Source of the DNA: Desulfuromonadales bacterium
GTDB taxonomy: Bacteria; Desulfobacterota; Desulfuromonadia; Desulfuromonadales; BM103
DNA length: 64,000 nt
Assembly (NCBI GenBank): GCA_027065695.1
Contig: JAMONP010000087.1
Span: 1 to 64,000, forward strand
Reading direction: 5' to 3'
The notes beneath the pieces are model-generated. The model made no database searches. It was given only the letters and a program-made list of their open reading frames with translations, and was not told where the DNA came from. Positions 1 through 64,000 of the stretch are shown in pieces. Positions within the stretch are counted from its first letter, which is position 1, and each line of letters opens with the position of its first letter. Position numbers and translations under genes: made by a program.

Positions 1-20
1 GTGTTGAGCATCTTTCTCAT
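1..20 (-). CDS. cas1: Cas1 N-terminus (partial, truncated by window start)
   Basis: Reverse complement of 1-20 is ATGAGAAAGATGCTCAACAC (MRKMLN...), overlapping the cas4 stop by ATGA; resembles the MRKLLNT-type start of type I-C Cas1 and sits in the expected position after cas4. Confidence 0.6.
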
Positions 21-640
21 AGATCCTCTCCCAACATCCGGTTCATGTAGCGACTGACGGATCGAGATTTGCCACAGCTTTTCGGCAAACACAAGCTGAG
101 TAATGAACAAGCGTCACACTTTTTGTCGTACACGGCCTGAGGCGTCTTACCACCTATTATCATCTGATGGGTTTTGTCGATGATTTCCTTTGTCAAAGCT
201 CTGAGTTCGGCATCCAAGAAGATCTCTTTTCTGCGCCGTTGTTTACCATAGAACAATGCCCCGCTATCAATCTGCACATCCAGCATCTCTTCCAGGCAGA
301 GTGCCTGTGCGCAAAGCTGCACCTCGTCGCAGCGGTCTTTCTTGGGCTTGCCACGTTTGTATTCGACGGGATATATCAGACCATCAGCATGGAACTCCAC
401 GACATCGGCCTGTCCACTCAAGCCTAGTTGCCGCGAACAGATTGGCAGGGTGCGTACCACCCGGATACCCTTTTGTTGACTTGCTTGCCCACTGTCGGCT
501 CGTTCGTGCAACACCTTGCCTTCTGCCGTGTAGCGGTTTTCGGCCCATTGCTGCTCCAAGTGGACTAACGCACACCGCCTCGGGCAGTAAACAAAATGAG
601 TAAGTGCCGAAATTGGTATAAAATCAGATTCAGGAAACAT
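17..640 (-). CDS. cas4: CRISPR-associated exonuclease Cas4 (type I-C style)
   Basis: PISALTHFVYCPRRCALVHLEQ N-terminus, VEYKRGKPK nuclease motif, C-terminal Cys cluster CDACSLLSLCLPKSC. Confidence 0.95.
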   Translation of the reverse strand: MFPESDFIPISALTHFVYCPRRCALVHLEQQWAENRYTAEGKVLHERADSGQASQQKGIRVVRTLPICSRQLGLSGQADVVEFHADGLIYPVEYKRGKPKKDRCDEVQLCAQALCLEEMLDVQIDSGALFYGKQRRRKEIFLDAELRALTKEIIDKTHQMIIGGKTPQAVYDKKCDACSLLSLCLPKSCGKSRSVSRYMNRMLGEDL

Positions 641-664
641 AAAAACCTTTTGTATTCAACAGGT

Positions 665-2869
665 CTAAATAATTGTGCCTTTGAACTGCTCATTTTCCAA
701 AACAGGTAAAACACCAGCCATGTATCCTAAAAAATCATTGTAGGGATAAATCCATTCATAAATCCCATTTCTAATCTCCTGAATCCCAAGTTTTTCAAGT
801 TGATACCCCCAGATCTGTACCGATTTTTTTTGCAGTTCACGCCAATCTACATCTTCAAAGTTTTCAAGTTTTTTTATGATGTCTTCATCGATAACTGTCA
901 CTCTGGTATCCGAGTTAATAACACAAAAATCTTTTTCAACTAGCGGGAAACGATTATTGATTTCCTGCTTTTGTAAATCTTCACAAACATTACCAGTTAA
1001 CCTAATTTCTCGTTTTAATGCTGCGGTACATAATTCCGGTGTAATTTGGCAGCCCTTTTGACAATAATTGAGAAGGATGCTTGCCGCCTCTTTCAGCCCA
1101 GGGTGCTGTTTTAACAACCCAGTACTTGCAAGCCTGATAGACCAAACTTCAGCGTCTTCATTTCCACCATGCCTGTTAACCCTTCCCGCAAGTTGGAGCA
1201 ATGAAACCAAGGAACCAATTTCCCGAATGCCTGTCCGGAATGAAAGATCCACTCCAGCTTCAACGCATGATGTTGCAACAAGTGTCCAGCAAGTATCTGA
1301 ATGATCAGCTAATCTTTTTTTGATTCGATTCAGCGCAGCATCCCGATCCTGGGGTGTCAGTGCCGTAGACAGGTGTTCAATATTCTTTCTTCCAGATTTA
1401 TCTGCACATGCCTGAGCAACAACAGCAGCACTTTGAACTGTATTAAGGATGACAATGCGAGGCCCAGGTACCGTGTATAGCCATGCAATAAGTTCATCAA
1501 TATCTAAAAGATTCTCTTTGTAGCGATACGTAATGCGAGCAGTTTCAAAGGCCATCAATTTTTTTCGGAAATTATCATTTATAACCTCAGGAACATCAGG
1601 GCAATCTTTATCAATTTCAGGTATTTTCCAGAAACGATTTAATGATCCTGAGGCAAGGACCCAATAACACTGCCATTCGTCAGCAAAAACTTTCATCCAA
1701 TGCCACGCCAACGGGAGCAGTTTCGCTGGCAGGGCAGCGTGAGACTCATCAACAAAAATGGCACTTCCTGGGAGATTGTGTAATCTGCGAAGAGTGGACG
1801 GAGTATTAGATGCGAGGGTTTCAAAAAAAGCTACCGCAGTTGTTACGACTATTGGAGCTTTCCATAATGCGGTCAGATGCCGACTACTGATATCTTGAAA
1901 ATCGGCTCGATGATGGAGCTCTGCAACAACTTCTTCTGCATTTTCTCCTGGTAGAATAAGGGCTTTACGATAGGTCTCCACCGATTGCGAAATTATATTG
2001 GTGAAGGGCAAAACCACAATGATCCGTCGCAACCCCCGGTTCTTGGCTTGCGAGAGTAAGTGTGCCATTACGGCGGTTGTCTTTCCTGTTCCCACAGGGC
2101 TATCACAAGAGGATATTCCTGCGTGAATATTTGAGGTCTTGCAAATCTCATACATCTGAGATCGCAGACATGATCTTTCATCTTCATCATTTCTAAGCTT
2201 GCTGACATAATCATCGAGAGCTAATAATCGTTCTGCAGGGTTCAATTTTACGGCTTTTTTGTCCTTCGGATAATTTCCGTAATTTATCGCCGTATCGGTA
2301 TGGTCTCCATCCACAAGACAGGAAAGTGCGAGTCTGAAAAATACCGCACTGTTCCCTTTTAACCCCTCAACTAAACCTTTACCTGGTGGCAACCCCTTAA
2401 CCGTTTCAATATGTTTGGTCAATAATTCTGGAAGCGTTGCATCAACATGATCCAGAACAGATTCATCCTGATTCAAAACAGACTCATCCCTGAACTGGTG
2501 CTTTTCTGCACGGGTACTCTCCACTATAAAATCTGACAAACCGATATGATGTGCCCGAACCAAAGCCGCACTCAATGGCATCGTCTTTTTAAGGAGATGT
2601 GCTGTGCCAGCGTCGGTGTGCTGAACAGGGAGAGTTTTCGCTTTTTGCTCGCCAGAAAGAACGCGTTGGTTCTCTTTATCCAGCTTGCCTAGATCATGAT
2701 ATTCCGCAGCAGAATGAACGACCCACCTAAAAAATAATCTATCCAATTTCGAGAAAGATGCTGCCTCAATTGAGGCAGCATCTGCACCTTGCACAACACC
2801 ATGAACATGACCAGCGTAGCTTTGAGCTGGTACATCCTTTTTCTTGTCAGCACTGTGCGCAAATAACAT
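665..2869 (-). CDS. cas3: CRISPR-associated helicase/nuclease Cas3 with N-terminal HD domain
   Basis: HD motif HSAAEYHDLGKLDKENQ, Walker A SPVGTGKTT, DExH box IFVDESHA, motif VI QLAGRVNRHG. Confidence 0.93.
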   Translation of the reverse strand: MLFAHSADKKKDVPAQSYAGHVHGVVQGADAASIEAASFSKLDRLFFRWVVHSAAEYHDLGKLDKENQRVLSGEQKAKTLPVQHTDAGTAHLLKKTMPLSAALVRAHHIGLSDFIVESTRAEKHQFRDESVLNQDESVLDHVDATLPELLTKHIETVKGLPPGKGLVEGLKGNSAVFFRLALSCLVDGDHTDTAINYGNYPKDKKAVKLNPAERLLALDDYVSKLRNDEDERSCLRSQMYEICKTSNIHAGISSCDSPVGTGKTTAVMAHLLSQAKNRGLRRIIVVLPFTNIISQSVETYRKALILPGENAEEVVAELHHRADFQDISSRHLTALWKAPIVVTTAVAFFETLASNTPSTLRRLHNLPGSAIFVDESHAALPAKLLPLAWHWMKVFADEWQCYWVLASGSLNRFWKIPEIDKDCPDVPEVINDNFRKKLMAFETARITYRYKENLLDIDELIAWLYTVPGPRIVILNTVQSAAVVAQACADKSGRKNIEHLSTALTPQDRDAALNRIKKRLADHSDTCWTLVATSCVEAGVDLSFRTGIREIGSLVSLLQLAGRVNRHGGNEDAEVWSIRLASTGLLKQHPGLKEAASILLNYCQKGCQITPELCTAALKREIRLTGNVCEDLQKQEINNRFPLVEKDFCVINSDTRVTVIDEDIIKKLENFEDVDWRELQKKSVQIWGYQLEKLGIQEIRNGIYEWIYPYNDFLGYMAGVLPVLENEQFKGTII

Positions 2870-3762
2870 CAGATATTATCCATAAGGTCTACACAGCTAT
2901 CCAAGCGATCAAGAAGATCCTGTGGTAAGCGTGCCGATTTATCCTCATAGTCATTCCACGATGTTGACGACGCCAACGGATCATCACCTGTTCTTTTTGG
3001 AGTCAAGGCATCGATCAGCAAATAATCGGGGCAACTGCCAAGTGCATTTTTGTGTTCCATGAACCACGCATGACGAATTCGCACATCAGGTCTGATTGCC
3101 GACCGCGTATGGTCGTATGCATATGGGATAAGTGCCTTAAGCAGGTCCACATCTTGTGTTGTACAACCAGACTTGTGCGCGCTGCTTGGGTTGATATAAA
3201 ACGGCATGCAGTATACGCCATGCTCTACAACCCGATATGCGAGGGGGGCCATCCCCTGACTCTTGCCTTCTTGTACTCCCGATTTATTAGTGTTGGTATG
3301 ACGTACTATTTGAACTGGAGCAAGTGATAACCCCATCGTAAATTGGGCAACCCCGGTTTTGATATAGCCCTTATTCCCACCGGACTCGAGAAAGGTATTT
3401 CCGAAAAGTCGTGCATCCCAATATTTTTTTACGAATGTACTGTTCAAAAATGTGTTCTGATCAAAACCACTTATATCATCAGACATCTCTGAAGAAATCT
3501 GACCACGGTCGCGCCCACGAGATTCCAAAATGCAGAAATGTTCTTTGTCGATACTGAGTTTTCCACTCAATGCGGAGAAAACTGGTCCATCATAATCTTC
3601 GACCAAGTCCCTTAGTTTCCGTTTAAACGAAACGGGAGAGATTTCTCCCAAACCATTTGGTCTCTGCCGGGGGTCGCTTTCTCTGTCGGGATCACCATTC
3701 GGATTGGAACTGACAACCTCAAGAATTAACAAACCCGTCGCGCGCTTAATTTTGTTGCTCAT
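2869..3762 (-). CDS. cas7: Cas7 (Csd2-like) backbone subunit
   Basis: LLILEVVSSNPNGDPDRESDPRQRPNG motif typical of Cas7; start placed at MSNKIKRATG (3762), downstream of the track start; stop overlaps the cas3 ATG (TGATG). Confidence 0.9.
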   Translation of the reverse strand: MSNKIKRATGLLILEVVSSNPNGDPDRESDPRQRPNGLGEISPVSFKRKLRDLVEDYDGPVFSALSGKLSIDKEHFCILESRGRDRGQISSEMSDDISGFDQNTFLNSTFVKKYWDARLFGNTFLESGGNKGYIKTGVAQFTMGLSLAPVQIVRHTNTNKSGVQEGKSQGMAPLAYRVVEHGVYCMPFYINPSSAHKSGCTTQDVDLLKALIPYAYDHTRSAIRPDVRIRHAWFMEHKNALGSCPDYLLIDALTPKRTGDDPLASSTSWNDYEDKSARLPQDLLDRLDSCVDLMDNI

Positions 3763-3787
3763 ACTCAATTCCCCTTTTTTGAATTTA

Positions 3788-4144
3788 TTATTTTTTATTA
3801 GAAGCAAGATAACCGAGCAGTAACTGTGCTCGCTCCGCATCGTTAAATCTATTCGGCAAAGACATTTCAGCAAGCTGAGCAGCCACCTCTCCATACTGTC
3901 CAATAAAATACCCAGCTAATTTGCCATTTTCCTTTCCCCTGAATGTTTGTGCCCAGCCGTAGTATGGTTTTAATCTCAAAGCCAACTGTGAAAGCGCCTG
4001 AATAGGGTTATCTAATGCTGCCGACATCAGTGCATTACCAACCAATTGAGGAGGCAACTCATCACGAACCTCCTTACAATAAAGAGCGTGAAGCTCATCA
4101 GCCAGTTTCATCATGCGCCCAACAAGAAATGGAACTTTTCCCAT
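3788..4144 (-). CDS. cas11c: Predicted internal small subunit Cas11c (118 aa) translated from inside cas8c
   Basis: ATG at 4144 in frame with cas8c (codon 578) preceded on the minus strand by ACGGAGGTTTATATG, a strong Shine-Dalgarno; type I-C systems are known to make Cas11c this way. Confidence 0.7.
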   Translation of the reverse strand: MGKVPFLVGRMMKLADELHALYCKEVRDELPPQLVGNALMSAALDNPIQALSQLALRLKPYYGWAQTFRGKENGKLAGYFIGQYGEVAAQLAEMSLPNRFNDAERAQLLLGYLASNKK

Positions 4145-5875
4145 ATAAACCTCCGTTTTTATTCCAAGTTTATAAAGCAGTAACCCTAAAATTGACGGTA
4201 ATAAAAGCTTATGCTTATCGTATCCCTTAGCTTTAATAGCAATAATTTCGTTACGGTTAATTGAGGCACCCAACGATAAAAATAGCCCCTTGCTATTTCG
4301 GATAAGGACGGTGAAAAGTTGGGAGATAAATCGTTCTGCCTGCTCATCAAGTAGCAGTTCGATTCCTTTGGTGTAAGCAACAACTGGTGTTTCACACTCG
4401 GTCGATCCATCTAGCTTCCAAACACGGTTAAAACACGATGCTATCTGGAGTGGATATGGCACTTGTGGTTCTGCAACACTCCACTCCCCTTTTTTGTCTC
4501 CCCAAACACGGAACTTTATATTCGGTAAATTTGCACAACCATCCGCCCACTCACTGGCGGCATCGGCAAGCCGCTGTGCCGTATAGTTGCGATGAAAAAC
4601 AACTTTGGTGCGTGCTTTATCCATTTTTTTCAGAGAAAAGACGCGTAACTCGATTCCCTTAAGATCCTGCGTTATATTTTCCCGAAGTTTTTCAATCACG
4701 CTATGTGCGGCATTCGTAAAGCGATATCCAGAATCAAAATTCTCTTGCGCACCTAAACACGCAGCCAGGTTGAGAGAAATTCCAGGTAACTGTGCAGGGT
4801 ATGCAAAAATAAGTTCTTTGGTATCTGCCCGTCCCCAAGTATCACCTTCATGGGAAGAATCACCCAACCATTCAAGAGCTCCCTTTGCACGCTTCCTGCT
4901 CTCACTGCCAATCGGAAAAGATTTTGAGTCAATGGTTTTATAACGTTGTTGACAAGGTGATTCACTATTCATTGCACGTAACTTCACTTCAGCAACATAA
5001 GGAAGTTTCACCCCTGGCAACTTTTCATTACTGCCATCTACAGTGGAATTGAACGCGTCAAAAACAACTTCCGAGGTGATTGTCTTTTCCTTCTTTACGA
5101 TTAATTGTTCATTAATCATTTCGATGGTACTTTGACTGGCAACAGGATATTCATCCCAATCTGGAATATCCAAAAAAACTGATAGAGTACCCCTGTCTTT
5201 ATCTGGCGTTTGCTTTATGCTTCCATCATGTAATAGAAAAGACAGTGCTAAAGTAGCATTTTCGGAACTCTCAATTAGCTCCCACAAATAGTTTTCCAGT
5301 ACTCGCCTAAATGATTTTCCATAAACACAATTCAGTAATGAACTGTCTTTGTCTAAAACTGGATAACGTAAAACCCGTTCAATCAATTTATCGACCACAT
5401 GACAGCTTTCACGATTGTGACCAGCTATGAGTCGAGAGAGCTTTTCAGGTACTTCACCGAGGCATCGACTTAATTTTTTCTTAATTTTTTCATCCCAATT
5501 ATCATTCCGTTCAGCACACCAACTTTTGAGAAGATCAACGTCAATACTTTGTTTGCCATCACGCCAAGCTTTCAACCGTTTTTTTGCAGTTTTCTGTTCT
5601 TCGATACTTTCATCAAAAGCAATTCGATATAACGGTTGAATATTGAGCCCAGGAAACGAGCTGCCATTGCTTGGCTCCCATTTTTTTAAAAAGGGGACAA
5701 TCTCATGGTTAATTGCATCAATTCCTTCTACACTGCCATCATCTGCAATAAAAATGCGATAACAGGGCTTTTTTGTTGTAGCTTTAGGCAGCTCTTTCAA
5801 CTTTGGATCCCACTCTTTTGGAGCGATACCAGCAGTGTCCAGCGCATCAGCTAATTGACATAATTCATTCAGCAT
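3788..5875 (-). CDS. cas8c: Cas8c (Csd1-like) large subunit, 695 aa
   Basis: Position between cas5 and cas7, Csd1-like N-terminus and C-terminal YMGKVPFLVGRMMKLADELHA region. Confidence 0.85.
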   Translation of the reverse strand: MLNELCQLADALDTAGIAPKEWDPKLKELPKATTKKPCYRIFIADDGSVEGIDAINHEIVPFLKKWEPSNGSSFPGLNIQPLYRIAFDESIEEQKTAKKRLKAWRDGKQSIDVDLLKSWCAERNDNWDEKIKKKLSRCLGEVPEKLSRLIAGHNRESCHVVDKLIERVLRYPVLDKDSSLLNCVYGKSFRRVLENYLWELIESSENATLALSFLLHDGSIKQTPDKDRGTLSVFLDIPDWDEYPVASQSTIEMINEQLIVKKEKTITSEVVFDAFNSTVDGSNEKLPGVKLPYVAEVKLRAMNSESPCQQRYKTIDSKSFPIGSESRKRAKGALEWLGDSSHEGDTWGRADTKELIFAYPAQLPGISLNLAACLGAQENFDSGYRFTNAAHSVIEKLRENITQDLKGIELRVFSLKKMDKARTKVVFHRNYTAQRLADAASEWADGCANLPNIKFRVWGDKKGEWSVAEPQVPYPLQIASCFNRVWKLDGSTECETPVVAYTKGIELLLDEQAERFISQLFTVLIRNSKGLFLSLGASINRNEIIAIKAKGYDKHKLLLPSILGLLLYKLGIKTEVYMGKVPFLVGRMMKLADELHALYCKEVRDELPPQLVGNALMSAALDNPIQALSQLALRLKPYYGWAQTFRGKENGKLAGYFIGQYGEVAAQLAEMSLPNRFNDAERAQLLLGYLASNKK

Positions 5876-6540
5876 AAAGTCACCTGCTTTCGTAGAAACA
5901 TCAGGGTTCCATTTTGAATAGCCACGTTCTGATCAAAGGAAAAAGCTACGTCTGATGCGTACCCTTCGGGGAAAACCTCCCGAAGCATCGATGGGATAAC
6001 GGTATTGAGATTGATCTGAACGATTGTTGAATCACGAAACTCGCCAAAATACGCAGGTGCAAATTCCTTCCAGCCTAAAAAGGGAACAGAAAAACACTGC
6101 CCTCTCTTAAGTCTCCTTTCAAACATAGCCTGATATGCATGACCGGGTGCAGTGGTTTTTTGATCCCATCTTTTAGCAGACAGCGGCATATCTTTTTGAA
6201 TGCTTTTGGGGGCAGGTGAAACTTCTGCATACAGGCGATAACAGACATCAAGCAAAACTGTCGCAAGGAACTGAAAACCACCACCCGTTTTAACAACACC
6301 TGACTTTCGAAGTGGCCCACCATAGTTTGTCTGATAGTTGTGATATTGAAGCGGAGTACATATTTCAACTTTTGTTGGATTTATCTGTACTGCGGGCCCC
6401 CATAAAATAGATTCGAAAATCCCTTTTACGGCTGAATAGGTTGGTGCCGGATAGCTGACAGGACAATCCCCCGTGTCAGGACGTGTCCACATGGCAGTAG
6501 CTCCGGAAATTTCAATTTGTACGTTATAGCTCTTACCCAT
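5869..6540 (-). CDS. cas5: Cas5 (type I-C Cas5d-like)
   Basis: GATAMWTRPDTGDCPVSYPAPTYSAVKGIFESILW N-terminus; PFLGWKEFAPAYFGEFR motif. Confidence 0.92.
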   Translation of the reverse strand: MGKSYNVQIEISGATAMWTRPDTGDCPVSYPAPTYSAVKGIFESILWGPAVQINPTKVEICTPLQYHNYQTNYGGPLRKSGVVKTGGGFQFLATVLLDVCYRLYAEVSPAPKSIQKDMPLSAKRWDQKTTAPGHAYQAMFERRLKRGQCFSVPFLGWKEFAPAYFGEFRDSTIVQINLNTVIPSMLREVFPEGYASDVAFSFDQNVAIQNGTLMFLRKQVTLC

Positions 6541-7376
6541 TAATACCCCCTTTTCTCTAGTCGTTTCTGTTTCTCAGATATATCCAGAAAATTTCCCTCT
6601 GAAACAACCTTACGCCCCGATTCTTCTTCCAGTTTTTCACGCGCATTCCCAGCAATAGTCCCTCCCTTGTTCGAGGCAGTGTGATTCTCATCAAAACCCT
6701 GTGCATCCTGACTTCTCGCAATCTCGGTTGTGGCTGCCTCACCCAGCATCGAAAAGATCAACTCCAGATCAGTCATGTGATCTCGTAGATTCTCACGCTG
6801 CAAACCTTTCATTTGTTTGTATTCGGATGGAGTCACACCGAAAGCAGCTTTCGATATTTCAGCGGTGAGGATAGCGTACTCGCGATGACCACCAACATCA
6901 CGGTTTTTCCATTCGTCGGTCAATTCGGCACGGATAGCGATGCCACGCATCCGTTTTTCGATCCAGTCATCAGAATATCCTTTGGCACGATAGAGTTCAC
7001 GGGTACGCCGGGTTGCCAGTTCTGGGTCCTCGATCTCCTGCACCCGCTCGTAACCGACCTTGGCCAGCCAACGCTTGAATGGTTCGGCTTTGGGGGAAGG
7101 AATCGACTGGATGATGCGAAAGATACCTTCGGTGTTTGCGCAATCGGTCAGATACTTTTTGCCATCGCTTGATTCTAGTTTCAGTTGTCGACAAAATGTC
7201 GACAACTCAGTTCCACTGGCATCTTTCTCCCGTTTTTTCATGCGATACCAGTAGTCACGGGGTTTGCCGCTGTCTGTCAGTGCCGCAATGACATCAACAA
7301 CGGCAAAAAACCAAACATCTTCAATGAGAATGCGTCTGATCTCCTTGTCCTGGAAAACCACCAATTTTTCATCCAT
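6540..7376 (-). CDS. BRO-N domain protein with DinD-like C-terminal region
   Basis: N-terminal BRO-N-like sequence (KEIRRILIEDVWFFAVVDVIAALTDSGKPRDYW), then ELSTFCRQLKLESSDGKKYLTDCANTEGIFRIIQSIPSPKAEPFKRWLAKVGYER; C-terminal HMTDLELIFSMLGEAATTEIA. Stop overlaps cas5 ATG as TAATG. Confidence 0.85.
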   Translation of the reverse strand: MDEKLVVFQDKEIRRILIEDVWFFAVVDVIAALTDSGKPRDYWYRMKKREKDASGTELSTFCRQLKLESSDGKKYLTDCANTEGIFRIIQSIPSPKAEPFKRWLAKVGYERVQEIEDPELATRRTRELYRAKGYSDDWIEKRMRGIAIRAELTDEWKNRDVGGHREYAILTAEISKAAFGVTPSEYKQMKGLQRENLRDHMTDLELIFSMLGEAATTEIARSQDAQGFDENHTASNKGGTIAGNAREKLEEESGRKVVSEGNFLDISEKQKRLEKRGY

Positions 7377-7455
7377 GTTTACCTCCCTCCTAACATTAGA
7401 ATACCGTCATGCTCTCTTGCATGAGCCATTTCCATTACGACCATCTCATCGATCA

Positions 7456-7854
7456 TCACCCAACCTCCAGCCCCACGCCAACTTTCAGCATTCCCCAAAC
7501 CACAGCCTGTGGGGCACTCTCCAGCACCTCACCCCGTAGCTTTGCGTCTTGTCGCAACAAGCGGCTGAGATGTCGATTATCACTGCGCGGCACATATCCA
7601 AGTTTACGCCCCTGCCATTCGATACGCACCGCATAGTAGTCGTGCTGATTGTCAGATTCCGCAACCAAATCCAGAAGCACCCCTGGTTGCAGTCGATTTA
7701 TCAACTGCGGCCCATCATAATACTGGAACCCTGCAACCATAAAGCGGTTCAAGCGGTATCGTCGCGACTTAACTCCGGCGAAAACCGGCCCACTGAGGGT
7801 GACAGGCAACAGCAATAAAGCCTTTTTAAGAAGCAAGCGTCGGTTCATGAACAT
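7456..7854 (-). CDS. HIRAN-domain protein with N-terminal signal-like segment
   Basis: FMVAGFQYYDGPQLINRLQPGVLLDLVAESDNQHDYYAVRIEWQGRKLGYVPRSDN matches HIRAN pattern; hydrophobic N-terminus ending PVFAG. Confidence 0.8.
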   Translation of the reverse strand: MFMNRRLLLKKALLLLPVTLSGPVFAGVKSRRYRLNRFMVAGFQYYDGPQLINRLQPGVLLDLVAESDNQHDYYAVRIEWQGRKLGYVPRSDNRHLSRLLRQDAKLRGEVLESAPQAVVWGMLKVGVGLEVG

Positions 7855-7960
7855 GTTTTCTCCTTTTCATAGAAGTGCGCATGTTTATTGGTAACTACTT
7901 CGCGTGTCACAATAAGTCACACAGCATTTAACAAGACCTGCCAAGTCTTGCAATTCACAC

Positions 7961-7998
7961 AAAAAAACGCATTGCGGTCACTTGGCCGTCAATGCGTT
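7961..7998 (-). terminator. Rho-independent terminator on minus strand
   Basis: Minus strand AACGCATTGACGGCCAAGTGACCGCAATGCGTTTTTTTG: stem-loop followed by T-run. Confidence 0.75.
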
Positions 7999-8190
7999 AC
8001 AGCAGATCTCATATTCCACCCCCATGGAAAATCTACAAATGAATATTAATCAAAATTACTGGTTTTATTGCTGTATGTTCGAACACTCCTGGATCAATTA
8101 AATAGTTGCTACGACAGCATAGGCTTGTTGGTTCCAACAGGCAAGGTATATGGCAAACTCTTGTTGAATAAATACCTGCAGGTTACGAAC

Positions 8191-8243
8191 TTTAAATCCC
8201 CCTCAATCCCCCTTTGCTAAAGGGGGGGGAGGGGGGATTTAAA
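8191..8243. repeat. Palindromic intergenic element
   Basis: tttaaatccccctcaatccccctttgctaaagggggggaggggggatttaaa: near-perfect inverted repeat. Confidence 0.85.
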
Positions 8244-8351
8244 ACGACCCTTCAAACAACCACCGCTTCGCTTCGTCGACATCGAGAAACAACATGCCAT
8301 TGGGCATGCCACGATTCAGGAGAACTGTTTCTGGGAATTTAATCTTGCCGG

Positions 8352-8561
8352 TCAGGCTTTTTTCAAAAAACAGGTTTTCAATACAAGAGTACTTTTGCCA
8401 TCACGACATTCGATCTCTCCAGCTTTAGAAGTGAGGCGTATCTTCTTAAAAACTTTACCTCTTTTGAGAGTCGATGAAGAACCTTTCACTCTCAGGTCTT
8501 TGATAACCTGAACCGAACACCCGTCATTAAGCGTGGTACCGTTACTATCTTTTGTATCCAT
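8352..8561 (-). CDS. PhnA/YjdM C-terminal domain protein (short form, no zinc ribbon)
   Basis: KDSNGTTLNDGCSVQVIKDLRVKGSSSTLKRGKVFKKIRL resembles the PhnA C-terminal domain. Confidence 0.85.
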   Translation of the reverse strand: MDTKDSNGTTLNDGCSVQVIKDLRVKGSSSTLKRGKVFKKIRLTSKAGEIECRDGKSTLVLKTCFLKKA

Positions 8562-8624
8562 GTGGAGGCTCCTATTACAACACTGATAATAATTGTAAAT
8601 GCCTGAATTGAAGTGTCAAACAAA

Positions 8625-9332
8625 CTATTGCTTTAGTGACTGACAATGCAACGCCCGACCACAGCCATGCAAAACTTTATCATTGAGAATAACCTCAACT
8701 TTACTCTCAAACTCTTCACCACTCATCGAATCGCGGCATGATTCGCCCGAGATAGTCAGAGTCATCACCTGTCCTCCCTGGATAACTTTGTATTGCGTCA
8801 TTCTGGCGGCTCTGTCGATCTCCGCTTCAGGAAGATTGAACTCATATCGATCTGCCCCGTAATCAGTCACCAGAATAATCTTGGACTGATTGCGAATTTC
8901 CAGGTTCCAACCGGGTTCGTTGCCAATCGCCCTGAAGTCGGCACCATTAAGTTTTGCATGCTCTCAGATTGCCTGAGGACGATTGTTACTACAACTCAAA
9001 GACTTTCCGCCTAAGAATTCTAAGAGAGCATCCTGACCATTGAGCTGGAGACTAACCTCCTGGTTACGATATGTTGCAGTTGCAGATTTCTGCACGCTCA
9101 GCGTACCCGCAGGGAGGAACAACCACGCTATCTCATCTTCGATCCTGGCAACAAATTCCGAACCATCATCACAGGTAAAAACATAAGTCCGAGCTGTTTC
9201 CAAAGCTGTCGATTGCACATCCTGGGCATCGACAGGAATCGAGCCACCGGCAAACGCTGGTATTGAGCTCACGATCATTGCAACAATAATCACGACAAGC
9301 GACAGATAATTGTATTTATGGTTCGCTTGCAT
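8625..9332 (-). pseudogene. MliC-like lysozyme-inhibitor domain plus COG3650-like domain, interrupted by in-frame TGA (8964-8966)
   Basis: Same frame across both halves: ...SCSNNRPQAI*EHAKLNGADFRAIGNEPGWNLEIRNQ...; upstream half has a signal peptide and YVFTCDDGSEFVARIE. Confidence 0.8.
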
Positions 9333-9360
9333 CTTTGCTCTACTGAACCGTGGAAGTTGT

Positions 9361-10764
9361 TTAAATCAACGCAAACGTCAATCTGACAACATTCTCTACA
9401 TGCGGTGTCTGCGGGAACATGTCAACCGGCTGAACCTCATCAACACGGAATCCCTGCTCGACCAGCAGCGCCAGGTCACGGGCCAGGCTAGCCGGATGAC
9501 ACGAGACATAAACCAGCGTTCGCGGCTGTAGGGTTGCAATAGCCGTCAGCACTTGCGGAGTGCACCCGGATCTCGGTGGATTGACAACCACTGCCCCCAA
9601 TTTTCCTGTCAGCGGGAGGTCATCAGCGAGAATGATTTCAACATCGCCAGCAACAAATTTACAGTTAGTAAAACCATTCATATTGGCGTTAGCCTGGGCG
9701 TGACGCACGGCTTCGGCAACGGTTTCAACTCCAAGTAGCTGGTGCGCTTTGCTGGCCAGGTGCAGGCTGATACCACCAACACCACAGTAGAGATCGAGAA
9801 CTGACTCATCAGCTTGCAGATCACACCAGTCGCGGACCAGACGGTAGATACGCGCGGCCTGGGCGTGATGCACCTGCAAAAACGAGGTCGGACCGAGGCG
9901 CAGTCGCACATCGCCGACCTTATCGATCAAATCCGGCGTACCGAGCACCTTGAAGGTCTCGCGGCCAAAGATCACGTTGCCGGAACTGGAATTGACGTTC
10001 TGATGGATAGAGATAACTTCCGGGACTTTGCGCTGCAGCCACTTGGCAAGATGGGTCACCTCGCGATAGTTGCGTTCGCTGGTGACAAAGGTGACCATCG
10101 CTTTGTCGTAGGTCGGACTGACCCGCACCAGCAGGTAGCGAAGCAGGCCGCGCCGATGGTTTGCATCGTAAGCGGAAATATTGCGGCGATCGAGTTCCTC
10201 GCGGACCACGGCGGCGATCCGGTTGATCAGTGGGTGATGTAGGGGGCAATCAGCAATATCGACTACGTCATGACTACCGCGTCTATACATACCAACCTGG
10301 GCTTTGCCTCGCTTACGGGCCACGACCAGTTTGGCGCTGGCTCGGTAACCGAGAGTCTCAGGAGCAGCCCAGACCTCGTTCAGAGCCACCTCCAGCAGAC
10401 TCGGATAGGCGGCCAAAGCATCGGCTACCCGCGTGCTCTTGCAGGCCAACTGAGTATCATACTTCCAGCTCAGAAGAGCACAACTCTGGCAGGCACGATA
10501 ATGCGGACAAGAGGTCTTGGCGATGCGATCGTGAGATGGCTGCAACACACGCTGGGTACTGGCAACAATCCGGTGGCGTCCAGCGTGCACCACGCGGACA
10601 ACAACCTTCTCGCCAGGGAGCGCATCAAACACCACGACCGGCTTGCCGGCATGGGTTGCCAGCCCGAGGCCATCGTCATCAATACGATCGATGGTCAAGG
10701 TCAGTTCTTCGGCGCGGGGTTTTGCAGAGGATTTTGATTTGGGACGGCGGCGTTCAGCGGTCAT
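9361..10764 (-). CDS. rlmD: 23S rRNA (uracil-5-)-methyltransferase, RlmD/RumA family
   Basis: TRAM-like N-terminus, Cys cluster CPHYRACQSC, SAM motif VLDLYCGVGGISLHLA, catalytic VYVSCHPASLARDL. Confidence 0.88.
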   Translation of the reverse strand: MTAERRRPKSKSSAKPRAEELTLTIDRIDDDGLGLATHAGKPVVVFDALPGEKVVVRVVHAGRHRIVASTQRVLQPSHDRIAKTSCPHYRACQSCALLSWKYDTQLACKSTRVADALAAYPSLLEVALNEVWAAPETLGYRASAKLVVARKRGKAQVGMYRRGSHDVVDIADCPLHHPLINRIAAVVREELDRRNISAYDANHRRGLLRYLLVRVSPTYDKAMVTFVTSERNYREVTHLAKWLQRKVPEVISIHQNVNSSSGNVIFGRETFKVLGTPDLIDKVGDVRLRLGPTSFLQVHHAQAARIYRLVRDWCDLQADESVLDLYCGVGGISLHLASKAHQLLGVETVAEAVRHAQANANMNGFTNCKFVAGDVEIILADDLPLTGKLGAVVVNPPRSGCTPQVLTAIATLQPRTLVYVSCHPASLARDLALLVEQGFRVDEVQPVDMFPQTPHVENVVRLTFALI

Positions 10765-10956
10765 GGCATCTCCTGAAAGAAGAGGCCATATTGCGACATG
10801 GCCGGTAGTCTGTCAATGCTACTCTCTGCGATACCCTATGTAGCACTCACCTGAGAGCAGTGAGGATATCTGGTATAATAACTCTGGGCCCACAAGCCAA
10901 GAGGTTGTTGATTTAACTATTTCTACACATTGACCTTATCTGTTATTGTTTAAATT

Positions 10957-12732
10957 ATGACCACTGACCAAATCATCCTCTTTAGCCTGATTACTCTCAT
11001 TTTCGTATTTCTCATCTGGGGTCGAGTACGTTACGACGTGACCGCCTTTGCGGCACTGGTCATTGCTTTTCTGGCTGGGGTCATTCCAAAAGATCAGGTT
11101 TTCTCTGGCTTCGGTCACCCTGCGGTCATCATTATTGCCCTGGTACTGATTGTCAGTCGCGGCCTCTTCCGCTCAGGCGCGATTGAATTACTGGCACGGC
11201 AGATTGTCAAATCAACCCGTAGCCTGTCAACCCACATTGGCATCATGGCGGTAATCTCCGCCGCACTCTCGAGCATTATGAACAACGTAGCCGCACTGGC
11301 CTTACTGATGCCGCTCGATATGCAGGCGGCCCAACGGGCCAAACGGAGTCCGGCACTGACCTTGATGCCGCTTTCGTTTGCCTCAATCCTCGGCGGCATG
11401 GTGACTCTGATCGGCACGCCGCCGAACATTGTCATCGCCACTTTTCGTGAGAGCGCTTTAGGCGAACCATACGGCATGTTCGATTTTGCTCCGGTTGGTG
11501 CGGTGGTCGCTATTGTTGGGGTGCTTTATGTCGCTCTGATCGGTTGGCGACTAATTCCGGTGGAACGCAGCAAGCACGACACCGTTCAGGAACTTGGTGA
11601 TTTGCAGAAATACATTTCCAATGCCAAGGTTCCAGAAACATCCAAAGCCGTAGGCAAGGCACTTAGGGATCTCGACTCTTTTGCAGAGGAGAGTGACGTA
11701 AATATCCTTGGTCTCGTACGCCGCGGCAAGCGTCTGAATGGCACCGCACGGCGTCAGATCCTGCGCAAAAACGACCTGGTGGTGCTTGAGGGACGGCCCG
11801 ATGCCATCGATCAGTTTGTCGGTGCAGCCAATCTGGAACACGTTGGCGCGGAGAAACATGACAGCATAACGGCCGAGGCCGTCACCCTGGTTGAAGTGGT
11901 GGTGCCGGAAGGGGCAATGATCGTGGGGCGCACGGCGATGGAGATGCGCATGCTCTATCGTCGTAACGTAACCTTGCTCGGCCTCTCGCGCAAAGGTCAG
12001 CGGATTCGTAATCAGGTAAGAAAAACGCAGATCAAGGCGGGGGACCTTTTGTTGCTGCTCGGTCCCGAGGAACAACTCCCTGACGTGGTCGACTGGCTCG
12101 GTTGCCTGCCACTTGCCGAACGTGGCTTAGAAGTTATCCAGCGGAGCAAGGCGTGGACCGCTGTGGCCATATTTGCCTGCGCAATTATTGCTGCCAGCCT
12201 CGACTGGGTCTACCTGCCTCTAGCTCTGGCTGCGGTGGTGGTTGCCTACGTCATACTAAATATCGTACCGCTATCCCAGGTCTACGATTCGGTAGAGTGG
12301 CCGGTCATTGTGCTGCTCGGCTCGATGATTCCTATAGGCGCAGCCCTGGAGACAAGTGGCGGCACAACTCTGGTGGCCAATACTATTGTAAGTTTGACGA
12401 CGGGCCTACCGACCGTTGCTGTCCTCACCATACTTATGTTGGTCACCATGACCCTCTCGGATGTATTGAATAACGTGGCGACGGCGCTGATAGCCGCACC
12501 GATCGGTGTCGACATAGCCACCCAACTCGACGCCAACCCTGATGCCTTTCTGATGGCGGTTGCTGTGGCTGCATCCTGCGCGTTTCTGACCCCCATAGGT
12601 CATAAGAACAACACCATTATTATGGGGCCTGGCGGCTACAAATTCGGCGATTACTGGCGAATGGGTCTGCCGTTGGAAATTCTAGTGGTGCTGGTTGGCA
12701 TCCCGATGATTCTTTTTGTCTGGCCTCTTTGA
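10957..12732 (+). CDS. SLC13-family anion permease with two TrkA-C domains
   Basis: Polytopic membrane protein; GTPPNIVIATFRE and TPIGHKNNTIIMGPGGYKFGDYWRMG motifs; central RCK-C like regions. Confidence 0.88.
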   Translation: MTTDQIILFSLITLIFVFLIWGRVRYDVTAFAALVIAFLAGVIPKDQVFSGFGHPAVIIIALVLIVSRGLFRSGAIELLARQIVKSTRSLSTHIGIMAVISAALSSIMNNVAALALLMPLDMQAAQRAKRSPALTLMPLSFASILGGMVTLIGTPPNIVIATFRESALGEPYGMFDFAPVGAVVAIVGVLYVALIGWRLIPVERSKHDTVQELGDLQKYISNAKVPETSKAVGKALRDLDSFAEESDVNILGLVRRGKRLNGTARRQILRKNDLVVLEGRPDAIDQFVGAANLEHVGAEKHDSITAEAVTLVEVVVPEGAMIVGRTAMEMRMLYRRNVTLLGLSRKGQRIRNQVRKTQIKAGDLLLLLGPEEQLPDVVDWLGCLPLAERGLEVIQRSKAWTAVAIFACAIIAASLDWVYLPLALAAVVVAYVILNIVPLSQVYDSVEWPVIVLLGSMIPIGAALETSGGTTLVANTIVSLTTGLPTVAVLTILMLVTMTLSDVLNNVATALIAAPIGVDIATQLDANPDAFLMAVAVAASCAFLTPIGHKNNTIIMGPGGYKFGDYWRMGLPLEILVVLVGIPMILFVWPL

Positions 12733-12819
12733 TGACCATTTAAGGATCTGTGAACGGCTATTTTTTCACAAGTCAGGATTTCCAGGAATTCCGTTTTTCT
12801 GCCAAAGTACTGGTGGCTG

Positions 12820-13380
12820 TCAGGCCCTCGACACGAACCGTCTTTCCCGCGTATCAACCTTAACCTTTTCGTCGGTTTCAAGATAAGAAGGCACCTGAAG
12901 CCTCAAGCCTGTCTCCAGGACAGCTTCCTTGGTTTGCGCCTGAGCAGTGGCATTCTTAATCGCCGGGGCCGTTTCGGTCACCAGAAGTTCCACAATCATC
13001 GGCGGTTCAATGGAGACAACCTGCCCTTCAAAAACCCCGAGGACAACCTCAACACCATCGGTAAGGTAGCCTTTCACCGGGCCATATATCTCATCGCCCA
13101 GCTCGTATTGCTCGTAATTCTCAAGATCCATGAACACACCATTACCGCCATCGGCATAGAGGAACTGGCCATTACGTTTTTCGAAATCGGCAGTATTGAC
13201 ACGGTCGCCAGCCTTGAAGGTCTTTATCAACACCTGGCTGGTAAGCAGGTTGCGGTACTTGGTCTTAATCAGGGTGCTGCCGCCACGTGCCGAAGGGCTC
13301 TGGCTGCTGATATCCATGACAAGGCAAGGTGCCTTATCAAGCAGAATCACCTGGCCACGTTTCAGATCGTTGGATGTCAT
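12820..13380 (-). CDS. efpL: Elongation factor P-like protein (YeiP/EfpL)
   Basis: QSPSARGGSTLIKTKYRNLLT tip with Arg instead of Lys; EF-P fold throughout; start placed at MTSNDLKRG. Confidence 0.88.
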   Translation of the reverse strand: MTSNDLKRGQVILLDKAPCLVMDISSQSPSARGGSTLIKTKYRNLLTSQVLIKTFKAGDRVNTADFEKRNGQFLYADGGNGVFMDLENYEQYELGDEIYGPVKGYLTDGVEVVLGVFEGQVVSIEPPMIVELLVTETAPAIKNATAQAQTKEAVLETGLRLQVPSYLETDEKVKVDTRERRFVSRA

Positions 13381-13642
13381 AGGCTTTTCTCCTTCTAAAA
13401 AAATTACGACTGGGAGCGGCAATGTAGCATAAGTTGTGCGGGTGAGGAAATCAGATTATGGGTGCATGGTTAAAGGTTAAATGACAAACTCTGAACCCGA
13501 AGCCCTTATCCTTTTTTCGCGTCCCGCGTCCCGCGTTCCGCGTTCCGGTTCCTAAAAAACCCATGACACACACCACCCTTTGTGTGTATAACGGCACTAC
13601 CATGAGACATCGCCACATAAAGTTTTTTGAAGGAGTTTCCCT

Positions 13643-14206
13643 ATGTACAGCTGCGCAGATCTGAAAAAAGGTATCAAGCTGATGATCAACAATGAGCCAC
13701 ACGTCATCGTGCAGTTTGATTTCACCAAACCAGGTAAAGGTCAGGCTCTTTACAAGTGCAAATTACGCAACATGATCACCGGCGCTCTCTTCGACCGCAC
13801 CTATCGCTCTGGCGAAAGCTTCGAGCCAGCCAGCCTGGTGGAACGCGATATGCAGTATCTTTACAAAGATGAGACCGGCTACGTATTCATGGACCAGAAA
13901 ACCTACGAGCAAACCTCTATCAGCGAAGAAGTGCTCGGTGATGACAAGTATTTCCTGGTCGACAACATGGAGGTCAAGGTTCTCTTGCACGGTGAACGCG
14001 GTATAGGCGTCACCCTGCCCATCTTCGTCAACCTGCGTGTTACCCAATCCGACCCCTGGGTCAAGGGCGATACCGCCGCCGGTCACAACAAACCGGCCAC
14101 AATAGAATCAGGCTACACCCTGCAGGTACCCGGCTTCGTTGACGAAGGTGTGCTGATTCAAATTGATACGCGCACCGGTGAATACGTCACGCGCGTCAAG
14201 GAGTAA
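13643..14206 (+). CDS. efp: Elongation factor P
   Basis: FTKPGKGQALYKCKLRNMITG with modifiable Lys in the tip loop; C-terminal VLIQIDTRTGEYVTRVKE. Confidence 0.95.
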   Translation: MYSCADLKKGIKLMINNEPHVIVQFDFTKPGKGQALYKCKLRNMITGALFDRTYRSGESFEPASLVERDMQYLYKDETGYVFMDQKTYEQTSISEEVLGDDKYFLVDNMEVKVLLHGERGIGVTLPIFVNLRVTQSDPWVKGDTAAGHNKPATIESGYTLQVPGFVDEGVLIQIDTRTGEYVTRVKE

Positions 14207-14270
14207 CCTGGAGGCTGCTCGGGTTTGCTTTTCGCGCCACTCACCACTCGCCACTCGTCTCAGACGCAAA

Positions 14271-15185
14271 ATGATTGAACAAAACTGGGCTCTGGCCCGC
14301 AAAACAAACAAACTGACTGAAAGGGCCCGAATCGTTGCAGATATCCGGGCCTTTTTCGCAAGTCGCGGCTACCTCGAGGTGGAGACCCCACACCGCATTC
14401 CGGCCAACGCCCCCGAACCATATATCGATGCCGTCAGCAGCGGCGACTGGGCTCTGCACACTTCACCGGAACTGGCGATGAAACGTCTGCTGGCTGCCGG
14501 ATATGAGCAGATTTTCCAGATCTGCCGGGTCTGGCGCGATGGCGAACGGGGCCAGTACCATCTACCTGAGTTTACCCTGCTTGAATGGTACCGAACCGGA
14601 ATCGACTACCACGAATTGATGACCGAATGCACTGAACTTCTTTATGTCTTGGTTCCAGAGAGGAAGCTGACCCGACAGGGGCGCACCATCGATCTGACCG
14701 CGCCATGGCAACAACTGACAGTTAGTGCAGCATTTTCACAATACGCCTCAATGAGTCTTGATGAAGCCCTGGTCTCAGATCGTTTTGAAGAGATTCTGAC
14801 CACTGAAGTCGAACCGCACCTGGGCAAGGCCCGACCGACTTTTCTCACCGAATACCCAACCTGCCTGGCAGCTCTGGCCCGCACCAAACCAGGCGAGCCA
14901 CAGGTTGCCGAACGCTTCGAGCTCTACATCGACGGCCTTGAACTGGCCAATGCCTTTTCGGAACTGACCGATCCGCAAGAGCAACGCAGCCGCTTCGAGG
15001 CAGACGAAGAGACCCGACGCTCCACCGGCAAGAGCCCTTATCCGCTCCCGGAAAAGTTCCTCAATGAGCTTGCGACCATGCCCGAAGCAGCGGGCATCGC
15101 CCTCGGTCTCGACCGCCTGGTTATGCTGCTCACTGGAGCCGTGAACATTGATGAAGTGGTCGCTTTTACTACCGACGAACTTTAA
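14271..15185 (+). CDS. epmA: EF-P--(R)-beta-lysine ligase (EpmA/GenX/PoxA)
   Basis: Truncated class II LysRS-like: YLEVETPHRIPANAPEPYIDAV, ALHTSPELAMKRLLAAGYEQIFQICRVWRDGE; start placed at MIEQNWALARK, not the track start. Confidence 0.92.
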   Translation: MIEQNWALARKTNKLTERARIVADIRAFFASRGYLEVETPHRIPANAPEPYIDAVSSGDWALHTSPELAMKRLLAAGYEQIFQICRVWRDGERGQYHLPEFTLLEWYRTGIDYHELMTECTELLYVLVPERKLTRQGRTIDLTAPWQQLTVSAAFSQYASMSLDEALVSDRFEEILTTEVEPHLGKARPTFLTEYPTCLAALARTKPGEPQVAERFELYIDGLELANAFSELTDPQEQRSRFEADEETRRSTGKSPYPLPEKFLNELATMPEAAGIALGLDRLVMLLTGAVNIDEVVAFTTDEL

Positions 15186-15298
15186 CCACAACTCATCTGC
15201 AGAAATCTCATTGTAAACGTAAAGGCCTCTTGTTTTTCACCCGCTCAACAGGCTATAAAAAGAGAGACACATACGACTCACAGAGATCCTTGGTGACT

Positions 15299-16117
15299 AT
15301 GTATTTTCACTCTGAAACAGCCCTGTTCAATGCTTGCCGAACCCTTTTCGGTAAGGAAGTCAATCTCACCCGGGAATTTCTCAACTATCTCCAGCCGAGC
15401 GGTGCCAGAACAGCCTTCCGCAGCCAAGCCAAAACCCACCATCCTGACGCCCACGCGAGTTCGTCGCCACAGATCCGCAAACAACAGACTGAACGTTTCC
15501 GGGAGATTCGTCAGGCCTATGACCTGATTAATAATTTCCTCGAAAAGCGTCACCACAACTGCCAGGCGACTCCAAACAGAAGACCATCGCAGACAGCAGC
15601 CAGAAAGCCACCACAGGCAGCATCACACTGGGGCAGAAACCCTTCACGCTGGGACAGAAACTCTTCACACCGGCGCAAACAACAAAAGCCCCATTCACGA
15701 CCCTCTTCGATACCGGCAATTCCACTCGAATTCGGCATGTTCACCTACTATCAAGGCAAAGTAACCTACCAGCAATTGATTGAGGCGCTGGTCTGGCAGC
15801 GACGGCAACGACCGACACTCGGTGTCATTGCCCAGGAATGGGGCTGGCTATCAGAAGCCAAGGTGGCTCAGGTTCTGGGGCATCGCGGACATGCTGTACG
15901 CTTCGGCAAGAAAGCTGTCGAGCTTGGTTATCTTCGGCCACTACAGGTCGAGGCTCTACTACAACATCAGCGTTCCCTGCATAAACGGATCGGTCAGTAT
16001 TTTATTAAGAAAGGTTTGTTGACAAAGGAAGAGACCGATCAAATCTCGCAGAACCTCAAGAGCCACAACAGCCAGATCAGCAGACGCGCAAACAATCGTT
16101 CTAACAGCAGACGCTAG
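15299..16117 (+). CDS. J-domain protein with C-terminal MshEN-like helical repeats
   Basis: HPD motif in RSQAKTHHPDAHASSSPQIRKQQTERFREIRQAYDLIN; C-terminal RIGQYFIKKGLLTKEETDQI; start placed at MYFHSETALF. Confidence 0.75.
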   Translation: MYFHSETALFNACRTLFGKEVNLTREFLNYLQPSGARTAFRSQAKTHHPDAHASSSPQIRKQQTERFREIRQAYDLINNFLEKRHHNCQATPNRRPSQTAARKPPQAASHWGRNPSRWDRNSSHRRKQQKPHSRPSSIPAIPLEFGMFTYYQGKVTYQQLIEALVWQRRQRPTLGVIAQEWGWLSEAKVAQVLGHRGHAVRFGKKAVELGYLRPLQVEALLQHQRSLHKRIGQYFIKKGLLTKEETDQISQNLKSHNSQISRRANNRSNSRR

Positions 16118-16173
16118 AAGCCTGCCCGACAATCCATGCTCGGCGGCAAGCCCAGCTGTTTGGCCCATTTTTC
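16116..16173 (+). repeat. Truncated copy of the TIR-bearing repeat
   Basis: agaagcctgcccgacaatccatgctcggcggcaagcccagctgtttggcccattttt matches left part of copies at 34737 and 38943. Confidence 0.8.
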
Positions 16174-16278
16174 GTGGGGCTAAGCAAACGTCACACCTGC
16201 TTCGCCCTTGTTGCAACAGAGACCAAAGACGGGCGCAGACAAGATGGGCGAAGCAGGTGAAGCTTGCTTAGCCCCTAC
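16174..16278. repeat. Imperfect palindromic element abutting the truncated repeat
   Basis: gtggggctaagcaa...acctgcttcgccc / gggcgaagcaggt...ttgcttagcccctac arms. Confidence 0.8.
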
Positions 16279-16294
16279 AGTAAGTTACAGTCGA

Positions 16295-17335
16295 TTACCG
16301 TAACAGACTATTTGGCAATTCAACTATACCACAAGCCGTCTTCAGCTTGACCGTTTCTCCCACCTCAAGAAGATTCTCAGGCAACAACGGCACCTTGCCC
16401 TGACCACCAGGCGGATCCACCACGTATTGTGGTATTCCCAACCCGGAAACCTGACCACGCATAGCTGCGAGGATCTCCAGACCACGCTCTACCGGCGCCC
16501 GAAAATGGGCAGTTCCCCGAGCTTGATCGAGATGGTGCAGATAATAGGGGCGCACTCTCATTTTGAGCAGACCGCGACAGAGCGCCACCATGACCTCGGG
16601 ATCGTCATTGACACCACGCAGTAAAACGGTCTGATTACCCAAGGGGATGCCGACATCAGCCAATCGCGCGCAAGCCTTGACACTAACGGCAACCAATTCC
16701 CGTGGATGGTTGAAGTGGGTATTGAGATAAAGCGGTTGAAAGCGGACCAGTAGCTGACAGAGTTGTGGTGTGATGCGTTCCGGCAGAGTTACCGGCACCC
16801 GAGTGCCGATGCGGATTATTTCCACATGGGAAATGTTTCGCAACGCCATCAGGATCTCTTCGAGTCGGTCGTCATCGAGCAGCAACGGATCACCACCAGT
16901 CAGAATGACATCACGAATGCCGGAGTTTGCCGCGATATAGGCAATCCCGGCGGCGATCTGTTCTGTAGAAAAAGTGAGCGCTGTCGTACCAACTCTATTC
17001 TTGCGAGTACAAAAACGACAGTAACCGGCACACTGTCCCGAGACCAGCAGCAAGGCACGATCCGGGTAACGATGCACCACCGCTGGGACCGGCGAGAAGG
17101 CAGCTTCATTCAAAGAGTCTTCAGGAAGACCATCCACAACCAGTTCGCTGAGATCGGGCACACACTGTCGCCAGATCGGATCGCCAGACGTGTCAATCAG
17201 ATTAAGGTAGTGTGGCGTAATACGCAGAGGATAGCTGGCAGCAACAGCCCGCAACGGCTCGGGGTCGATCCCAAAACGTTCGGACAACTGTTCCGGAGTG
17301 GTGATACTATCGGCAAGTTGTGATTTCCAGGACAT
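16295..17335 (-). CDS. epmB: EF-P lysine 2,3-aminomutase (KamA-like radical SAM, EpmB)
   Basis: Radical SAM CxxxCxxC: CAGYCRFCTRKNRVG; VILTGGDPLLLDDDRLEEIL; PYYLHHLDQARGTAHFR. Confidence 0.93.
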   Translation of the reverse strand: MSWKSQLADSITTPEQLSERFGIDPEPLRAVAASYPLRITPHYLNLIDTSGDPIWRQCVPDLSELVVDGLPEDSLNEAAFSPVPAVVHRYPDRALLLVSGQCAGYCRFCTRKNRVGTTALTFSTEQIAAGIAYIAANSGIRDVILTGGDPLLLDDDRLEEILMALRNISHVEIIRIGTRVPVTLPERITPQLCQLLVRFQPLYLNTHFNHPRELVAVSVKACARLADVGIPLGNQTVLLRGVNDDPEVMVALCRGLLKMRVRPYYLHHLDQARGTAHFRAPVERGLEILAAMRGQVSGLGIPQYVVDPPGGQGKVPLLPENLLEVGETVKLKTACGIVELPNSLLR

Positions 17336-17379
17336 AGAGCAAGTTATCAGTTGTTAGTTTACAAGGATGGGACAGACCC

Positions 17380-17835
17380 TTAGCTGAGGGTTTCCTCGTC
17401 CCACGTCCCGCGTTCCTCGTCCCTGCCACTCGTACGCAACCACCAGGTCAGCACCACCAGAACCATCAGACCAATATCACGCAGCAGAGCAACACCAGCG
17501 GTTACATCCTGGCCGCCGCCTGGATCAAAACAGCCGCAGTCTATTTCCAGACCACGGAATAATACCGAAATCAGAGCGACCATGAAGACTAGGGTCATAC
17601 TGCCAATCACTACAAGAGCTGGACGAATCCGGACATTGAGCAGCAGCAGGACTCCGGCGATAAATTCTATATATGGCAAAGTGGCTGCAACCAGATAATT
17701 CGCAGCGTAGGGGAGAATCTGGTAGGCCGCTACATAGCCGGCAAAAGTAACCACATCCTGCATCTTGACTGCTCCGGCATAGATAAAAACCAGAGCCAGC
17801 ATCAGACGGACCAGATGATAGAGAAACCGCTTCAT
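17380..17835 (-). CDS. DoxX/MauE-like membrane protein
   Basis: MKRFLYHLVRLMLALVFIYAGAVKMQDVVTFAGYVAAYQILPY; start overlaps the rhodanese stop. Confidence 0.75.
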   Translation of the reverse strand: MKRFLYHLVRLMLALVFIYAGAVKMQDVVTFAGYVAAYQILPYAANYLVAATLPYIEFIAGVLLLLNVRIRPALVVIGSMTLVFMVALISVLFRGLEIDCGCFDPGGGQDVTAGVALLRDIGLMVLVVLTWWLRTSGRDEERGTWDEETLS

Positions 17836-18329
17836 TGGCTCCCCCCTGCAACCGGTAAACCGGCATCTCGCCATTCCGGGTAGCCGCCTTCGAAAACCCG
17901 CACATCCTGATAACCCAGCTCAATCAGGAGGACACCCAGATCAAATGAGTCGGGACAACCGAAACCACTGCAGTAGGTAACAATGACCTGGTCTTTGCTG
18001 ATACGGGCAAGGAAATCAGGCAGCAAGGCATCGCTGTCAACCAGCGCCAGAGAGAGAGCGCCATCGATATGACCCATGGCAAAAAGTTCAGGGTTGCGGG
18101 CATCGACAATCAACCCGCCAGAGGCCATCACCTGCTGCACTTCATCGATCAGAACCGGCAGCGGCAAAGCAACCGGAACACTCTCTTGCGTAGCCGGACG
18201 AAGCGGAGAGACCAGCTGCCCGGAGAAGGCATCCACAACCAACTGGTGATTCAGAGTCAGGCCGAACAAAGCACCGAAGGCAATCAGTACGCAGGCCTCC
18301 AGACCGATGCGTTTCAGGTCGCTGAACAT
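17832..18329 (-). CDS. Membrane-anchored rhodanese-like domain protein
   Basis: GLIVDARNPELFAMGHIDGAL and active-site-like VTYCSGFGCPDS. Confidence 0.85.
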   Translation of the reverse strand: MFSDLKRIGLEACVLIAFGALFGLTLNHQLVVDAFSGQLVSPLRPATQESVPVALPLPVLIDEVQQVMASGGLIVDARNPELFAMGHIDGALSLALVDSDALLPDFLARISKDQVIVTYCSGFGCPDSFDLGVLLIELGYQDVRVFEGGYPEWRDAGLPVAGGSQ

Positions 18330-18331
18330 CG

Positions 18332-18523
18332 CTACTCGTCTGGAGATTCTGTGAGTTCCGGGCCGAGGCTGCCCACCATCTCACTCAGAGCTTTTACTTT
18401 ACGTTCAAGCTGATCAATGCGTGTATTCGCTGATGTCAGCTCTATGTTCAGTTCCTCGATCAAATTGGTCTGGTGGGTGTAATTGATTTCCAGATCGATA
18501 ATCCGGCTTTTTATTTCTTCCAT
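18332..18523 (-). CDS. slyX: SlyX family protein
   Basis: Short coiled-coil protein: MEEIKSRIIDLEINYTHQTNLIEELNIEL. Confidence 0.75.
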   Translation of the reverse strand: MEEIKSRIIDLEINYTHQTNLIEELNIELTSANTRIDQLERKVKALSEMVGSLGPELTESPDE

Positions 18524-19110
18524 AACAATCTCCTGGCAGCATATTTAAGCTCGACTTATTTTTATCCGCTCTATTCTACCATGTCTTACATTGTCTCAAA
18601 AGCTGTCAGGTGTTCCGCTGTCAACAGCTTCTTCTGTTGTAAATCTTGGGGCTTTGAATCGTTCCGGTCAAGGTTAAAGAGTGAGACCGTCTCCTACCAC
18701 ACCATTGTAACCAGAATTTCGGAGTATTTAATGAAGACAGAGTGGCTATCCAGAATGCGAACAAAGAATGGATCAAGAAGTTCTCTTTTGAACTTAAAGA
18801 CATGCCGCATGATGTGGTTGAATTGCCACCAGAGAATAATGGCATGATCGGGGATCTTTTTGAAAAATGGTGCAAAATACTACGAATGGCCATTCATGCG
18901 CGTAACGATATTCACCCAGATGCAATAGTTTATCTCACCGGTCAGGAAATAAAACTCCATCCACACCGCTACCGTGAGAATTCACCGCAGACATAAGCGA
19001 CATGATCAATATGCTGCTCAACAGTGGTTGCCTGACAACCCTGTTGGCTTATCTGACTTTTGATGGTCAATAAATTGTAATCGCGATACCAATCACGAGA
19101 AAATCTTCAA

Positions 19111-20988
19111 TCAGACAGGGGCGCTGCTATCGTTAGCGGGAAGCCAGAGAGTCACCCTGGTACCGTGACCTGGACTGCTTACAATATCAATACCACCGCC
19201 ATGTTGTTCGAGAATATTCTTGACGACAACCATGCCAAGGCCGACGCCAAAACCCTTGGTGCTGAATAGCGGTTCGAAAATTTTCACCATATGCTCTGCT
19301 GAAATCCCGTGGCCCTCATCGGTAACGATAATCTCTGCCCGTTTATTGCCAGCACGGGTCTCCAGAGCAAGGGTTTTACCATAGGCGCTTTCTTCCTGCA
19401 TGGCATGGACTGCATTATCAAGAACATTCACCAGAACTCGTCGCAGGCGTTCGCCGTCGAACAACACCTTCACCCCTGATTCACAAGCAGATAGCAAACT
19501 GATACCTTCGGGGAGTTTATAATCCTCAAGCTCCTTGACGACCCATTCATCAAGCGACATCAGAACACACTCCAGATCACGAGGCCTGCTGAAATCCAAC
19601 AGTTCAGAGATGATTCTGTCGCAACGTGCGACATTCCTGTTTGCCAGAGACAAGGCTTTTTCGATCAACTCCAGTTCACCCGTTTCAGAGGCTTCTTCGA
19701 TCACACAAAGAGCATTGGCGATGGTACCAAGTGGATTGCGTATCTCATGACTTACCGTTGCATTGAGTTGCCCGAGCAGAGCCAGGCGCTCTTGTTTGAC
19801 CAGTTCTTTCTGGGCTTCATTAAGCTCCCTGGTTCTATCCTGGACTTGTGCTTCCAAACTGTTGCGATATTTTCTCAGCTCACATTCCTGTTCTTTTCGA
19901 ACAGTTATATCGCGCACTACGGCAAGGAAGCGGTTGCCATCCATAGTTTGGTAATGCTTCAAAGCAATCTCTACCCAGAAGGGTCTGCCACTTTTGTGCC
20001 GGACGCGCAATTCTAAAAGCTGTGGCCCTTCGACAACAGTCAGCCGTAGTTTTTCAGCAATAAACTCTTCGGATTCAGGGGTTTGATCATAAACCATGTC
20101 CATCACGGTGAGTGCATAAATCTCATCTTTATCGTATCCATACATATTCAGCATCGCGTCGTTGGCGTCACATATGGCCCCGGTTTCAGCATCTCTGACA
20201 ATAATCGCTTCACTGGTAGCGTTGAAAATCCGCCGCAAATGCTTTTCACTGTCTGACAAAGCTTTCTGGTGAAGACGAAGGGCTTCGCCCATCTCCACAT
20301 AGCAGGATTCCATCTCATATAATTCGCTGAAGGCTGCTGAGACATTTTTCAGTGGTTGCATAGAAAATGAGCCCTGCCAATCCGTCAAAACATCGGCCCT
20401 GCGAACAGATTCTATGGTCTTCACCATCGCCAATCTGATTGCCTCGAGTGGGAAGACCAGGTAACGGTTAACAACGTAACCAAGCAGAATTGCCATCACG
20501 GCAACCCCCAGACAAAGAGCAAGGATGCCCTGCACAGTATTCCAGACCAGCTTTGACTCCGCATTGGAACGTGACAGAAACACGTCAAACCAGCCCAGCA
20601 CTTCCAGAAACCTTTCATCTTCTACCAGAAGAGTTGCCCGGTACGAAACCAACTTTGGTGTTTCTTTGAAGATTTCGACTTCTACAGGCACACTCTCTTT
20701 ACGTGCCATACCGAAAACGAGTTCACCATTTATCTGATAAACCAGGATCGCCTCGACTTCGTTGTCTGGAAATTCAGCACGGACTGTGGCCTGAAGAGTC
20801 TCCAGATCATATTCAAAAATCGAATTGGGGAGACTGACCTTAAGTCGATCAGAGATAACCTTCGCTTTGTCACTGAGATTGAGATCAATCTTGCGCATCC
20901 CTAACAGATAATTAATGCCACCAGCCACCAGCAGCACCACCAGGCCAACAGAAACCAGAATGAAATTTAGTTTACCGGTGATCCCCAT
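19111..20988 (-). CDS. PAS-domain sensor histidine kinase
   Basis: N-terminal TM, PAS (DAETGAICDANDAMLNMYGYDKDEI), H-box TVSHEIRNPLGTI, G-box GFGVGLGMVVVKNILEQHGGGI. Confidence 0.93.
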   Translation of the reverse strand: MGITGKLNFILVSVGLVVLLVAGGINYLLGMRKIDLNLSDKAKVISDRLKVSLPNSIFEYDLETLQATVRAEFPDNEVEAILVYQINGELVFGMARKESVPVEVEIFKETPKLVSYRATLLVEDERFLEVLGWFDVFLSRSNAESKLVWNTVQGILALCLGVAVMAILLGYVVNRYLVFPLEAIRLAMVKTIESVRRADVLTDWQGSFSMQPLKNVSAAFSELYEMESCYVEMGEALRLHQKALSDSEKHLRRIFNATSEAIIVRDAETGAICDANDAMLNMYGYDKDEIYALTVMDMVYDQTPESEEFIAEKLRLTVVEGPQLLELRVRHKSGRPFWVEIALKHYQTMDGNRFLAVVRDITVRKEQECELRKYRNSLEAQVQDRTRELNEAQKELVKQERLALLGQLNATVSHEIRNPLGTIANALCVIEEASETGELELIEKALSLANRNVARCDRIISELLDFSRPRDLECVLMSLDEWVVKELEDYKLPEGISLLSACESGVKVLFDGERLRRVLVNVLDNAVHAMQEESAYGKTLALETRAGNKRAEIIVTDEGHGISAEHMVKIFEPLFSTKGFGVGLGMVVVKNILEQHGGGIDIVSSPGHGTRVTLWLPANDSSAPV

Positions 20989-21097
20989 CTACGAAACCTG
21001 ACGGACAAGAAGAACCTGCATTGTTGATCAATACCTGCGTCCGCAACCAGTCCCACAATTGCTTTACACAGAATTTCAGCCCTAAAGCATTAAAACA

Positions 21098-22057
21098 TTA
21101 ATAGGTTTTTACTGCTTTGTTTTTGATGTCGTTACGCACACTTATACCCAGTTTATCAGCCTGGGTCATGTTGAGATAGATGAATGGCTCATCGAGAAAT
21201 ACAACAGGCATGCTTCCAGGGGGTACACCTTCCTGGAGAATTTTATAAGCCATGGGTACAATCAACTTGTCAATCATCACATAATAGTCACTTGCCAAAG
21301 CAGCGACAGCCCCATTTTTCACGCCACTTTTATGGAAGGAATAAACCGGAGTCATGCTTTGCATACTCAGATCCAGGAACAAATTCACGTTATTATAAAT
21401 CTTGCCGCTGCTGGTTACAACAATGGCGTCAACTTCCTTTTTGATCAAGTCAGTAACAACAGCAGGCAACTCATCCTTTTCGGAAACAAACTCTAATTCA
21501 TACTCGATTTCAAGTTTTTTACATGCCCTACGGATTTCAGCCACTTCAATCCTTTTTGATTGAGCATCATTATCAAAGATAAAACCAAGTTTATTGATAC
21601 CAGGTTGCAGTTCCTGAAAAAACCTCAGTTGTTTTTCAACGGCCACATAATATGATGCACCAGACATATTACCGCCTGAGGCTTCAAGAGTATTCAGACC
21701 AAGAAAAAGAGGATTGTTAACATTGGTAAATAAGGCAGGAGTCTGGATTATATAATGCCGGGCAGGAATCAAAGCATCAGAGGTAATCGTGATGATCAGG
21801 TCATATTTTGACTTATCCAGAGTCTTAAGTGTGTCTCGTGTGATTTTATCATCTTCTTGTCCTGAGAACTGTTCAACCAACAACTCGGGACCAAGTATTT
21901 TTTTAAGCTTTTCCTCGACATACTTTGCAACCGTATCAGGCGCATCCAGACGATCATCATAATCAAATACGGCCACCCGCTGCTGTGCAGAAGCAATTGG
22001 GCAAATCAGTAACAGCATTAACAACATTAACAACAACGCAAAGAACTTACTCTTCAT
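21098..22057 (-). CDS. ABC transporter substrate-binding protein (PF04392-like)
   Basis: Signal peptide LLMLLMLLLICPIASAQQ; LVEQFSGQEDD; AIVVTSSGKIYNN. Confidence 0.75.
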   Translation of the reverse strand: MKSKFFALLLMLLMLLLICPIASAQQRVAVFDYDDRLDAPDTVAKYVEEKLKKILGPELLVEQFSGQEDDKITRDTLKTLDKSKYDLIITITSDALIPARHYIIQTPALFTNVNNPLFLGLNTLEASGGNMSGASYYVAVEKQLRFFQELQPGINKLGFIFDNDAQSKRIEVAEIRRACKKLEIEYELEFVSEKDELPAVVTDLIKKEVDAIVVTSSGKIYNNVNLFLDLSMQSMTPVYSFHKSGVKNGAVAALASDYYVMIDKLIVPMAYKILQEGVPPGSMPVVFLDEPFIYLNMTQADKLGISVRNDIKNKAVKTY

Positions 22058-22159
22058 TGTAACTCTCCGGGTTGACCGGCAGAACCTTAATTGTAGCTCC
22101 ATAACTATACCACCTGATACACATTTTTCACTTAATCACTGTAGAGGGCCTTAAGTAAG

Positions 22160-22474
22160 CTATTCATCAACCTTCCGACGTCGCTGTTTTTTCTCCCTCT
22201 GCCTGCGTTTGCCGTCGAGGCGCCGAAGGATAGCGTTCTTACCTGGGCGCGTGGCAATCCGTGGACGTCTCTTGCGCAATCGCGCGGCCAACTTCTCCTC
22301 CAACCTGGCCATGGCCTTCTGCAGATTCTGATGACGAGAACGCGATTCTGTAGCGGTTACCACGAGACCAGAAGGCAGGTGAGTGATACGCACTCCGGTC
22401 TCGCTGGTATTGCGATGCTGACCACCAGGACCGGAACCGCGAAAAAAGTCAATACGGATGTCTTGTTTGTTCAT
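22160..22474 (-). CDS. Release-factor-like peptidyl-tRNA hydrolase domain protein
   Basis: [25 protein letters not shown] (GGQ motif) with basic C-terminal tail. Confidence 0.85.
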
Positions 22475-22587
22475 AATGTCAGAATGGGTTCCATTACCAC
22501 GAGCCACGTTCCTTTTATTAGTTAAAAACCATCATTTCATGCTACAAAATATAGTTAATTCATTGAACTGTCAAAGCGGAGGAAATC

Positions 22588-23127
22588 ATGAACCATTTTG
22601 CCCTGACCATTGTCGGCCGTGACCGCCCCGGAATCGTATCCCAGGTGACTGAGATTCTTTTTAACCAGGGCTGCAACCTCGCTGACTCGAGCTGTTCGAT
22701 CCTCGGCGGACAATTCACCATGATCCTGATACTCGGGCATCCCGAGTTCACCAACCGTGAGAGTTTCGGCGAAGCCTTCAAACCACTGGAGGAGGCCGAC
22801 CTGACAGTTGCCCTGCACCTGCTCAAGCCTGGCGGTGAGATTCGTCCGGAGATCGAAGGCGATATCTGCATGATATCGGTCTACGGTGCAGACAAGCCGG
22901 GAATCGTTTATCATGTCGCACAGGTGCTGGGCGAAAAGCAGGTCAATATTACCGATCTCAACACCAAACTGGTGGGGACCGAAGAGCGGCCCGTTTACGT
23001 TATGGTTCTTGAAGCGGTGTTGGCTGCGGGTATCGAAAATGATGATGTCAACGGCTGGCTGGCTCCAATTCGTGATGAACTGCAGGTCGACATCACCGTG
23101 CGTACCATCCCGACAGTGGAACTCTGA
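22588..23127 (+). CDS. ACT-domain protein (GcvR-like)
   Basis: Two ACT-like units: ALTIVGRDRPGIVSQVTEILF and ISVYGADKPGIVYHVAQVLGEK. Confidence 0.85.
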   Translation: MNHFALTIVGRDRPGIVSQVTEILFNQGCNLADSSCSILGGQFTMILILGHPEFTNRESFGEAFKPLEEADLTVALHLLKPGGEIRPEIEGDICMISVYGADKPGIVYHVAQVLGEKQVNITDLNTKLVGTEERPVYVMVLEAVLAAGIENDDVNGWLAPIRDELQVDITVRTIPTVEL

Positions 23128-23129
23128 TC

Positions 23130-23633
23130 ATGACTGTCCGTTCAATTCTTCTATATCCTGATCCGATTCTCAAACAGGTAGCGGAAACAGTGGCAGAGGT
23201 TGACGAAACTGTTATCGCTGTCGTCCAGGACCTGGTTGACACCATGGTCGATTCCGGTCATTCGGTGGGCGTCGCCGCCCCACAGATTGGCATACTGCGC
23301 CGCGTACTGGTGGTTGATGTTTCCAAAAGTAAACTGGGCAAGGACAACAACCATGGTCTGCTTGAGATGATCAATCCGGAAATCATCGAAAAATCGGGCA
23401 GCAAGATGATGCGCGAAGGCTGTATGAGTGTTCCCGACTACACCGGCAATGTGACCCGGGCTGAGTATATCGTCATCGAATACACTGATCGCTTCGGTCG
23501 GCTACGTGTTATTGAAGCAAGCGGTTTCGAGGCGGTCGCTATCCAGCACGAACTGGATCATCTCGATGGCCTGCTCTTTCTCGACCGGGTCTCCAGTCTG
23601 AAGACTGATCTCTATCGGAGAAAATCGCAATAA
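23130..23633 (+). CDS. def: Peptide deformylase
   Basis: GVAAPQIG, REGCMSVPDY, QHELDHLDGLLFLDR motifs. Confidence 0.95.
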   Translation: MTVRSILLYPDPILKQVAETVAEVDETVIAVVQDLVDTMVDSGHSVGVAAPQIGILRRVLVVDVSKSKLGKDNNHGLLEMINPEIIEKSGSKMMREGCMSVPDYTGNVTRAEYIVIEYTDRFGRLRVIEASGFEAVAIQHELDHLDGLLFLDRVSSLKTDLYRRKSQ

Positions 23634-23742
23634 ACATCGGTACGTGGGACGAGAAACGCGGAGATCCTAAAGACAAGGACAAAAGGATTGAGATGCAACC
23701 AACTTATCGTTCATTAACAAGAACACAGGAATACAGTCAACC

Positions 23743-24444
23743 ATGACAACACTTTTACTCCTTCCCGGCCTCGACGGTACAGGTATGATCTTCGAGCCAA
23801 TGTTGACACACCTGCCTGAAGAGATCGACGCTCAGGTTGTGCGCTATCCTGTCGATCGCGTCATGTCTTTTCAGGAACATGTCGCTTTTGTCCGTAAGCA
23901 ATTTCCCAGGAAGAAACCTTTCGTACTACTGGCAGAATCTTTTTCCGGCCCAATCGGCCTGCAACTGCTCGCCGAGCCTCCAGACAACCTGATTGGTGTC
24001 ATTTTCGTTGCAACCTTTGCCCGTCATCCAAGTCCATTTTTACTTGATGCCGGTTGTTACCTACCACAGAAGCTACTCCTCAGCCTCTTTTCGAAAACAC
24101 CTTTAGGTCGATTTTTCTGCCTTGGTGGTGCTTCTGCAGACGCAGCTGGAATTTTCCGAGAAGCCCTGCAAAGTGTCAAATTGAGTGTACTTTCAAACCG
24201 CCTGAAGATTCTTGCCGAGCTGCCACCACCACCGGACAAAACCTTTTCAGGACCTTGCCTCTATTTGCAGGCAAGTAAAGATCGGCTGGTCCCGTCACGC
24301 GCACTGGATCAACTACAAAGACAACTGCCGCATCTGCAGGTTGAGCAAATCGCTGGACCACATATCATCCTGCTAGCTCAACCTGAAACAGGAGCCCAAC
24401 TGATCAGCAACTTTATTGCCACCCTGACAGATGCTAATGAATGA
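23743..24444 (+). CDS. Alpha/beta hydrolase
   Basis: LLLLPGLDGTGMIFEPML, LLAESFSGPIGLQL nucleophile elbow. Confidence 0.8.
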   Translation: MTTLLLLPGLDGTGMIFEPMLTHLPEEIDAQVVRYPVDRVMSFQEHVAFVRKQFPRKKPFVLLAESFSGPIGLQLLAEPPDNLIGVIFVATFARHPSPFLLDAGCYLPQKLLLSLFSKTPLGRFFCLGGASADAAGIFREALQSVKLSVLSNRLKILAELPPPPDKTFSGPCLYLQASKDRLVPSRALDQLQRQLPHLQVEQIAGPHIILLAQPETGAQLISNFIATLTDANE

Positions 24445-24808
24445 ACTGACTGAACAACAACAGGCAGAGCTGCACCAGGCCTTGCTGGATCTGCGTACAG
24501 AGCTTCAGCAACTACTTGAAAATTCCAGCGATGGTGCACAACCGGTAAGCCTTGACGAGCCAATCGGGCGACTCTCACGCATGGACGCTATGCAGCAGCA
24601 GAGCATGGTGCAGGCCAATCGGCGCACAACTCAAACCCGGATGACGAAGATTGAAGCCGCTCTGCGTCGCCACACCAACGACAAATACGGCTTGTGTGTG
24701 AGCTGCGAGGAAGATATCGGCTTTGCCCGCCTGAATGCACAGCCAGAAGCACACTTCTGTATCGACTGCCAAGGAAACAGAGAGACACGATCCAGCCATG
24801 CAGAATGA
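24431..24808 (+). CDS. TraR/DksA-type zinc finger protein
   Basis: CVSCEEDIGFARLNAQPEAHFCIDCQ. Confidence 0.9.
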   Translation: MLMNELTEQQQAELHQALLDLRTELQQLLENSSDGAQPVSLDEPIGRLSRMDAMQQQSMVQANRRTTQTRMTKIEAALRRHTNDKYGLCVSCEEDIGFARLNAQPEAHFCIDCQGNRETRSSHAE

Positions 24809-25637
24809 CCGCCCATCAATCTACACTCCGCGTTCCTGCACACTGCTGGGCGTTGAAGATCTGACTCCCCAGGAAAAACTCTTCCGTTTGCGACTGGATG
24901 ATGACTCCACTTTGGCACATCAGCCGGGACAATTCATCCAGGTTTCTATTCCCGGGTTGACCGAAGCTCCAATCTCTGTGGCGAATTCACCGACTCGTGG
25001 TCCGGAATTTGAACTTGGAGTGCGCCGAGTCGGCACACTGACCAGGGCTATGCACCAGCTGCAGATCGGTTCCAAGCTCGGTATCCGTGGCCCTTTCGGA
25101 CGCCCATTTCAACTGCAGGAACTACGCGGCAAACAGTTACTGCTGATTGCTGGCGGTTGCGGTCTGGCACCCTTGCGCTCACTGATCCAGTATTGCCAGG
25201 ATTGCCCGGAAGAGTTTGCTGCCGTGCAAATCCTCTACGGGGCTCGTTCACCACAAGATCTGATGTTCAAGAAAGATCTGGATAATTGGCAGAAAAGTGG
25301 CAGTTTAAGCTGCCACTACACAGTTGACAATTCCCCGGCTGACTCCTGCTATGATGGGGAAACCGGCTTGATCACCAGGCTGATAGCCGCCACTAAATTG
25401 CTTCCTGAAAATTGTTGCGCTGTTGTGGTCGGGCCTCCCCCCATGTATCGACCCGTAATTGAAGAACTGCGCCACCTTGGTCTGACCGGTACACGTAAAA
25501 TCATGCTCTCCTTAGAGCGCCAGATGCGCTGTGGTATTGGTAAATGTGGGCACTGTGCCATAGAACATCTTTATTGTTGCACTGACGGGCCGATCTTCTG
25601 GCTGGAAGAGATAGAACATTTGCGAGGAGCGTTATGA
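24798..25637 (+). CDS. FAD/NAD(P)-binding oxidoreductase (HydG/AsrB-like)
   Basis: GQFIQVSIPGLTEAPISVANSP, CGLAPLRSLIQY, C-terminal MRCGIGKCGHCAI FeS motif; start placed at MQNDRPS. Confidence 0.88.
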   Translation: MQNDRPSIYTPRSCTLLGVEDLTPQEKLFRLRLDDDSTLAHQPGQFIQVSIPGLTEAPISVANSPTRGPEFELGVRRVGTLTRAMHQLQIGSKLGIRGPFGRPFQLQELRGKQLLLIAGGCGLAPLRSLIQYCQDCPEEFAAVQILYGARSPQDLMFKKDLDNWQKSGSLSCHYTVDNSPADSCYDGETGLITRLIAATKLLPENCCAVVVGPPPMYRPVIEELRHLGLTGTRKIMLSLERQMRCGIGKCGHCAIEHLYCCTDGPIFWLEEIEHLRGAL

Positions 25638-27664
25638 ACGCAACACTGACGACCTGCCCCTACTGCGGCACAGGTTGTAATTTCTACCTGATTGGCGACG
25701 AAAACGACCGTTTAATCGGCATTGAACCAGCAGGAAAAGACCCGACCAGTCGAGGGCAACTCTGTATCAAAGGCTGGGATGCCCACGCTTTTGTCCATCA
25801 CCATGATCGCCTGAAAACACCGTTGCTACGATGCGACGGTGAGCTACAACCCTGTAGCTGGGATACTGCACTGCAGGTTATCGATCAGAGACTGCATAAA
25901 GTTTCCGCACAGTATGGTCCAGATAGCTTGATGTTTCTCTCTTCAGCCAAGGTCAGCAACGAAGAAAACTACCTGTTGATGAAACTGGCCCGAGCCGGTT
26001 ACGGCACTAACAATATTGACCACTGCGCCCGACTCTGCCATTCCTCAACTGTGACCGGTCTGATGGAAACTCTCGGCTCCGGTGCAATGACCAACAGTTT
26101 GAACTGTTTCGAGGACACTGATCTGGTGTTCGTCATCGGTTCGAATACGACCGAACAGCATCCTCTGATCGGCAGCCGGATTCTGCAGGCGCAACAGCGT
26201 GGTACAAAATTGATCGTAGCAGACAGTCGCAGAATCCGCCTCGCAGGCCAGGCTGATCTGCACCTGCGCCATCAGAATGGCAGCGATGTCGCCCTGCTCA
26301 ACGGCATGATGCGACAAATTTTGCAAGACGGCCTGGAGGATCGCGCATTTATTGAGCAGAGGACAGAAAATTTTAGCGCTTTTCGCGAGTCTCTCGATTC
26401 CTTTACTCCGGAATTTGCAGCGAGAATCAGTGGTCTGTCTCCGAAGCAGATTATTGCTGCTGCTCGAACCTATGCACAGGCGGAGAATGCGATGATCGTT
26501 TTCGCTATGGGGATCACTCAGCACAGTCATGGCGTTGACAATGTCCGTGCGGTTTCCAACCTGGCATTACTTACCGGCAACCTTGGTCGACCCGGCACCG
26601 GGATCAATCCTCTGCGTGGGCAGAACAATGTCCAGGGCGCTTGTGACATGGGTGCCTTGCCAGATGTCTATACCGGCTATCAACGAGTTTCCGACCCCGT
26701 GGCCAAACAGAAGTTTGCCGCAGCCTGGCAGAAACCACTCTCCGATTCTCCGGGCCTGATGGCGACCCACGCCATCAAGGCAGCTGCAAAGGGGGAAATT
26801 CGCGGTATGCTGATCCTGGGTGAGAATCCCATGCTTTCAGATGCAAATCAGAAACTGGTGCGCAAGGGACTGGAGAGTCTCGATTTTCTTGCCGTAATCG
26901 ATATCTTCCCGACAGAAACTGCGCAACTGGCCGATCTGGTTCTGCCGGCGGCTTGCTACGCTGAACGAGACGGCACCTTCACATCAACGGAACGTCGGGT
27001 ACAGCGTGGCCGCAAGGCGGTTGAACCACCCGGAGAGGCCCGGGCCGACTGGCAGATTCTTTGTGAACTTCTACAGCGTCGCGGGATTCCAGCCGATTAT
27101 GCCGACCCCGCCGAAATCATGGCAGAGATCGCTGACCTTACACCAAGTTACGCAGGGATCAGCTATCCGAGACTGGAGGGAAATGGCCTGCAATGGCCCT
27201 GTCCATCCATGGAACATCCCGGCACCCCGATTCTCCATGAAGAGCAATGCACTCGTGGCAAAGGACACTTCAGCCCAACCATTTACCGGCCGCCACAAGA
27301 GTTACCGGATGCCGAGTTTCCTTTTCTGCTTAACACCGGACGAACCGGAATTCACTGGCACACCGGTAGCATGACCCGACGCAGCCATCTGTTAGACAGG
27401 GAAGAACGAAATGCTTTTCTCGAAATCAACCCTGAGGATGCCGGCAAGCTCAACATTCGAGAACGACAACAGGTGCGTATCAGCAGTAGACGCGGTACGA
27501 TCGAGGCTGGAGCGATGTTGACAGAAAGAGTCCCGCCAGGGCAGATTTTCATCCCCTTTCATTTTGCTGAAGGAGCAGCCAATATCCTGACCAACAACGC
27601 CCTTGACCCGGAATCGGGGATTCCGGAATTCAAGGTCTGTGCTGTAAAGGTAGAAACATGCTGA
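25634..27664 (+). CDS. fdhA: Formate dehydrogenase-type molybdopterin oxidoreductase, Cys form
   Basis: N-terminal CPYCGTGCNF 4Fe-4S motif; NIDHCARLCHSSTV with TGC Cys at the Sec/Cys position; GNLGRPGTGINPLRGQNNVQGACDMG. Confidence 0.9.
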   Translation: MNATLTTCPYCGTGCNFYLIGDENDRLIGIEPAGKDPTSRGQLCIKGWDAHAFVHHHDRLKTPLLRCDGELQPCSWDTALQVIDQRLHKVSAQYGPDSLMFLSSAKVSNEENYLLMKLARAGYGTNNIDHCARLCHSSTVTGLMETLGSGAMTNSLNCFEDTDLVFVIGSNTTEQHPLIGSRILQAQQRGTKLIVADSRRIRLAGQADLHLRHQNGSDVALLNGMMRQILQDGLEDRAFIEQRTENFSAFRESLDSFTPEFAARISGLSPKQIIAAARTYAQAENAMIVFAMGITQHSHGVDNVRAVSNLALLTGNLGRPGTGINPLRGQNNVQGACDMGALPDVYTGYQRVSDPVAKQKFAAAWQKPLSDSPGLMATHAIKAAAKGEIRGMLILGENPMLSDANQKLVRKGLESLDFLAVIDIFPTETAQLADLVLPAACYAERDGTFTSTERRVQRGRKAVEPPGEARADWQILCELLQRRGIPADYADPAEIMAEIADLTPSYAGISYPRLEGNGLQWPCPSMEHPGTPILHEEQCTRGKGHFSPTIYRPPQELPDAEFPFLLNTGRTGIHWHTGSMTRRSHLLDREERNAFLEINPEDAGKLNIRERQQVRISSRRGTIEAGAMLTERVPPGQIFIPFHFAEGAANILTNNALDPESGIPEFKVCAVKVETC

Positions 27665-28644
27665 AACAGTTGACAGGCAAGGATTTATTCGAGCTGTTCG
27701 ACAAGCTTGCAGTTGATTACCGGCTGCTGGTTCCTGGGAACTTGGCAGATGACACCCGTAGTCTGCTGCCATGGGATGGCCAGCAGTTATCACTTATTGG
27801 CGAACCATTACAACGCAAACCGACCAGCCATTTTTTCCCGCAGACCGATCCACTGCTGACGATCAATTCTCAAGGAACAACGAGTCTGCCAGATGATAAT
27901 GAAAAGCCTTTGGCGCTCTGTGGACTTAATCGGGAAGATTTACACGGAATTACTTTTGTCGACCGTTTTTTTAGTGCGGTACCTGCTGACGATGCCTACC
28001 TGCGTAAGCGCACCGACGCCTTATTGATCGGTTTGGCAGGGTTCGCCGGAGCCGATCGCCAGCTCCTGCCATTGGCAGAAGGACACTGTGACTTTGAACT
28101 GATTTATGACCAGCAAAAATGGTTGGCCGTTGCGTATACAGCCACAGGGGAAGACTGGCTCACAGTTTATGCAGATGGGTCGGCAGAACAACTGGAAATC
28201 ATTCGTCAACAAGCTCGGCAGCGTTCAACGCCAGAGGCGGAACTGCTGCAACAGGCAAGTCACCTGTTACAGGCAGATCAGGTACCAGATATCTTCTGGG
28301 AGGAGATTGCCGCGCGCTGTATCTGCTGTGGCGGCTGTAATTTTGTCTGTCCTACCTGCACCTGTTTCTGTATGCAGGACCGGCAAACGGCAACTGGGAT
28401 CGAACGTAGTCGGGTGTGGGATTCTTGTCAACTGGATGCCTTTATGCGCGAAGCCAGCGGTTATAACCCACTGGGAACTGAAACCCTGCGCACCCGCCGG
28501 CGGATTCACCACAAACTCGCCGCCGACCCGCATCGTTGGGGGGAACTCGGCTGTGTCCTCTGCGGCCGCTGTGACCGAGCCTGCCCGACCGGAATCGGCA
28601 TGTTTTCTATCTGTAAAGAAATTGTCCAGCAGTTTGGGTTTTGA
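27658..28644 (+). CDS. 4Fe-4S dicluster protein (HydB/AsrA-like)
   Basis: CICCGGCNFVCPTCTCF and CVLCGRCDRACPTGIGM. Confidence 0.85.
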   Translation: MLKQLTGKDLFELFDKLAVDYRLLVPGNLADDTRSLLPWDGQQLSLIGEPLQRKPTSHFFPQTDPLLTINSQGTTSLPDDNEKPLALCGLNREDLHGITFVDRFFSAVPADDAYLRKRTDALLIGLAGFAGADRQLLPLAEGHCDFELIYDQQKWLAVAYTATGEDWLTVYADGSAEQLEIIRQQARQRSTPEAELLQQASHLLQADQVPDIFWEEIAARCICCGGCNFVCPTCTCFCMQDRQTATGIERSRVWDSCQLDAFMREASGYNPLGTETLRTRRRIHHKLAADPHRWGELGCVLCGRCDRACPTGIGMFSICKEIVQQFGF

Positions 28645-28650
28645 TAGCCG

Positions 28651-29562
28651 TCAACTCTCCGCTTTTATAAAATCAATAATCTCCTGCAGGGTGTCTTCTG
28701 CGGCTTCGTAAGGCACCTGACAGGTCCCTACCACCTTATGGCCACCACCGCCATACTTGAGCATCAGTGAACCAACATCAACAGTGGCCGTCCGGTTGAG
28801 GACGCTGTACCCCACCGACAAGGATACGAATTCGCCACCCTTGCCGTCGATCATACGGATGGAAATATTTGCATCAGGGTAGAGAGAATAGACCAGGAAA
28901 CGGTTCGATGGTGGAGCCATGCCGGCTATACGAAAATCCGAGATAACTATTGGTCCGTCGGTCCAAGTACAATTTTTATAAAACTTCTTGGCTTTTTCGG
29001 TGCTGGCAAAATAAAGTTCAGAGCGCTCTTTGGTATCAGGGTGAGCCAGAACTTCATCGATCGACATCTTACCGAGGATATCGACCATATTAGTACAAAA
29101 CTCCAGGCTGCTGATGGTGAAAGTTTTGTGATAACCAAGACCGGTACGTGGGTCACAAAGGAAACCGAGTAGAATACCGCCAGTCGGGTTAAGAATCTCG
29201 TCCTGGCTCAACTGTGCCGAATCGACCTTGTCGACACAGGCGAGAAGGTCTTCAAACCTGGCGAGCTTCTCGTCGGCGTAATAGTCACTGATAACCCGAG
29301 CAGCACTCGGGGCCAACTTGCTCGAACCTTCATAGAGACCCTCCAGGTCGTTACGTTCCATTTCACTGGAGTGATGATCAAACCAGAGACCACAACCGGG
29401 AACGAAAGGCACATTAGCCAGAATATCATTGCCGGTCACGGGAACCTTGCCATCCTGCAGATCCTTCGGATGAGCGTAGGTCATCTCTGTCATTAGTCCG
29501 AGTTCCTTCAGCAAAACTGCACAGCAGATGCCATCGAAATCGGACCGGGTCAATAGTCTCAT
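28651..29562 (-). CDS. DHH-family phosphoesterase-like protein
   Basis: MRLLTRSDFDGICCAVLL, LWFDHHSSEM, C-terminal GGGGHKVVGTCQ; start placed at 29562. Confidence 0.85.
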   Translation of the reverse strand: MRLLTRSDFDGICCAVLLKELGLMTEMTYAHPKDLQDGKVPVTGNDILANVPFVPGCGLWFDHHSSEMERNDLEGLYEGSSKLAPSAARVISDYYADEKLARFEDLLACVDKVDSAQLSQDEILNPTGGILLGFLCDPRTGLGYHKTFTISSLEFCTNMVDILGKMSIDEVLAHPDTKERSELYFASTEKAKKFYKNCTWTDGPIVISDFRIAGMAPPSNRFLVYSLYPDANISIRMIDGKGGEFVSLSVGYSVLNRTATVDVGSLMLKYGGGGHKVVGTCQVPYEAAEDTLQEIIDFIKAES

Positions 29563-29674
29563 ACAAACTTCTCCTAGCAAGGGTTTACAACTCTCACACC
29601 AACTTGAGCAGAGCTATTATATGGCTGAAAGTCTGTCCTTGCAAGGAACTTAAACTGGCGGATCTCGCCAGCGG

Positions 29675-31084
29675 TCAGGCCATACTTTGCAGACAGGACA
29701 CGACTTTTTTGCCAGCCTTGTTGGCGGCATCGACACAATCATTGAGACCGACACCGAAAAAGGCATTACCGGTCAGAATCAAGCCGTTATGCGCTTTGAG
29801 CCGCTCATCAATAGCTGTAAGCCGCTCGGCGTGACCGACAACATATTGGGGTATGGCACGTTGATGACGGAAAATACGGACAAAATCCGGCCCAGCATTG
29901 ATCCCCATAATCTTTTTAAGCTCAGCCATGGTCCGCTCTTTGACCTCGGCATCATTCAGTTTTATCGCGCCGACGTTGGCGGCACCGCCCATCATTGAAC
30001 GCAGCAGGACATAACCCTCCGGGGCACGAGCCGGAAAGATGCTTGAATCCCACAGAGTGCCGAGAATTTCACATCCTTCCTTCTTCGGAATCAGGTAACC
30101 GAAGCCATCCAGGTCGCGCTCGATCTTGGCCTGCTCGTAACCGAAGCAGATAATATTCATTGGCGCGTAAGGAATACCGTCGAGAAGTACAGATAACTCA
30201 CCATCTAGAGACCAGGTGAGTTCTTTGAGGACATGAGCCGGAGCAGCCGAGACCACCACTTCGGCATCAAAGTTGGAGCCATCAGCCAGACGCAACTCCC
30301 AACCACCATCAATCGCTTTCAAGCCGCTGACGGCATTGCCAGTCTGCACTTTGCCTTTAAGTCCCTCGACTGTAGCATCAGTCAGTTCCTGGATGCCGTC
30401 GACAAAAGAGGTCAGCACTCCCCCCGGTCCGGCGGCACTGGCAACCTGTTTACCGGCCTTGATTTCAGCCTTTTTCTGCTTGGCCATCTTCATCATTGCC
30501 TTGAGTAATCCACCGTACTCCTGTTCCAGCTCGTGAATGCGCGGGAAACAGCTCTGCAAGCTCATAGTTTCAGGATCCCCGGCAAAGATCCCGGAGACCA
30601 TTGGACCGATCAATTTATCGAGAGCCTCGGCACCGAGCCGCCGCCGGGCGAAATCAGCCAGAGTTTCGTCAACGCCATCGGTGCGCTTCGGCTTGATAAA
30701 TTCCTGAGCCAGACGGATTTTTCCCGGCCAACTGATCAGCTTCGATTGCAGGAACATCGGCCCATTTTCAGGTAGACGATTGAGAATCCCGCCGCTGTAG
30801 ATGAAACGCTTGCGGGCATTGTCGTTGGAGCGTTTAAGTCGGTTTTGAATACCTAGATGGTCGCAGAGGTCAAGAGTCATCGGTTTACTGTCTAGAAAGC
30901 CGTTCGGCCCCCATTCACAGAGATAGCCTTCTTCCTTGATACTCCAGATCTTGCCGCCGCTACGCTCTTGCCGTTCGAAAACCGTGACAGAAACATCCAG
31001 GCCAGCCTCGCCAGCAAGTCGTTCGATGGCATAGGCAGTTGACAGGCCGGAGATACCGGCACCGATGATTGCTATATTTTTCAT
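29675..31084 (-). CDS. hemY: Protoporphyrinogen oxidase
   Basis: IAIIGAGISGLSTAYAIERLA FAD motif, GPNGFLDSKP, C-terminal NAFFGVGLNDCVDAANKAG. Confidence 0.92.
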   Translation of the reverse strand: MKNIAIIGAGISGLSTAYAIERLAGEAGLDVSVTVFERQERSGGKIWSIKEEGYLCEWGPNGFLDSKPMTLDLCDHLGIQNRLKRSNDNARKRFIYSGGILNRLPENGPMFLQSKLISWPGKIRLAQEFIKPKRTDGVDETLADFARRRLGAEALDKLIGPMVSGIFAGDPETMSLQSCFPRIHELEQEYGGLLKAMMKMAKQKKAEIKAGKQVASAAGPGGVLTSFVDGIQELTDATVEGLKGKVQTGNAVSGLKAIDGGWELRLADGSNFDAEVVVSAAPAHVLKELTWSLDGELSVLLDGIPYAPMNIICFGYEQAKIERDLDGFGYLIPKKEGCEILGTLWDSSIFPARAPEGYVLLRSMMGGAANVGAIKLNDAEVKERTMAELKKIMGINAGPDFVRIFRHQRAIPQYVVGHAERLTAIDERLKAHNGLILTGNAFFGVGLNDCVDAANKAGKKVVSCLQSMA

Positions 31085-31107
31085 TATTTCCTCCGAGAGC
31101 CCAGGAC

Positions 31108-32043
31108 TCAATGCCCCATTGAGCCAAGATATCCCATATGCGGTTTATCAAGCTGCGCAGCAATATGCTTCAATCCAGACTCAAGATCAGGGTACTTCAG
31201 GGTCACACCAAGCTGTGCCAGCATTTTGCGGTTATCCATACGCCTGGTTTCCGTCAGGTAGGAGAGCATCATCGGGTTCATGACCTGTTTCGCCTCGACC
31301 ATATCGATCTGCGGCAAGCGTGGCAGGTCAAGGAGGTCTGAGGCAGCATTAAAAAACTGGGTCATGGTGCCAGGCTGGCCATCACTGACATTAAAGATAT
31401 CACCAGCAACTGCTTTTTCAGCGGCTTTAATACAAATTGCGGCCAGGTCATCGGCATGAATGCGGTTGGTCGGTGGAGATTCATCTTCACATAAAATCGG
31501 ATGTCCCTGCTGTATCCTTGCCAGAGGCAGGCGCCCCGGGCCATAAATGCCAGTCACCCGAAGAACCACCACCGGCACATCATGCATTCGTCCCCAATCC
31601 TGCAGAGTGGCTTCAGCATCGGCACGACGTTGTGCCCGGCTGGTCTGCGGGTTAATCGGTGTCTCTTCTGTGACCCACTCACCACCACAGTCACCGTACA
31701 CGCCACTGGTACTGATATAGACAACCTTGTCTGGCAATTGTTTAGAGTCTATGGCCTGACAGAAGTTGCGCATGCGAGTGTCAAACGGACCACCTCCCGG
31801 CGGAGGAGCAAAATAGAGCACCAGCTTTCCAGCCATAGGCAGGTTTATCAGAGAGGACGAATCATCAAGGTTACTCACGACCGGCTCAATCCCGAACGCA
31901 CGCAAACGCTCCGCACCTTCATCTGAACGGGAGAGACCGCAGATCTTGTCGCCCGATTGTTGTAATAGACGAGCAACACGCACACCAATGTCGCCGCAAC
32001 CGATGATCAAGACATTCTTCAATCTTTCGTTATCTACGTTCAT
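31108..32043 (-). CDS. NAD(P)-dependent epimerase/SDR family protein
   Basis: VLIIGCGDIGVRVARLL; YISTSGVYGDCGGEWVTE; VLRVTGIYGPGR. Confidence 0.88.
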   Translation of the reverse strand: MNVDNERLKNVLIIGCGDIGVRVARLLQQSGDKICGLSRSDEGAERLRAFGIEPVVSNLDDSSSLINLPMAGKLVLYFAPPPGGGPFDTRMRNFCQAIDSKQLPDKVVYISTSGVYGDCGGEWVTEETPINPQTSRAQRRADAEATLQDWGRMHDVPVVVLRVTGIYGPGRLPLARIQQGHPILCEDESPPTNRIHADDLAAICIKAAEKAVAGDIFNVSDGQPGTMTQFFNAASDLLDLPRLPQIDMVEAKQVMNPMMLSYLTETRRMDNRKMLAQLGVTLKYPDLESGLKHIAAQLDKPHMGYLGSMGH

Positions 32044-32061
32044 AAAATCTCTCAAGGTACG

Positions 32062-34704
32062 TCATTTCAACGATTTCCCCACAATCTCACCCACGTCCGC
32101 CGAGAGTTTCTCTTGCCCCTGGATTCGCTCCAACTGCGCCAGCATTAATGCCTGTCTTTTACTATCATATCGCTGCCACCGGCTCAAAGGGACAACCATC
32201 CTGGCTGCCACCTGCGGATTGAGCGTGTCGAGCTCGATGACCCGATCAGCGAGGAACAAATAACCGGCCCCGGACAGGTCATGAAAGCGAGCCGGATTAC
32301 CCTGAGCAAAAGAACCGACCAAAGCACGTGCCCGGTTCGGATTACGTATGGTAAAAGCCGGATGCTTCAGTAAAGTATCAATTTCAGCTAGCATCTCCGA
32401 CTGTGGTGAGGTTGCCTGCAGGCTGAACCATTTATCGACCACCAGATTATCATTCTGAAACTGGTGATAAAATGCAGCCAGGGCCTCTTCCCACCTTGGC
32501 AGACGATTATGTACCAGACAGGTCAGCGCGGCCATACGATCGGTCATATTATCAGCGGCAACAAAACGCTCGAAACAGTCATGCTGAATCTCAGGAATAT
32601 CGATAAGCGTCAGGTAACTCAGGCATAGATTTTTCAGGCTGCGGCGACCAATCGCCTCAGGCTTCAGTGAATAGAGGCCATCATCCTGCATCAAGTTCAA
32701 GACAGCAGTGAACTCGCCTTTCAGATCAAGCGCCAAAGCTTTGCGCAGAAATTGTCTGGCTGAGTGTATAGCACTAGGGTCAGCAACCCCCATAGCCTCT
32801 GCTAACTCCATTTCGCCGGGCAGTGTCAGTGCTAACGCCAGCAAAGCCGGGTCGACATCTCTGTCCTGCAGAGCCACGCGGAAAGCTGCCAGAAAGTCTT
32901 CCGGAACCTTTGTCACTGATTTCGACTTGAACTGCTCTGCCATTTCCAGAATAACATCGGTAGCCAGTCGCTGTCCGGCCTCCCAACGGTTGAAGGCATC
33001 ACTGTCGTTAGCAAAGAGGAACGCCAGCTCAGCCCTCTGATAAGAGTAAAGAACCTTGACCGGTGCGGAGAAATCACGTAACAACGATGGCACTGGAGAA
33101 ACAGGGATATTAACGAAAGTAAAGGACTGCTCTGCCTGCGTAATCTTGAGGATTCGCGAACAACCTTGTGCCTTTGCTTCGCCGGTTAGCTGCAAAGACA
33201 GGTCACGACCATCCGACCCAAGCAGACCAACCTGAAGAGGGATCAAAAAGGGCTGCTTAGACGACTGACCCGGCGTATCGGGACAAGATTGGCGCACGTT
33301 CAGTCGAAACTCTTTAGCATTTTTATCGTAACAACCGTCAATTTCGAGGATTGGTGTCCCGGCCTGGCTGTACCAGCGTTGCAGTTGGCTTAAATCGACA
33401 CCGTTGGCAGCAGCCATGGCCGCAAGAAAATCATCTGTGGTCACGGCCTGGCCATCGTGGCGTTCGAAATAAAGATCCATGCCCCGACGAAACCCCTCTT
33501 TGCCGAGCAGAGTCTGATACATGCGAATCACTTCAGCGCCCTTATTATAGACCGTGGCCGTATAGAAATTATTGATCTCAATATAGGCTTCAGGGCGCAC
33601 CGGATGGGACATCGGCCCGGCATCTTCAGGAAACTGAAAGTTGCGCAGCAGGCGCACTTCACCGATCCGCTTGACCGCCCGCGAGCCCATATCGGCAGAA
33701 AATTCCTGGTCGCGGAAAACCGTCAAGCCTTCCTTGAGACTGAGCTGGAACCAGTCGCGACAAGTAACCCGGTTGCCGGTCCAGTTATGGAAATATTCAT
33801 GACCGATCACGCCTTCAATCCCCTGAAAGTCAGCGTCTGTAGCCGTGTCAGGCTTGGCCAGGACATACTTGGAGTTAAAAACGTTCAGGCCCTTATTCTC
33901 CATCGCGCCCATGTTGAAATCATCAACCGCAACAACCTTGTATTCATCAAGATCGTATTCAAGACCAAAAGCTTCTTCGTCCCAACGCATGGCATTTTTC
34001 AGTGAAAGCATGGCGTGCTCACACTTGTAGCGATTGCGTTCCTCAACAAAAATCTGCAGGCTGACTTTACGCCCCGACATGGTGACAAAGCTGTCGTCTA
34101 GAGCAGTGAGTCGACCGGCGACCATGGCAAATAGGTAGCTCGGCTTCGGAAATGGGTCTTCAAAGGTAGCAAAATGACGGCCATCATCGAGAACCCCTGA
34201 ATCAATCAGATTACCATTAGAGAGTAGCACAGGATTGTTATCACGATTCCCGACCAGAGTTGTGGTAAAGCGGGCCATGACATCCGGTCGATCCAGATAG
34301 TAGGTAATTTTTCGAAAACCCTGGGCTTCGCACTGGGTACAGAAAATTTTGCTGGCCCGGTAAAGCCCTTCAAGGGCAGTATTGGCTTGCGGGTTTATCT
34401 CGACCAGCGTCTCCAGAATGAAATCTTCCGGAGCATCTGGAATAGTGAGGCTTTCGCTATCGACGACATACTCACTGGAGAGGAGTTCCCTACTGTCGAC
34501 CTTGACATACAATAACTCCAATTGCCGACCATCAAGGTGCAGACCGCCCTGGTGATCAGAAGCATCCGGGTTGACTCGCACTTGCATTCTGGCACGCACC
34601 CTGGTTCGGGTTGGATCAAGTTCAACATGGAGGTTAACGGTATCGATCAGATACGCTGTTAATCTGTAATTTTCAAGATAAATCGTCTGTAATTCCTGCT
34701 TCAT
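32062..34704 (-). CDS. pepN: Aminopeptidase N (M1 family)
   Basis: GAMENKGLNVFNSKYVLA, HEYFHNWTGNRVTCRDWFQLSLKEGLTVFRDQEFS. Confidence 0.97.
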   Translation of the reverse strand: MKQELQTIYLENYRLTAYLIDTVNLHVELDPTRTRVRARMQVRVNPDASDHQGGLHLDGRQLELLYVKVDSRELLSSEYVVDSESLTIPDAPEDFILETLVEINPQANTALEGLYRASKIFCTQCEAQGFRKITYYLDRPDVMARFTTTLVGNRDNNPVLLSNGNLIDSGVLDDGRHFATFEDPFPKPSYLFAMVAGRLTALDDSFVTMSGRKVSLQIFVEERNRYKCEHAMLSLKNAMRWDEEAFGLEYDLDEYKVVAVDDFNMGAMENKGLNVFNSKYVLAKPDTATDADFQGIEGVIGHEYFHNWTGNRVTCRDWFQLSLKEGLTVFRDQEFSADMGSRAVKRIGEVRLLRNFQFPEDAGPMSHPVRPEAYIEINNFYTATVYNKGAEVIRMYQTLLGKEGFRRGMDLYFERHDGQAVTTDDFLAAMAAANGVDLSQLQRWYSQAGTPILEIDGCYDKNAKEFRLNVRQSCPDTPGQSSKQPFLIPLQVGLLGSDGRDLSLQLTGEAKAQGCSRILKITQAEQSFTFVNIPVSPVPSLLRDFSAPVKVLYSYQRAELAFLFANDSDAFNRWEAGQRLATDVILEMAEQFKSKSVTKVPEDFLAAFRVALQDRDVDPALLALALTLPGEMELAEAMGVADPSAIHSARQFLRKALALDLKGEFTAVLNLMQDDGLYSLKPEAIGRRSLKNLCLSYLTLIDIPEIQHDCFERFVAADNMTDRMAALTCLVHNRLPRWEEALAAFYHQFQNDNLVVDKWFSLQATSPQSEMLAEIDTLLKHPAFTIRNPNRARALVGSFAQGNPARFHDLSGAGYLFLADRVIELDTLNPQVAARMVVPLSRWQRYDSKRQALMLAQLERIQGQEKLSADVGEIVGKSLK

Positions 34705-34736
34705 TTAAGACCTGCTCCTTATGTTAAAACAACTCC

Positions 34737-34900
34737 AGGAGACTGTCGGACTATCCATGACCCGGCTGCAAATCCGGCTGTTTGGCCCATATTTCAGCTC
34801 CTTTTCGATCAATAGCTATGGCTATTAACCTCAAACGAGCCAAAATCTGGTCTCAAACTTCCGAATTTTCGCTTCGGCCCGTACAGTCCGACAGACTCCT
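34737..34900 (+). repeat. MITE-like repeat copy 1 with ~16-bp TIRs
   Basis: Left AGGAGACTGTCGGACT; right AGTCCGACAGACTCCT; interior near identical to 38943-39105. Confidence 0.88.
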
Positions 34901-35012
34901 AGCAAGATACCGCAATTTTGCGATGGTGGCAAAGAGCAATCTATGCCTCTTGACTCCCTTCCAACTCCAAGTCAGAATACCGGCGAACTCAACCTTAACC
35001 GGACACAACCCA

Positions 35013-36155
35013 ATGCTCTACACTACCGCATTCTGGGCCATGGCAATAGCAAACCTCTGCCATACAGCCAGCTTCAGCGCCTTCTTCCTCCTGCCACTGT
35101 ATATTCTTGACCACGGCGGCAATCAGGGTGATATCGGTGTCATTATGGGCGTGTTTGCCCTGGCTTCGGCGGTCAGCCGCCCCTGGGTGGCCGAGATGAT
35201 TGATCGCATCGGCCGCAAACGCAGTTACACCTTGGGCAGTATGCTCATGGTTGCCTCACCATTGCTCTATATTTTCATTCAGGATCCGCTTGGCTCAAGC
35301 TATCCCCTCTTCCTGCTGATTCGTGTTATCCACGGTGTGGGGCTGGCTATCTGTTTCACTGCGGTATTCACGTTCATGGCAGATATCCTGCCGCAGGAGC
35401 GTCTCAACGAGGGGATTGGTATGTTCGGCATCTCCGGCCTGATCGGCATTGCGATCGGCCCGGTGTTAGCTGAAATTATTCTAAAACATTACAGCTTCTT
35501 CGGTCTTTTTCTCACCGCCGCAGGCCTGGCTGCCATTGCACTGCTCGTTCATCAACCACTCCAGGAAAGCTACCCTGAACGCAGCACAAAGAGTCAGTCA
35601 ACATTCTTCGGCCTGCTCAAGCGAGAGAAATTCATCGTTGTGGGGCTCCTGTCCATGCTCTTTGGATTCGGCCTGGCTGGAACTGGTGGTTTTGTCGCCC
35701 CACTGGCCGAAGAACGCAACCTTGGTTTTATCTCTGTTTATTTTTTCTGTTACTCCGGAGGAGCCATCGCAGTACGTTTCGTTGGTGGCAGACTGGCAGA
35801 TTCTCTGAGTGAGAACCGCATCCTCCCCTACAGTATTGTCTTGTACATGGCAGGTCTATTCCTCCTGCCATTTACATACAACCAAGCCACGCTCTGTGCC
35901 GCAGGGATTCTCTCCGGCGTCGGTCACGGCTTGCTCTTTCCGCTTTTGAACACCATGGCTATCCGTAACGAACCGGCCGCAATCCGCGGCAAGGTAACTG
36001 GCATTTTTACCGGGGGAATCGATACGGGAATCTTTGCCGGATCGCTGATTTTAGGCTATATTGGCAAATGGTTCGGACTGAATATTCTCTTTATCTGCGC
36101 AGGGCTGAGCATGGCTTTCGCACTGATCATCTTTCGTTTTCACAAGCCACGCTAG
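35013..36155 (+). CDS. MFS transporter
   Basis: MLYTTAFWAMAIANLCHTASFSAFFLLPLYIL; RPWVAEMIDRIGRKRSYTLGS loop motif; start moved from 34782 because upstream residues are repeat-encoded. Confidence 0.88.
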   Translation: MLYTTAFWAMAIANLCHTASFSAFFLLPLYILDHGGNQGDIGVIMGVFALASAVSRPWVAEMIDRIGRKRSYTLGSMLMVASPLLYIFIQDPLGSSYPLFLLIRVIHGVGLAICFTAVFTFMADILPQERLNEGIGMFGISGLIGIAIGPVLAEIILKHYSFFGLFLTAAGLAAIALLVHQPLQESYPERSTKSQSTFFGLLKREKFIVVGLLSMLFGFGLAGTGGFVAPLAEERNLGFISVYFFCYSGGAIAVRFVGGRLADSLSENRILPYSIVLYMAGLFLLPFTYNQATLCAAGILSGVGHGLLFPLLNTMAIRNEPAAIRGKVTGIFTGGIDTGIFAGSLILGYIGKWFGLNILFICAGLSMAFALIIFRFHKPR

Positions 36156-36171
36156 CAACCTGTCCAATCAC

Positions 36172-38838
36172 CTAACGCATCAAATTCCGCAGCACATAAT
36201 TAAGAATCCCACCACTCTGAAAATACTGCACCTCATTAGCAGTATCAATCCGACAGGTCACAACAACATCATCACGACTGCCATCGGCACGATTGATACG
36301 CAAAATAATGTCCTGTCCTGGTTCTGGATCTTGCACTTGTCCAACCAGATCAAAGGTTTCGCTACCGTCGATACTGAGAGTTTTGCGGCTGTCACCCGCT
36401 TTAAACTGCAAGGGCAAAATCCCCATACCAACCAGGTTGGAGCGATGAATTCGTTCGTAACTCTCCGTAACCACCGCTTTCACACCAAGCAGCAGAGTCC
36501 CCTTGGCCGCCCAATCACGACTTGATCCGGTGCCATACTCTTTGCCGCCGATGATGATTAAAGGAGTCTTTGCCTCGGCATACTGCATGGCCGCATCGAA
36601 GATACTGACCTGCTCGTCATCAGGCAGGACTTTGGTAAAACCACCTTCAACACCTGGCACCAGTTCGTTCTTCAAGCGAATATTGGCAAAGGTGCCACGT
36701 ATCATCACTTCGTGGTTACCGCGCCGTGACCCGTAGGAGTTAAAGTCGGCCGGGCCGATATCACGTTCACGCAGGTAGACACCGGCAGGACTACTCGCCA
36801 GAATTGACCCGGCAGGTGAGATATGATCCGTAGTGATCGAATCCCCTAGCAAAGCCAGGAGCCGAGCCCCGTAAAAACCTTCCAGCCCAGTGGACATTTC
36901 GTCGCGAACTTCAAAGAATGACGGCTCCTGAATATAAGTCGACTGATCTTCCCAGGTATAAGTCTCGCCTTCTGGAATCGGCAGGCTGCGCCAACTCTCT
37001 TCACCACTAAAGACATCGGCATATTTGTCACGGAACATATCGGCTGAAACCAGTTTAACCATCTCGGCCACTTCTTCATCACTCGGCCAGATATCTTTCA
37101 GGTAGACATCATTACCTTGCTGATCCTGACCAAGCGCTTCAGCGGTCAGGTCCATGCAGGTGTTGCCAGCCAGGGCAAAGGCCACCACCAGAGGTGGCGA
37201 AGCCAACCAGTTGGCCTTGGTGTGGGAGTGCACCCGGCCCTCAAAGTTGCGGTTGCCGGAAAGAACTGAACAGACCGTCATATCGCTTGCGGTGATCGCC
37301 TCAGCAATCGGCCCGCTCAAAGGCCCGGAGTTGCCGATACAGGTGGTACAGCCATAGCCGACGACATTAAAACCAATCTGGTTGAGATAGGTCTGCAGAC
37401 CAGCTTTCTTCAAATAGTCGGTCACGACCTTGGAACCAGGAGCCAGCGAGGTTTTGACCCAGGGCTTCTGTACAAGACCTTTTTCAACCGCCTTCTTGGC
37501 CACCAGGCCGGCAGCCATCATCACCGCCGGATTTGAGGTGTTGGTGCATGAGGTAATCGCTGCGATGACAACATCACCCTGGCTCAAGTTATAATCACAA
37601 CCAGCGACAACGGCACTTCGGTCAACCGCATCGGCAGGGATAACTGCTATCGTCGCGTTTTTCAAATCTTCGAGATCGACACGATCTTGAGGGCGTTTCG
37701 GGCCAGCAAGACTCGGTTTGACAGACCCCAGATCAAGTTCCAGAACATCTGTGTACTCAGGATCGACCATACCGTCAAAGCGCCACAAACCCTGCTGTTT
37801 GGCATAAGCTTCAACCAGGGCAAGCGTTGCATCATCACGATTGGAGAGCCGCAGATAATCGAGAGTCACATCATCGATCGGGAACCAGCCGCAGGTCGCA
37901 CCATACTCAGGGGCCATGTTGGCAATGGTTGCTCGGTCGGCCAATGGTAATTTTGTCAGACCGTCACCGAAGAATTCGACAAACTTGCTGACCACGCCAA
38001 AGTTGCGTAGCATCTGTGTCACTGTCAGGACCAGATCAGTAGCCGTCACACCTTCATTCAGGCTGCCGGTCATGCGGAAGCCGACAACTTCCGGAATAAT
38101 CATCGAAACCGGCTGACCAAGCATAGCCGCCTCGGCCTCGATACCACCAACGCCCCAGCCAAGCACGGCCAGACCGTTGATCATAGTGGTGTGACTGTCA
38201 GTACCGACGAGAGTGTCCGGGTAAGCGACCTTTTTACCATCACGCTCTTCCGACCAGACCGTTCGTGCCAGGTACTCGAGATTCACCTGGTGGCAGATGC
38301 CAGTACCCGGCGGTACAACCCGGAAATTATCGAAAGCCTTCTGTCCCCAGCGCAAGAAGGCATAGCGTTCGCGATTACGCTCCATCTCCTTATCAACGTT
38401 ATAGGCAAACGCTTCCGGCATGGCGTACTTGTCGACCATAACCGAGTGGTCAATCACCAGGTCCACCGGAATTTGCGGGTTGATCTTTTGCGGGTCACCA
38501 CCAACCCTGGCAACCGCATCGCGCATTGCCGCCAGATCAACAACCGCCGGTACACCGGTGAAATCCTGCATCAGCACCCTTGCCGGACGGAAGGCAATCT
38601 CATGATCTGAGCTGCGTTGGCCGAGCCAATCAACCACTGCATCGATATCTTCTGCGGTGACCGAATCGCCATCTTCATTACGCAAAAGGTTTTCCAGCAG
38701 CACCTTGAGAGTGAGCGGCAAACGCGCCACCTCACTACGTTTTGCCGCCAGGGTTTGCAGGCTGAAATATTCATAGGCCATACCGTCAACATCGAGGGTC
38801 TGCCGGGTGTTAAAGCTGTTAAGACTATCGTTACTCAT
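36172..38838 (-). CDS. acnA: Aconitate hydratase A
   Basis: VLMQDFTGVPAVVDLAAMRDA, GTDSHTTMINGLAVLGWGVGGIEAEAAMLGQP, GYGCTTCIGNSGPL, GSRRGNHEVMIRGTF. Confidence 0.97.
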   Translation of the reverse strand: MSNDSLNSFNTRQTLDVDGMAYEYFSLQTLAAKRSEVARLPLTLKVLLENLLRNEDGDSVTAEDIDAVVDWLGQRSSDHEIAFRPARVLMQDFTGVPAVVDLAAMRDAVARVGGDPQKINPQIPVDLVIDHSVMVDKYAMPEAFAYNVDKEMERNRERYAFLRWGQKAFDNFRVVPPGTGICHQVNLEYLARTVWSEERDGKKVAYPDTLVGTDSHTTMINGLAVLGWGVGGIEAEAAMLGQPVSMIIPEVVGFRMTGSLNEGVTATDLVLTVTQMLRNFGVVSKFVEFFGDGLTKLPLADRATIANMAPEYGATCGWFPIDDVTLDYLRLSNRDDATLALVEAYAKQQGLWRFDGMVDPEYTDVLELDLGSVKPSLAGPKRPQDRVDLEDLKNATIAVIPADAVDRSAVVAGCDYNLSQGDVVIAAITSCTNTSNPAVMMAAGLVAKKAVEKGLVQKPWVKTSLAPGSKVVTDYLKKAGLQTYLNQIGFNVVGYGCTTCIGNSGPLSGPIAEAITASDMTVCSVLSGNRNFEGRVHSHTKANWLASPPLVVAFALAGNTCMDLTAEALGQDQQGNDVYLKDIWPSDEEVAEMVKLVSADMFRDKYADVFSGEESWRSLPIPEGETYTWEDQSTYIQEPSFFEVRDEMSTGLEGFYGARLLALLGDSITTDHISPAGSILASSPAGVYLRERDIGPADFNSYGSRRGNHEVMIRGTFANIRLKNELVPGVEGGFTKVLPDDEQVSIFDAAMQYAEAKTPLIIIGGKEYGTGSSRDWAAKGTLLLGVKAVVTESYERIHRSNLVGMGILPLQFKAGDSRKTLSIDGSETFDLVGQVQDPEPGQDIILRINRADGSRDDVVVTCRIDTANEVQYFQSGGILNYVLRNLMR

Positions 38839-38942
38839 AATCTTCTCTCTCTTTCATCAATTCGAGCACAGGTTGAGTATTTTCTGTCAAACCCATTCTA
38901 CCACAAACTCTCTGCAGCACTTGGTTCCTGATACATTTCCCC

Positions 38943-39105
38943 AGGAGCCTGTCCGACAATCCATGATCGGCTGCAAACCCAGCTGTTTGGCCCATATTTC
39001 AGCTCCTTTTCGACCAATAGCTATGGCTATTACTCTCAAACAAGCCAAAATCTGTTCTCAAACTTCTGAGTTTTCGCTTCGACCCTTATTGTCGGACAGG
39101 CTCCT
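38943..39105 (+). repeat. MITE-like repeat copy 2 with perfect 18-bp TIRs
   Basis: AGGAGCCTGTCCGACAAT ... ATTGTCGGACAGGCTCCT. Confidence 0.9.
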
Positions 39106-39190
39106 GAAGACACCACAGCCTTGCTTTTGACGATTTCATCTGTTAGCTTAAGGCGTTGTTTTTACAGCCTTGCCTTAGGAGGAGAACATC

Positions 39191-40297
39191 ATGGCAGAGT
39201 GGATGAACAATCAGGTTATCGGCATCACCATTGGCCAATATGCCATGGCACTTGGCATCGTCCTGATTGCCTATATTGCCAAAAAAGCTTTTGCCTACCT
39301 CTTTATCAAGGTATTGCTGCCTCTGGCACAAAAGTCCAAAAAGGAACTTGATGATCGTTTTCTTGCCTGCCTGCAGAAACCGACAGAATTCCTCATCTTC
39401 CTGATTGGACTTTTCATCGCCATGGGAATTCTGCAACTACCAAGTGAACCATTTGATTTTAACAAGCTTGCGACTGCGACGCTCAAGGCGTTGGTCATTT
39501 TCGATATCGCCTGGTTCCTTTTCAACTTGGTTGATATGATTGACCACTACCTGAGCAAATGGGCAAGCCGCACCAAATCGACCCTGGATGATCACCTGGC
39601 GCCCCTGCTGCGCAAAAGCTTACGTATCTTCATTGTCATCATGGCCTGTCTCATGGCGATCCAAACCTTCGGCTATCCGGTTACCGGGATTATTGCTTCA
39701 CTTGGTATCGGCGGTCTCGCCTTTGCCCTTGCCGCCAAAGACACAGTATCCAACATATTCGGCTCACTCATGATCATCTTTGATAGGCCCTTTCAGGTTG
39801 GAGACTGGATAAAAGCTGGCGATCTGGAAGGAACTGTCGAAGAGGTCGGTTTTCGCTCGACCAAGATCCGCACCTTCGCCAAGACCTTGATTTGCGTGCC
39901 GAACAACATTATTGCCAACATGGCTCTCGATAATTTCAGCCGCATGCCCAAGCGCCGCATTCGTCTTACGGTCGGTGTTTCCTACGACGCCACTCCGGCG
40001 CAGATGCGCGAAGTGGTCAGTCGAATTCGCGAGCTCTTAAAGACTCACCCGGCGATTGATCAGGACTTTTTCCTGGTCAACTTTACCGACTTTGGTGCTT
40101 CATCCCTCGACATCATGGTTTATTGCTTTACCACCACAACAGTCTGGGGAGAATACCTCGATGCCCGCGAGGATGTTTGCTTGAAGATCATGGATACGCT
40201 GGCAGATCTGGGACTGGTTATCGCCTTCCCGAGCACAACCGTTTACCTGCGTAAGGACGATACCGAAAAAAAAGAAACGATATCTGAAAAAACATGA
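39191..40297 (+). CDS. Mechanosensitive ion channel MscS family protein
   Basis: GIASLGIGGLAFALAAKDTVSNIFGSLMIIFDRPFQVGDWI. Confidence 0.93.
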   Translation: MAEWMNNQVIGITIGQYAMALGIVLIAYIAKKAFAYLFIKVLLPLAQKSKKELDDRFLACLQKPTEFLIFLIGLFIAMGILQLPSEPFDFNKLATATLKALVIFDIAWFLFNLVDMIDHYLSKWASRTKSTLDDHLAPLLRKSLRIFIVIMACLMAIQTFGYPVTGIIASLGIGGLAFALAAKDTVSNIFGSLMIIFDRPFQVGDWIKAGDLEGTVEEVGFRSTKIRTFAKTLICVPNNIIANMALDNFSRMPKRRIRLTVGVSYDATPAQMREVVSRIRELLKTHPAIDQDFFLVNFTDFGASSLDIMVYCFTTTTVWGEYLDAREDVCLKIMDTLADLGLVIAFPSTTVYLRKDDTEKKETISEKT

Positions 40298-40321
40298 GCT
40301 ATTCATTTATATAGGAGGAAA

Positions 40322-40588
40322 ATGATGCGTAGATTGATTTTCTGGATGGTACTGGTTGTGCTGGTCAGCGGCTGCTCACCCTGGATCGGCATGTACAAAA
40401 TTGAACTCGGCATGTCCAAACCCGAGGTCATTCAACAGATGGGCAAGCCCAGTAATGCCTCGGGTAGTGGCAATGAAGAATACCTCTGGTATGTCCCCGC
40501 TAACCGCTTCTGGGAACGCTATTATGTTCACATTATCGACGGCAAGGTTGAATCCTACGGACAGCTTGGCAAGCAAGAAGAAAAATAG
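40322..40588 (+). CDS. SmpA/BamE-like small lipoprotein
   Basis: Lipobox LVSGCSP; IELGMSKPEVIQQMGKPSN. Confidence 0.75.
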   Translation: MMRRLIFWMVLVVLVSGCSPWIGMYKIELGMSKPEVIQQMGKPSNASGSGNEEYLWYVPANRFWERYYVHIIDGKVESYGQLGKQEEK

Positions 40589-40639
40589 CCGTAGCAAGCA
40601 TCTAGTTACTTTGGTCCCAGCTGACTCCATGAGGAGATT

Positions 40640-41767
40640 ATGTCCGCAGAGGTTTATTTCACAGACATGCGTACTGGTATGCGAGAAAACTTGCATACCA
40701 AACTGGAGAGACTGACCGATAAAGCCGGGATCTCAAAGATGATCCAGCCCGGCGAACTCGTCGCCATCAAGATGCACTTTGGCGAAAAGGGCGGACACGC
40801 TTATATCAGACCGACATTTGTGCGCAGGATAGTTGACCAGATAAAGGCCCTCGGTGGCAAACCCTTCCTGACCGATTCGAGCACCCTTTATCCGGGTGAA
40901 CGTAAAGAGGCGGTCTCAGCTCTTACCTGTGCCATCGAAAATGGTTTTGCTTATGCCGTTGTCAACGCACCGCTCATTATGAGTGACGGCTTGCGCGGCC
41001 ATTCGGCGCGTCGAGTTAGCGTTCCGGGAGAACTCCTCACAGAAGTTGATATCGGCCTGGAAATCATCGAAGCAGACGCCCTGATTGTGCTCAGCCATTT
41101 CAAATGTCACGAATTGACAGGCTTTGGTGGAGCGATCAAAAACCTTGCCATGGGCTGCTCAAGCCGCGAAGGAAAACTCGAACAACACTCCACTATTGCT
41201 CCTAGCATTTCTGAGAAGCATTGCACCTCCTGCGGTGCCTGTCTTAAAGCCTGTGCTCACGATGCCATTGATCTCAGCAGCGGCAAAGCGATTATCGATG
41301 AAAATCGCTGTGTCGGCTGTGGACGCTGCATCACTGTCTGTGAGCCTCAGGCGATTCGTATCCAATGGAATGAAGAATCAGCTCTGGTCATGAAAAAAAT
41401 GGCGGAGTATTCACTCGGTGCCCTCAGCGGTAAAGACCATAAGCACCTTTTCATCAACTTCATAACCCAGGTCTCTCCATCCTGTGATTGCTATGGCCAT
41501 ACTGACGCACCAATTGTTCCCGATCTCGGCATCCTTGCCTCAACCGACCCCGTAGCCCTGGATCAGGCCTGCGCCGATCTGGTCAACCAGGCACGCGGTC
41601 TGCCTGACACTGCGATGAAATCAGGCCATGAACCTGGTGACGACAAGTTTCGCAGCATCTACCCGCAGATTGACTGGGAAGTGCAGCTGAAGCATGGCGA
41701 GAAAGTCGGTCTTGGGCAGCGGCTGTATAAATTAATAAGGTTGGAACCGGAGCGTGAAAAGTGGTGA
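40640..41767 (+). CDS. DUF362 domain protein with two 4Fe-4S motifs
   Basis: IKMHFGEKGGHAYIRP; CTSCGACLKACAHDAI and CVGCGRCITVCEPQAI. Confidence 0.9.
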   Translation: MSAEVYFTDMRTGMRENLHTKLERLTDKAGISKMIQPGELVAIKMHFGEKGGHAYIRPTFVRRIVDQIKALGGKPFLTDSSTLYPGERKEAVSALTCAIENGFAYAVVNAPLIMSDGLRGHSARRVSVPGELLTEVDIGLEIIEADALIVLSHFKCHELTGFGGAIKNLAMGCSSREGKLEQHSTIAPSISEKHCTSCGACLKACAHDAIDLSSGKAIIDENRCVGCGRCITVCEPQAIRIQWNEESALVMKKMAEYSLGALSGKDHKHLFINFITQVSPSCDCYGHTDAPIVPDLGILASTDPVALDQACADLVNQARGLPDTAMKSGHEPGDDKFRSIYPQIDWEVQLKHGEKVGLGQRLYKLIRLEPEREKW

Positions 41768-41782
41768 TCAGGAATTAATCAT

Positions 41783-43003
41783 CTATACTTCAAACGCTGC
41801 CAGCAATGCTTGCAGTCTTTGCCTGCCAACTTCACCACTAAAACCTGTCAGGGAAACCAGACCGTAGCCGTTAGCCGTTGGCACCAACCCCACGGCACGC
41901 AAACGTAGCGTAAAAACCAGAAACAGGGTCAGAACCAGAGCTATACACCCCGCCCAGACCAGCGGCTCACCTGGATCTTTGGACATCTGGAATCCACATG
42001 ACCAGAAACCGGATTCTTCACGATTATAGGCAGTCTGATAAATTGCCACACCGCGATGAACCAAGGGCTTATTGACTTCAATAACTCCCTGACGGACAAC
42101 TTCACCATTTTCGAGAATGGAGACTTCACTTTGTAGTTGCTTGAGGATCGGATCGCGAAAGGCAGTAGGTTTGATCTCTACACCTAGGTCAATACTGTTC
42201 GGATAAGTCCTCTGTCCGCTCAGGCTGTGGTATTCGCCAAGCTGAACACCATCACGGATAACACCAAGAATTAAATGCTGCTCTTCAGGAAGAAAACGTA
42301 AGACCTGTACACTCAGCTCAGGAGAAATCACAACCGTTTTTCCCTCGCGACTTTCAAACTCCTGCAACTGTTCACGGCTTTGCTTGTCATAAGTGGCAAA
42401 ACGCAGATCAATCGGGTAATATTGTGGCTCAAAATTATCCAGGCGGAAGGTAAAACCGAGTGGCAGGTCTTCTTCAACGCCCCAGTCAAAGTAGGTATCA
42501 CTCTGGTGACTGACATAGATGTTCAGAGTACCGACAAAACCGAGTTGAGCGGCCCAGGCGCCAAGCATAATAGCCAGAATTGAAAGATGCATAATTGGCA
42601 GTGCCCATTGACCAGCCAGGCCTCTGCGGGCAAGCAGTCTGTCACCTGACCGGTTGGTACGATAACCCTGCTTCTGCAAACGATCTTCCAGTTCATTAAT
42701 GTTGCCTCTGGGCAGATCATAGCTCACCTGACCAGTTACTGGCTTCAAGCTATCCAGATGAGCAAGTAAACGTTTTTTACTGCCTGCAACCCGGACAAAG
42801 GTACGCCAGGTACAGGCCCCCAGATTGACGGCTAAGAAACCCAGTAACAGACGAAACCAGACGGACTGGTAATACAGCTCGAAGCGCTCTATATTCCCTT
42901 GCTCAACCGGCCAGATGGTACCAAATATGGCAACCAGAGATAGCCCCAGCAACAGGGTTAAGGTTAATTTTACCGAGCTAAAAAAATCAAGAACAGGTTT
43001 CAT
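41783..43003 (-). CDS. Cytochrome c biogenesis ResB-like protein
   Basis: FFSSVKLTLTLLLGLSLVAIFGTIWP; multiple TMs; NKPLVHRGVAIYQTAYN. Confidence 0.85.
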   Translation of the reverse strand: MKPVLDFFSSVKLTLTLLLGLSLVAIFGTIWPVEQGNIERFELYYQSVWFRLLLGFLAVNLGACTWRTFVRVAGSKKRLLAHLDSLKPVTGQVSYDLPRGNINELEDRLQKQGYRTNRSGDRLLARRGLAGQWALPIMHLSILAIMLGAWAAQLGFVGTLNIYVSHQSDTYFDWGVEEDLPLGFTFRLDNFEPQYYPIDLRFATYDKQSREQLQEFESREGKTVVISPELSVQVLRFLPEEQHLILGVIRDGVQLGEYHSLSGQRTYPNSIDLGVEIKPTAFRDPILKQLQSEVSILENGEVVRQGVIEVNKPLVHRGVAIYQTAYNREESGFWSCGFQMSKDPGEPLVWAGCIALVLTLFLVFTLRLRAVGLVPTANGYGLVSLTGFSGEVGRQRLQALLAAFEV

Positions 43004-43105
43004 ATATTAAATCTACTTGTTTATAGGAAGGCGGTATCCTATCATTACCTTTAAGCAAACAACAACCGTCAGCTTGCCAATAAAAACACTGGAGACATAA
43101 TAGAA

Positions 43106-43492
43106 ATGATGGAAATCACTTTCCCGGGTGGCGTTCAAATCAATGCGCAATACGACAACTTCGTAATCGCCACGGACCAACCGGAAAAAAATGGCGGCCA
43201 GAACAGTGCCCCGTCACCTTTCGACCTGCTACTGGCCTCTCTGGGCACCTGTGCCGGCTTTTATGCCTTGCGTTTCTGTCAGGAGCGCAAGTTGGCAACC
43301 ACAGGGATGCGACTACAATTGAGTAACCAACGCAACGCCGCAACCAATCGACTTGAGCAGGTGAAGATCACGCTGCATCTACCAGACGGCTTCCCTGACA
43401 AATATCAAAGAGTTATTCTGCGTGCCATGGATCAGTGTTCCGTAAAAAAAGTGCTTATGGATCCACCAGAAATAGAAGTCCTTACGGCTTAA
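43106..43492 (+). CDS. OsmC family protein
   Basis: SPFDLLLASLGTCAGFYALRFCQERKL; DQCSVKKVL. Confidence 0.88.
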   Translation: MMEITFPGGVQINAQYDNFVIATDQPEKNGGQNSAPSPFDLLLASLGTCAGFYALRFCQERKLATTGMRLQLSNQRNAATNRLEQVKITLHLPDGFPDKYQRVILRAMDQCSVKKVLMDPPEIEVLTA

Positions 43493-43734
43493 AGCGGCGG
43501 AATCGTTTCCGGTGCGTCAACTTTCTGCAAACCAATCTCGGCAACCAGAGACTGCAGTAAAGCCTCAAGCTCGCAGACGCGACTTGCAGAACAGGCAATC
43601 TCCACCAGGCCTTTCTGCTTATCCAGAGTCCGGGCGAAAGCCAGACCGTCATAACTCTCCAGAATAAACCGCAAGTGGCCGATCTCAGCGCGTGGCAGGA
43701 TGAAGTAACGTTTAGAGAATATTTCTGACGTCAT
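43489..43734 (-). CDS. DUF4911-like small protein
   Basis: Short protein IGHLRFILESYDGLAFARTLDKQKGLVEIACS, convergent with and overlapping the osmC stop. Confidence 0.6.
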   Translation of the reverse strand: MTSEIFSKRYFILPRAEIGHLRFILESYDGLAFARTLDKQKGLVEIACSASRVCELEALLQSLVAEIGLQKVDAPETIPPL

Positions 43735-43758
43735 ATCGAATTCTTCGTGCTGAGATAG

Positions 43759-44619
43759 TCAAGGTAAATCAAGGTTTTTATCAAGAATGTAACGGGCAAT
43801 GCTACGCTTGGGCGGTAATCCTGGCAGACCATCAACAGGGAACCAACGGGCATCCTCCAGCTCTGTCTTATCTACCTGAACCTCACCAGCGACATAATCC
43901 GCCACAAAACCAACCATTACCTGGCTCGGGAAAGGCCAGCATTGACTGCCTACATAACTAACATTACCGACTTTAATCCCGGTTTCTTCTGCAACCTCAC
44001 GGATGGCTGTCTCTTCCAACGATTCACCGAATTCCTGAAAACCGGCAACAAGGCTGTAACGATTGGCAGCCCAGCTCGCTTTGCGTGCCAGCAGTACTTC
44101 ACCCGGCCTGGTCACCAGAACAATGGCACAGGGGTGAATGGCAGGAAACGTATGTGGTGCGTGACAGGAGTCACAGACTCGCCCCCACTCACTGGCCAAC
44201 CAGCTTGTTGGCCGTCCACAGTAGCCGCAGAAACGACTACGCTCCTGCCAGTGCAGGATCATACGCCCCATCCCACCAAGGGAAAGCAGGTCGATCGGCA
44301 ACTGCGGTTCTGCCTCCAGCAACCCTAACATCTCGAGATTTTTCGGTAATTCTTTTGTGTCACTCAAATTGATCAGACGGCAAGGTTGCCCCTGCCAGCG
44401 GCCAAGATAGAGCGTTGGTTCACCGGGCCATTCCCCGAAGGGCAACACCATACAGCCCTGATTTTTTACCACCAGCATTCTGCTGCCACACAGCAGCACT
44501 CCATATCCTGGACCGCCCGGGTCGGCACCAGGGCCTTGCAAGACAAACTGTTCACTGAGGCAGGCCCAGTTAAAGGGCAGATGCATGGGCGAAGCGTAAT
44601 CTTTTGGCAAACAGGTCAC
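43759..44619 (-). CDS. nudC: NAD(+) diphosphatase NudC
   Basis: Zinc ribbon CGYCGRPT..CDSC; Nudix box GFQEFGESLEETAIREVAEETGI followed by SQCWPFPSQVMVGF. Confidence 0.92.
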   Translation of the reverse strand: MTCLPKDYASPMHLPFNWACLSEQFVLQGPGADPGGPGYGVLLCGSRMLVVKNQGCMVLPFGEWPGEPTLYLGRWQGQPCRLINLSDTKELPKNLEMLGLLEAEPQLPIDLLSLGGMGRMILHWQERSRFCGYCGRPTSWLASEWGRVCDSCHAPHTFPAIHPCAIVLVTRPGEVLLARKASWAANRYSLVAGFQEFGESLEETAIREVAEETGIKVGNVSYVGSQCWPFPSQVMVGFVADYVAGEVQVDKTELEDARWFPVDGLPGLPPKRSIARYILDKNLDLP

Positions 44620-45146
44620 TGATCTTTCTCCAGAGTTTGATAGAGCAGTAACGCCAACTGGGTCTTGCTATCGAGGATTTCACCACCCTTAACTTTTCCC
44701 AGAGCCTCAGCAAAGGTCATCGGACAGAGATCGATCACCTCGTCAGGCTCCAGGTTCTGCTCCGCAACAGTGAGGTCTCGTCCCAGGAAAAGATGGATGT
44801 ACTCATCACAGAAACCGACTGTACTCCAGAAACCTCCTAGCGGCAGTATCTGCATAGCCGAATAACCGATCTCTTCTATCAATTCGCGACCGGCACACTC
44901 CTGAGCGGACTCGCCTGGCTCCAGGCGCCCGGCCGGGATTTCATAGATCATCTCACCAATCGCCGGGCGGAATTGACGAATCAGCATGATCCGACCATCG
45001 GGCAACAGCGGCAAAACAGCAGCGCCTCCCGGATGACGGACAATTTCAAAGCTTGATTGTCGACCATTGGGCATCTGATGGTTCTCCACCCCAACATCGA
45101 TGACACGACCGGCAAACACGGTCTGACGTGAAAAAGTTTTCGGCAT
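44616..45146 (-). CDS. NUDIX hydrolase (ADP-ribose pyrophosphatase-like)
   Basis: Nudix box AGRLEPGESAQECAGRELIEEIGY. Confidence 0.9.
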   Translation of the reverse strand: MPKTFSRQTVFAGRVIDVGVENHQMPNGRQSSFEIVRHPGGAAVLPLLPDGRIMLIRQFRPAIGEMIYEIPAGRLEPGESAQECAGRELIEEIGYSAMQILPLGGFWSTVGFCDEYIHLFLGRDLTVAEQNLEPDEVIDLCPMTFAEALGKVKGGEILDSKTQLALLLYQTLEKDQ

Positions 45147-45436
45147 AGGCTCCTCTACAAAACCTGAAAACTCGTTGAACGATTAAGACAATTCATGAGA
45201 TATAAAAATCATAATGCACTGCATGTTTTCACTATACAGACCAATTACTGCAAATACACCATGTCTTTTCAGCAACTTACAAAACAGCGCCATTCACGAC
45301 AACCAGCTTTCGCAACACATTACGTATATTATTTTATACATTTACATCTATTTAAACGGATGGAACACCTTACTACATCTACGAAAAAACCTTAAGAAAC
45401 AGTATGTTAAGAGACTAAACAAAAACATCTCAAGGA

Positions 45437-45452
45437 TGGCACGGCCGATGCA
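45437..45452 (+). promoter_or_regulatory. Putative sigma-54 promoter
   Basis: TGGCAC-GGCCG-ATGCA: -24 GG / -12 GC with canonical spacing, ~66 bp upstream of the small membrane protein start. Confidence 0.5.
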
Positions 45453-45517
45453 GTATTTCCTGGGCAAGAACTTAACACGGATGGCAGGAAAGCAAGAACC
45501 ATAAAAAGGAGGAAGTC

Positions 45518-45742
45518 ATGAAAGCAATGAAACTGATCGTACCGATGGTGATGAGCACAACTTCAGCAGCTTATGCAGCTACCAGCACGCAGAGTGAAGA
45601 TGCCGGTATCTTGACCTATTTATTTATTGGATTCTTTGCCTTGATCATTGTGTTCCAACTGGTACCTGCGATGATTCTCTTTGTTGGCATGGTCAAAGGA
45701 CTGTTTGCCTCTACAGAGAAAACTGCGACAAAGAACAACTAA
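45518..45742 (+). CDS. Small membrane protein with signal peptide, unknown function
   Basis: AAAAGGAGGAAGTC SD; signal-like MKAMKLIVPMVMSTTSAAYAA then one TM. Confidence 0.75.
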   Translation: MKAMKLIVPMVMSTTSAAYAATSTQSEDAGILTYLFIGFFALIIVFQLVPAMILFVGMVKGLFASTEKTATKNN

Positions 45743-45813
45743 CAGCTTGTCCCCCCACCGATAGGAACCTTACTTTGGGCGGGGACGGCGTGGCTTTGGG
45801 CAGGAGAATAATA

Positions 45814-46227
45814 ATGATTATACACATGCCAGAATTACTCATCGCAGACGAAGACAAAATGAGCGGGAAACGCATGGCAGATCTGTTCACCGAGGCAGGC
45901 TACCAGGTTACAGTGACCAATTCAGCCGCAGGAGCTCTTTCAGGGAGCCTTAAAAAGACAGCTCAGGTTATCCTGCTCAGTACCCGGTTTGATGAATTGC
46001 TGGCGACAGAATTGATCCCTCTTCTGAAGCAGTGTAACCGCGATCTGAACATCATCCTGATTGCCAATGAAGCACCCTTGGCATTAATTCGCAAGGCACG
46101 CAGCGAGGGTATTTTTTATCATGCTCTCAAGCCAAGCCAGCCGAGCGATGAAGACGAATTGAGACAAGCGGTCAAATGCGCGTTTGAAAAGATGACTCAT
46201 AATCCCGCAGTCGAGTCACTACAATAG
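45814..46227 (+). CDS. Receiver-like (response regulator) protein, diverged
   Basis: LLIADEDKMSGKRMADLFTEAGYQVTVTNSAAGAL; CAGGAG SD; lacks a clear output domain. Confidence 0.7.
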   Translation: MIIHMPELLIADEDKMSGKRMADLFTEAGYQVTVTNSAAGALSGSLKKTAQVILLSTRFDELLATELIPLLKQCNRDLNIILIANEAPLALIRKARSEGIFYHALKPSQPSDEDELRQAVKCAFEKMTHNPAVESLQ

Positions 46228-46256
46228 AGAGCTAAACCATTAAAACCGGAATCAAC

Positions 46257-47525
46257 TTAAGATGATTTGTCATCACGCCAGCGACGTAGCAAATCACCGG
46301 AGCGTGTTCCTGCTGGCAGAGCCATGCGCACAACAGCATTCGGTTGAACCGTAGAGATGATCTCTCCCTGTTGATTGACTGCCTCGTGAAATATAAATTC
46401 AGCACGGCGCATTTCAGGGCCAATAATCTCCAGGCATTCTCCACCCTGAAAGCGATTCCTCCCTTCCACCAGCCAGTCACCCTCAGGAGCTTCCTCCCTG
46501 GCAACACCTACAAAATCGCAGTCTCGAAGATAATCACTGTTGTCAGCGGTGACAAAAGCCTGTTCCTGGATATGGTCCTGCTCATTTCGGGTCTGGTCCT
46601 GCTCAAAGAGAAACCCGGTCCCGTAAGGACGATGGCTGACCGCTTCGAGTTCTCTCTGCCATTGTGGATCAACCTGATAATTGTCAGGATCATCGCGCCA
46701 GGCATCAAGCGCTGCCCGATAGACTCTGGTCACTGCGGCAACGTAGTAGAGACTCTTCATACGCCCCTCAATCTTCAAACTCGCAACTCCGGCGTTGATC
46801 AAATCCGGCAGGTGATTGACCAGACAGAGGTCACGACTATTAAAAATATAGGTACCTCGTTCATCCTCTTCAATCGGAAAGAACTCGCCCGGACGCTGTT
46901 CTTCCTGTAACGAATACTTCCAACGACAGGGGTGGCTACAGGTACCACGGTTGGCACTGCGGCCGGAAAGTCCCGCTGACAGCAGACATCGCCCTGAGTA
47001 GGCCATGCACATGGCACCATGAACGAAGACCTCCAGTTCAAGCTCTGCAAACGCACAGATTGCCGTAATCTCCCGCAGGTTCAATTCCCTCGCCAGGTTC
47101 AGCCGTTTGACTCCCTGAGACTGCCAAAAATGCGCAGCCATAGCGTTTGTGGTGTTAGCCTGAGTGGAAAGATGCACCTCCCGGCCCGAATCCACCTGAC
47201 GCACAAGATGAAACATACCGGGGTCTGCCAGGATATAAGCATCCACCGGAACCTGCAGCAACGACTCCAGGAGTTTCTGAGCGGCTGCTTCCTCCCCAGG
47301 GCGCAGAAATGCATTCAAGGTCAGGTAAAGGCGTTTTCCCAGAGAATGCGCCATTTCACAAGCATGAGGCAGCTCTTGCAGGGTCAAGTTGCCAGCCTGC
47401 GCGCGCAAGCTGAACTGTTCGACACCACAATAGACAGCATCAGCCCCATAACGCAGGGCGGTCTCTAATTTTTTCAGGTTTCCGGCCGGGGCCAGGAGTT
47501 CAGGAACCATTAAGTGAACCTCCAA
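46257..47525 (-). CDS. U32 family peptidase-like protein
   Basis: PELLAPAGNLKKLETALRYGADAVYCG; VFVHGAMCMAYSGRCLLSAGLSGRSANRGTCSHPCRWKY. Confidence 0.92.
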   Translation of the reverse strand: MEVHLMVPELLAPAGNLKKLETALRYGADAVYCGVEQFSLRAQAGNLTLQELPHACEMAHSLGKRLYLTLNAFLRPGEEAAAQKLLESLLQVPVDAYILADPGMFHLVRQVDSGREVHLSTQANTTNAMAAHFWQSQGVKRLNLARELNLREITAICAFAELELEVFVHGAMCMAYSGRCLLSAGLSGRSANRGTCSHPCRWKYSLQEEQRPGEFFPIEEDERGTYIFNSRDLCLVNHLPDLINAGVASLKIEGRMKSLYYVAAVTRVYRAALDAWRDDPDNYQVDPQWQRELEAVSHRPYGTGFLFEQDQTRNEQDHIQEQAFVTADNSDYLRDCDFVGVAREEAPEGDWLVEGRNRFQGGECLEIIGPEMRRAEFIFHEAVNQQGEIISTVQPNAVVRMALPAGTRSGDLLRRWRDDKSS

Positions 47526-47671
47526 TATATATTTCGTCGTTCACTCTATCACATCAAGGCATATTTCATGCAGAGCAAGATTGGTGTATTGACTGCCATG
47601 ATGCTTGACAAGGCATGAAAAAGCCTATAATTTTTAGGGAATTTCAACCTCAATAGCGACCAATAAATAAT

Positions 47672-48358
47672 ATGACAATACTTAATCTTTATAGAATTTT
47701 GACCATTGTAACAGTACTCGGCTTGTCAACCGCCTGTGCACCACTACCGACAACGCCGACATCCAGCAACCTGACGGTTGAAATGCGCCAACTGCAATCA
47801 TCGGTTAACAATCAGCAGAAAACTGTACAGCAGCTGGCCAGCCAGGTCGCAGAATTAGAAAGTCAACTGCAACAACAGGCTCAGGAAATTGCGCAGCTCA
47901 GTAAAACACGGCAAAAAACGCAAACTGGCTATCAACCAACTGGCGGACCTCAAGGCTCTGGGGTTGGTGCAATTCCGGTTCAAGGAGAAGGTTCACCAAC
48001 AGAAGTTTACCTGCAAGCATTCGGCGACTACGCATCAGGTCGCTATAAAACTGCGACTCACGGCTTCGAGACCTTTCTGCAGCGCTTTCCCAATAACAGC
48101 TACGCAAGTAACGCACAATTCTGGCTGAGTGACTGTTACTTCAACCAGCAACAGTATGCTTTGGCTATTCAGGAGTTTGAGCGCGTCCTCAATGACTACC
48201 AGAATGCGCCCAAAAGCCCTGACGCACTGTTAAAGATAGCCATTGCTCAGTTACAGTTGGGGGCAACAGACGAAGCCCGCCAGGCAGTTAACACTCTCAG
48301 CCAGCGTTATCCGAAAAGCACAGCAACTCAAAAAGCCCAAGAACTGGCGATACCCTAA
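47672..48358 (+). CDS. YbgF/CpoB-like TPR lipoprotein
   Basis: Lipobox-like LSTACAP, coiled coil, TPR: AFGDYASGRYKTATHGFETFLQRFPNNSYASNAQFWLSDCYFNQQQYALAIQEFERVL. Confidence 0.85.
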   Translation: MTILNLYRILTIVTVLGLSTACAPLPTTPTSSNLTVEMRQLQSSVNNQQKTVQQLASQVAELESQLQQQAQEIAQLSKTRQKTQTGYQPTGGPQGSGVGAIPVQGEGSPTEVYLQAFGDYASGRYKTATHGFETFLQRFPNNSYASNAQFWLSDCYFNQQQYALAIQEFERVLNDYQNAPKSPDALLKIAIAQLQLGATDEARQAVNTLSQRYPKSTATQKAQELAIP

Positions 48359-48381
48359 CCTGCTGCCACCAAGGGGGAGAC

Positions 48382-49398
48382 ATGAATCTCAAACGTACTA
48401 TCCTGACAGTTTGCCTATTGCTCATGATCTGGCCAAGCATCGCTATCGCCAAGGAAGAGCCGATCATTTACACGGTCAAACAGGGCGACACCTTGTGGGA
48501 CATCTCCCAACGCTTCATCAAAGATCCTTACTATTGGCCCAACCTCTGGTCCAACAATCCTGCCATTGGCAATCCCCACCTGATTTACCCAGGCCAGAAG
48601 CTGCGCATTTATGATGGCCGTATTGAAATTATTCCGGTTAATGAAGATTCCAGTAGCGTCGGTGCTGCAGTCATGACTCCGAAGGCGCTGCTACTGATAC
48701 CCACCTATGGGGGCGCTCAGAGCTTTATCAGCGCTTCTGAGGTGGAGACATTGGGGACTCTGGTTGATACCGTGGATAACCGTGTCATGATGACAACTGG
48801 CGACACCGTCTTCCTCGAAATGGACGACCTTGCGGCCATAAACCCCGGCGATGTATTCGAACTCATAACGATGGGGCCGGAAGTCATTCACCCGGCAGCT
48901 AAAAAAACCTTCGGTTATCAGCTTGCTGATCCAATCGGCTTCCAGACAATTCAGCTTGGCACTGTCGAAATCACGAAAATAACCGAAACGGTCGCTGTGG
49001 CAACGATCACGAATGCCCTGCGCGAAATTAAACGTGGCTCCAAGCTCCGCCCTTACAAACCAATTCCCAGCCAGATTCCCCGTATTCTTGCCGGTGAAGT
49101 TCTTGAAGGCTACATCCTTGCCGATGACATTGGCAAACTGGCCGTGGGTCAATGGGAGGTTATTCTCATTGACATAGGTGAGGAAACTGGTCTGATTGTA
49201 GGCCACGAACTGGAACTATATCGCAAACGCGAAGTAACTATCGAAGCAGACAAAAACAAGGTTCTGGTTCTGCCTGACATTGACTTGGGAGACGCCATTG
49301 TTCTAGAAGTCCGACAGGGCTTTGCCGAAGCTTTGATCACCCGTACCACCAACATGGCACTACACCGGGGTGATCGGGTCAAAACCAAAACCAAGTAG
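48382..49398 (+). CDS. LysM peptidoglycan-binding domain protein
   Basis: YTVKQGDTLWDISQRFIKDPYYWPNLWSNNPAIGNPHLIYPGQKLRI. Confidence 0.93.
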   Translation: MNLKRTILTVCLLLMIWPSIAIAKEEPIIYTVKQGDTLWDISQRFIKDPYYWPNLWSNNPAIGNPHLIYPGQKLRIYDGRIEIIPVNEDSSSVGAAVMTPKALLLIPTYGGAQSFISASEVETLGTLVDTVDNRVMMTTGDTVFLEMDDLAAINPGDVFELITMGPEVIHPAAKKTFGYQLADPIGFQTIQLGTVEITKITETVAVATITNALREIKRGSKLRPYKPIPSQIPRILAGEVLEGYILADDIGKLAVGQWEVILIDIGEETGLIVGHELELYRKREVTIEADKNKVLVLPDIDLGDAIVLEVRQGFAEALITRTTNMALHRGDRVKTKTK

Positions 49399-49445
49399 GA
49401 TGAACAAGGAGCCTACCCGGTAGATAAGCAAAAGCAGAAGATTTC

Positions 49446-49486
49446 AGGACGGGCTGGATTGCCAGCCTGTCCTAGTTTTTTTATTT
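49446..49486 (+). terminator. Rho-independent terminator
   Basis: aggacgggctggattgccagcctgtcctagttttttt. Confidence 0.85.
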
Positions 49487-49512
49487 TAATGCAATAGATA
49501 TGGAGGGACCCA

Positions 49513-50607
49513 ATGGATCACCTGCTGCCCTGGCTGCGTCTGCAGTTCACTCCTGGTTTAGGTCGTGTCGGCCTGATGCGCCTGATCGATCATTTCGAAA
49601 CCCCTGAGAATGCCATTAATGCCGCCAGCAGAGGCTGGCCGAAGCTGCCGGGCCTGCGCAAGGGGCTGGCAAATACGGTTCCACTAGCTGGCGACGCCAA
49701 GATACAAAAGGCCTGTCAGGGCCTGACTAAAATGGACGGTTGGTTCCGCACTATCTGGGAGGATGATTACCCGCAGGTACTAAAAGATATACCCGACCCT
49801 CCAGTCCTGCTGTACGGTTGCGGCAGTCTGCCGGAGGAGCCAACCCTGGCCATTGTCGGCACCCGTCAACCGAGTGACTTTGGCAGAGTATTCACTGAGC
49901 AACTAGCAGAAGAACTGGCCTCTGCAGGCATAGCTATTATAAGTGGCATGGCGCGCGGTATTGATTCTGCAGCACACCGTGGCGCTCTCAACGCTGCAGG
50001 CAAAACCCTGGCGGTTCTCGGCTGCGGTATTGACCGAGTCTACCCGCCGGAGAATATCAAGCTCTATCATCAGATCATCGAACAAGGCACTCTTATCTCC
50101 GAATACCCGCCCGGCAGCGAACCACTGCCGGGGCATTTCCCGGGCCGCAATCGGATCATCAGCGGCCTCAGTAAAGGCACGCTGGTTATCGAAGCGTGCC
50201 GCAAAAGTGGCTCATTGATCACAACTGAATTTGCCCTTGAACAGGGAAGAGAGGTGATGGCTGTTCCGGGTGGTGTTGATCGTAAGACCAGTTATGGGCC
50301 GAATCTACTGATCAAACAGGGGGCACATCCGGTCACGGAAGCGGTTGAGATCCTTGAAATTCTCGGCATTAATGGGCATAATATGAGAGCACAACCGCTC
50401 ACAGAACCTGCCGACTTTCAACTCCCGGCCCCAGCCGGTTCTGTGCTGTCCGAGCTCAGTTTAACCCCCCTGCACAGCGATGAGCTCGCCAAGGAAAGTG
50501 GGTTGACACCTATGGAGCTTTCCGTTATTTTACTGCAACTAGAGCTTCAGGGGTATGCGGAAAAGCTATCTGGTGGGCGTTATATTCGTGGCCGCCGAGC
50601 GCTTTAA
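49513..50607 (+). CDS. dprA: DNA processing protein DprA
   Basis: AIVGTRQPSDFG, SGMARGIDSAAHRGALNAAGKTLAVLGCGIDRVYPPEN, FPGRNRIISGLS. Confidence 0.95.
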   Translation: MDHLLPWLRLQFTPGLGRVGLMRLIDHFETPENAINAASRGWPKLPGLRKGLANTVPLAGDAKIQKACQGLTKMDGWFRTIWEDDYPQVLKDIPDPPVLLYGCGSLPEEPTLAIVGTRQPSDFGRVFTEQLAEELASAGIAIISGMARGIDSAAHRGALNAAGKTLAVLGCGIDRVYPPENIKLYHQIIEQGTLISEYPPGSEPLPGHFPGRNRIISGLSKGTLVIEACRKSGSLITTEFALEQGREVMAVPGGVDRKTSYGPNLLIKQGAHPVTEAVEILEILGINGHNMRAQPLTEPADFQLPAPAGSVLSELSLTPLHSDELAKESGLTPMELSVILLQLELQGYAEKLSGGRYIRGRRAL

Positions 50608-50642
50608 AACACCGAAACATAACGAAAAACAATGGAGACCGC

Positions 50643-51116
50643 TTGAGAGAACGGGTCTTGGCGATTGTTAGTTTCATCGCCCAATATTTTCTCGATGATC
50701 GCGACCTGATAGTGGAAAGTGATCTTGTCGAAGAGTTGCTGGCTGTTGGCTTCGAGGCTGAAGAGATCGACGCAGCATTCTGCTGGATGGAAAGTCAGAC
50801 GCTCTTCGCCCCGGGCAGCAATGAGGTATCATTGAATGCACCGGCGCTGAGCCACAGAGTCTTTTCTACGGAAGAAAACCGAGTGCTTTCCTCAGAGGCA
50901 CGCGGTTTTTTGATCCGACTGCGAACCATGGGTATGCTGGATGATGAAATCCAGGAAGAAGTCATTGAAAAAGCCCTGATGATTGCAGATGACGAGGTCA
51001 CCCTGAAAGAGATTAAAACCATAACGGTGTTGGCTATATTCGCTAACTCCCAGAATGAGTGGCGTCGCGAGTTCGACTGCTTACTTGAAGATGACTGGCC
51101 AAGACTGTTAAATTGA
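50643..51116 (+). CDS. smg: Smg family protein (DUF494)
   Basis: SLNAPALSHRVFSTEENRVLSSEARGFLIRLRTMGMLDDEIQEEVIEKAL. Confidence 0.85.
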   Translation: MRERVLAIVSFIAQYFLDDRDLIVESDLVEELLAVGFEAEEIDAAFCWMESQTLFAPGSNEVSLNAPALSHRVFSTEENRVLSSEARGFLIRLRTMGMLDDEIQEEVIEKALMIADDEVTLKEIKTITVLAIFANSQNEWRREFDCLLEDDWPRLLN

Positions 51117-51124
51117 TGAGCTAC

Positions 51125-51160
51125 AGGCTGCGGGACATCCTGCAGCCTTTTCTTTTTCCC
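51125..51160 (+). terminator. Rho-independent terminator
   Basis: AGGCTGC-gggacatcct-GCAGCCT followed by ttttcttttt. Confidence 0.75.
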
Positions 51161-51184
51161 CAACAAACGACTTGAACAAATATT

Positions 51185-53572
51185 ATGGCTAATTCCCTGG
51201 TTATCGTTGAATCACCCGCTAAGGCCAAAACCATCGAGAAATTTCTCGGTAAAGGTTATCAGGTTCTGGCCTCTTATGGACATGTCCGTGATCTGCCGAG
51301 TAAAAACGGCTCAGTTGACGTCGACAACGATTTTCTCCCCAATTACGTCGTCTCGGCCAAGGCAAAAAAGCAGCTTGGCATTCTCAAGAAAGCACTCAAG
51401 AATGCAGACGAACTGATCCTTGCCACTGACCTCGACCGTGAAGGGGAAGCGATCGCCTGGCACCTGCTGGAAGCTCTTGGTGTCGATGAAAAAGGCGACT
51501 CGCCCAAAGTAAGTCGAGTGGTTTTTCACGAAATCACCAAAGACGCCATTACCAAAGCAATGGCCAAGCCACGCCAGATTTCTATGGAAATGGTCGACTC
51601 TCAGCAGGCCCGACGTATCCTCGATTACCTGGTCGGCTTCAACCTTTCGCCGGTCCTCTGGCGTAAAATTCCGGGCAGCCGCTCGGCAGGCCGAGTCCAA
51701 TCGGTTGCCCTGCGTCTTATCTGCGAAAGAGAAACAGAGATTGAAGCGTTTGATGCCAAGAAGTACTGGACCATTGAAGCAGTCATGGCCAATGCCGAGA
51801 GCACCACTTTCTCTGCAAAGTTGCACGCTATCGAAGGCCAGAAGATGGCATCCAGCGCCAAGCAACTTGAGACCAGTACCTATCAGGTGATCCCTGACCA
51901 AAAGACCGCTGAGCAATTGGTCGAAGCTATCAAGCCCCTGCCGCTGCAGGTGTCAACGGTTAGCCGCACTGAGAAAAAACGCCGTCCCGCAGCACCGTTT
52001 ACCACCAGCACTCTGCAACAGGAAGCCAACCGCAAACTCGGCTTCTCCGCACGGAAAACCATGTCGCTGGCACAAAAACTCTACGAGGGCGTTGACACCG
52101 GTGATGGCCCCGTTGGTCTGATCACCTATATGCGTACCGACTCGGTGACACTCTCCAATGTTGCCATTCAAGAGGCCCGGCAGGTCATTGAGGATCGTTT
52201 CGGCAAGGATTACGTTCCTGCCAAACCTCGCATCTACAAGAGCAAAGCAAAGAATGCCCAGGAAGCTCATGAGGCGATTCGCCCCACGGGTCTGACCCAG
52301 CACCCTGATACGCTCAAAACTTTTCTGGACAGTGACGAACTGCGACTTTACAAGCTGATCTGGGAACGGACTATCGCAGCACAAATGGCCGACGCTCTGC
52401 TCGACGCTACCACTGTTGACATTCTTGCCGGAGAAAAATACCAGTTTCGAGCTTCTGGACAAGTGATCCGCTTCCCCGGCTTCATGAAAGTCTACATTGA
52501 AGGCAAGGATACTGAAAACGAGGAAAAAGAAGGGACCCTACCCAGCCTGATCGAAAAGGAAACCCTCTCGTTTGACAAGCTGCAGGGCGAAGAACATACG
52601 ACCAAGCCACCACCACGTTACACGGAAGCGTCACTGGTCAAAATCCTCGAAGAAAAAGGCATTGGCCGGCCATCGACCTACGCAGCCACCATGAATATCC
52701 TGGTGGAACGCAAGTACGTGCAATTGATCAAGCGGGTCTTTTTTCCGGAAGATCTCGGCCGTGAAGTCGTTCGTTTCCTGATGCAGTGTTTCGAAAAATA
52801 TGTTGACTACGAGTACACATCCAAGTTGGAGAATGACCTGGACGCCATTTCTCTCGGCCAACGTGAATGGAAAGATTTCCTGAGAAACTTCTGGGTTCCA
52901 TTTAATAAAGAAGTTGAAGGGGTCAAGGAGATAAAATTCGTCGGTGAACCCCTCGACGAAAAATGTCCTGAATGCCAAGAACAGCTTTCCAAGAAGTTCG
53001 GCCGCAACGGCTATTTCATCGCCTGCAACGGCTATCCTGAATGTAAATACACCCGACCGGTCAACGGTGAGCAGAATACCGAACCGGTTTATTCCGACGA
53101 AATATGCGAAAAATGTGGTGCCAAAATGCTCTTCAAGGAAGGGCGCTATGGCAAATACCTCGCATGTTCAGGCTATCCCGAGTGTAAAAACAACCAGCCA
53201 CTGGTCAAACCAAAAGCACTCGGCATTGACTGCCCAGCCTGCAAAGAGGGTGAAATCATGGAGAAGAAGAGCCGCTACGGCAAGATCTTCTACTCCTGCA
53301 ACCGTTATCCCAAATGCAAGTACGCCCTGTGGGACCAACCCTTTGCTGAGCCTTGCCCCAAGTGCGCATTTCCGCTGGTGGTGGAGAAAACCACCAAGCG
53401 CGCCGGCACCGTGCGTAAATGCCCCCAGGAAGAATGCGATTATCTGGTAACTCTGGTCGAGCCGGAGAAAAAGGAAGCTGCGCCCAAGAAACTGGCAGCA
53501 AAAAAAGCTCCTGCCAAGAAGACTGCGGCAAAAAAACCAGCCGCAAAGAAAACCGCAAAAAAGAAGGCCTGA
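51185..53572 (+). CDS. topA: DNA topoisomerase I with C-terminal zinc fingers and Lys/Ala-rich tail
   Basis: LVIVESPAKAKTIEKFLG; PVGLITYMRTDS active site; multiple CPxC zinc fingers; tail KKLAAKKAPAKKTAAKKPAAKKTAKKKA. Confidence 0.97.
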   Translation: MANSLVIVESPAKAKTIEKFLGKGYQVLASYGHVRDLPSKNGSVDVDNDFLPNYVVSAKAKKQLGILKKALKNADELILATDLDREGEAIAWHLLEALGVDEKGDSPKVSRVVFHEITKDAITKAMAKPRQISMEMVDSQQARRILDYLVGFNLSPVLWRKIPGSRSAGRVQSVALRLICERETEIEAFDAKKYWTIEAVMANAESTTFSAKLHAIEGQKMASSAKQLETSTYQVIPDQKTAEQLVEAIKPLPLQVSTVSRTEKKRRPAAPFTTSTLQQEANRKLGFSARKTMSLAQKLYEGVDTGDGPVGLITYMRTDSVTLSNVAIQEARQVIEDRFGKDYVPAKPRIYKSKAKNAQEAHEAIRPTGLTQHPDTLKTFLDSDELRLYKLIWERTIAAQMADALLDATTVDILAGEKYQFRASGQVIRFPGFMKVYIEGKDTENEEKEGTLPSLIEKETLSFDKLQGEEHTTKPPPRYTEASLVKILEEKGIGRPSTYAATMNILVERKYVQLIKRVFFPEDLGREVVRFLMQCFEKYVDYEYTSKLENDLDAISLGQREWKDFLRNFWVPFNKEVEGVKEIKFVGEPLDEKCPECQEQLSKKFGRNGYFIACNGYPECKYTRPVNGEQNTEPVYSDEICEKCGAKMLFKEGRYGKYLACSGYPECKNNQPLVKPKALGIDCPACKEGEIMEKKSRYGKIFYSCNRYPKCKYALWDQPFAEPCPKCAFPLVVEKTTKRAGTVRKCPQEECDYLVTLVEPEKKEAAPKKLAAKKAPAKKTAAKKPAAKKTAKKKA

Positions 53573-53603
53573 GTTACGACTTAAGATAAGCTAAATAAAC
53601 AGT

Positions 53604-53637
53604 GGCCGGGCAAACGCCCGGCCTTTTCTGTTTTTCT
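53604..53637 (+). terminator. Rho-independent terminator
   Basis: ggccgggcaaacgcccggccttttctgttttt. Confidence 0.92.
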
Positions 53638-53706
53638 CCATGTATACTGTCTCCATGCATACTGAAATGCTGTTATTCACAACAAACCTGACTTCAATTG
53701 GCTCTC

Positions 53707-55038
53707 ATGACACCTATTACTATCATCGGTGCCGGCCTCGCCGGCTGTGAAGCTGCCTGGCAAATTGCCCAGCAAGGAATCCCGGTCGATCTTTTTGAGA
53801 TGCGACCACAGCGTATGACACCTGCCCACCAGAGCGACCGTCTTGGTGAACTGGTCTGCTCCAACAGCCTGCGTGGCACCGGCCTGCATAACGCGGTCGG
53901 GCTATTGAAAGAAGAGTTGCGCCGTTGCAACAGTCTCATCATCTCTACAGCGGACAGCCACGCTGTCCCGGCGGGAGGTGCCTTGGCAGTTGACCGGGAC
54001 GGTTTTGCCGAACAACTGACCAGAACCATGGAAGAACACCCGCTTATCACCGTACACCGGCAAGAGGTAACAGATATCCCCACGGATCGACTGGTTATCA
54101 TTGCCAGCGGCCCTCTGACCTCAGACGCACTTGCTGAAAAAATTGCCGGGTTAACCGGTCAGGGTCAGCTCTACTTCTACGATGCCATTGCGCCAATTGT
54201 TGAGGCAGATTCGATTGATCGCGAGCAGGTCTACGCTGCTTCACGCTATGATCGGGGAGGCGCGGACTACCTCAATTGTCCCTTTGACAAGGAGCAGTAC
54301 CTTGCCTTCGTCCAAGGCCTCTGCAAAGGCGAAAAGGTCACACCACATGATTTCGAAAAAGTCGTTCATTTTGAAGGCTGTATGCCGATTGAGGTGCTCG
54401 CTGAACGCGGTGAAATGACTCTGGCCTTCGGACCGATGAAACCGGTCGGGCTACGCGACCCACGCACCGGCCGCGACCCCTTTGCGGTTGTGCAGTTGCG
54501 CCAGGACGACCGGCATGCCAATCTTTACAACCTGGTTGGCTTTCAGACCAAACTGACCTATCCGGAACAGCAACGGGTATTCCGCACCATTCCAGGCCTG
54601 GAGAATGTCAAGTTTGCGCGCCTGGGAAGCATGCATCGCAACACGTTCATTAACGCACCGACTTGCCTGACCGAAACTCTGCACCTCAAACAGGCAGCAA
54701 ACATCTTCTTTGCCGGACAGATTACCGGTGTTGAGGGTTATGTCGAATCTGCTGCCAGCGGCTTTCTGGCCGGGTTTTTTGCCGCTGTTCGCCATCAGGA
54801 TAAAAGTTTTCAGCCACCACCGGAAACAACGGCCCTGGGTGCCCTACTAAACTATCCTGTCAATGCATCACCAGAAAATTTCCAACCGATGAATATCACC
54901 TATGGGCTATTCCCGGCCCTTGAGAAGAGAATCCGTAAACGCCGTGATCGACGCCAGGCACTAGCCGATCGTGCCCTGGCAGATCTCGAGCTCTGGCGCA
55001 CCAACCAGAAGATTGCCTGCAAGCTGAATACCTGCTAG
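53707..55038 (+). CDS. trmFO: tRNA (uracil-5-)-methyltransferase TrmFO
   Basis: [37 protein letters not shown]-type region [36 protein letters not shown]. Confidence 0.96.
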
Positions 55039-55145
55039 TGTTAGCAGTCAGGTTTCTGTTAAGCTGTCAATAAATAGGATCAAAACTAAGGATTATAAAC
55101 AGTCGTAGCTTCATTTTACATTAGAAATAAATATCAGAGGAACAA

Positions 55146-57209
55146 ATGCTAGGGGAGCAAATGGCGGCAACAGTAAGCACACCTGCCAAACTGGTCGATC
55201 CACGTGACCTGCTTGAACTCATGCGTCAGCACCCTCTCACCACACCTTTTAACCTGGCTTTCTATTCCGAACAGCATGGTCGCAATGGCCTTCTTGAAGC
55301 AATCTACACTGTCTGTGCCCCCCTTGATGAAGAAAGGCTCTGCACTCCAGACTGCTATCAGGGTTGGGTGGAAAGTCTCTACCACAGCCAGTTAACAAAC
55401 CAGCCAGCCGTCCATTCCTGCGCGAAAGGATTTCTCTGTTTCACAATTAGTCTGCCGGAAGGCAAAGGGTTGCCGGACTACCTGATCGGTGGCGGCGTTT
55501 TTGAACGCAAGCCATCAACCAACAGCGCCATGGAAGAAAACAACCAACACACGGCCGACGATGCAATGATCGAATCCGGACAATATCCTCAACTGATAAG
55601 TCTGTCGAGAGCGAAAGCAATCGTCGAAGAAATATCCCGGGCTCTGCCACTCCTGCTCAATCAACAAATCCATACTCTCAGCCTGACCCGCACCACGCAA
55701 CGACTTGAAGCTGTGCAAAAACTGACTCACGACCTCTCTGATTGCAAGAACAGTGATCAGGCTATGGCCATCGTCAGTGAAGCACTGGTTGTTCTTTTTG
55801 ATCTGCCCAAGGTTCTGATTGTTCTGCAGCGCCCTGGACACCCCATGACGATCCATTCGACTCTCGGCCTTGACCAGGACGCCTTTCAATTTGACCAGAA
55901 ACGCCTGGCTGATTACTTCACTGAATCATCCGGCTATCTGGAGATCCTGCCGGGAGAAGAGTTCGCCACTTTATTCCCCGGCCTGGAGACCCATTTGGCC
56001 TATCTCTTCCCTTTGCAAGAGAATGGCTGTCTACTTGGTATTATAGCCCTGCTGGACGTCGACTTACATTGCCGCGACCAGGCCCTGATCGATCTTCTGG
56101 TCAATCGACTGGCTACTCGACTGGGGAGCCTGACAGCTGCGGAAGACCATCGTCAGGAACGCCAAACCTCAGCACGCCTCGTCGCCATGATCAGCGACCT
56201 TTCCCTGGTCGATAATCGTCATGAGCTCTATCGACAGCTTCTTGAAATGTCTGCGGAACTCCTGATGGCAACCAGCGGTTCTCTCATGCTGCTCAATGAA
56301 AATGATGGCACCCTCAAGATTGCAGCCGCCAAAGGAATGAACTCTTCGTTGGCTAAAACCATGTCAGTTGCCTACGGGGAAGGAATAGCCGGTCGGGTCG
56401 CTAAAAGTGGCTTCCCCATGCTGGTTAACGATATCGAGCGGGACAAACGGGTGGCCGCTAGAAACCGGCCGCGTTTTAAAACCAAATCATTTATTAGCTT
56501 GCCACTTGAAGTCGAGGATCGTTTGATTGGTGTTCTCAATCTGGCCGACAAGAGCAACAATACCAACTTTAATGAGGTTGATCTCAATCTGATACAGACC
56601 TTCACCAACCATGCGGTATTGATGATCGACCGGGCGGCAACTCTGGAAAAGGCGGGGCAGTTCGAGCAACTTGCCATCACTGATCCGTTGACAGGCCTTT
56701 ATAACCGGCGTCTTCTGGAAAATCGCTTGCAGGAAGAATTCAGTCGCAGCGAACGACAGCAGCAGAGTTTCTGCATCATTCTGGCCGACCTCGACAATTT
56801 CAAGGCTTACAACGACATTTGTGGACATCTGGCCGGAGATAATGCGCTGCGCAAAACAGCCGACCTCTTGCGACGTACTGCTCGTGAGATGGATATAGTA
56901 ACTCGCTATGGTGGTGAGGAATTCTGTCTAATCCTTCCTGGAATCGGCAAAAAAGAATCGGTTTTTGTTGGCGATCGCATTCGTCGGGCTATCGAAACGG
57001 AGAGTTTCTCAGGTGAAAGTCACCTGCCACTAGGGCGTCTTACGATCAGCCTCGGTATCGCGGCCTCCCCTGTCGATGGAGCAACCACAAATGAGCTGAT
57101 ACACGCAGCCGACCTGGCTCTCTATCAAGCCAAGGCTCTGGGCCGCAACCGTCTGGTACTCTATGAACCCTCCATGGACGATCAGGGCCTCCTGTCACAC
57201 CACGAATAA
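55146..57209 (+). CDS. GAF-domain diguanylate cyclase with N-terminal PocR-like sensor
   Basis: GGEEF in RYGGEEFCLILPG; GAF region LLMATSGSLMLLNENDGTLKIAAAKGM; Cys-rich N-terminus CAPLDEERLCTPDCYQGW. Confidence 0.9.
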   Translation: MLGEQMAATVSTPAKLVDPRDLLELMRQHPLTTPFNLAFYSEQHGRNGLLEAIYTVCAPLDEERLCTPDCYQGWVESLYHSQLTNQPAVHSCAKGFLCFTISLPEGKGLPDYLIGGGVFERKPSTNSAMEENNQHTADDAMIESGQYPQLISLSRAKAIVEEISRALPLLLNQQIHTLSLTRTTQRLEAVQKLTHDLSDCKNSDQAMAIVSEALVVLFDLPKVLIVLQRPGHPMTIHSTLGLDQDAFQFDQKRLADYFTESSGYLEILPGEEFATLFPGLETHLAYLFPLQENGCLLGIIALLDVDLHCRDQALIDLLVNRLATRLGSLTAAEDHRQERQTSARLVAMISDLSLVDNRHELYRQLLEMSAELLMATSGSLMLLNENDGTLKIAAAKGMNSSLAKTMSVAYGEGIAGRVAKSGFPMLVNDIERDKRVAARNRPRFKTKSFISLPLEVEDRLIGVLNLADKSNNTNFNEVDLNLIQTFTNHAVLMIDRAATLEKAGQFEQLAITDPLTGLYNRRLLENRLQEEFSRSERQQQSFCIILADLDNFKAYNDICGHLAGDNALRKTADLLRRTAREMDIVTRYGGEEFCLILPGIGKKESVFVGDRIRRAIETESFSGESHLPLGRLTISLGIAASPVDGATTNELIHAADLALYQAKALGRNRLVLYEPSMDDQGLLSHHE

Positions 57210-57236
57210 TCCTCCAGCAAATATCGGAAGCTTTTC

Positions 57237-57860
57237 ATGCCACATTCCTCGCAAACCATACGCAACTCTTCTCAGGGCATTATTCTTGCCTCAGCATCAC
57301 CACGTCGTCGCGAACTTCTAACCCAGGTTGGAATCGATTTTCAGGTTGTCCCCAGTAACGCGGATGAAACCCTGCTTGAAGACGAAGAACCGGAAGCACA
57401 CGTGATACGGCTTAGTTGCGACAAAGCCCTGGAGGTCGCCAACCGACAAACCCAGACCGGCCGCTGGTTTATCGGCAGTGATACTATAGTGGTATGCGAC
57501 GATGTCATTCTCGGCAAGCCCGCAGATGCCACAGAAGCCGCAGAAATGCTCACTCGCCTTTCCGGACGCTACCATCGAGTCATCTCCGGCTATGCAATTC
57601 ACGACCGAGAGAGTGGTCGCACGCTTAGTGCTGCTGTTATCACCAGAGTTTTTTTCAAGAATTTGACAACCCGGGAAATCGAGGGGTACATTGCCACGGG
57701 AGAACCCTTTGACAAAGCCGGTGCCTACGCCATTCAGGGTATTGGTTCCTTCATGGTTCCCAAAATTGAGGGAAGCTATAGCAACGTGGTTGGTCTGCCG
57801 CTTTGCGAAGTGATTGCAGACCTGGAAGGACTGGACGCCATCGAGCTGTTCAGGAAATAA
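57237..57860 (+). CDS. maf: Maf-family nucleotide pyrophosphatase
   Basis: ILASASPRRRELLTQVGIDFQVVPSNADE. Confidence 0.95.
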   Translation: MPHSSQTIRNSSQGIILASASPRRRELLTQVGIDFQVVPSNADETLLEDEEPEAHVIRLSCDKALEVANRQTQTGRWFIGSDTIVVCDDVILGKPADATEAAEMLTRLSGRYHRVISGYAIHDRESGRTLSAAVITRVFFKNLTTREIEGYIATGEPFDKAGAYAIQGIGSFMVPKIEGSYSNVVGLPLCEVIADLEGLDAIELFRK

Positions 57861-57865
57861 GACTT

Positions 57866-58549
57866 ATGGATATTGTTGCCAACATAACTGAAATTCAAAA
57901 ACGCATTGCAACTGTTTGCCATAACTCCGGCCGAAATTCTGCTGAGGTACGATTGATCGCTGTCTCCAAAAAGAAGCCTGCCGAAGATATCGAAGCCGCG
58001 ATTGCCGCCGGGCAGCGACTTATCGGTGAAAGTTACGTTCAGGAGTGCGCGGCCAAAATCGACGCGGTCAAGAGAGATGCAGAATGGCACTTCATCGGCG
58101 CGCTACAGAGCAACAAGGTGAAATACCTGCGCGGCAAGATCGCCATGATCCACTCAGTAGACCGTTTATCCCTGGCCGCAGAGATTGATCGCCAATGGGG
58201 CAAGGACGACGCCTGCATCGACATCCTCATTCAGGTCAACCTCGGTGAAGAAGTGAGCAAGTCAGGCACCACGGCCAGTGAACTGATCGAACTTGTCCGT
58301 CAGGTTGCGCAATTGCAACATGTACACATCAAGGGATTGATGGCCCTGCCGCCCTGGGGAGCCGATCCGGAGGAGGTTCGCCCTTATTTCCGGCAACTGC
58401 GAGAACTGGCCGAGCAGATTGATGCCCTGGGACTGCCGAATGTCACCATGCAGGAACTCTCCATGGGGATGAGCCACGACTATGAAGTGGCCATTGAAGA
58501 GGGTGCCACCCTGGTTCGCATCGGCACAGCAATCTTTGGTGCACGATAG
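57866..58549 (+). CDS. yggS: YggS-family PLP homeostasis protein
   Basis: RLIAVSKKKPAEDIEAAIAAGQRLIGESYVQE; HFIGALQSNKVKYL; LSMGMSHDYEVAIEEGATLVRIGTAIFGAR. Confidence 0.95.
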   Translation: MDIVANITEIQKRIATVCHNSGRNSAEVRLIAVSKKKPAEDIEAAIAAGQRLIGESYVQECAAKIDAVKRDAEWHFIGALQSNKVKYLRGKIAMIHSVDRLSLAAEIDRQWGKDDACIDILIQVNLGEEVSKSGTTASELIELVRQVAQLQHVHIKGLMALPPWGADPEEVRPYFRQLRELAEQIDALGLPNVTMQELSMGMSHDYEVAIEEGATLVRIGTAIFGAR

Positions 58550-58599
58550 ATATATGAGTCTTTTTTTCGCGCCTCTCACCTCGCGCCTTCGGGTCTAAA

Positions 58600-59241
58600 A
58601 TGTCCATTAATGCCTTTCTCTTCGACCTCGACGGCACATTGGTCGATTCAATTCCCGATCTGACCAAAGCAGTCAACCTACTGCGGGTCGAGCTTAACCT
58701 GCCCGCGGTGAGCAGTGACCAGGTGCGCTCCTATGTCGGCGATGGCGTCGGTCTGCTGCTCCAGCGCGCCCTGCCGGAGGGCCTGTTCACTACGGCGCGA
58801 CGCAAACGTTTTATGGAGATTTATACCGAGCATCTGACCGATGAGACTCTGATCTACCCTGGAATTATTGCCTTCCTCGAGATGCACCACGGCGCGCCGA
58901 TGGCTGTGGTCACCAACAAACCGCAACCTCTGGCTGACATTATCGTCAATCGCCTCGGGCTGGCACCATTCTTTCAAGCTGTCATTGGTGCCGAGCTCTC
59001 ACTGCAAAGAAAACCACATCCGGATATGGTTCATCATGCCCTGGATCTTCTGGGAAGTACGCCTGAGCACACCATAATGTTGGGCGATCATCATGTCGAT
59101 CTGCGCGCCGCTCAAGCCGCCGGAGTCAAATCCTGCTTCTGCGCCTGGGGTCTCGGCCATGACGATGGTCTACAGGCTGACTTTCATGCTGTAACCACCG
59201 CTGACTTACCACTGCTCTTCCCTGAGGCCGGTCAACCTTGA
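58600..59241 (+). CDS. gph: Phosphoglycolate phosphatase-like HAD hydrolase
   Basis: AFLFDLDGTLVDSIPDLTKAVN; VTNKPQPLA; MLGDHHVDLRAAQAAG. Confidence 0.92.
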   Translation: MSINAFLFDLDGTLVDSIPDLTKAVNLLRVELNLPAVSSDQVRSYVGDGVGLLLQRALPEGLFTTARRKRFMEIYTEHLTDETLIYPGIIAFLEMHHGAPMAVVTNKPQPLADIIVNRLGLAPFFQAVIGAELSLQRKPHPDMVHHALDLLGSTPEHTIMLGDHHVDLRAAQAAGVKSCFCAWGLGHDDGLQADFHAVTTADLPLLFPEAGQP

Positions 59242-60572
59242 ATAATGTCCGGCTAACTCAGAAGGCCGTTGCACTCTTCTTTTTCCCTCTGGTACTCAAT
59301 GTTCAGTTGATGAGTGTGTCCCACTCAATCATCAACGCCGGACTGGCGCGCCTTGAGAACGCAGTGGTCGTTCTGGCCGGGTTTTCCGTGGCCATGGTTC
59401 TGCATCTTTTTGTCGCCTCGCCGTCCTATCAAAACCATACGATTACCATCGCTATGGTACGCGGCCGCAAATCGCTTGTCGGCATGCTCATGTTTATGCT
59501 GCTGATTGCTACCTGGGTCTCTATTCTACTCGCCCTGCTCGCTTTCAGCCCGGTCGGCACCTTTATCCTGGATCGCCTTCTGGGTGTAACTCCAGAAGTC
59601 GCCCGTGGCGCCCGCGAGGCGCTGGGTCTGCTGGTCTTTCTCCCATTCATAACCGGACTACGCGGCATCTGCCAGGGGCTGGTTATTCGTGTTCGTCGCA
59701 CCAGCCTGGTCTCCTTTGCAACAGCGGTACGCATCGTCATGCTGTTTGCCTACCTCTGGCTGGGGCAATTGTGGTTTTCTGGTACCCAGGTTGCGGCATT
59801 GGCCCTGCTCGGTTGCGTCGGCACCGAGACCCTGGTTATTGCCTTCTTTGCCTGGCGTATAAAGTTGCCAGAAGAACAGGATGACGAAAACAGCTTTACC
59901 GACATTCTACGCTACGGCTTGCCGCTGGCCTATTCCTCCGGGATGCAACAAACTGTGCCGCTGCTGATCAATGCTATCATCAGCCGCCTCCCTGACGGCA
60001 CCTTGGCGCTGGCAGCCTTTGGCGTAATTCGCGGTTTCCTCTTCCTGCTCGCCGGACCGATGCGCAACCTGCAACAGGCCTACTTGACCCTGGTTCGTCA
60101 AGCATCCGACAGCGAGCTCCTGTTTCGTTTTTTCATCAGAGTCAGTTTCGGCATGGCCCTGCTCATGTTGCTGATCGCCTGGCCTCTGAACGGACCGATC
60201 CTTGGAGCAATCATGGGCCTTGACCTGGATATGCGCCATTACATCACCTGGCCACTGACAGCCTGTGCGGTTTTCCCGTTTATGTACGGTGCCAACAATC
60301 TGCTGCGCGGCTGGTTTGCCGGAGCGCACCTGACAACCCGTCTCGGTCGCTCCACTTTTTACAAAGCCCTCCTTATGATCATTCTCTGGCCTGCAATCAT
60401 CATCCCTCAGCTGCCATTATCAGGCATTTCTGTGGCAATTTTCTTACTACTTGCTGCAGAGCTCTGTGAAATGGGTTATCTTTATCATCAGCGCGGACAG
60501 CTACTGGAGAGTCGCGGGCTTGTGCCTTTAGGAGCGGATAACTTAGAATGTGAGGATGAAGACTCAAGATAA
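59238..60572 (+). CDS. Polytopic membrane protein, MOP/MATE-like (possibly ANKH-like)
   Basis: Many TM segments; paired half-like organisation; overlaps gph by ATGA. Confidence 0.6.
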   Translation: MNNVRLTQKAVALFFFPLVLNVQLMSVSHSIINAGLARLENAVVVLAGFSVAMVLHLFVASPSYQNHTITIAMVRGRKSLVGMLMFMLLIATWVSILLALLAFSPVGTFILDRLLGVTPEVARGAREALGLLVFLPFITGLRGICQGLVIRVRRTSLVSFATAVRIVMLFAYLWLGQLWFSGTQVAALALLGCVGTETLVIAFFAWRIKLPEEQDDENSFTDILRYGLPLAYSSGMQQTVPLLINAIISRLPDGTLALAAFGVIRGFLFLLAGPMRNLQQAYLTLVRQASDSELLFRFFIRVSFGMALLMLLIAWPLNGPILGAIMGLDLDMRHYITWPLTACAVFPFMYGANNLLRGWFAGAHLTTRLGRSTFYKALLMIILWPAIIIPQLPLSGISVAIFLLLAAELCEMGYLYHQRGQLLESRGLVPLGADNLECEDEDSR

Positions 60573-60799
60573 GAAAGTAAAAAGCTCTCCAGAACCGAAC
60601 AGATAGCCATTTTTGAGCAGCTCAATAAAACAGAAGAACAGCCTTGATGATATTTTTCGTGAGCAACGACAGTAAGCTCTGTAGAATTTATATACATTTG
60701 GGTCAGCTTCATTCCTGTTTTTACTTGGAAATTCGCGTAAAAGCTTTAGAATGATACTGTTTTGTCTTTTACGTGGGGACAATTTACCAGGGGGTCTCT

Positions 60800-63067
60800 G
60801 TGCAATCTGACTTAATCATCAAACTTCTGAATGGCAGCGAACGTTATGGTCTCCTGAATCAGGAGTTCAACCCGTCATCAGACCATATTGACTTCTTCTG
60901 CACAACTAAGCAACGAAGCGACATTCTCGCCCTCAGTGAAATCTGTTACATCAAGTTCCTGGGTAAACCCGACTTGGCCGATTCGTTCAACGAAGACGAA
61001 TTTTTTGAAGATGTCACCACACTCACCGGCGACCGTTTCCACCTGCGCTTGAAAAAGAGCGGAAAACGTGTTTCACAGGGGTTCTACGGTTACCCGGTTG
61101 AAATTGACAGTGACTTTAAGTCGGTTTTCTTTACTGCTGACGGCTTTAAAAAACGCAGTCACGATCAACCTCTTGGTGAAGTCTTGAGCCAGCAGGGACT
61201 GGTGGGAAAAGCTGACATTGACAATGCCTTAACTGAACAGCAGAAATTAAGAAACCGCAAAGTTGGAGAAATCCTGGCTAAGCAGGCAGACGTACCCCAG
61301 GTTATCGTCGAGCAGGCAATCAACAATGCCAAGCGTAATGGGCAGATTAAAATTCAGTCACGAGTTGGTGATATTCTTATTGAAGCGGGCCTGGTAACAA
61401 AACAACAGGTTGATGAGGCTCTGCAAGAACAAGCCTCTGGTAAACGCAAACGTATCGGTCTGATTCTTATCGAAAAGGAGCTGATCACGGAAGACCAACT
61501 GCTCTCAGCACTAGCCCACAAGTTCGGGCTGCAAGTCATCGATCTGGACAAAACCAAGATCATGCCGGAAGCACTCAAGCAGGTTCCCCGAGATATGGTC
61601 GAGCGTATGCAAATACTGCCGATCACTCTGAGGGGGTCCTGCCTGACTGTGGCAACGGCCACTCCGACCGATCCAACCATCAGTGAAAACCTGCGTTTTG
61701 CAACCAATTGCCAAATTGAGCTGCTCTGTGCCCGCTCAACTCAAATTGGCGAAAAAATTGCGGAGATTTTTGAAAAGATCGATGACAGCGTAGAAGACCT
61801 GATTGATGAGCTTGAAGATCTGGATATTCAGGTTGATGATGAACCGGAACTCGAAAGAATTAATGAGTCGGACTCTAAAGTCATCAACCTGGTCAACAAG
61901 GTTCTTCTTGATGCCAACAAAAAGGGAATTTCAGACATTCACTTTGAGCCTGGATTGGGCTATCAGCCGCTCAAAATACGCTATCGCAAAGACGGCATCT
62001 GCTATATCGTACACCAGATCGCGTCAACCTATAAGGCCGCTGTTGTCTCGCGAGTCAAGATTATTTCCAAGCTCGACATAGCTGAGCATCGCCGCCCTCA
62101 ATCGGGGAAGATCCTTCTTAAGCAGGCAGGTAAACGGATTGAATATCGTGTAGAGATCACGCCAACGGTCGGCGGCCAGGAAGATGCCGTGTTGCGTGTA
62201 TTATCTTCGGCGCGCAGTTTCTCTCTGCAAGAGCTCGGTTTTTCTGCCAGGAATCTGGAACAGTTCAAGGAACTGCTGAAAAAACCCTATGGAATTATTC
62301 TCTGTGTCGGCCCGACCGGATCTGGCAAGACGACCAGCCTGCATTCGGCTCTGGCTGAGATCAATTCACCGGAAACCAAGATCTGGACTGCAGAAGACCC
62401 TGTGGAAATCACCCAGGAAGGGCTGCGCCAGGTCCAGATTCATCCCAAGATCGGTTTTACCTTTGAGGAGGCCCTGCGTTCTTTCCTGCGCGCCGATCCC
62501 GACGTGATCATGATTGGCGAAATGCGTGACCCGGTAACAGCAAAAACGGCCATCGGTGCATCACTGACCGGCCACCTGGTATTCAGTACCCTGCACACCA
62601 ACAATGCTCCGGAAACGGTCGTCAGGCTGATTGAAATGGGCATGGACCCCTTCAACTTTGCCGATGCGATGCTTGGTATTCTGGCCCAACGATTGGCCCG
62701 TCGGCTGTGTAAAGAATGCAAGCAGCCTTACCACCCCAAACGCGCCGAGTACGACAATCTGGTTGACTCCTACGGTGCCGAACAGTTCAAGGAAGATGAT
62801 CTGCCGAAATTCTCCAAAGATCTTACTCTGATGAAAGCCACCGGCTGTGAAGCCTGCGATGGACAAGGCTATAGCGGCCGGATCGCCGTGCATGAACTGC
62901 TGACCAACTCCCCGGAAATCAAGCTGGCAATCAAACAGAGTTCCGGGGTTGAAAAAATCACCGAAGTCGCCATGCAAGAAGGAATGCGGAGCCTGCGTAT
63001 GGACGGCATTCAGAAAATCTTTCTTGGCCTACTGGATCTTCACCAGGTTAATCGGGTTTCCTCATAA
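60800..63067 (+). CDS. GspE/PilB-type secretion/pilus ATPase with tandem MshEN-like N-terminal repeats
   Basis: Walker A GPTGSGKTTSLHSAL; EDPVEITQEGLRQVQ; repeats PLGEVLSQQGLVGKADIDNAL, RVGDILIEAGLVTKQQVDEAL, RIGLILIEKELITEDQLLSAL. Confidence 0.93.
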   Translation: MQSDLIIKLLNGSERYGLLNQEFNPSSDHIDFFCTTKQRSDILALSEICYIKFLGKPDLADSFNEDEFFEDVTTLTGDRFHLRLKKSGKRVSQGFYGYPVEIDSDFKSVFFTADGFKKRSHDQPLGEVLSQQGLVGKADIDNALTEQQKLRNRKVGEILAKQADVPQVIVEQAINNAKRNGQIKIQSRVGDILIEAGLVTKQQVDEALQEQASGKRKRIGLILIEKELITEDQLLSALAHKFGLQVIDLDKTKIMPEALKQVPRDMVERMQILPITLRGSCLTVATATPTDPTISENLRFATNCQIELLCARSTQIGEKIAEIFEKIDDSVEDLIDELEDLDIQVDDEPELERINESDSKVINLVNKVLLDANKKGISDIHFEPGLGYQPLKIRYRKDGICYIVHQIASTYKAAVVSRVKIISKLDIAEHRRPQSGKILLKQAGKRIEYRVEITPTVGGQEDAVLRVLSSARSFSLQELGFSARNLEQFKELLKKPYGIILCVGPTGSGKTTSLHSALAEINSPETKIWTAEDPVEITQEGLRQVQIHPKIGFTFEEALRSFLRADPDVIMIGEMRDPVTAKTAIGASLTGHLVFSTLHTNNAPETVVRLIEMGMDPFNFADAMLGILAQRLARRLCKECKQPYHPKRAEYDNLVDSYGAEQFKEDDLPKFSKDLTLMKATGCEACDGQGYSGRIAVHELLTNSPEIKLAIKQSSGVEKITEVAMQEGMRSLRMDGIQKIFLGLLDLHQVNRVSS

Positions 63068-63162
63068 TCTTTAATACAAAAACATGGCAAACGGCACCTT
63101 CGTTGTCATTTGACGAGGCTTGCAAAGCATACCAGCCCCTCATCTAACGAAAGAGCATCACC

Positions 63163-64000
63163 ATGTCATCGCGTCTCATCAAAATACTGTTGATTGCAAC
63201 GATCATCATCCTGATTGTCGCTTTTTTTGCCTTTGATCTGCATCATTTTCTGACTCTTGAATATCTCAAAGATCGGCAACAGGAGTTTGTTAATTTCTAC
63301 GCAACCAACCGCCTGCTGACCATCGCCATCTATTTTATACTTTACGTGGTAGTCACAGCACTCTCCTTGCCCGGTGCCGCAGTCATGACGCTGGCGGGTG
63401 GAGCCCTGCTCGGTTTCTGGACAGCCCTGATCACGGTTTCATTTGCCAGTACGATCGGTGCCACCCTGGCATTTCTCGTCTCACGATTCCTACTGCGAGA
63501 CTGGGTACAGAGCAAGTTTGGCGACAAACTCAAGGCCATCAACGAAGGGGTCGAACGAGAAGGTCCTTTCTACCTGTTCACATTGCGGTTGGTACCGCTC
63601 TTTCCCTTCTTCGTCATCAATCTGGTCATGGGCCTGACGCCGATGCGAACCCTGGCCTACTACTGGGTCAGCCAGATCGGCATGCTCCCCGGCACCGCAG
63701 TCTATGTCAATGCCGGCACTCAACTCGGCCAGATTGAAAGTGCTGCGGGAATTCTCTCTCCAGGCATCCTGGTTTCCTTTGTGCTACTCGGTATCTTCCC
63801 GCTGATCGCCAAGCGTATCATCGACATTCTCAAACGCCGCAAAGCCTTTGCTGGCTGGGATAAACCGCAGAAGTTTGATTACAACCTGGTAGCGATTGGC
63901 GCTGGTTCCGGCGGGCTGGTTTCCGCCTATATCGCAGCAGCCGTTAAAGCCAAGGTGGCCCTGATAGAAAAGGATAAAATGGGAGGAGATTGCCTCAACA
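63163..64000 (+). CDS. VTT/TVP38-domain protein fused to pyridine nucleotide-disulfide oxidoreductase (partial, truncated at window end)
   Basis: N-terminal VTT-like membrane region (LPGAAVMTLAGGALLGFW...RLVPLFPFFVINLVMGLTPM) then YNLVAIGAGSGGLVSAYIAAAVKAKVALIEKDKMGGDCLN. Confidence 0.88.
   Translation, partial: MSSRLIKILLIATIIILIVAFFAFDLHHFLTLEYLKDRQQEFVNFYATNRLLTIAIYFILYVVVTALSLPGAAVMTLAGGALLGFWTALITVSFASTIGATLAFLVSRFLLRDWVQSKFGDKLKAINEGVEREGPFYLFTLRLVPLFPFFVINLVMGLTPMRTLAYYWVSQIGMLPGTAVYVNAGTQLGQIESAAGILSPGILVSFVLLGIFPLIAKRIIDILKRRKAFAGWDKPQKFDYNLVAIGAGSGGLVSAYIAAAVKAKVALIEKDKMGGDCLN

Follow-up and report, generated by a model that had tools for sequence, protein, structure and literature searches.

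The window, which denotes the whole stretch of 64,000 nucleotides analysed here, starts at base 1 of contig C87 and opens with a cas operon on the minus strand. The operon contains the following genes:

17-640, minus strand: cas4 (TIGR00372, E=1.8e-41; PADLOC Cas4c, E=7.1e-88)
665-2869, minus strand: cas3, HD nuclease and helicase, placed after cas7 (PADLOC Cas3c, E=1.8e-96)
2869-3762, minus strand: cas7c, ATG at 3762 (PF05107, E=9.9e-52; TIGR02589 Csd2, E=8.7e-32, below the model cut-off)
3788-5875, minus strand: cas8c, large subunit of 695 aa, divergent branch (PADLOC PDLC01562 Cas8c, E=1.1e-171)
5869-6540, minus strand: cas5c (PADLOC Cas5c, E=5.4e-26; TIGR01876, E=1.1e-18, below the model cut-off)

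The contig ends just past cas4, so that cas1, cas2 and the array are out of view. The type I-C gene set is present, with profiles for Cas5c, Cas7c, Cas8c, Cas3c and Cas4c, and no cas6 is found among the operon genes. The sequence-only reading had called the large-subunit gene cas8c. This name stands by the PADLOC Cas8c profile, but it needs qualification, as the gene is missed by cas_Csd1 and Pfam, lies in a non-canonical gene order and belongs to a divergent branch. The Cas8 of the window has no Pfam or NCBIfam match, and the NCBIfam model cas_Csd1 (TIGR01863) finds nothing in the window or in its genome (G000). Because PDLC01562 alone recognises this Cas8, we placed it in a divergent I-C branch. 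The canonical order cas3-cas5-cas8c-cas7-cas4 is not the one found here. Instead, the order cas5-cas8-cas7-cas3-cas4 is common to the window and the homologous loci L003-L006, which come from other phyla as well as from the window's own. Canonical TIGR01863 loci of the window's phylum are arranged as cas3-cas5-(cas8)-cas7-cas4, and the Cas7 of the window is only ~22-41% identical to the Cas7 of these loci. The gene order, the missed Cas8 profiles and the divergence of Cas7 therefore set the window apart as a distinct type I-C branch. The branch is sporadic in the phylum, occurring in 14 of 396 genomes, compared with 35 of 198 for canonical cas8c.

Type I-C CRISPR repeats end in GTGGATTGAAAC. 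The homologous locus L003 carries the repeat GTCGCGCCCCACGCGGGCGCGTGGATTGAAAC, which we take to be I-C-like; the window contig itself ends at cas4. Elsewhere in the same genome, a separate cas1 is followed by two cas2-like ORFs (L073, G000:C29:39589-40377), without a close I-C assignment, and the adaptation genes of the window system lie past the contig end or elsewhere. Relatives of the branch were also seen in MAGs labelled Acidobacteria, Omnitrophota, Aegiribacteria and Thermoplasmatota, which suggests horizontal transfer. No additional loci came from searching the phyla to which L003 and L004 belong, and a plasmid search for homologues found none. The phage collection held one unannotated record with a homologous operon (L022, MT837094.1, positions 1300-7020), described as "Bacteriophage sp." from human faeces and carrying cas5-cas8-cas7-cas3 of this branch. 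The system may be borne by a phage, or the record may be a mislabelled bacterial contig.

Directly upstream of cas5, at 6540-7376 on the minus strand, is a Bro-N domain gene (PADLOC candidate PDC-S13) whose stop overlaps the cas5 ATG by one base. A paralogue in the same genome (L074, G000:C61:82681-83505, 75% identical) lies right ahead of a cas1-cas2 pair that adjoins repeats, and several Bro-N homologues of the phylum lie within ~6 kb of cas8c on the same contig and strand (G279, G201, G154, G196, G074 and G155). Among 58 ORFs neighbouring 29 Bro-N loci, Cas1 was found in 5, and Cas2, Cas4, Cas5, Cas6e and Cas7 in 2 each; DNA methylases and restriction genes are also among the neighbours. 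Relatives in the phylum are found at varying positions, some next to or within cas operons of types I-C and I-E and some next to restriction-modification genes. The Bro-N gene is a possible accessory of CRISPR operons. Our literature search returned no description of it, and the cas-linked Bro-N gene may be more novel than the hidden Cas11 start described below.

An internal Shine-Dalgarno sequence and ATG in cas8c

Within cas8c, the following features were located:

3788-4144, minus strand: predicted cas11c coding sequence of 118 aa and a stop codon, lying within the 3' end of cas8c (profile homology, AF2 model, PDB fold matches)
4068-4076, minus strand: second SD-like word TAAGGAGGT, encoding a K-E-V peptide, with free codon variation in homologues; used as an internal control
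4142-4144, minus strand: internal in-frame ATG, codon 578 of cas8c, predicted Cas11c start (sequence; homologue conservation)
4150-4154, minus strand: internal Shine-Dalgarno (SD) sequence GGAGG, extended CGGAGGT (sequence; anti-SD duplex; homologue conservation)

The spacer between GGAGG and ATG is 5 nt, in the minus-strand context aaaacGGAGGtttatATGggaaaagtt (also ataaaaacGGAGGtttatATGggaaaagttcca). As (5875-4144)/3 = 577, the ATG at 4144 is codon 578 of the 695-aa frame 3788-5875, and the nested frame ends at the TAA at 3790-3788. The sequence-only reading had proposed exactly this pair, GGAGG at 4154-4150 and ATG at 4144-4142, as the in-frame start of a 118-aa C-terminal product; the minus-strand sequence confirms all of the coordinates, and coordinate arithmetic and the ORF list confirm the frame. 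It had also taken the listing of full-length cas8c only as a sign of a gene missed by ORF callers. The list does contain only the full-length gene, but this is in itself no evidence for a missed gene, because the ORF tool reports the first start only.

The anti-SD duplex at the internal site is calculated at -10.2 kcal/mol, compared with -6.0 kcal/mol at cas8c's own start. This difference would favour the expected excess of Cas11c in the window, but it is not general among the homologues, some of which have a stronger SD at the main start than at the internal site. The window has 47 ORFs of 150 aa or more, with 311 in-frame ATGs inside them; 2 of these ATGs reach -10.2 kcal/mol. When cas8c is shuffled synonymously, an equally good site is present at some internal ATG in 12% of the shuffles. 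The SD-ATG pair of the window taken alone is therefore only suggestive. We note, as a separate observation, a possible nested start at window position 26807 on the plus strand: another internal in-frame ATG with a strong SD (AAAGGGGGAAA, -10.7 kcal/mol), located 285 codons from the end of its 676-aa ORF.

Conservation of the predicted internal start among cas8 homologues

To the window we added 17 cas8 homologues, giving a set of 18 genes with 24-73% identity to the window Cas8 over the full alignment. In the codon alignment, an ATG is found at the M578 position in 18/18 genes. A strong SD (AAGGAG, GGAGG or AAAGGAG) stands 5-7 nt upstream of it in 17/18, down to 24% identity; the exception is L022, with the weak SD AAGGAT (-5.4 kcal/mol). 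In each of the 18 genes this site ranks first by SD among the internal in-frame ATGs. Loss of the SD-ATG pair in close homologues had been named by the sequence-only reading as the result that would speak against it, and the pair is not lost. With this conservation, the site goes far beyond chance.

The same pattern could arise as a by-product of a K-E-x-(Y/F)-M peptide needed by Cas8c, and the motif K/T-E-x-Y/F-M is indeed conserved at the protein level; the 12% of shuffles that yield some equally strong site also leave room for coincidence. The codons, however, argue that this explanation is highly improbable. Lys-Glu at the site is written AAGGAG in 15/15 cases, compared with 12/108 Lys-Glu pairs elsewhere in the same genes (Fisher p = 2.5e-12, a value that is only indicative because the homologues are related). 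In L015, AAAGGAG is kept in a different codon phase and encodes Lys-Gly instead of Lys-Glu, so that what is conserved is the nucleotide word and not the peptide. In a codon-by-codon scan, the excess of synonymous identity peaks for the whole gene at codons 572-578, and the four-codon windows ranked 1-4 of 645 start at codons 572-575. By comparison, the K-E-V at 601-603, 24 codons further on (TAAGGAGGT in the window), shows no such fixation, its codons varying freely in the homologues. With these codon tests, selection acting on the nucleotide word is told apart from selection acting on the protein. The K-E-V word was also considered as another start and judged not functional, as the following ATG (4062-4060) is out of frame and the codons lack conservation.

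Selection on the nucleotide word could also mean that elongating ribosomes pause on the SD-like sequence where the Cas8 body meets the C-terminal domain, which would aid co-translational folding with no separate protein made. The word lies exactly at this domain boundary and its codons are conserved, as pausing would predict. An invariant ATG at a start-like spacing of 5-7 nt would, however, be needless for pausing, yet it is present in 18/18 genes; moreover, the canonical lineage has the same layout and a solved free Cas11c with an equivalent start (PMC7684278). We consider pausing very unlikely. A third explanation, that the small subunit comes from a separate gene elsewhere or from proteolysis of Cas8c and that the internal start is vestigial, is less credible still, and we found nothing in its favour. 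In the window there is no room for a separate small-subunit gene between cas8c and cas7, and no cas11 gene is found in the operons of the window or L003-L006, in which only short intervals separate cas8, cas7 and cas3. A vestigial SD would also not stay conserved down to 24% identity. These comparisons leave an active internal start as the preferred reading.

Relation of the predicted 118-residue product to known Cas11c proteins

In Desulfovibrio vulgaris type I-C, the C-terminal part of cas8c yields Cas11c, which corresponds to residues 489-612 of Cas8c, lines the belly of Cascade and stabilises the R-loop (O'Brien et al. 2020, PMC7684278). This paper credits the internal ribosome-binding site to McBride et al. 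2020. A Cas11 component hidden in cas8 and translated from inside it is also known in Neisseria type I-C (Tan et al. 2022, cited in PMC11640852), where it is required for Cascade assembly. These reports bear out the statement in the sequence-only reading that type I-C Cascade uses a Cas11c from internal cas8c translation. Nested in-frame translation of the large-subunit gene is common to Cas11b of Haloferax, although that system is type I-B with cas8b as its large subunit (PMC11899642, whose cited works give further experimental precedent for internal Cas11 translation).

Comparison with experimentally defined Cas11c proteins had been proposed as a check, and it was run on profiles. Canonical Cas8c genes of the window's phylum mostly have their strongest late in-frame SD-start at a distance of 117-140 codons from the end. 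The profile of these canonical products matches the solved Cas11c chains 7kha_K, 8g9s_H and 9jhb_B, D. vulgaris Cas11c among them, from residue 1-3 on, and matches full-length D. vulgaris Cas8c at residue 490, which fits the published range given above. The window-type Cas11c profile in turn aligns with the canonical Cas11c profile with a probability of 97 and E=8e-11, N-termini aligned (hhalign). PDB sequence searches with Cas11c (phmmer), with full Cas8c and with the alignment (hmmsearch) gave chance matches only and no relative.

The AF2 model of the 118-aa domain, built from an alignment of 16 sequences with the phage-record row left out, is a helical bundle (pLDDT 89.4, pTM 0.83). The best 8 Foldseek matches in the PDB are all type I-C Cas11c or Cas8c C-termini, with TM-scores up to 0.71, and all remaining matches have TM-scores of at most 0.35. 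As the lowest Foldseek E-value is only 3.5e-3, the fold match rests on the specificity of the hits and the TM-score, not on the E-value. The predicted product is thus homologous to known Cas11c in sequence profile and predicted fold, with a start at the equivalent place, and its coding sequence, which has an SD and a start of its own, occupies the 3' end of cas8c in the same frame. Like D. vulgaris Cas11c, it would arise by internal in-frame initiation behind an SD from the cas8c C-terminus, and it has about 120 aa, a predicted helical bundle and a profile-aligned start. Unlike the D. vulgaris case, it is only ~15% identical over the aligned domain, a plain sequence search misses the likeness, and cas3 stands after cas7 rather than at the front of the operon.

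A proposed second translation product of cas8c

We consider it about 94% probable, from sequence conservation and modelling, that cas8c is translated from two starts, yielding Cas8c and a separate Cas11c. Ribosomes starting at 5875 would make the 695-aa large subunit, while the internal SD at 4154-4150 would recruit ribosomes to start at the ATG at 4144. The second product would be a 118-aa helical-bundle small subunit with the same sequence as the Cas8c C-terminus. If the D. vulgaris complex is a guide, approximately two Cas11c copies would lie along the Cas7 backbone, next to the C-terminal domain of Cas8c, and would hold the strand of non-target DNA as the R-loop opens. Initiation itself, stoichiometry and the role in Cascade are what we infer. 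The earlier statement that the locus makes a separate small subunit is thus supported by the conservation of the SD-ATG pair, the profile homology and the predicted fold.

The internal-start mechanism is already known and is unchanged by this finding; what is added is its conservation in a divergent, rearranged branch. Gene callers and the family libraries we used miss the predicted Cas11c of this branch, and expression or engineering of the branch with a recoded cas8c must therefore supply it separately. If the reading is true, the internal SD of the window, being stronger than that of cas8c, could set an excess of Cas11c over Cas8c. We favour, with some reservation, the view that a deep, rearranged I-C branch, with a Cas11c ~15% identical to the solved ones, has the same nested-start arrangement as the canonical branch. 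Because the locus lies in a separate type I-C branch, the hidden start would span both, and the comparisons show selection on a predicted nested start in two type I-C branches that are deeply separated. If so, the hidden small subunit would predate the split of the two branches or would have been kept through it.

Follow-up and report, generated by a model that had tools for sequence, protein, structure and literature searches.

A Bro-N-domain gene distantly related to dinD, probably a mobile accessory of type I-C and type I-E cas operons

Introduction

The closest described relatives of the gene reported here belong to the PADLOC candidate family PDC-S13, which is embedded in or adjacent to multi-gene defence systems, namely cas operons and restriction genes. 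According to PMC12988326, each PDC is one candidate gene put forward by a guilt-by-embedding screen, most have yet to be tested, and S13 occurs mainly in bacteria and has been transferred to archaea. The name PDC-S13 was found in no full text, and one review writes "S13" (PMC12988326). Two further proteins come into the comparison by remote likeness. In the passages of PMC4457935 that treat it, Escherichia coli DinD is listed among the regulators of the RecA filament (citing Uranga et al. 2011), and E. coli DinD is the only protein of this kind for which inhibition of the filament is reported there. Deinococcus radiodurans DdrC binds single- and double-stranded DNA and guards it against nucleases; it also anneals strands and turns linear DNA into circles (PMC5436757). 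Literature searches for DinD or Bro-N in connection with CRISPR returned nothing relevant.

Results and Discussion

The Bro-N gene and its host operon

The window (the whole stretch of 64,000 nucleotides analysed here) begins at the start of contig C87 of a Desulfuromonadales genome. The gene of interest lies at 6540..7376 on the minus strand, its reading frame running from an ATG at 7376 to a TAA ending at 6540 (278 codons), and is assigned to the PDC-S13 family as a Bro-N/DinD-related gene. Its 278-aa product consists of an N-terminal Bro-N domain (residues 12-106; Pfam PF02498, E=2.9e-10) and a helical C-terminal domain. The initial annotation had described a strong Shine-Dalgarno sequence and a one-base overlap with cas5, and both were confirmed: the ATG is preceded by TTAGGAGGGAGGTAAAC, the signal and start together reading TTAGGAGGGAGGTAAACATG (7374..7393, minus strand), and the stop and the cas5 start have one base in common, in TAATG (6542..6538, that is, 6538..6542 on the minus strand).

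The gene heads an operon, all on the minus strand, that continues with cas5 (Cas5c/d; 5869..6540; PF09704 and PADLOC), a divergent cas8c (3788..5875), cas7 (Csd2-like; 2869..3903; PF05107), cas3 (Cas3c; 665..2869) and cas4 (17..640), directly after which the contig ends. Cas8c was recognised by PADLOC only (PDLC01562, E=1e-171), Pfam and NCBIfam searches giving no match, and has close relatives only in loci L075, L242, L261 and L307. The TTG start of cas7 at 3903 overlaps cas8, and the true start is likely an ATG near 3762. PADLOC profiles find Cas8c, Cas5c, Cas7c and Cas3 of type I-C all present; judged by these matches the operon is a divergent type I-C operon, with cas3 behind cas7 instead of at the operon head. 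The "type I-C-like" label it had been given is thus sound, with profiles for Cas5, Cas8c, Cas7, Cas3 and Cas4 all matching. The same variant, in the order cas5-cas8(~690 aa)-cas7-cas3-cas4, was seen at 17-6540 of the window and in L075, L242, L261 and L307.

As the contig ends behind cas4, neither the cas1 and cas2 of this operon nor a CRISPR array is seen in the window, and a search through the rest of the assembly yielded no I-C cas1. A further cas1 (399-aa frame) lies with two cas2-like genes on contig C29 (L136, G000:C29, 7650-9408), unlinked to I-C or I-E genes; it was rejected as the missing I-C cas1 in view of the two cas2-like genes beside it and the absence of I-C genes. On the other side of the Bro-N gene, 79 bp upstream and on the same strand, is a HIRAN-domain gene (7456..7854) whose product has an apparent signal peptide. 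It was considered as a partner and set aside, since relatives occur in only two fetched loci (L287 and L302), and it probably stands outside the Bro-N/cas unit.

Two further features of the window were also noted. The region 12820-17335 holds two EF-P-like genes together with an EpmA-like (lysyl-tRNA synthetase-like) and an EpmB-like (lysine aminomutase-like) gene, a putative EF-P modification cluster by sequence resemblance. A dispersed direct repeat occurs at 16116-16173, 34738-34900 and 38943-39105, with a 58-nt unit present three times and a 138-nt pair at 89% identity.

Protein family and predicted fold

The window protein is matched nearly from end to end (residues 3-272 of 278) by the PDC-S13 profile PDLC04920 at E=5.2e-122. 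E. coli DinD is recognised by a different PDC-S13 profile at E=2e-121, and over its residues 122-250 also by PDLC04920 itself (2e-16). The protein has the layout of the DinD superfamily, a Bro-N domain followed by a DinD C-terminal domain, at a weak score: the family HMM meets E. coli DinD in its C-terminal half only, with 15 bits. BLASTP of the window protein against E. coli DinD was not significant (E=1.3). The initial description of the gene as "DinD-like" therefore stands as a remote relationship only, carried by the common PDC-S13 membership and the C-terminal HMM match and not by pairwise similarity. As a separate observation, 262 residues of E. coli DinD are also matched by PADLOC PDLC03083, the profile of a type I specificity subunit, a hint that DinD-HsdS fusions exist.

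A full-length sequence search of the PDB gave no match even at E=1. When the AlphaFold model of the protein (pLDDT 88, pTM 0.65) was compared with the PDB by Foldseek, six matches fell below E=1e-3, all of them to DdrC (best 8.1e-8). Nearly the whole protein is aligned in these matches, at 12-15% identity, TM 0.31-0.51 and rmsd >12 A; such low TM-scores and large deviations suggest that the domain arrangement differs, and the modelled likeness to DdrC would be one of fold class and parts. Across 61 diverse members 49 residues are invariant, several of them basic. No catalytic domain is recognisable by Pfam, the conserved core being Bro-N and helices.

Recurrence in cas operons

A second copy of the gene, 75% identical to that of the window, was found on contig C61 of the same genome inside a complete I-E operon (cas3-cse1-cse2-cas7-cas5-cas6-(Bro-N gene)-cas1-cas2), so that two CRISPR subtypes of one genome share the extra gene. 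Among the 80 best relatives, one genome per species and picked by sequence similarity only, about 25 lie inside or beside cas operons. The full set of 151 distinct genes (the best relatives and the flanks of copies from the class of the host) includes 38 copies in cas operons, 25 in I-C and 13 in I-E; L013 was moved by hand to I-E because of the I-E genes that follow it, and is I-E in the tree too. About three quarters of the 151 lie outside recognised cas operons, many of them beside restriction-modification genes. The cas-embedded copies span at least six phyla, hosts with taxonomy being Thermodesulfobacteriota, Myxococcota, Nitrospirota, Bacteroidota, Omnitrophota and Ignavibacteriota.

In 277 genomes of the class, a family member lies within 3 kb of 21 of the 93 I-C or I-E cas1 genes (15/55 of I-C type and 6/38 of I-E). 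Given how many members each genome carries, 0.18 such cases are expected; the corresponding Poisson probability (7e-36) takes a uniform 3.5 Mb genome and independent loci and is only indicative, since relatedness breaks that independence. There is no doubt about the enrichment near cas1 in the class, which is roughly 100-fold. An even sample of the phylum outside the class contained about 38 copies, 10 of them within 10 kb of cas1, where 0.2 would be expected (P 2e-14). The link of a non-core gene to type I-C, first suspected from the window, thus recurs, with the next cas gene usually nearby or overlapped (by 4 or 1 bases in 16 of the 38 cas-embedded copies), and the lack of recurrence that the initial annotation had allowed for is contradicted by a wide margin. 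The association proved broader than I-C and cas5, to which it had been tied: it extends to I-E and to restriction-modification loci, and its commonest site is beside cas4 and cas1. In I-C operons the gene stands mostly between cas4 and cas1, next most often between cas7 and cas4 and in a few cases at the operon head, and in I-E operons nearly always just before cas1. At L319 (G566:C43), two tandem Bro-N members and two other genes (333 and 227 aa) were seen between cas7 and cas4.

These positions bear on whether the protein is a regulator, as suggested at the outset, which would adjust cas expression by binding to the promoter of the operon. The Bro-N fold matches viral repressor and antirepressor proteins, and copies at the operon head, as in the window, are found in L307, L010, L140 and L308; the I-C variant of the window recurs in L307, whose genome belongs to another class, and is headed there by a 65% identical member that lies 362 bp from cas5. 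Most cas-associated copies are mid-operon, before cas1 or cas4, which argues against a dedicated regulator of a cas promoter, as does the service of one family in unrelated operons. In the window, no promoter-like site was found in the 79-bp gap before the gene, and a promoter and terminator scan upstream of it did no better than on shuffled sequence. Regulation is accordingly an unlikely role.

Mobility and selection

A tree was built from 149 copies, among them the 24 I-C and 13 I-E rows of sufficient length. The cas label is clustered on it, with 12 changes versus 34.7 when shuffled; I-C requires 13 changes and I-E 12, which indicates repeated passage between the subtypes. The copies in L006 and L115 share 79% identity with that of the window, and the cas proteins of these two loci are only 24-47% identical to those of the window or undetected. 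Conversely, L242 and L261, two of the closest cas operons (cas7 59%), have other inserts and no Bro-N gene, and the closest of all, L075 (cas7 74%), has a 64% identical member at a different junction, between cas4 and cas1. The Bro-N gene moves independently of the cas genes. It is also under strong purifying selection, with dN/dS of about 0.03-0.08, I-C/I-E pairs included.

Insertions at the boundary between interference and adaptation genes

In I-C operons of the class, inserts of at least 250 bp occur at 29 of 75 cas7-cas4 and cas4-cas1 junctions versus 2 of the 111 that fall within the block of interference genes (Fisher 2e-11). The I-E operons of the class have them at 13 of 17 cas6e-cas1 junctions versus 0 of 54 others (4e-11), junctions of cse2 being left out of the comparison set, since the local profiles recognise this gene poorly. 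The Bro-N family occupies only part of these gaps. Other genes found there are RhuM (PDC-S05), the DUF1016/YhcG nuclease (PDC-S02), an S23 four-helix protein, DUF559, HEAT-repeat and transposase-like genes, and in L247 and L252 mere fragments of the Bro-N family are left. RhuM, RhuM-Fic or DUF1016 genes (PDC-S05, S23 and S02) were seen at the cas7-cas4-cas1 or cas6e-cas1 junctions of L242, L244, L251, L255-L258, L260, L289 and L297, some of them assigned by sequence resemblance only; in the I-E operon of L017 a RhuM-Fic gene (PDC-S23; 4184-5179) follows directly after the Bro-N gene. Since the hotspot is shared by unrelated genes, insertion there seems to be tolerated and not needed for function. 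Most simply, these operons would accept inserts where subunit stoichiometry is unimportant, and defence accessory genes would pile up at such points, so that the position of the Bro-N gene alone is no proof of a role in adaptation.

A selfish or neutral passenger that inserts at tolerated sites would fit the mobility of the gene, the many copies in the class that are broken by stops or reduced to fragments, and a hotspot shared with a transposase-like gene. The low dN/dS and the strong preference for defence operons speak against this explanation, and no transposase or integrase accompanies the gene in the loci read; we consider a passenger very improbable.

Other hosts, phages and plasmids

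The same-strand neighbours of copies outside cas operons are led by restriction and methylation genes, namely ResIII, MmeI, Eco57I, type ISP and SNF2-PLD helicases. Systems of these kinds act on double-stranded DNA, and the hosts other than cas operons appear, from their gene content, to be biased to DNA-cutting systems.

The strongest rival explanation is that the gene is a stand-alone antiviral gene that senses or blocks phage itself and, riding in an operon, gains co-expression and co-transfer. It would fit the match to PDC-S13 (E=5e-122), given that PDCs are defined as single-gene candidates (PMC12988326), as well as the several unrelated host systems, the switching between them and the stacking with other PDCs (PDC-S23 in L017; PDC-S05 and PDC-S02 at the same junctions). 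It fits less well with a protein in which Pfam finds no catalytic domain, or with hosts biased to DNA-cutting systems, and no experimental test of PDC-S13 was found in the literature searched. The sequence evidence suits this explanation as well as the role proposed below. We regard it as a serious possibility, albeit one that falls clearly short of probable.

Bro-N domains are common in phages, and the matches of the Bro-N fold in BFVD are viral and phage repressor-domain proteins; the gene might on these grounds be a phage-derived modulator, as the initial annotation had also suggested, or an anti-defence gene captured by the operon. The subfamily itself is nearly absent from phages, with relatives in 4 of 50,697 phage records (all <60% identity) and on 46 of 2.9 million IMG/VR contigs, and from plasmids (11/72,556). 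Phage origin was rejected on this rarity in phages and viral contigs, which also makes a phage antirepressor role for the window gene unlikely; capture from a phage is the least probable of the explanations considered.

Proposed role

Recurrence, insertion at the boundary, overlaps with cas genes, selection and independent movement are observed, and they are the basis of our proposal, which we consider highly probable, that the Bro-N gene serves as a mobile accessory to defence operons that cut DNA. We further propose that the Bro-N protein would be made together with the nuclease complex and would act on the broken or recombining DNA left by Cascade-Cas3 or by a restriction enzyme. Like DdrC and DinD, to which it is distantly related, it may bind RecA filaments, single-stranded DNA or the ends of DNA; a cut invader would thereby not be rescued by recombination, and/or its ends would be channelled or protected. 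By analogy with these relatives, a DNA-end or RecA mechanism is conceivable but tentative, and for the reading as a whole, an accessory gene whose product acts on broken or recombining DNA, we judge the chances slightly better than even. Its more general form, in which one mobile family of DdrC/DinD type would serve unrelated DNA-cutting systems (I-C, I-E and restriction) as a shared factor that binds breaks and controls RecA, is a rather speculative extension.

Between about a fifth and a quarter of the class's I-C and I-E operons carry an extra Bro-N gene, and the transition from interference to adaptation genes is a hotspot for the insertion of recurring accessory genes that are known elsewhere as candidates for defence. 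Should the protein act on DNA ends produced by Cas3 or restriction enzymes, immune cleavage would be linked to recombination, to phage escape and possibly to spacer acquisition.

Comparison with known systems

The window gene resembles PDC-S13 in its full-length match, in being a single gene and in belonging to a class defined by embedding in defence operons; the Bro-N family and the idea of embedding were already known. The texts searched, outside which the original preprint lies, do not describe the I-C and I-E hosts, the insertion hotspot at the interference-adaptation junction, the switching between subtypes or the DdrC-like predicted fold, and priority for these points is uncertain. The initial view of the association as undescribed is therefore only half right: the family is PDC-S13, and its insertion at cas junctions is absent from those texts. 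E. coli DinD has the same architecture of Bro-N and C-terminal domain, falls in the same PADLOC candidate and shows remote C-terminal homology, but pairwise similarity is not significant and dinD stands alone between yicC and yicG. Viral Bro-N repressors and antirepressors share the N-terminal domain but have another C-terminal part, and the window subfamily is nearly absent from phages. RhuM (PDC-S05), RhuM-Fic (PDC-S23) and DUF1016/YhcG (PDC-S02) sit at the same junctions of cas operons elsewhere, although they are distinct proteins with other domains. D. radiodurans DdrC, the sole significant PDB fold match to the model, differs in its 12-15% identity, low TM-score and length of about 226 aa, and is a gene of the DNA-damage regulon, whereas the Bro-N gene is found in defence operons.
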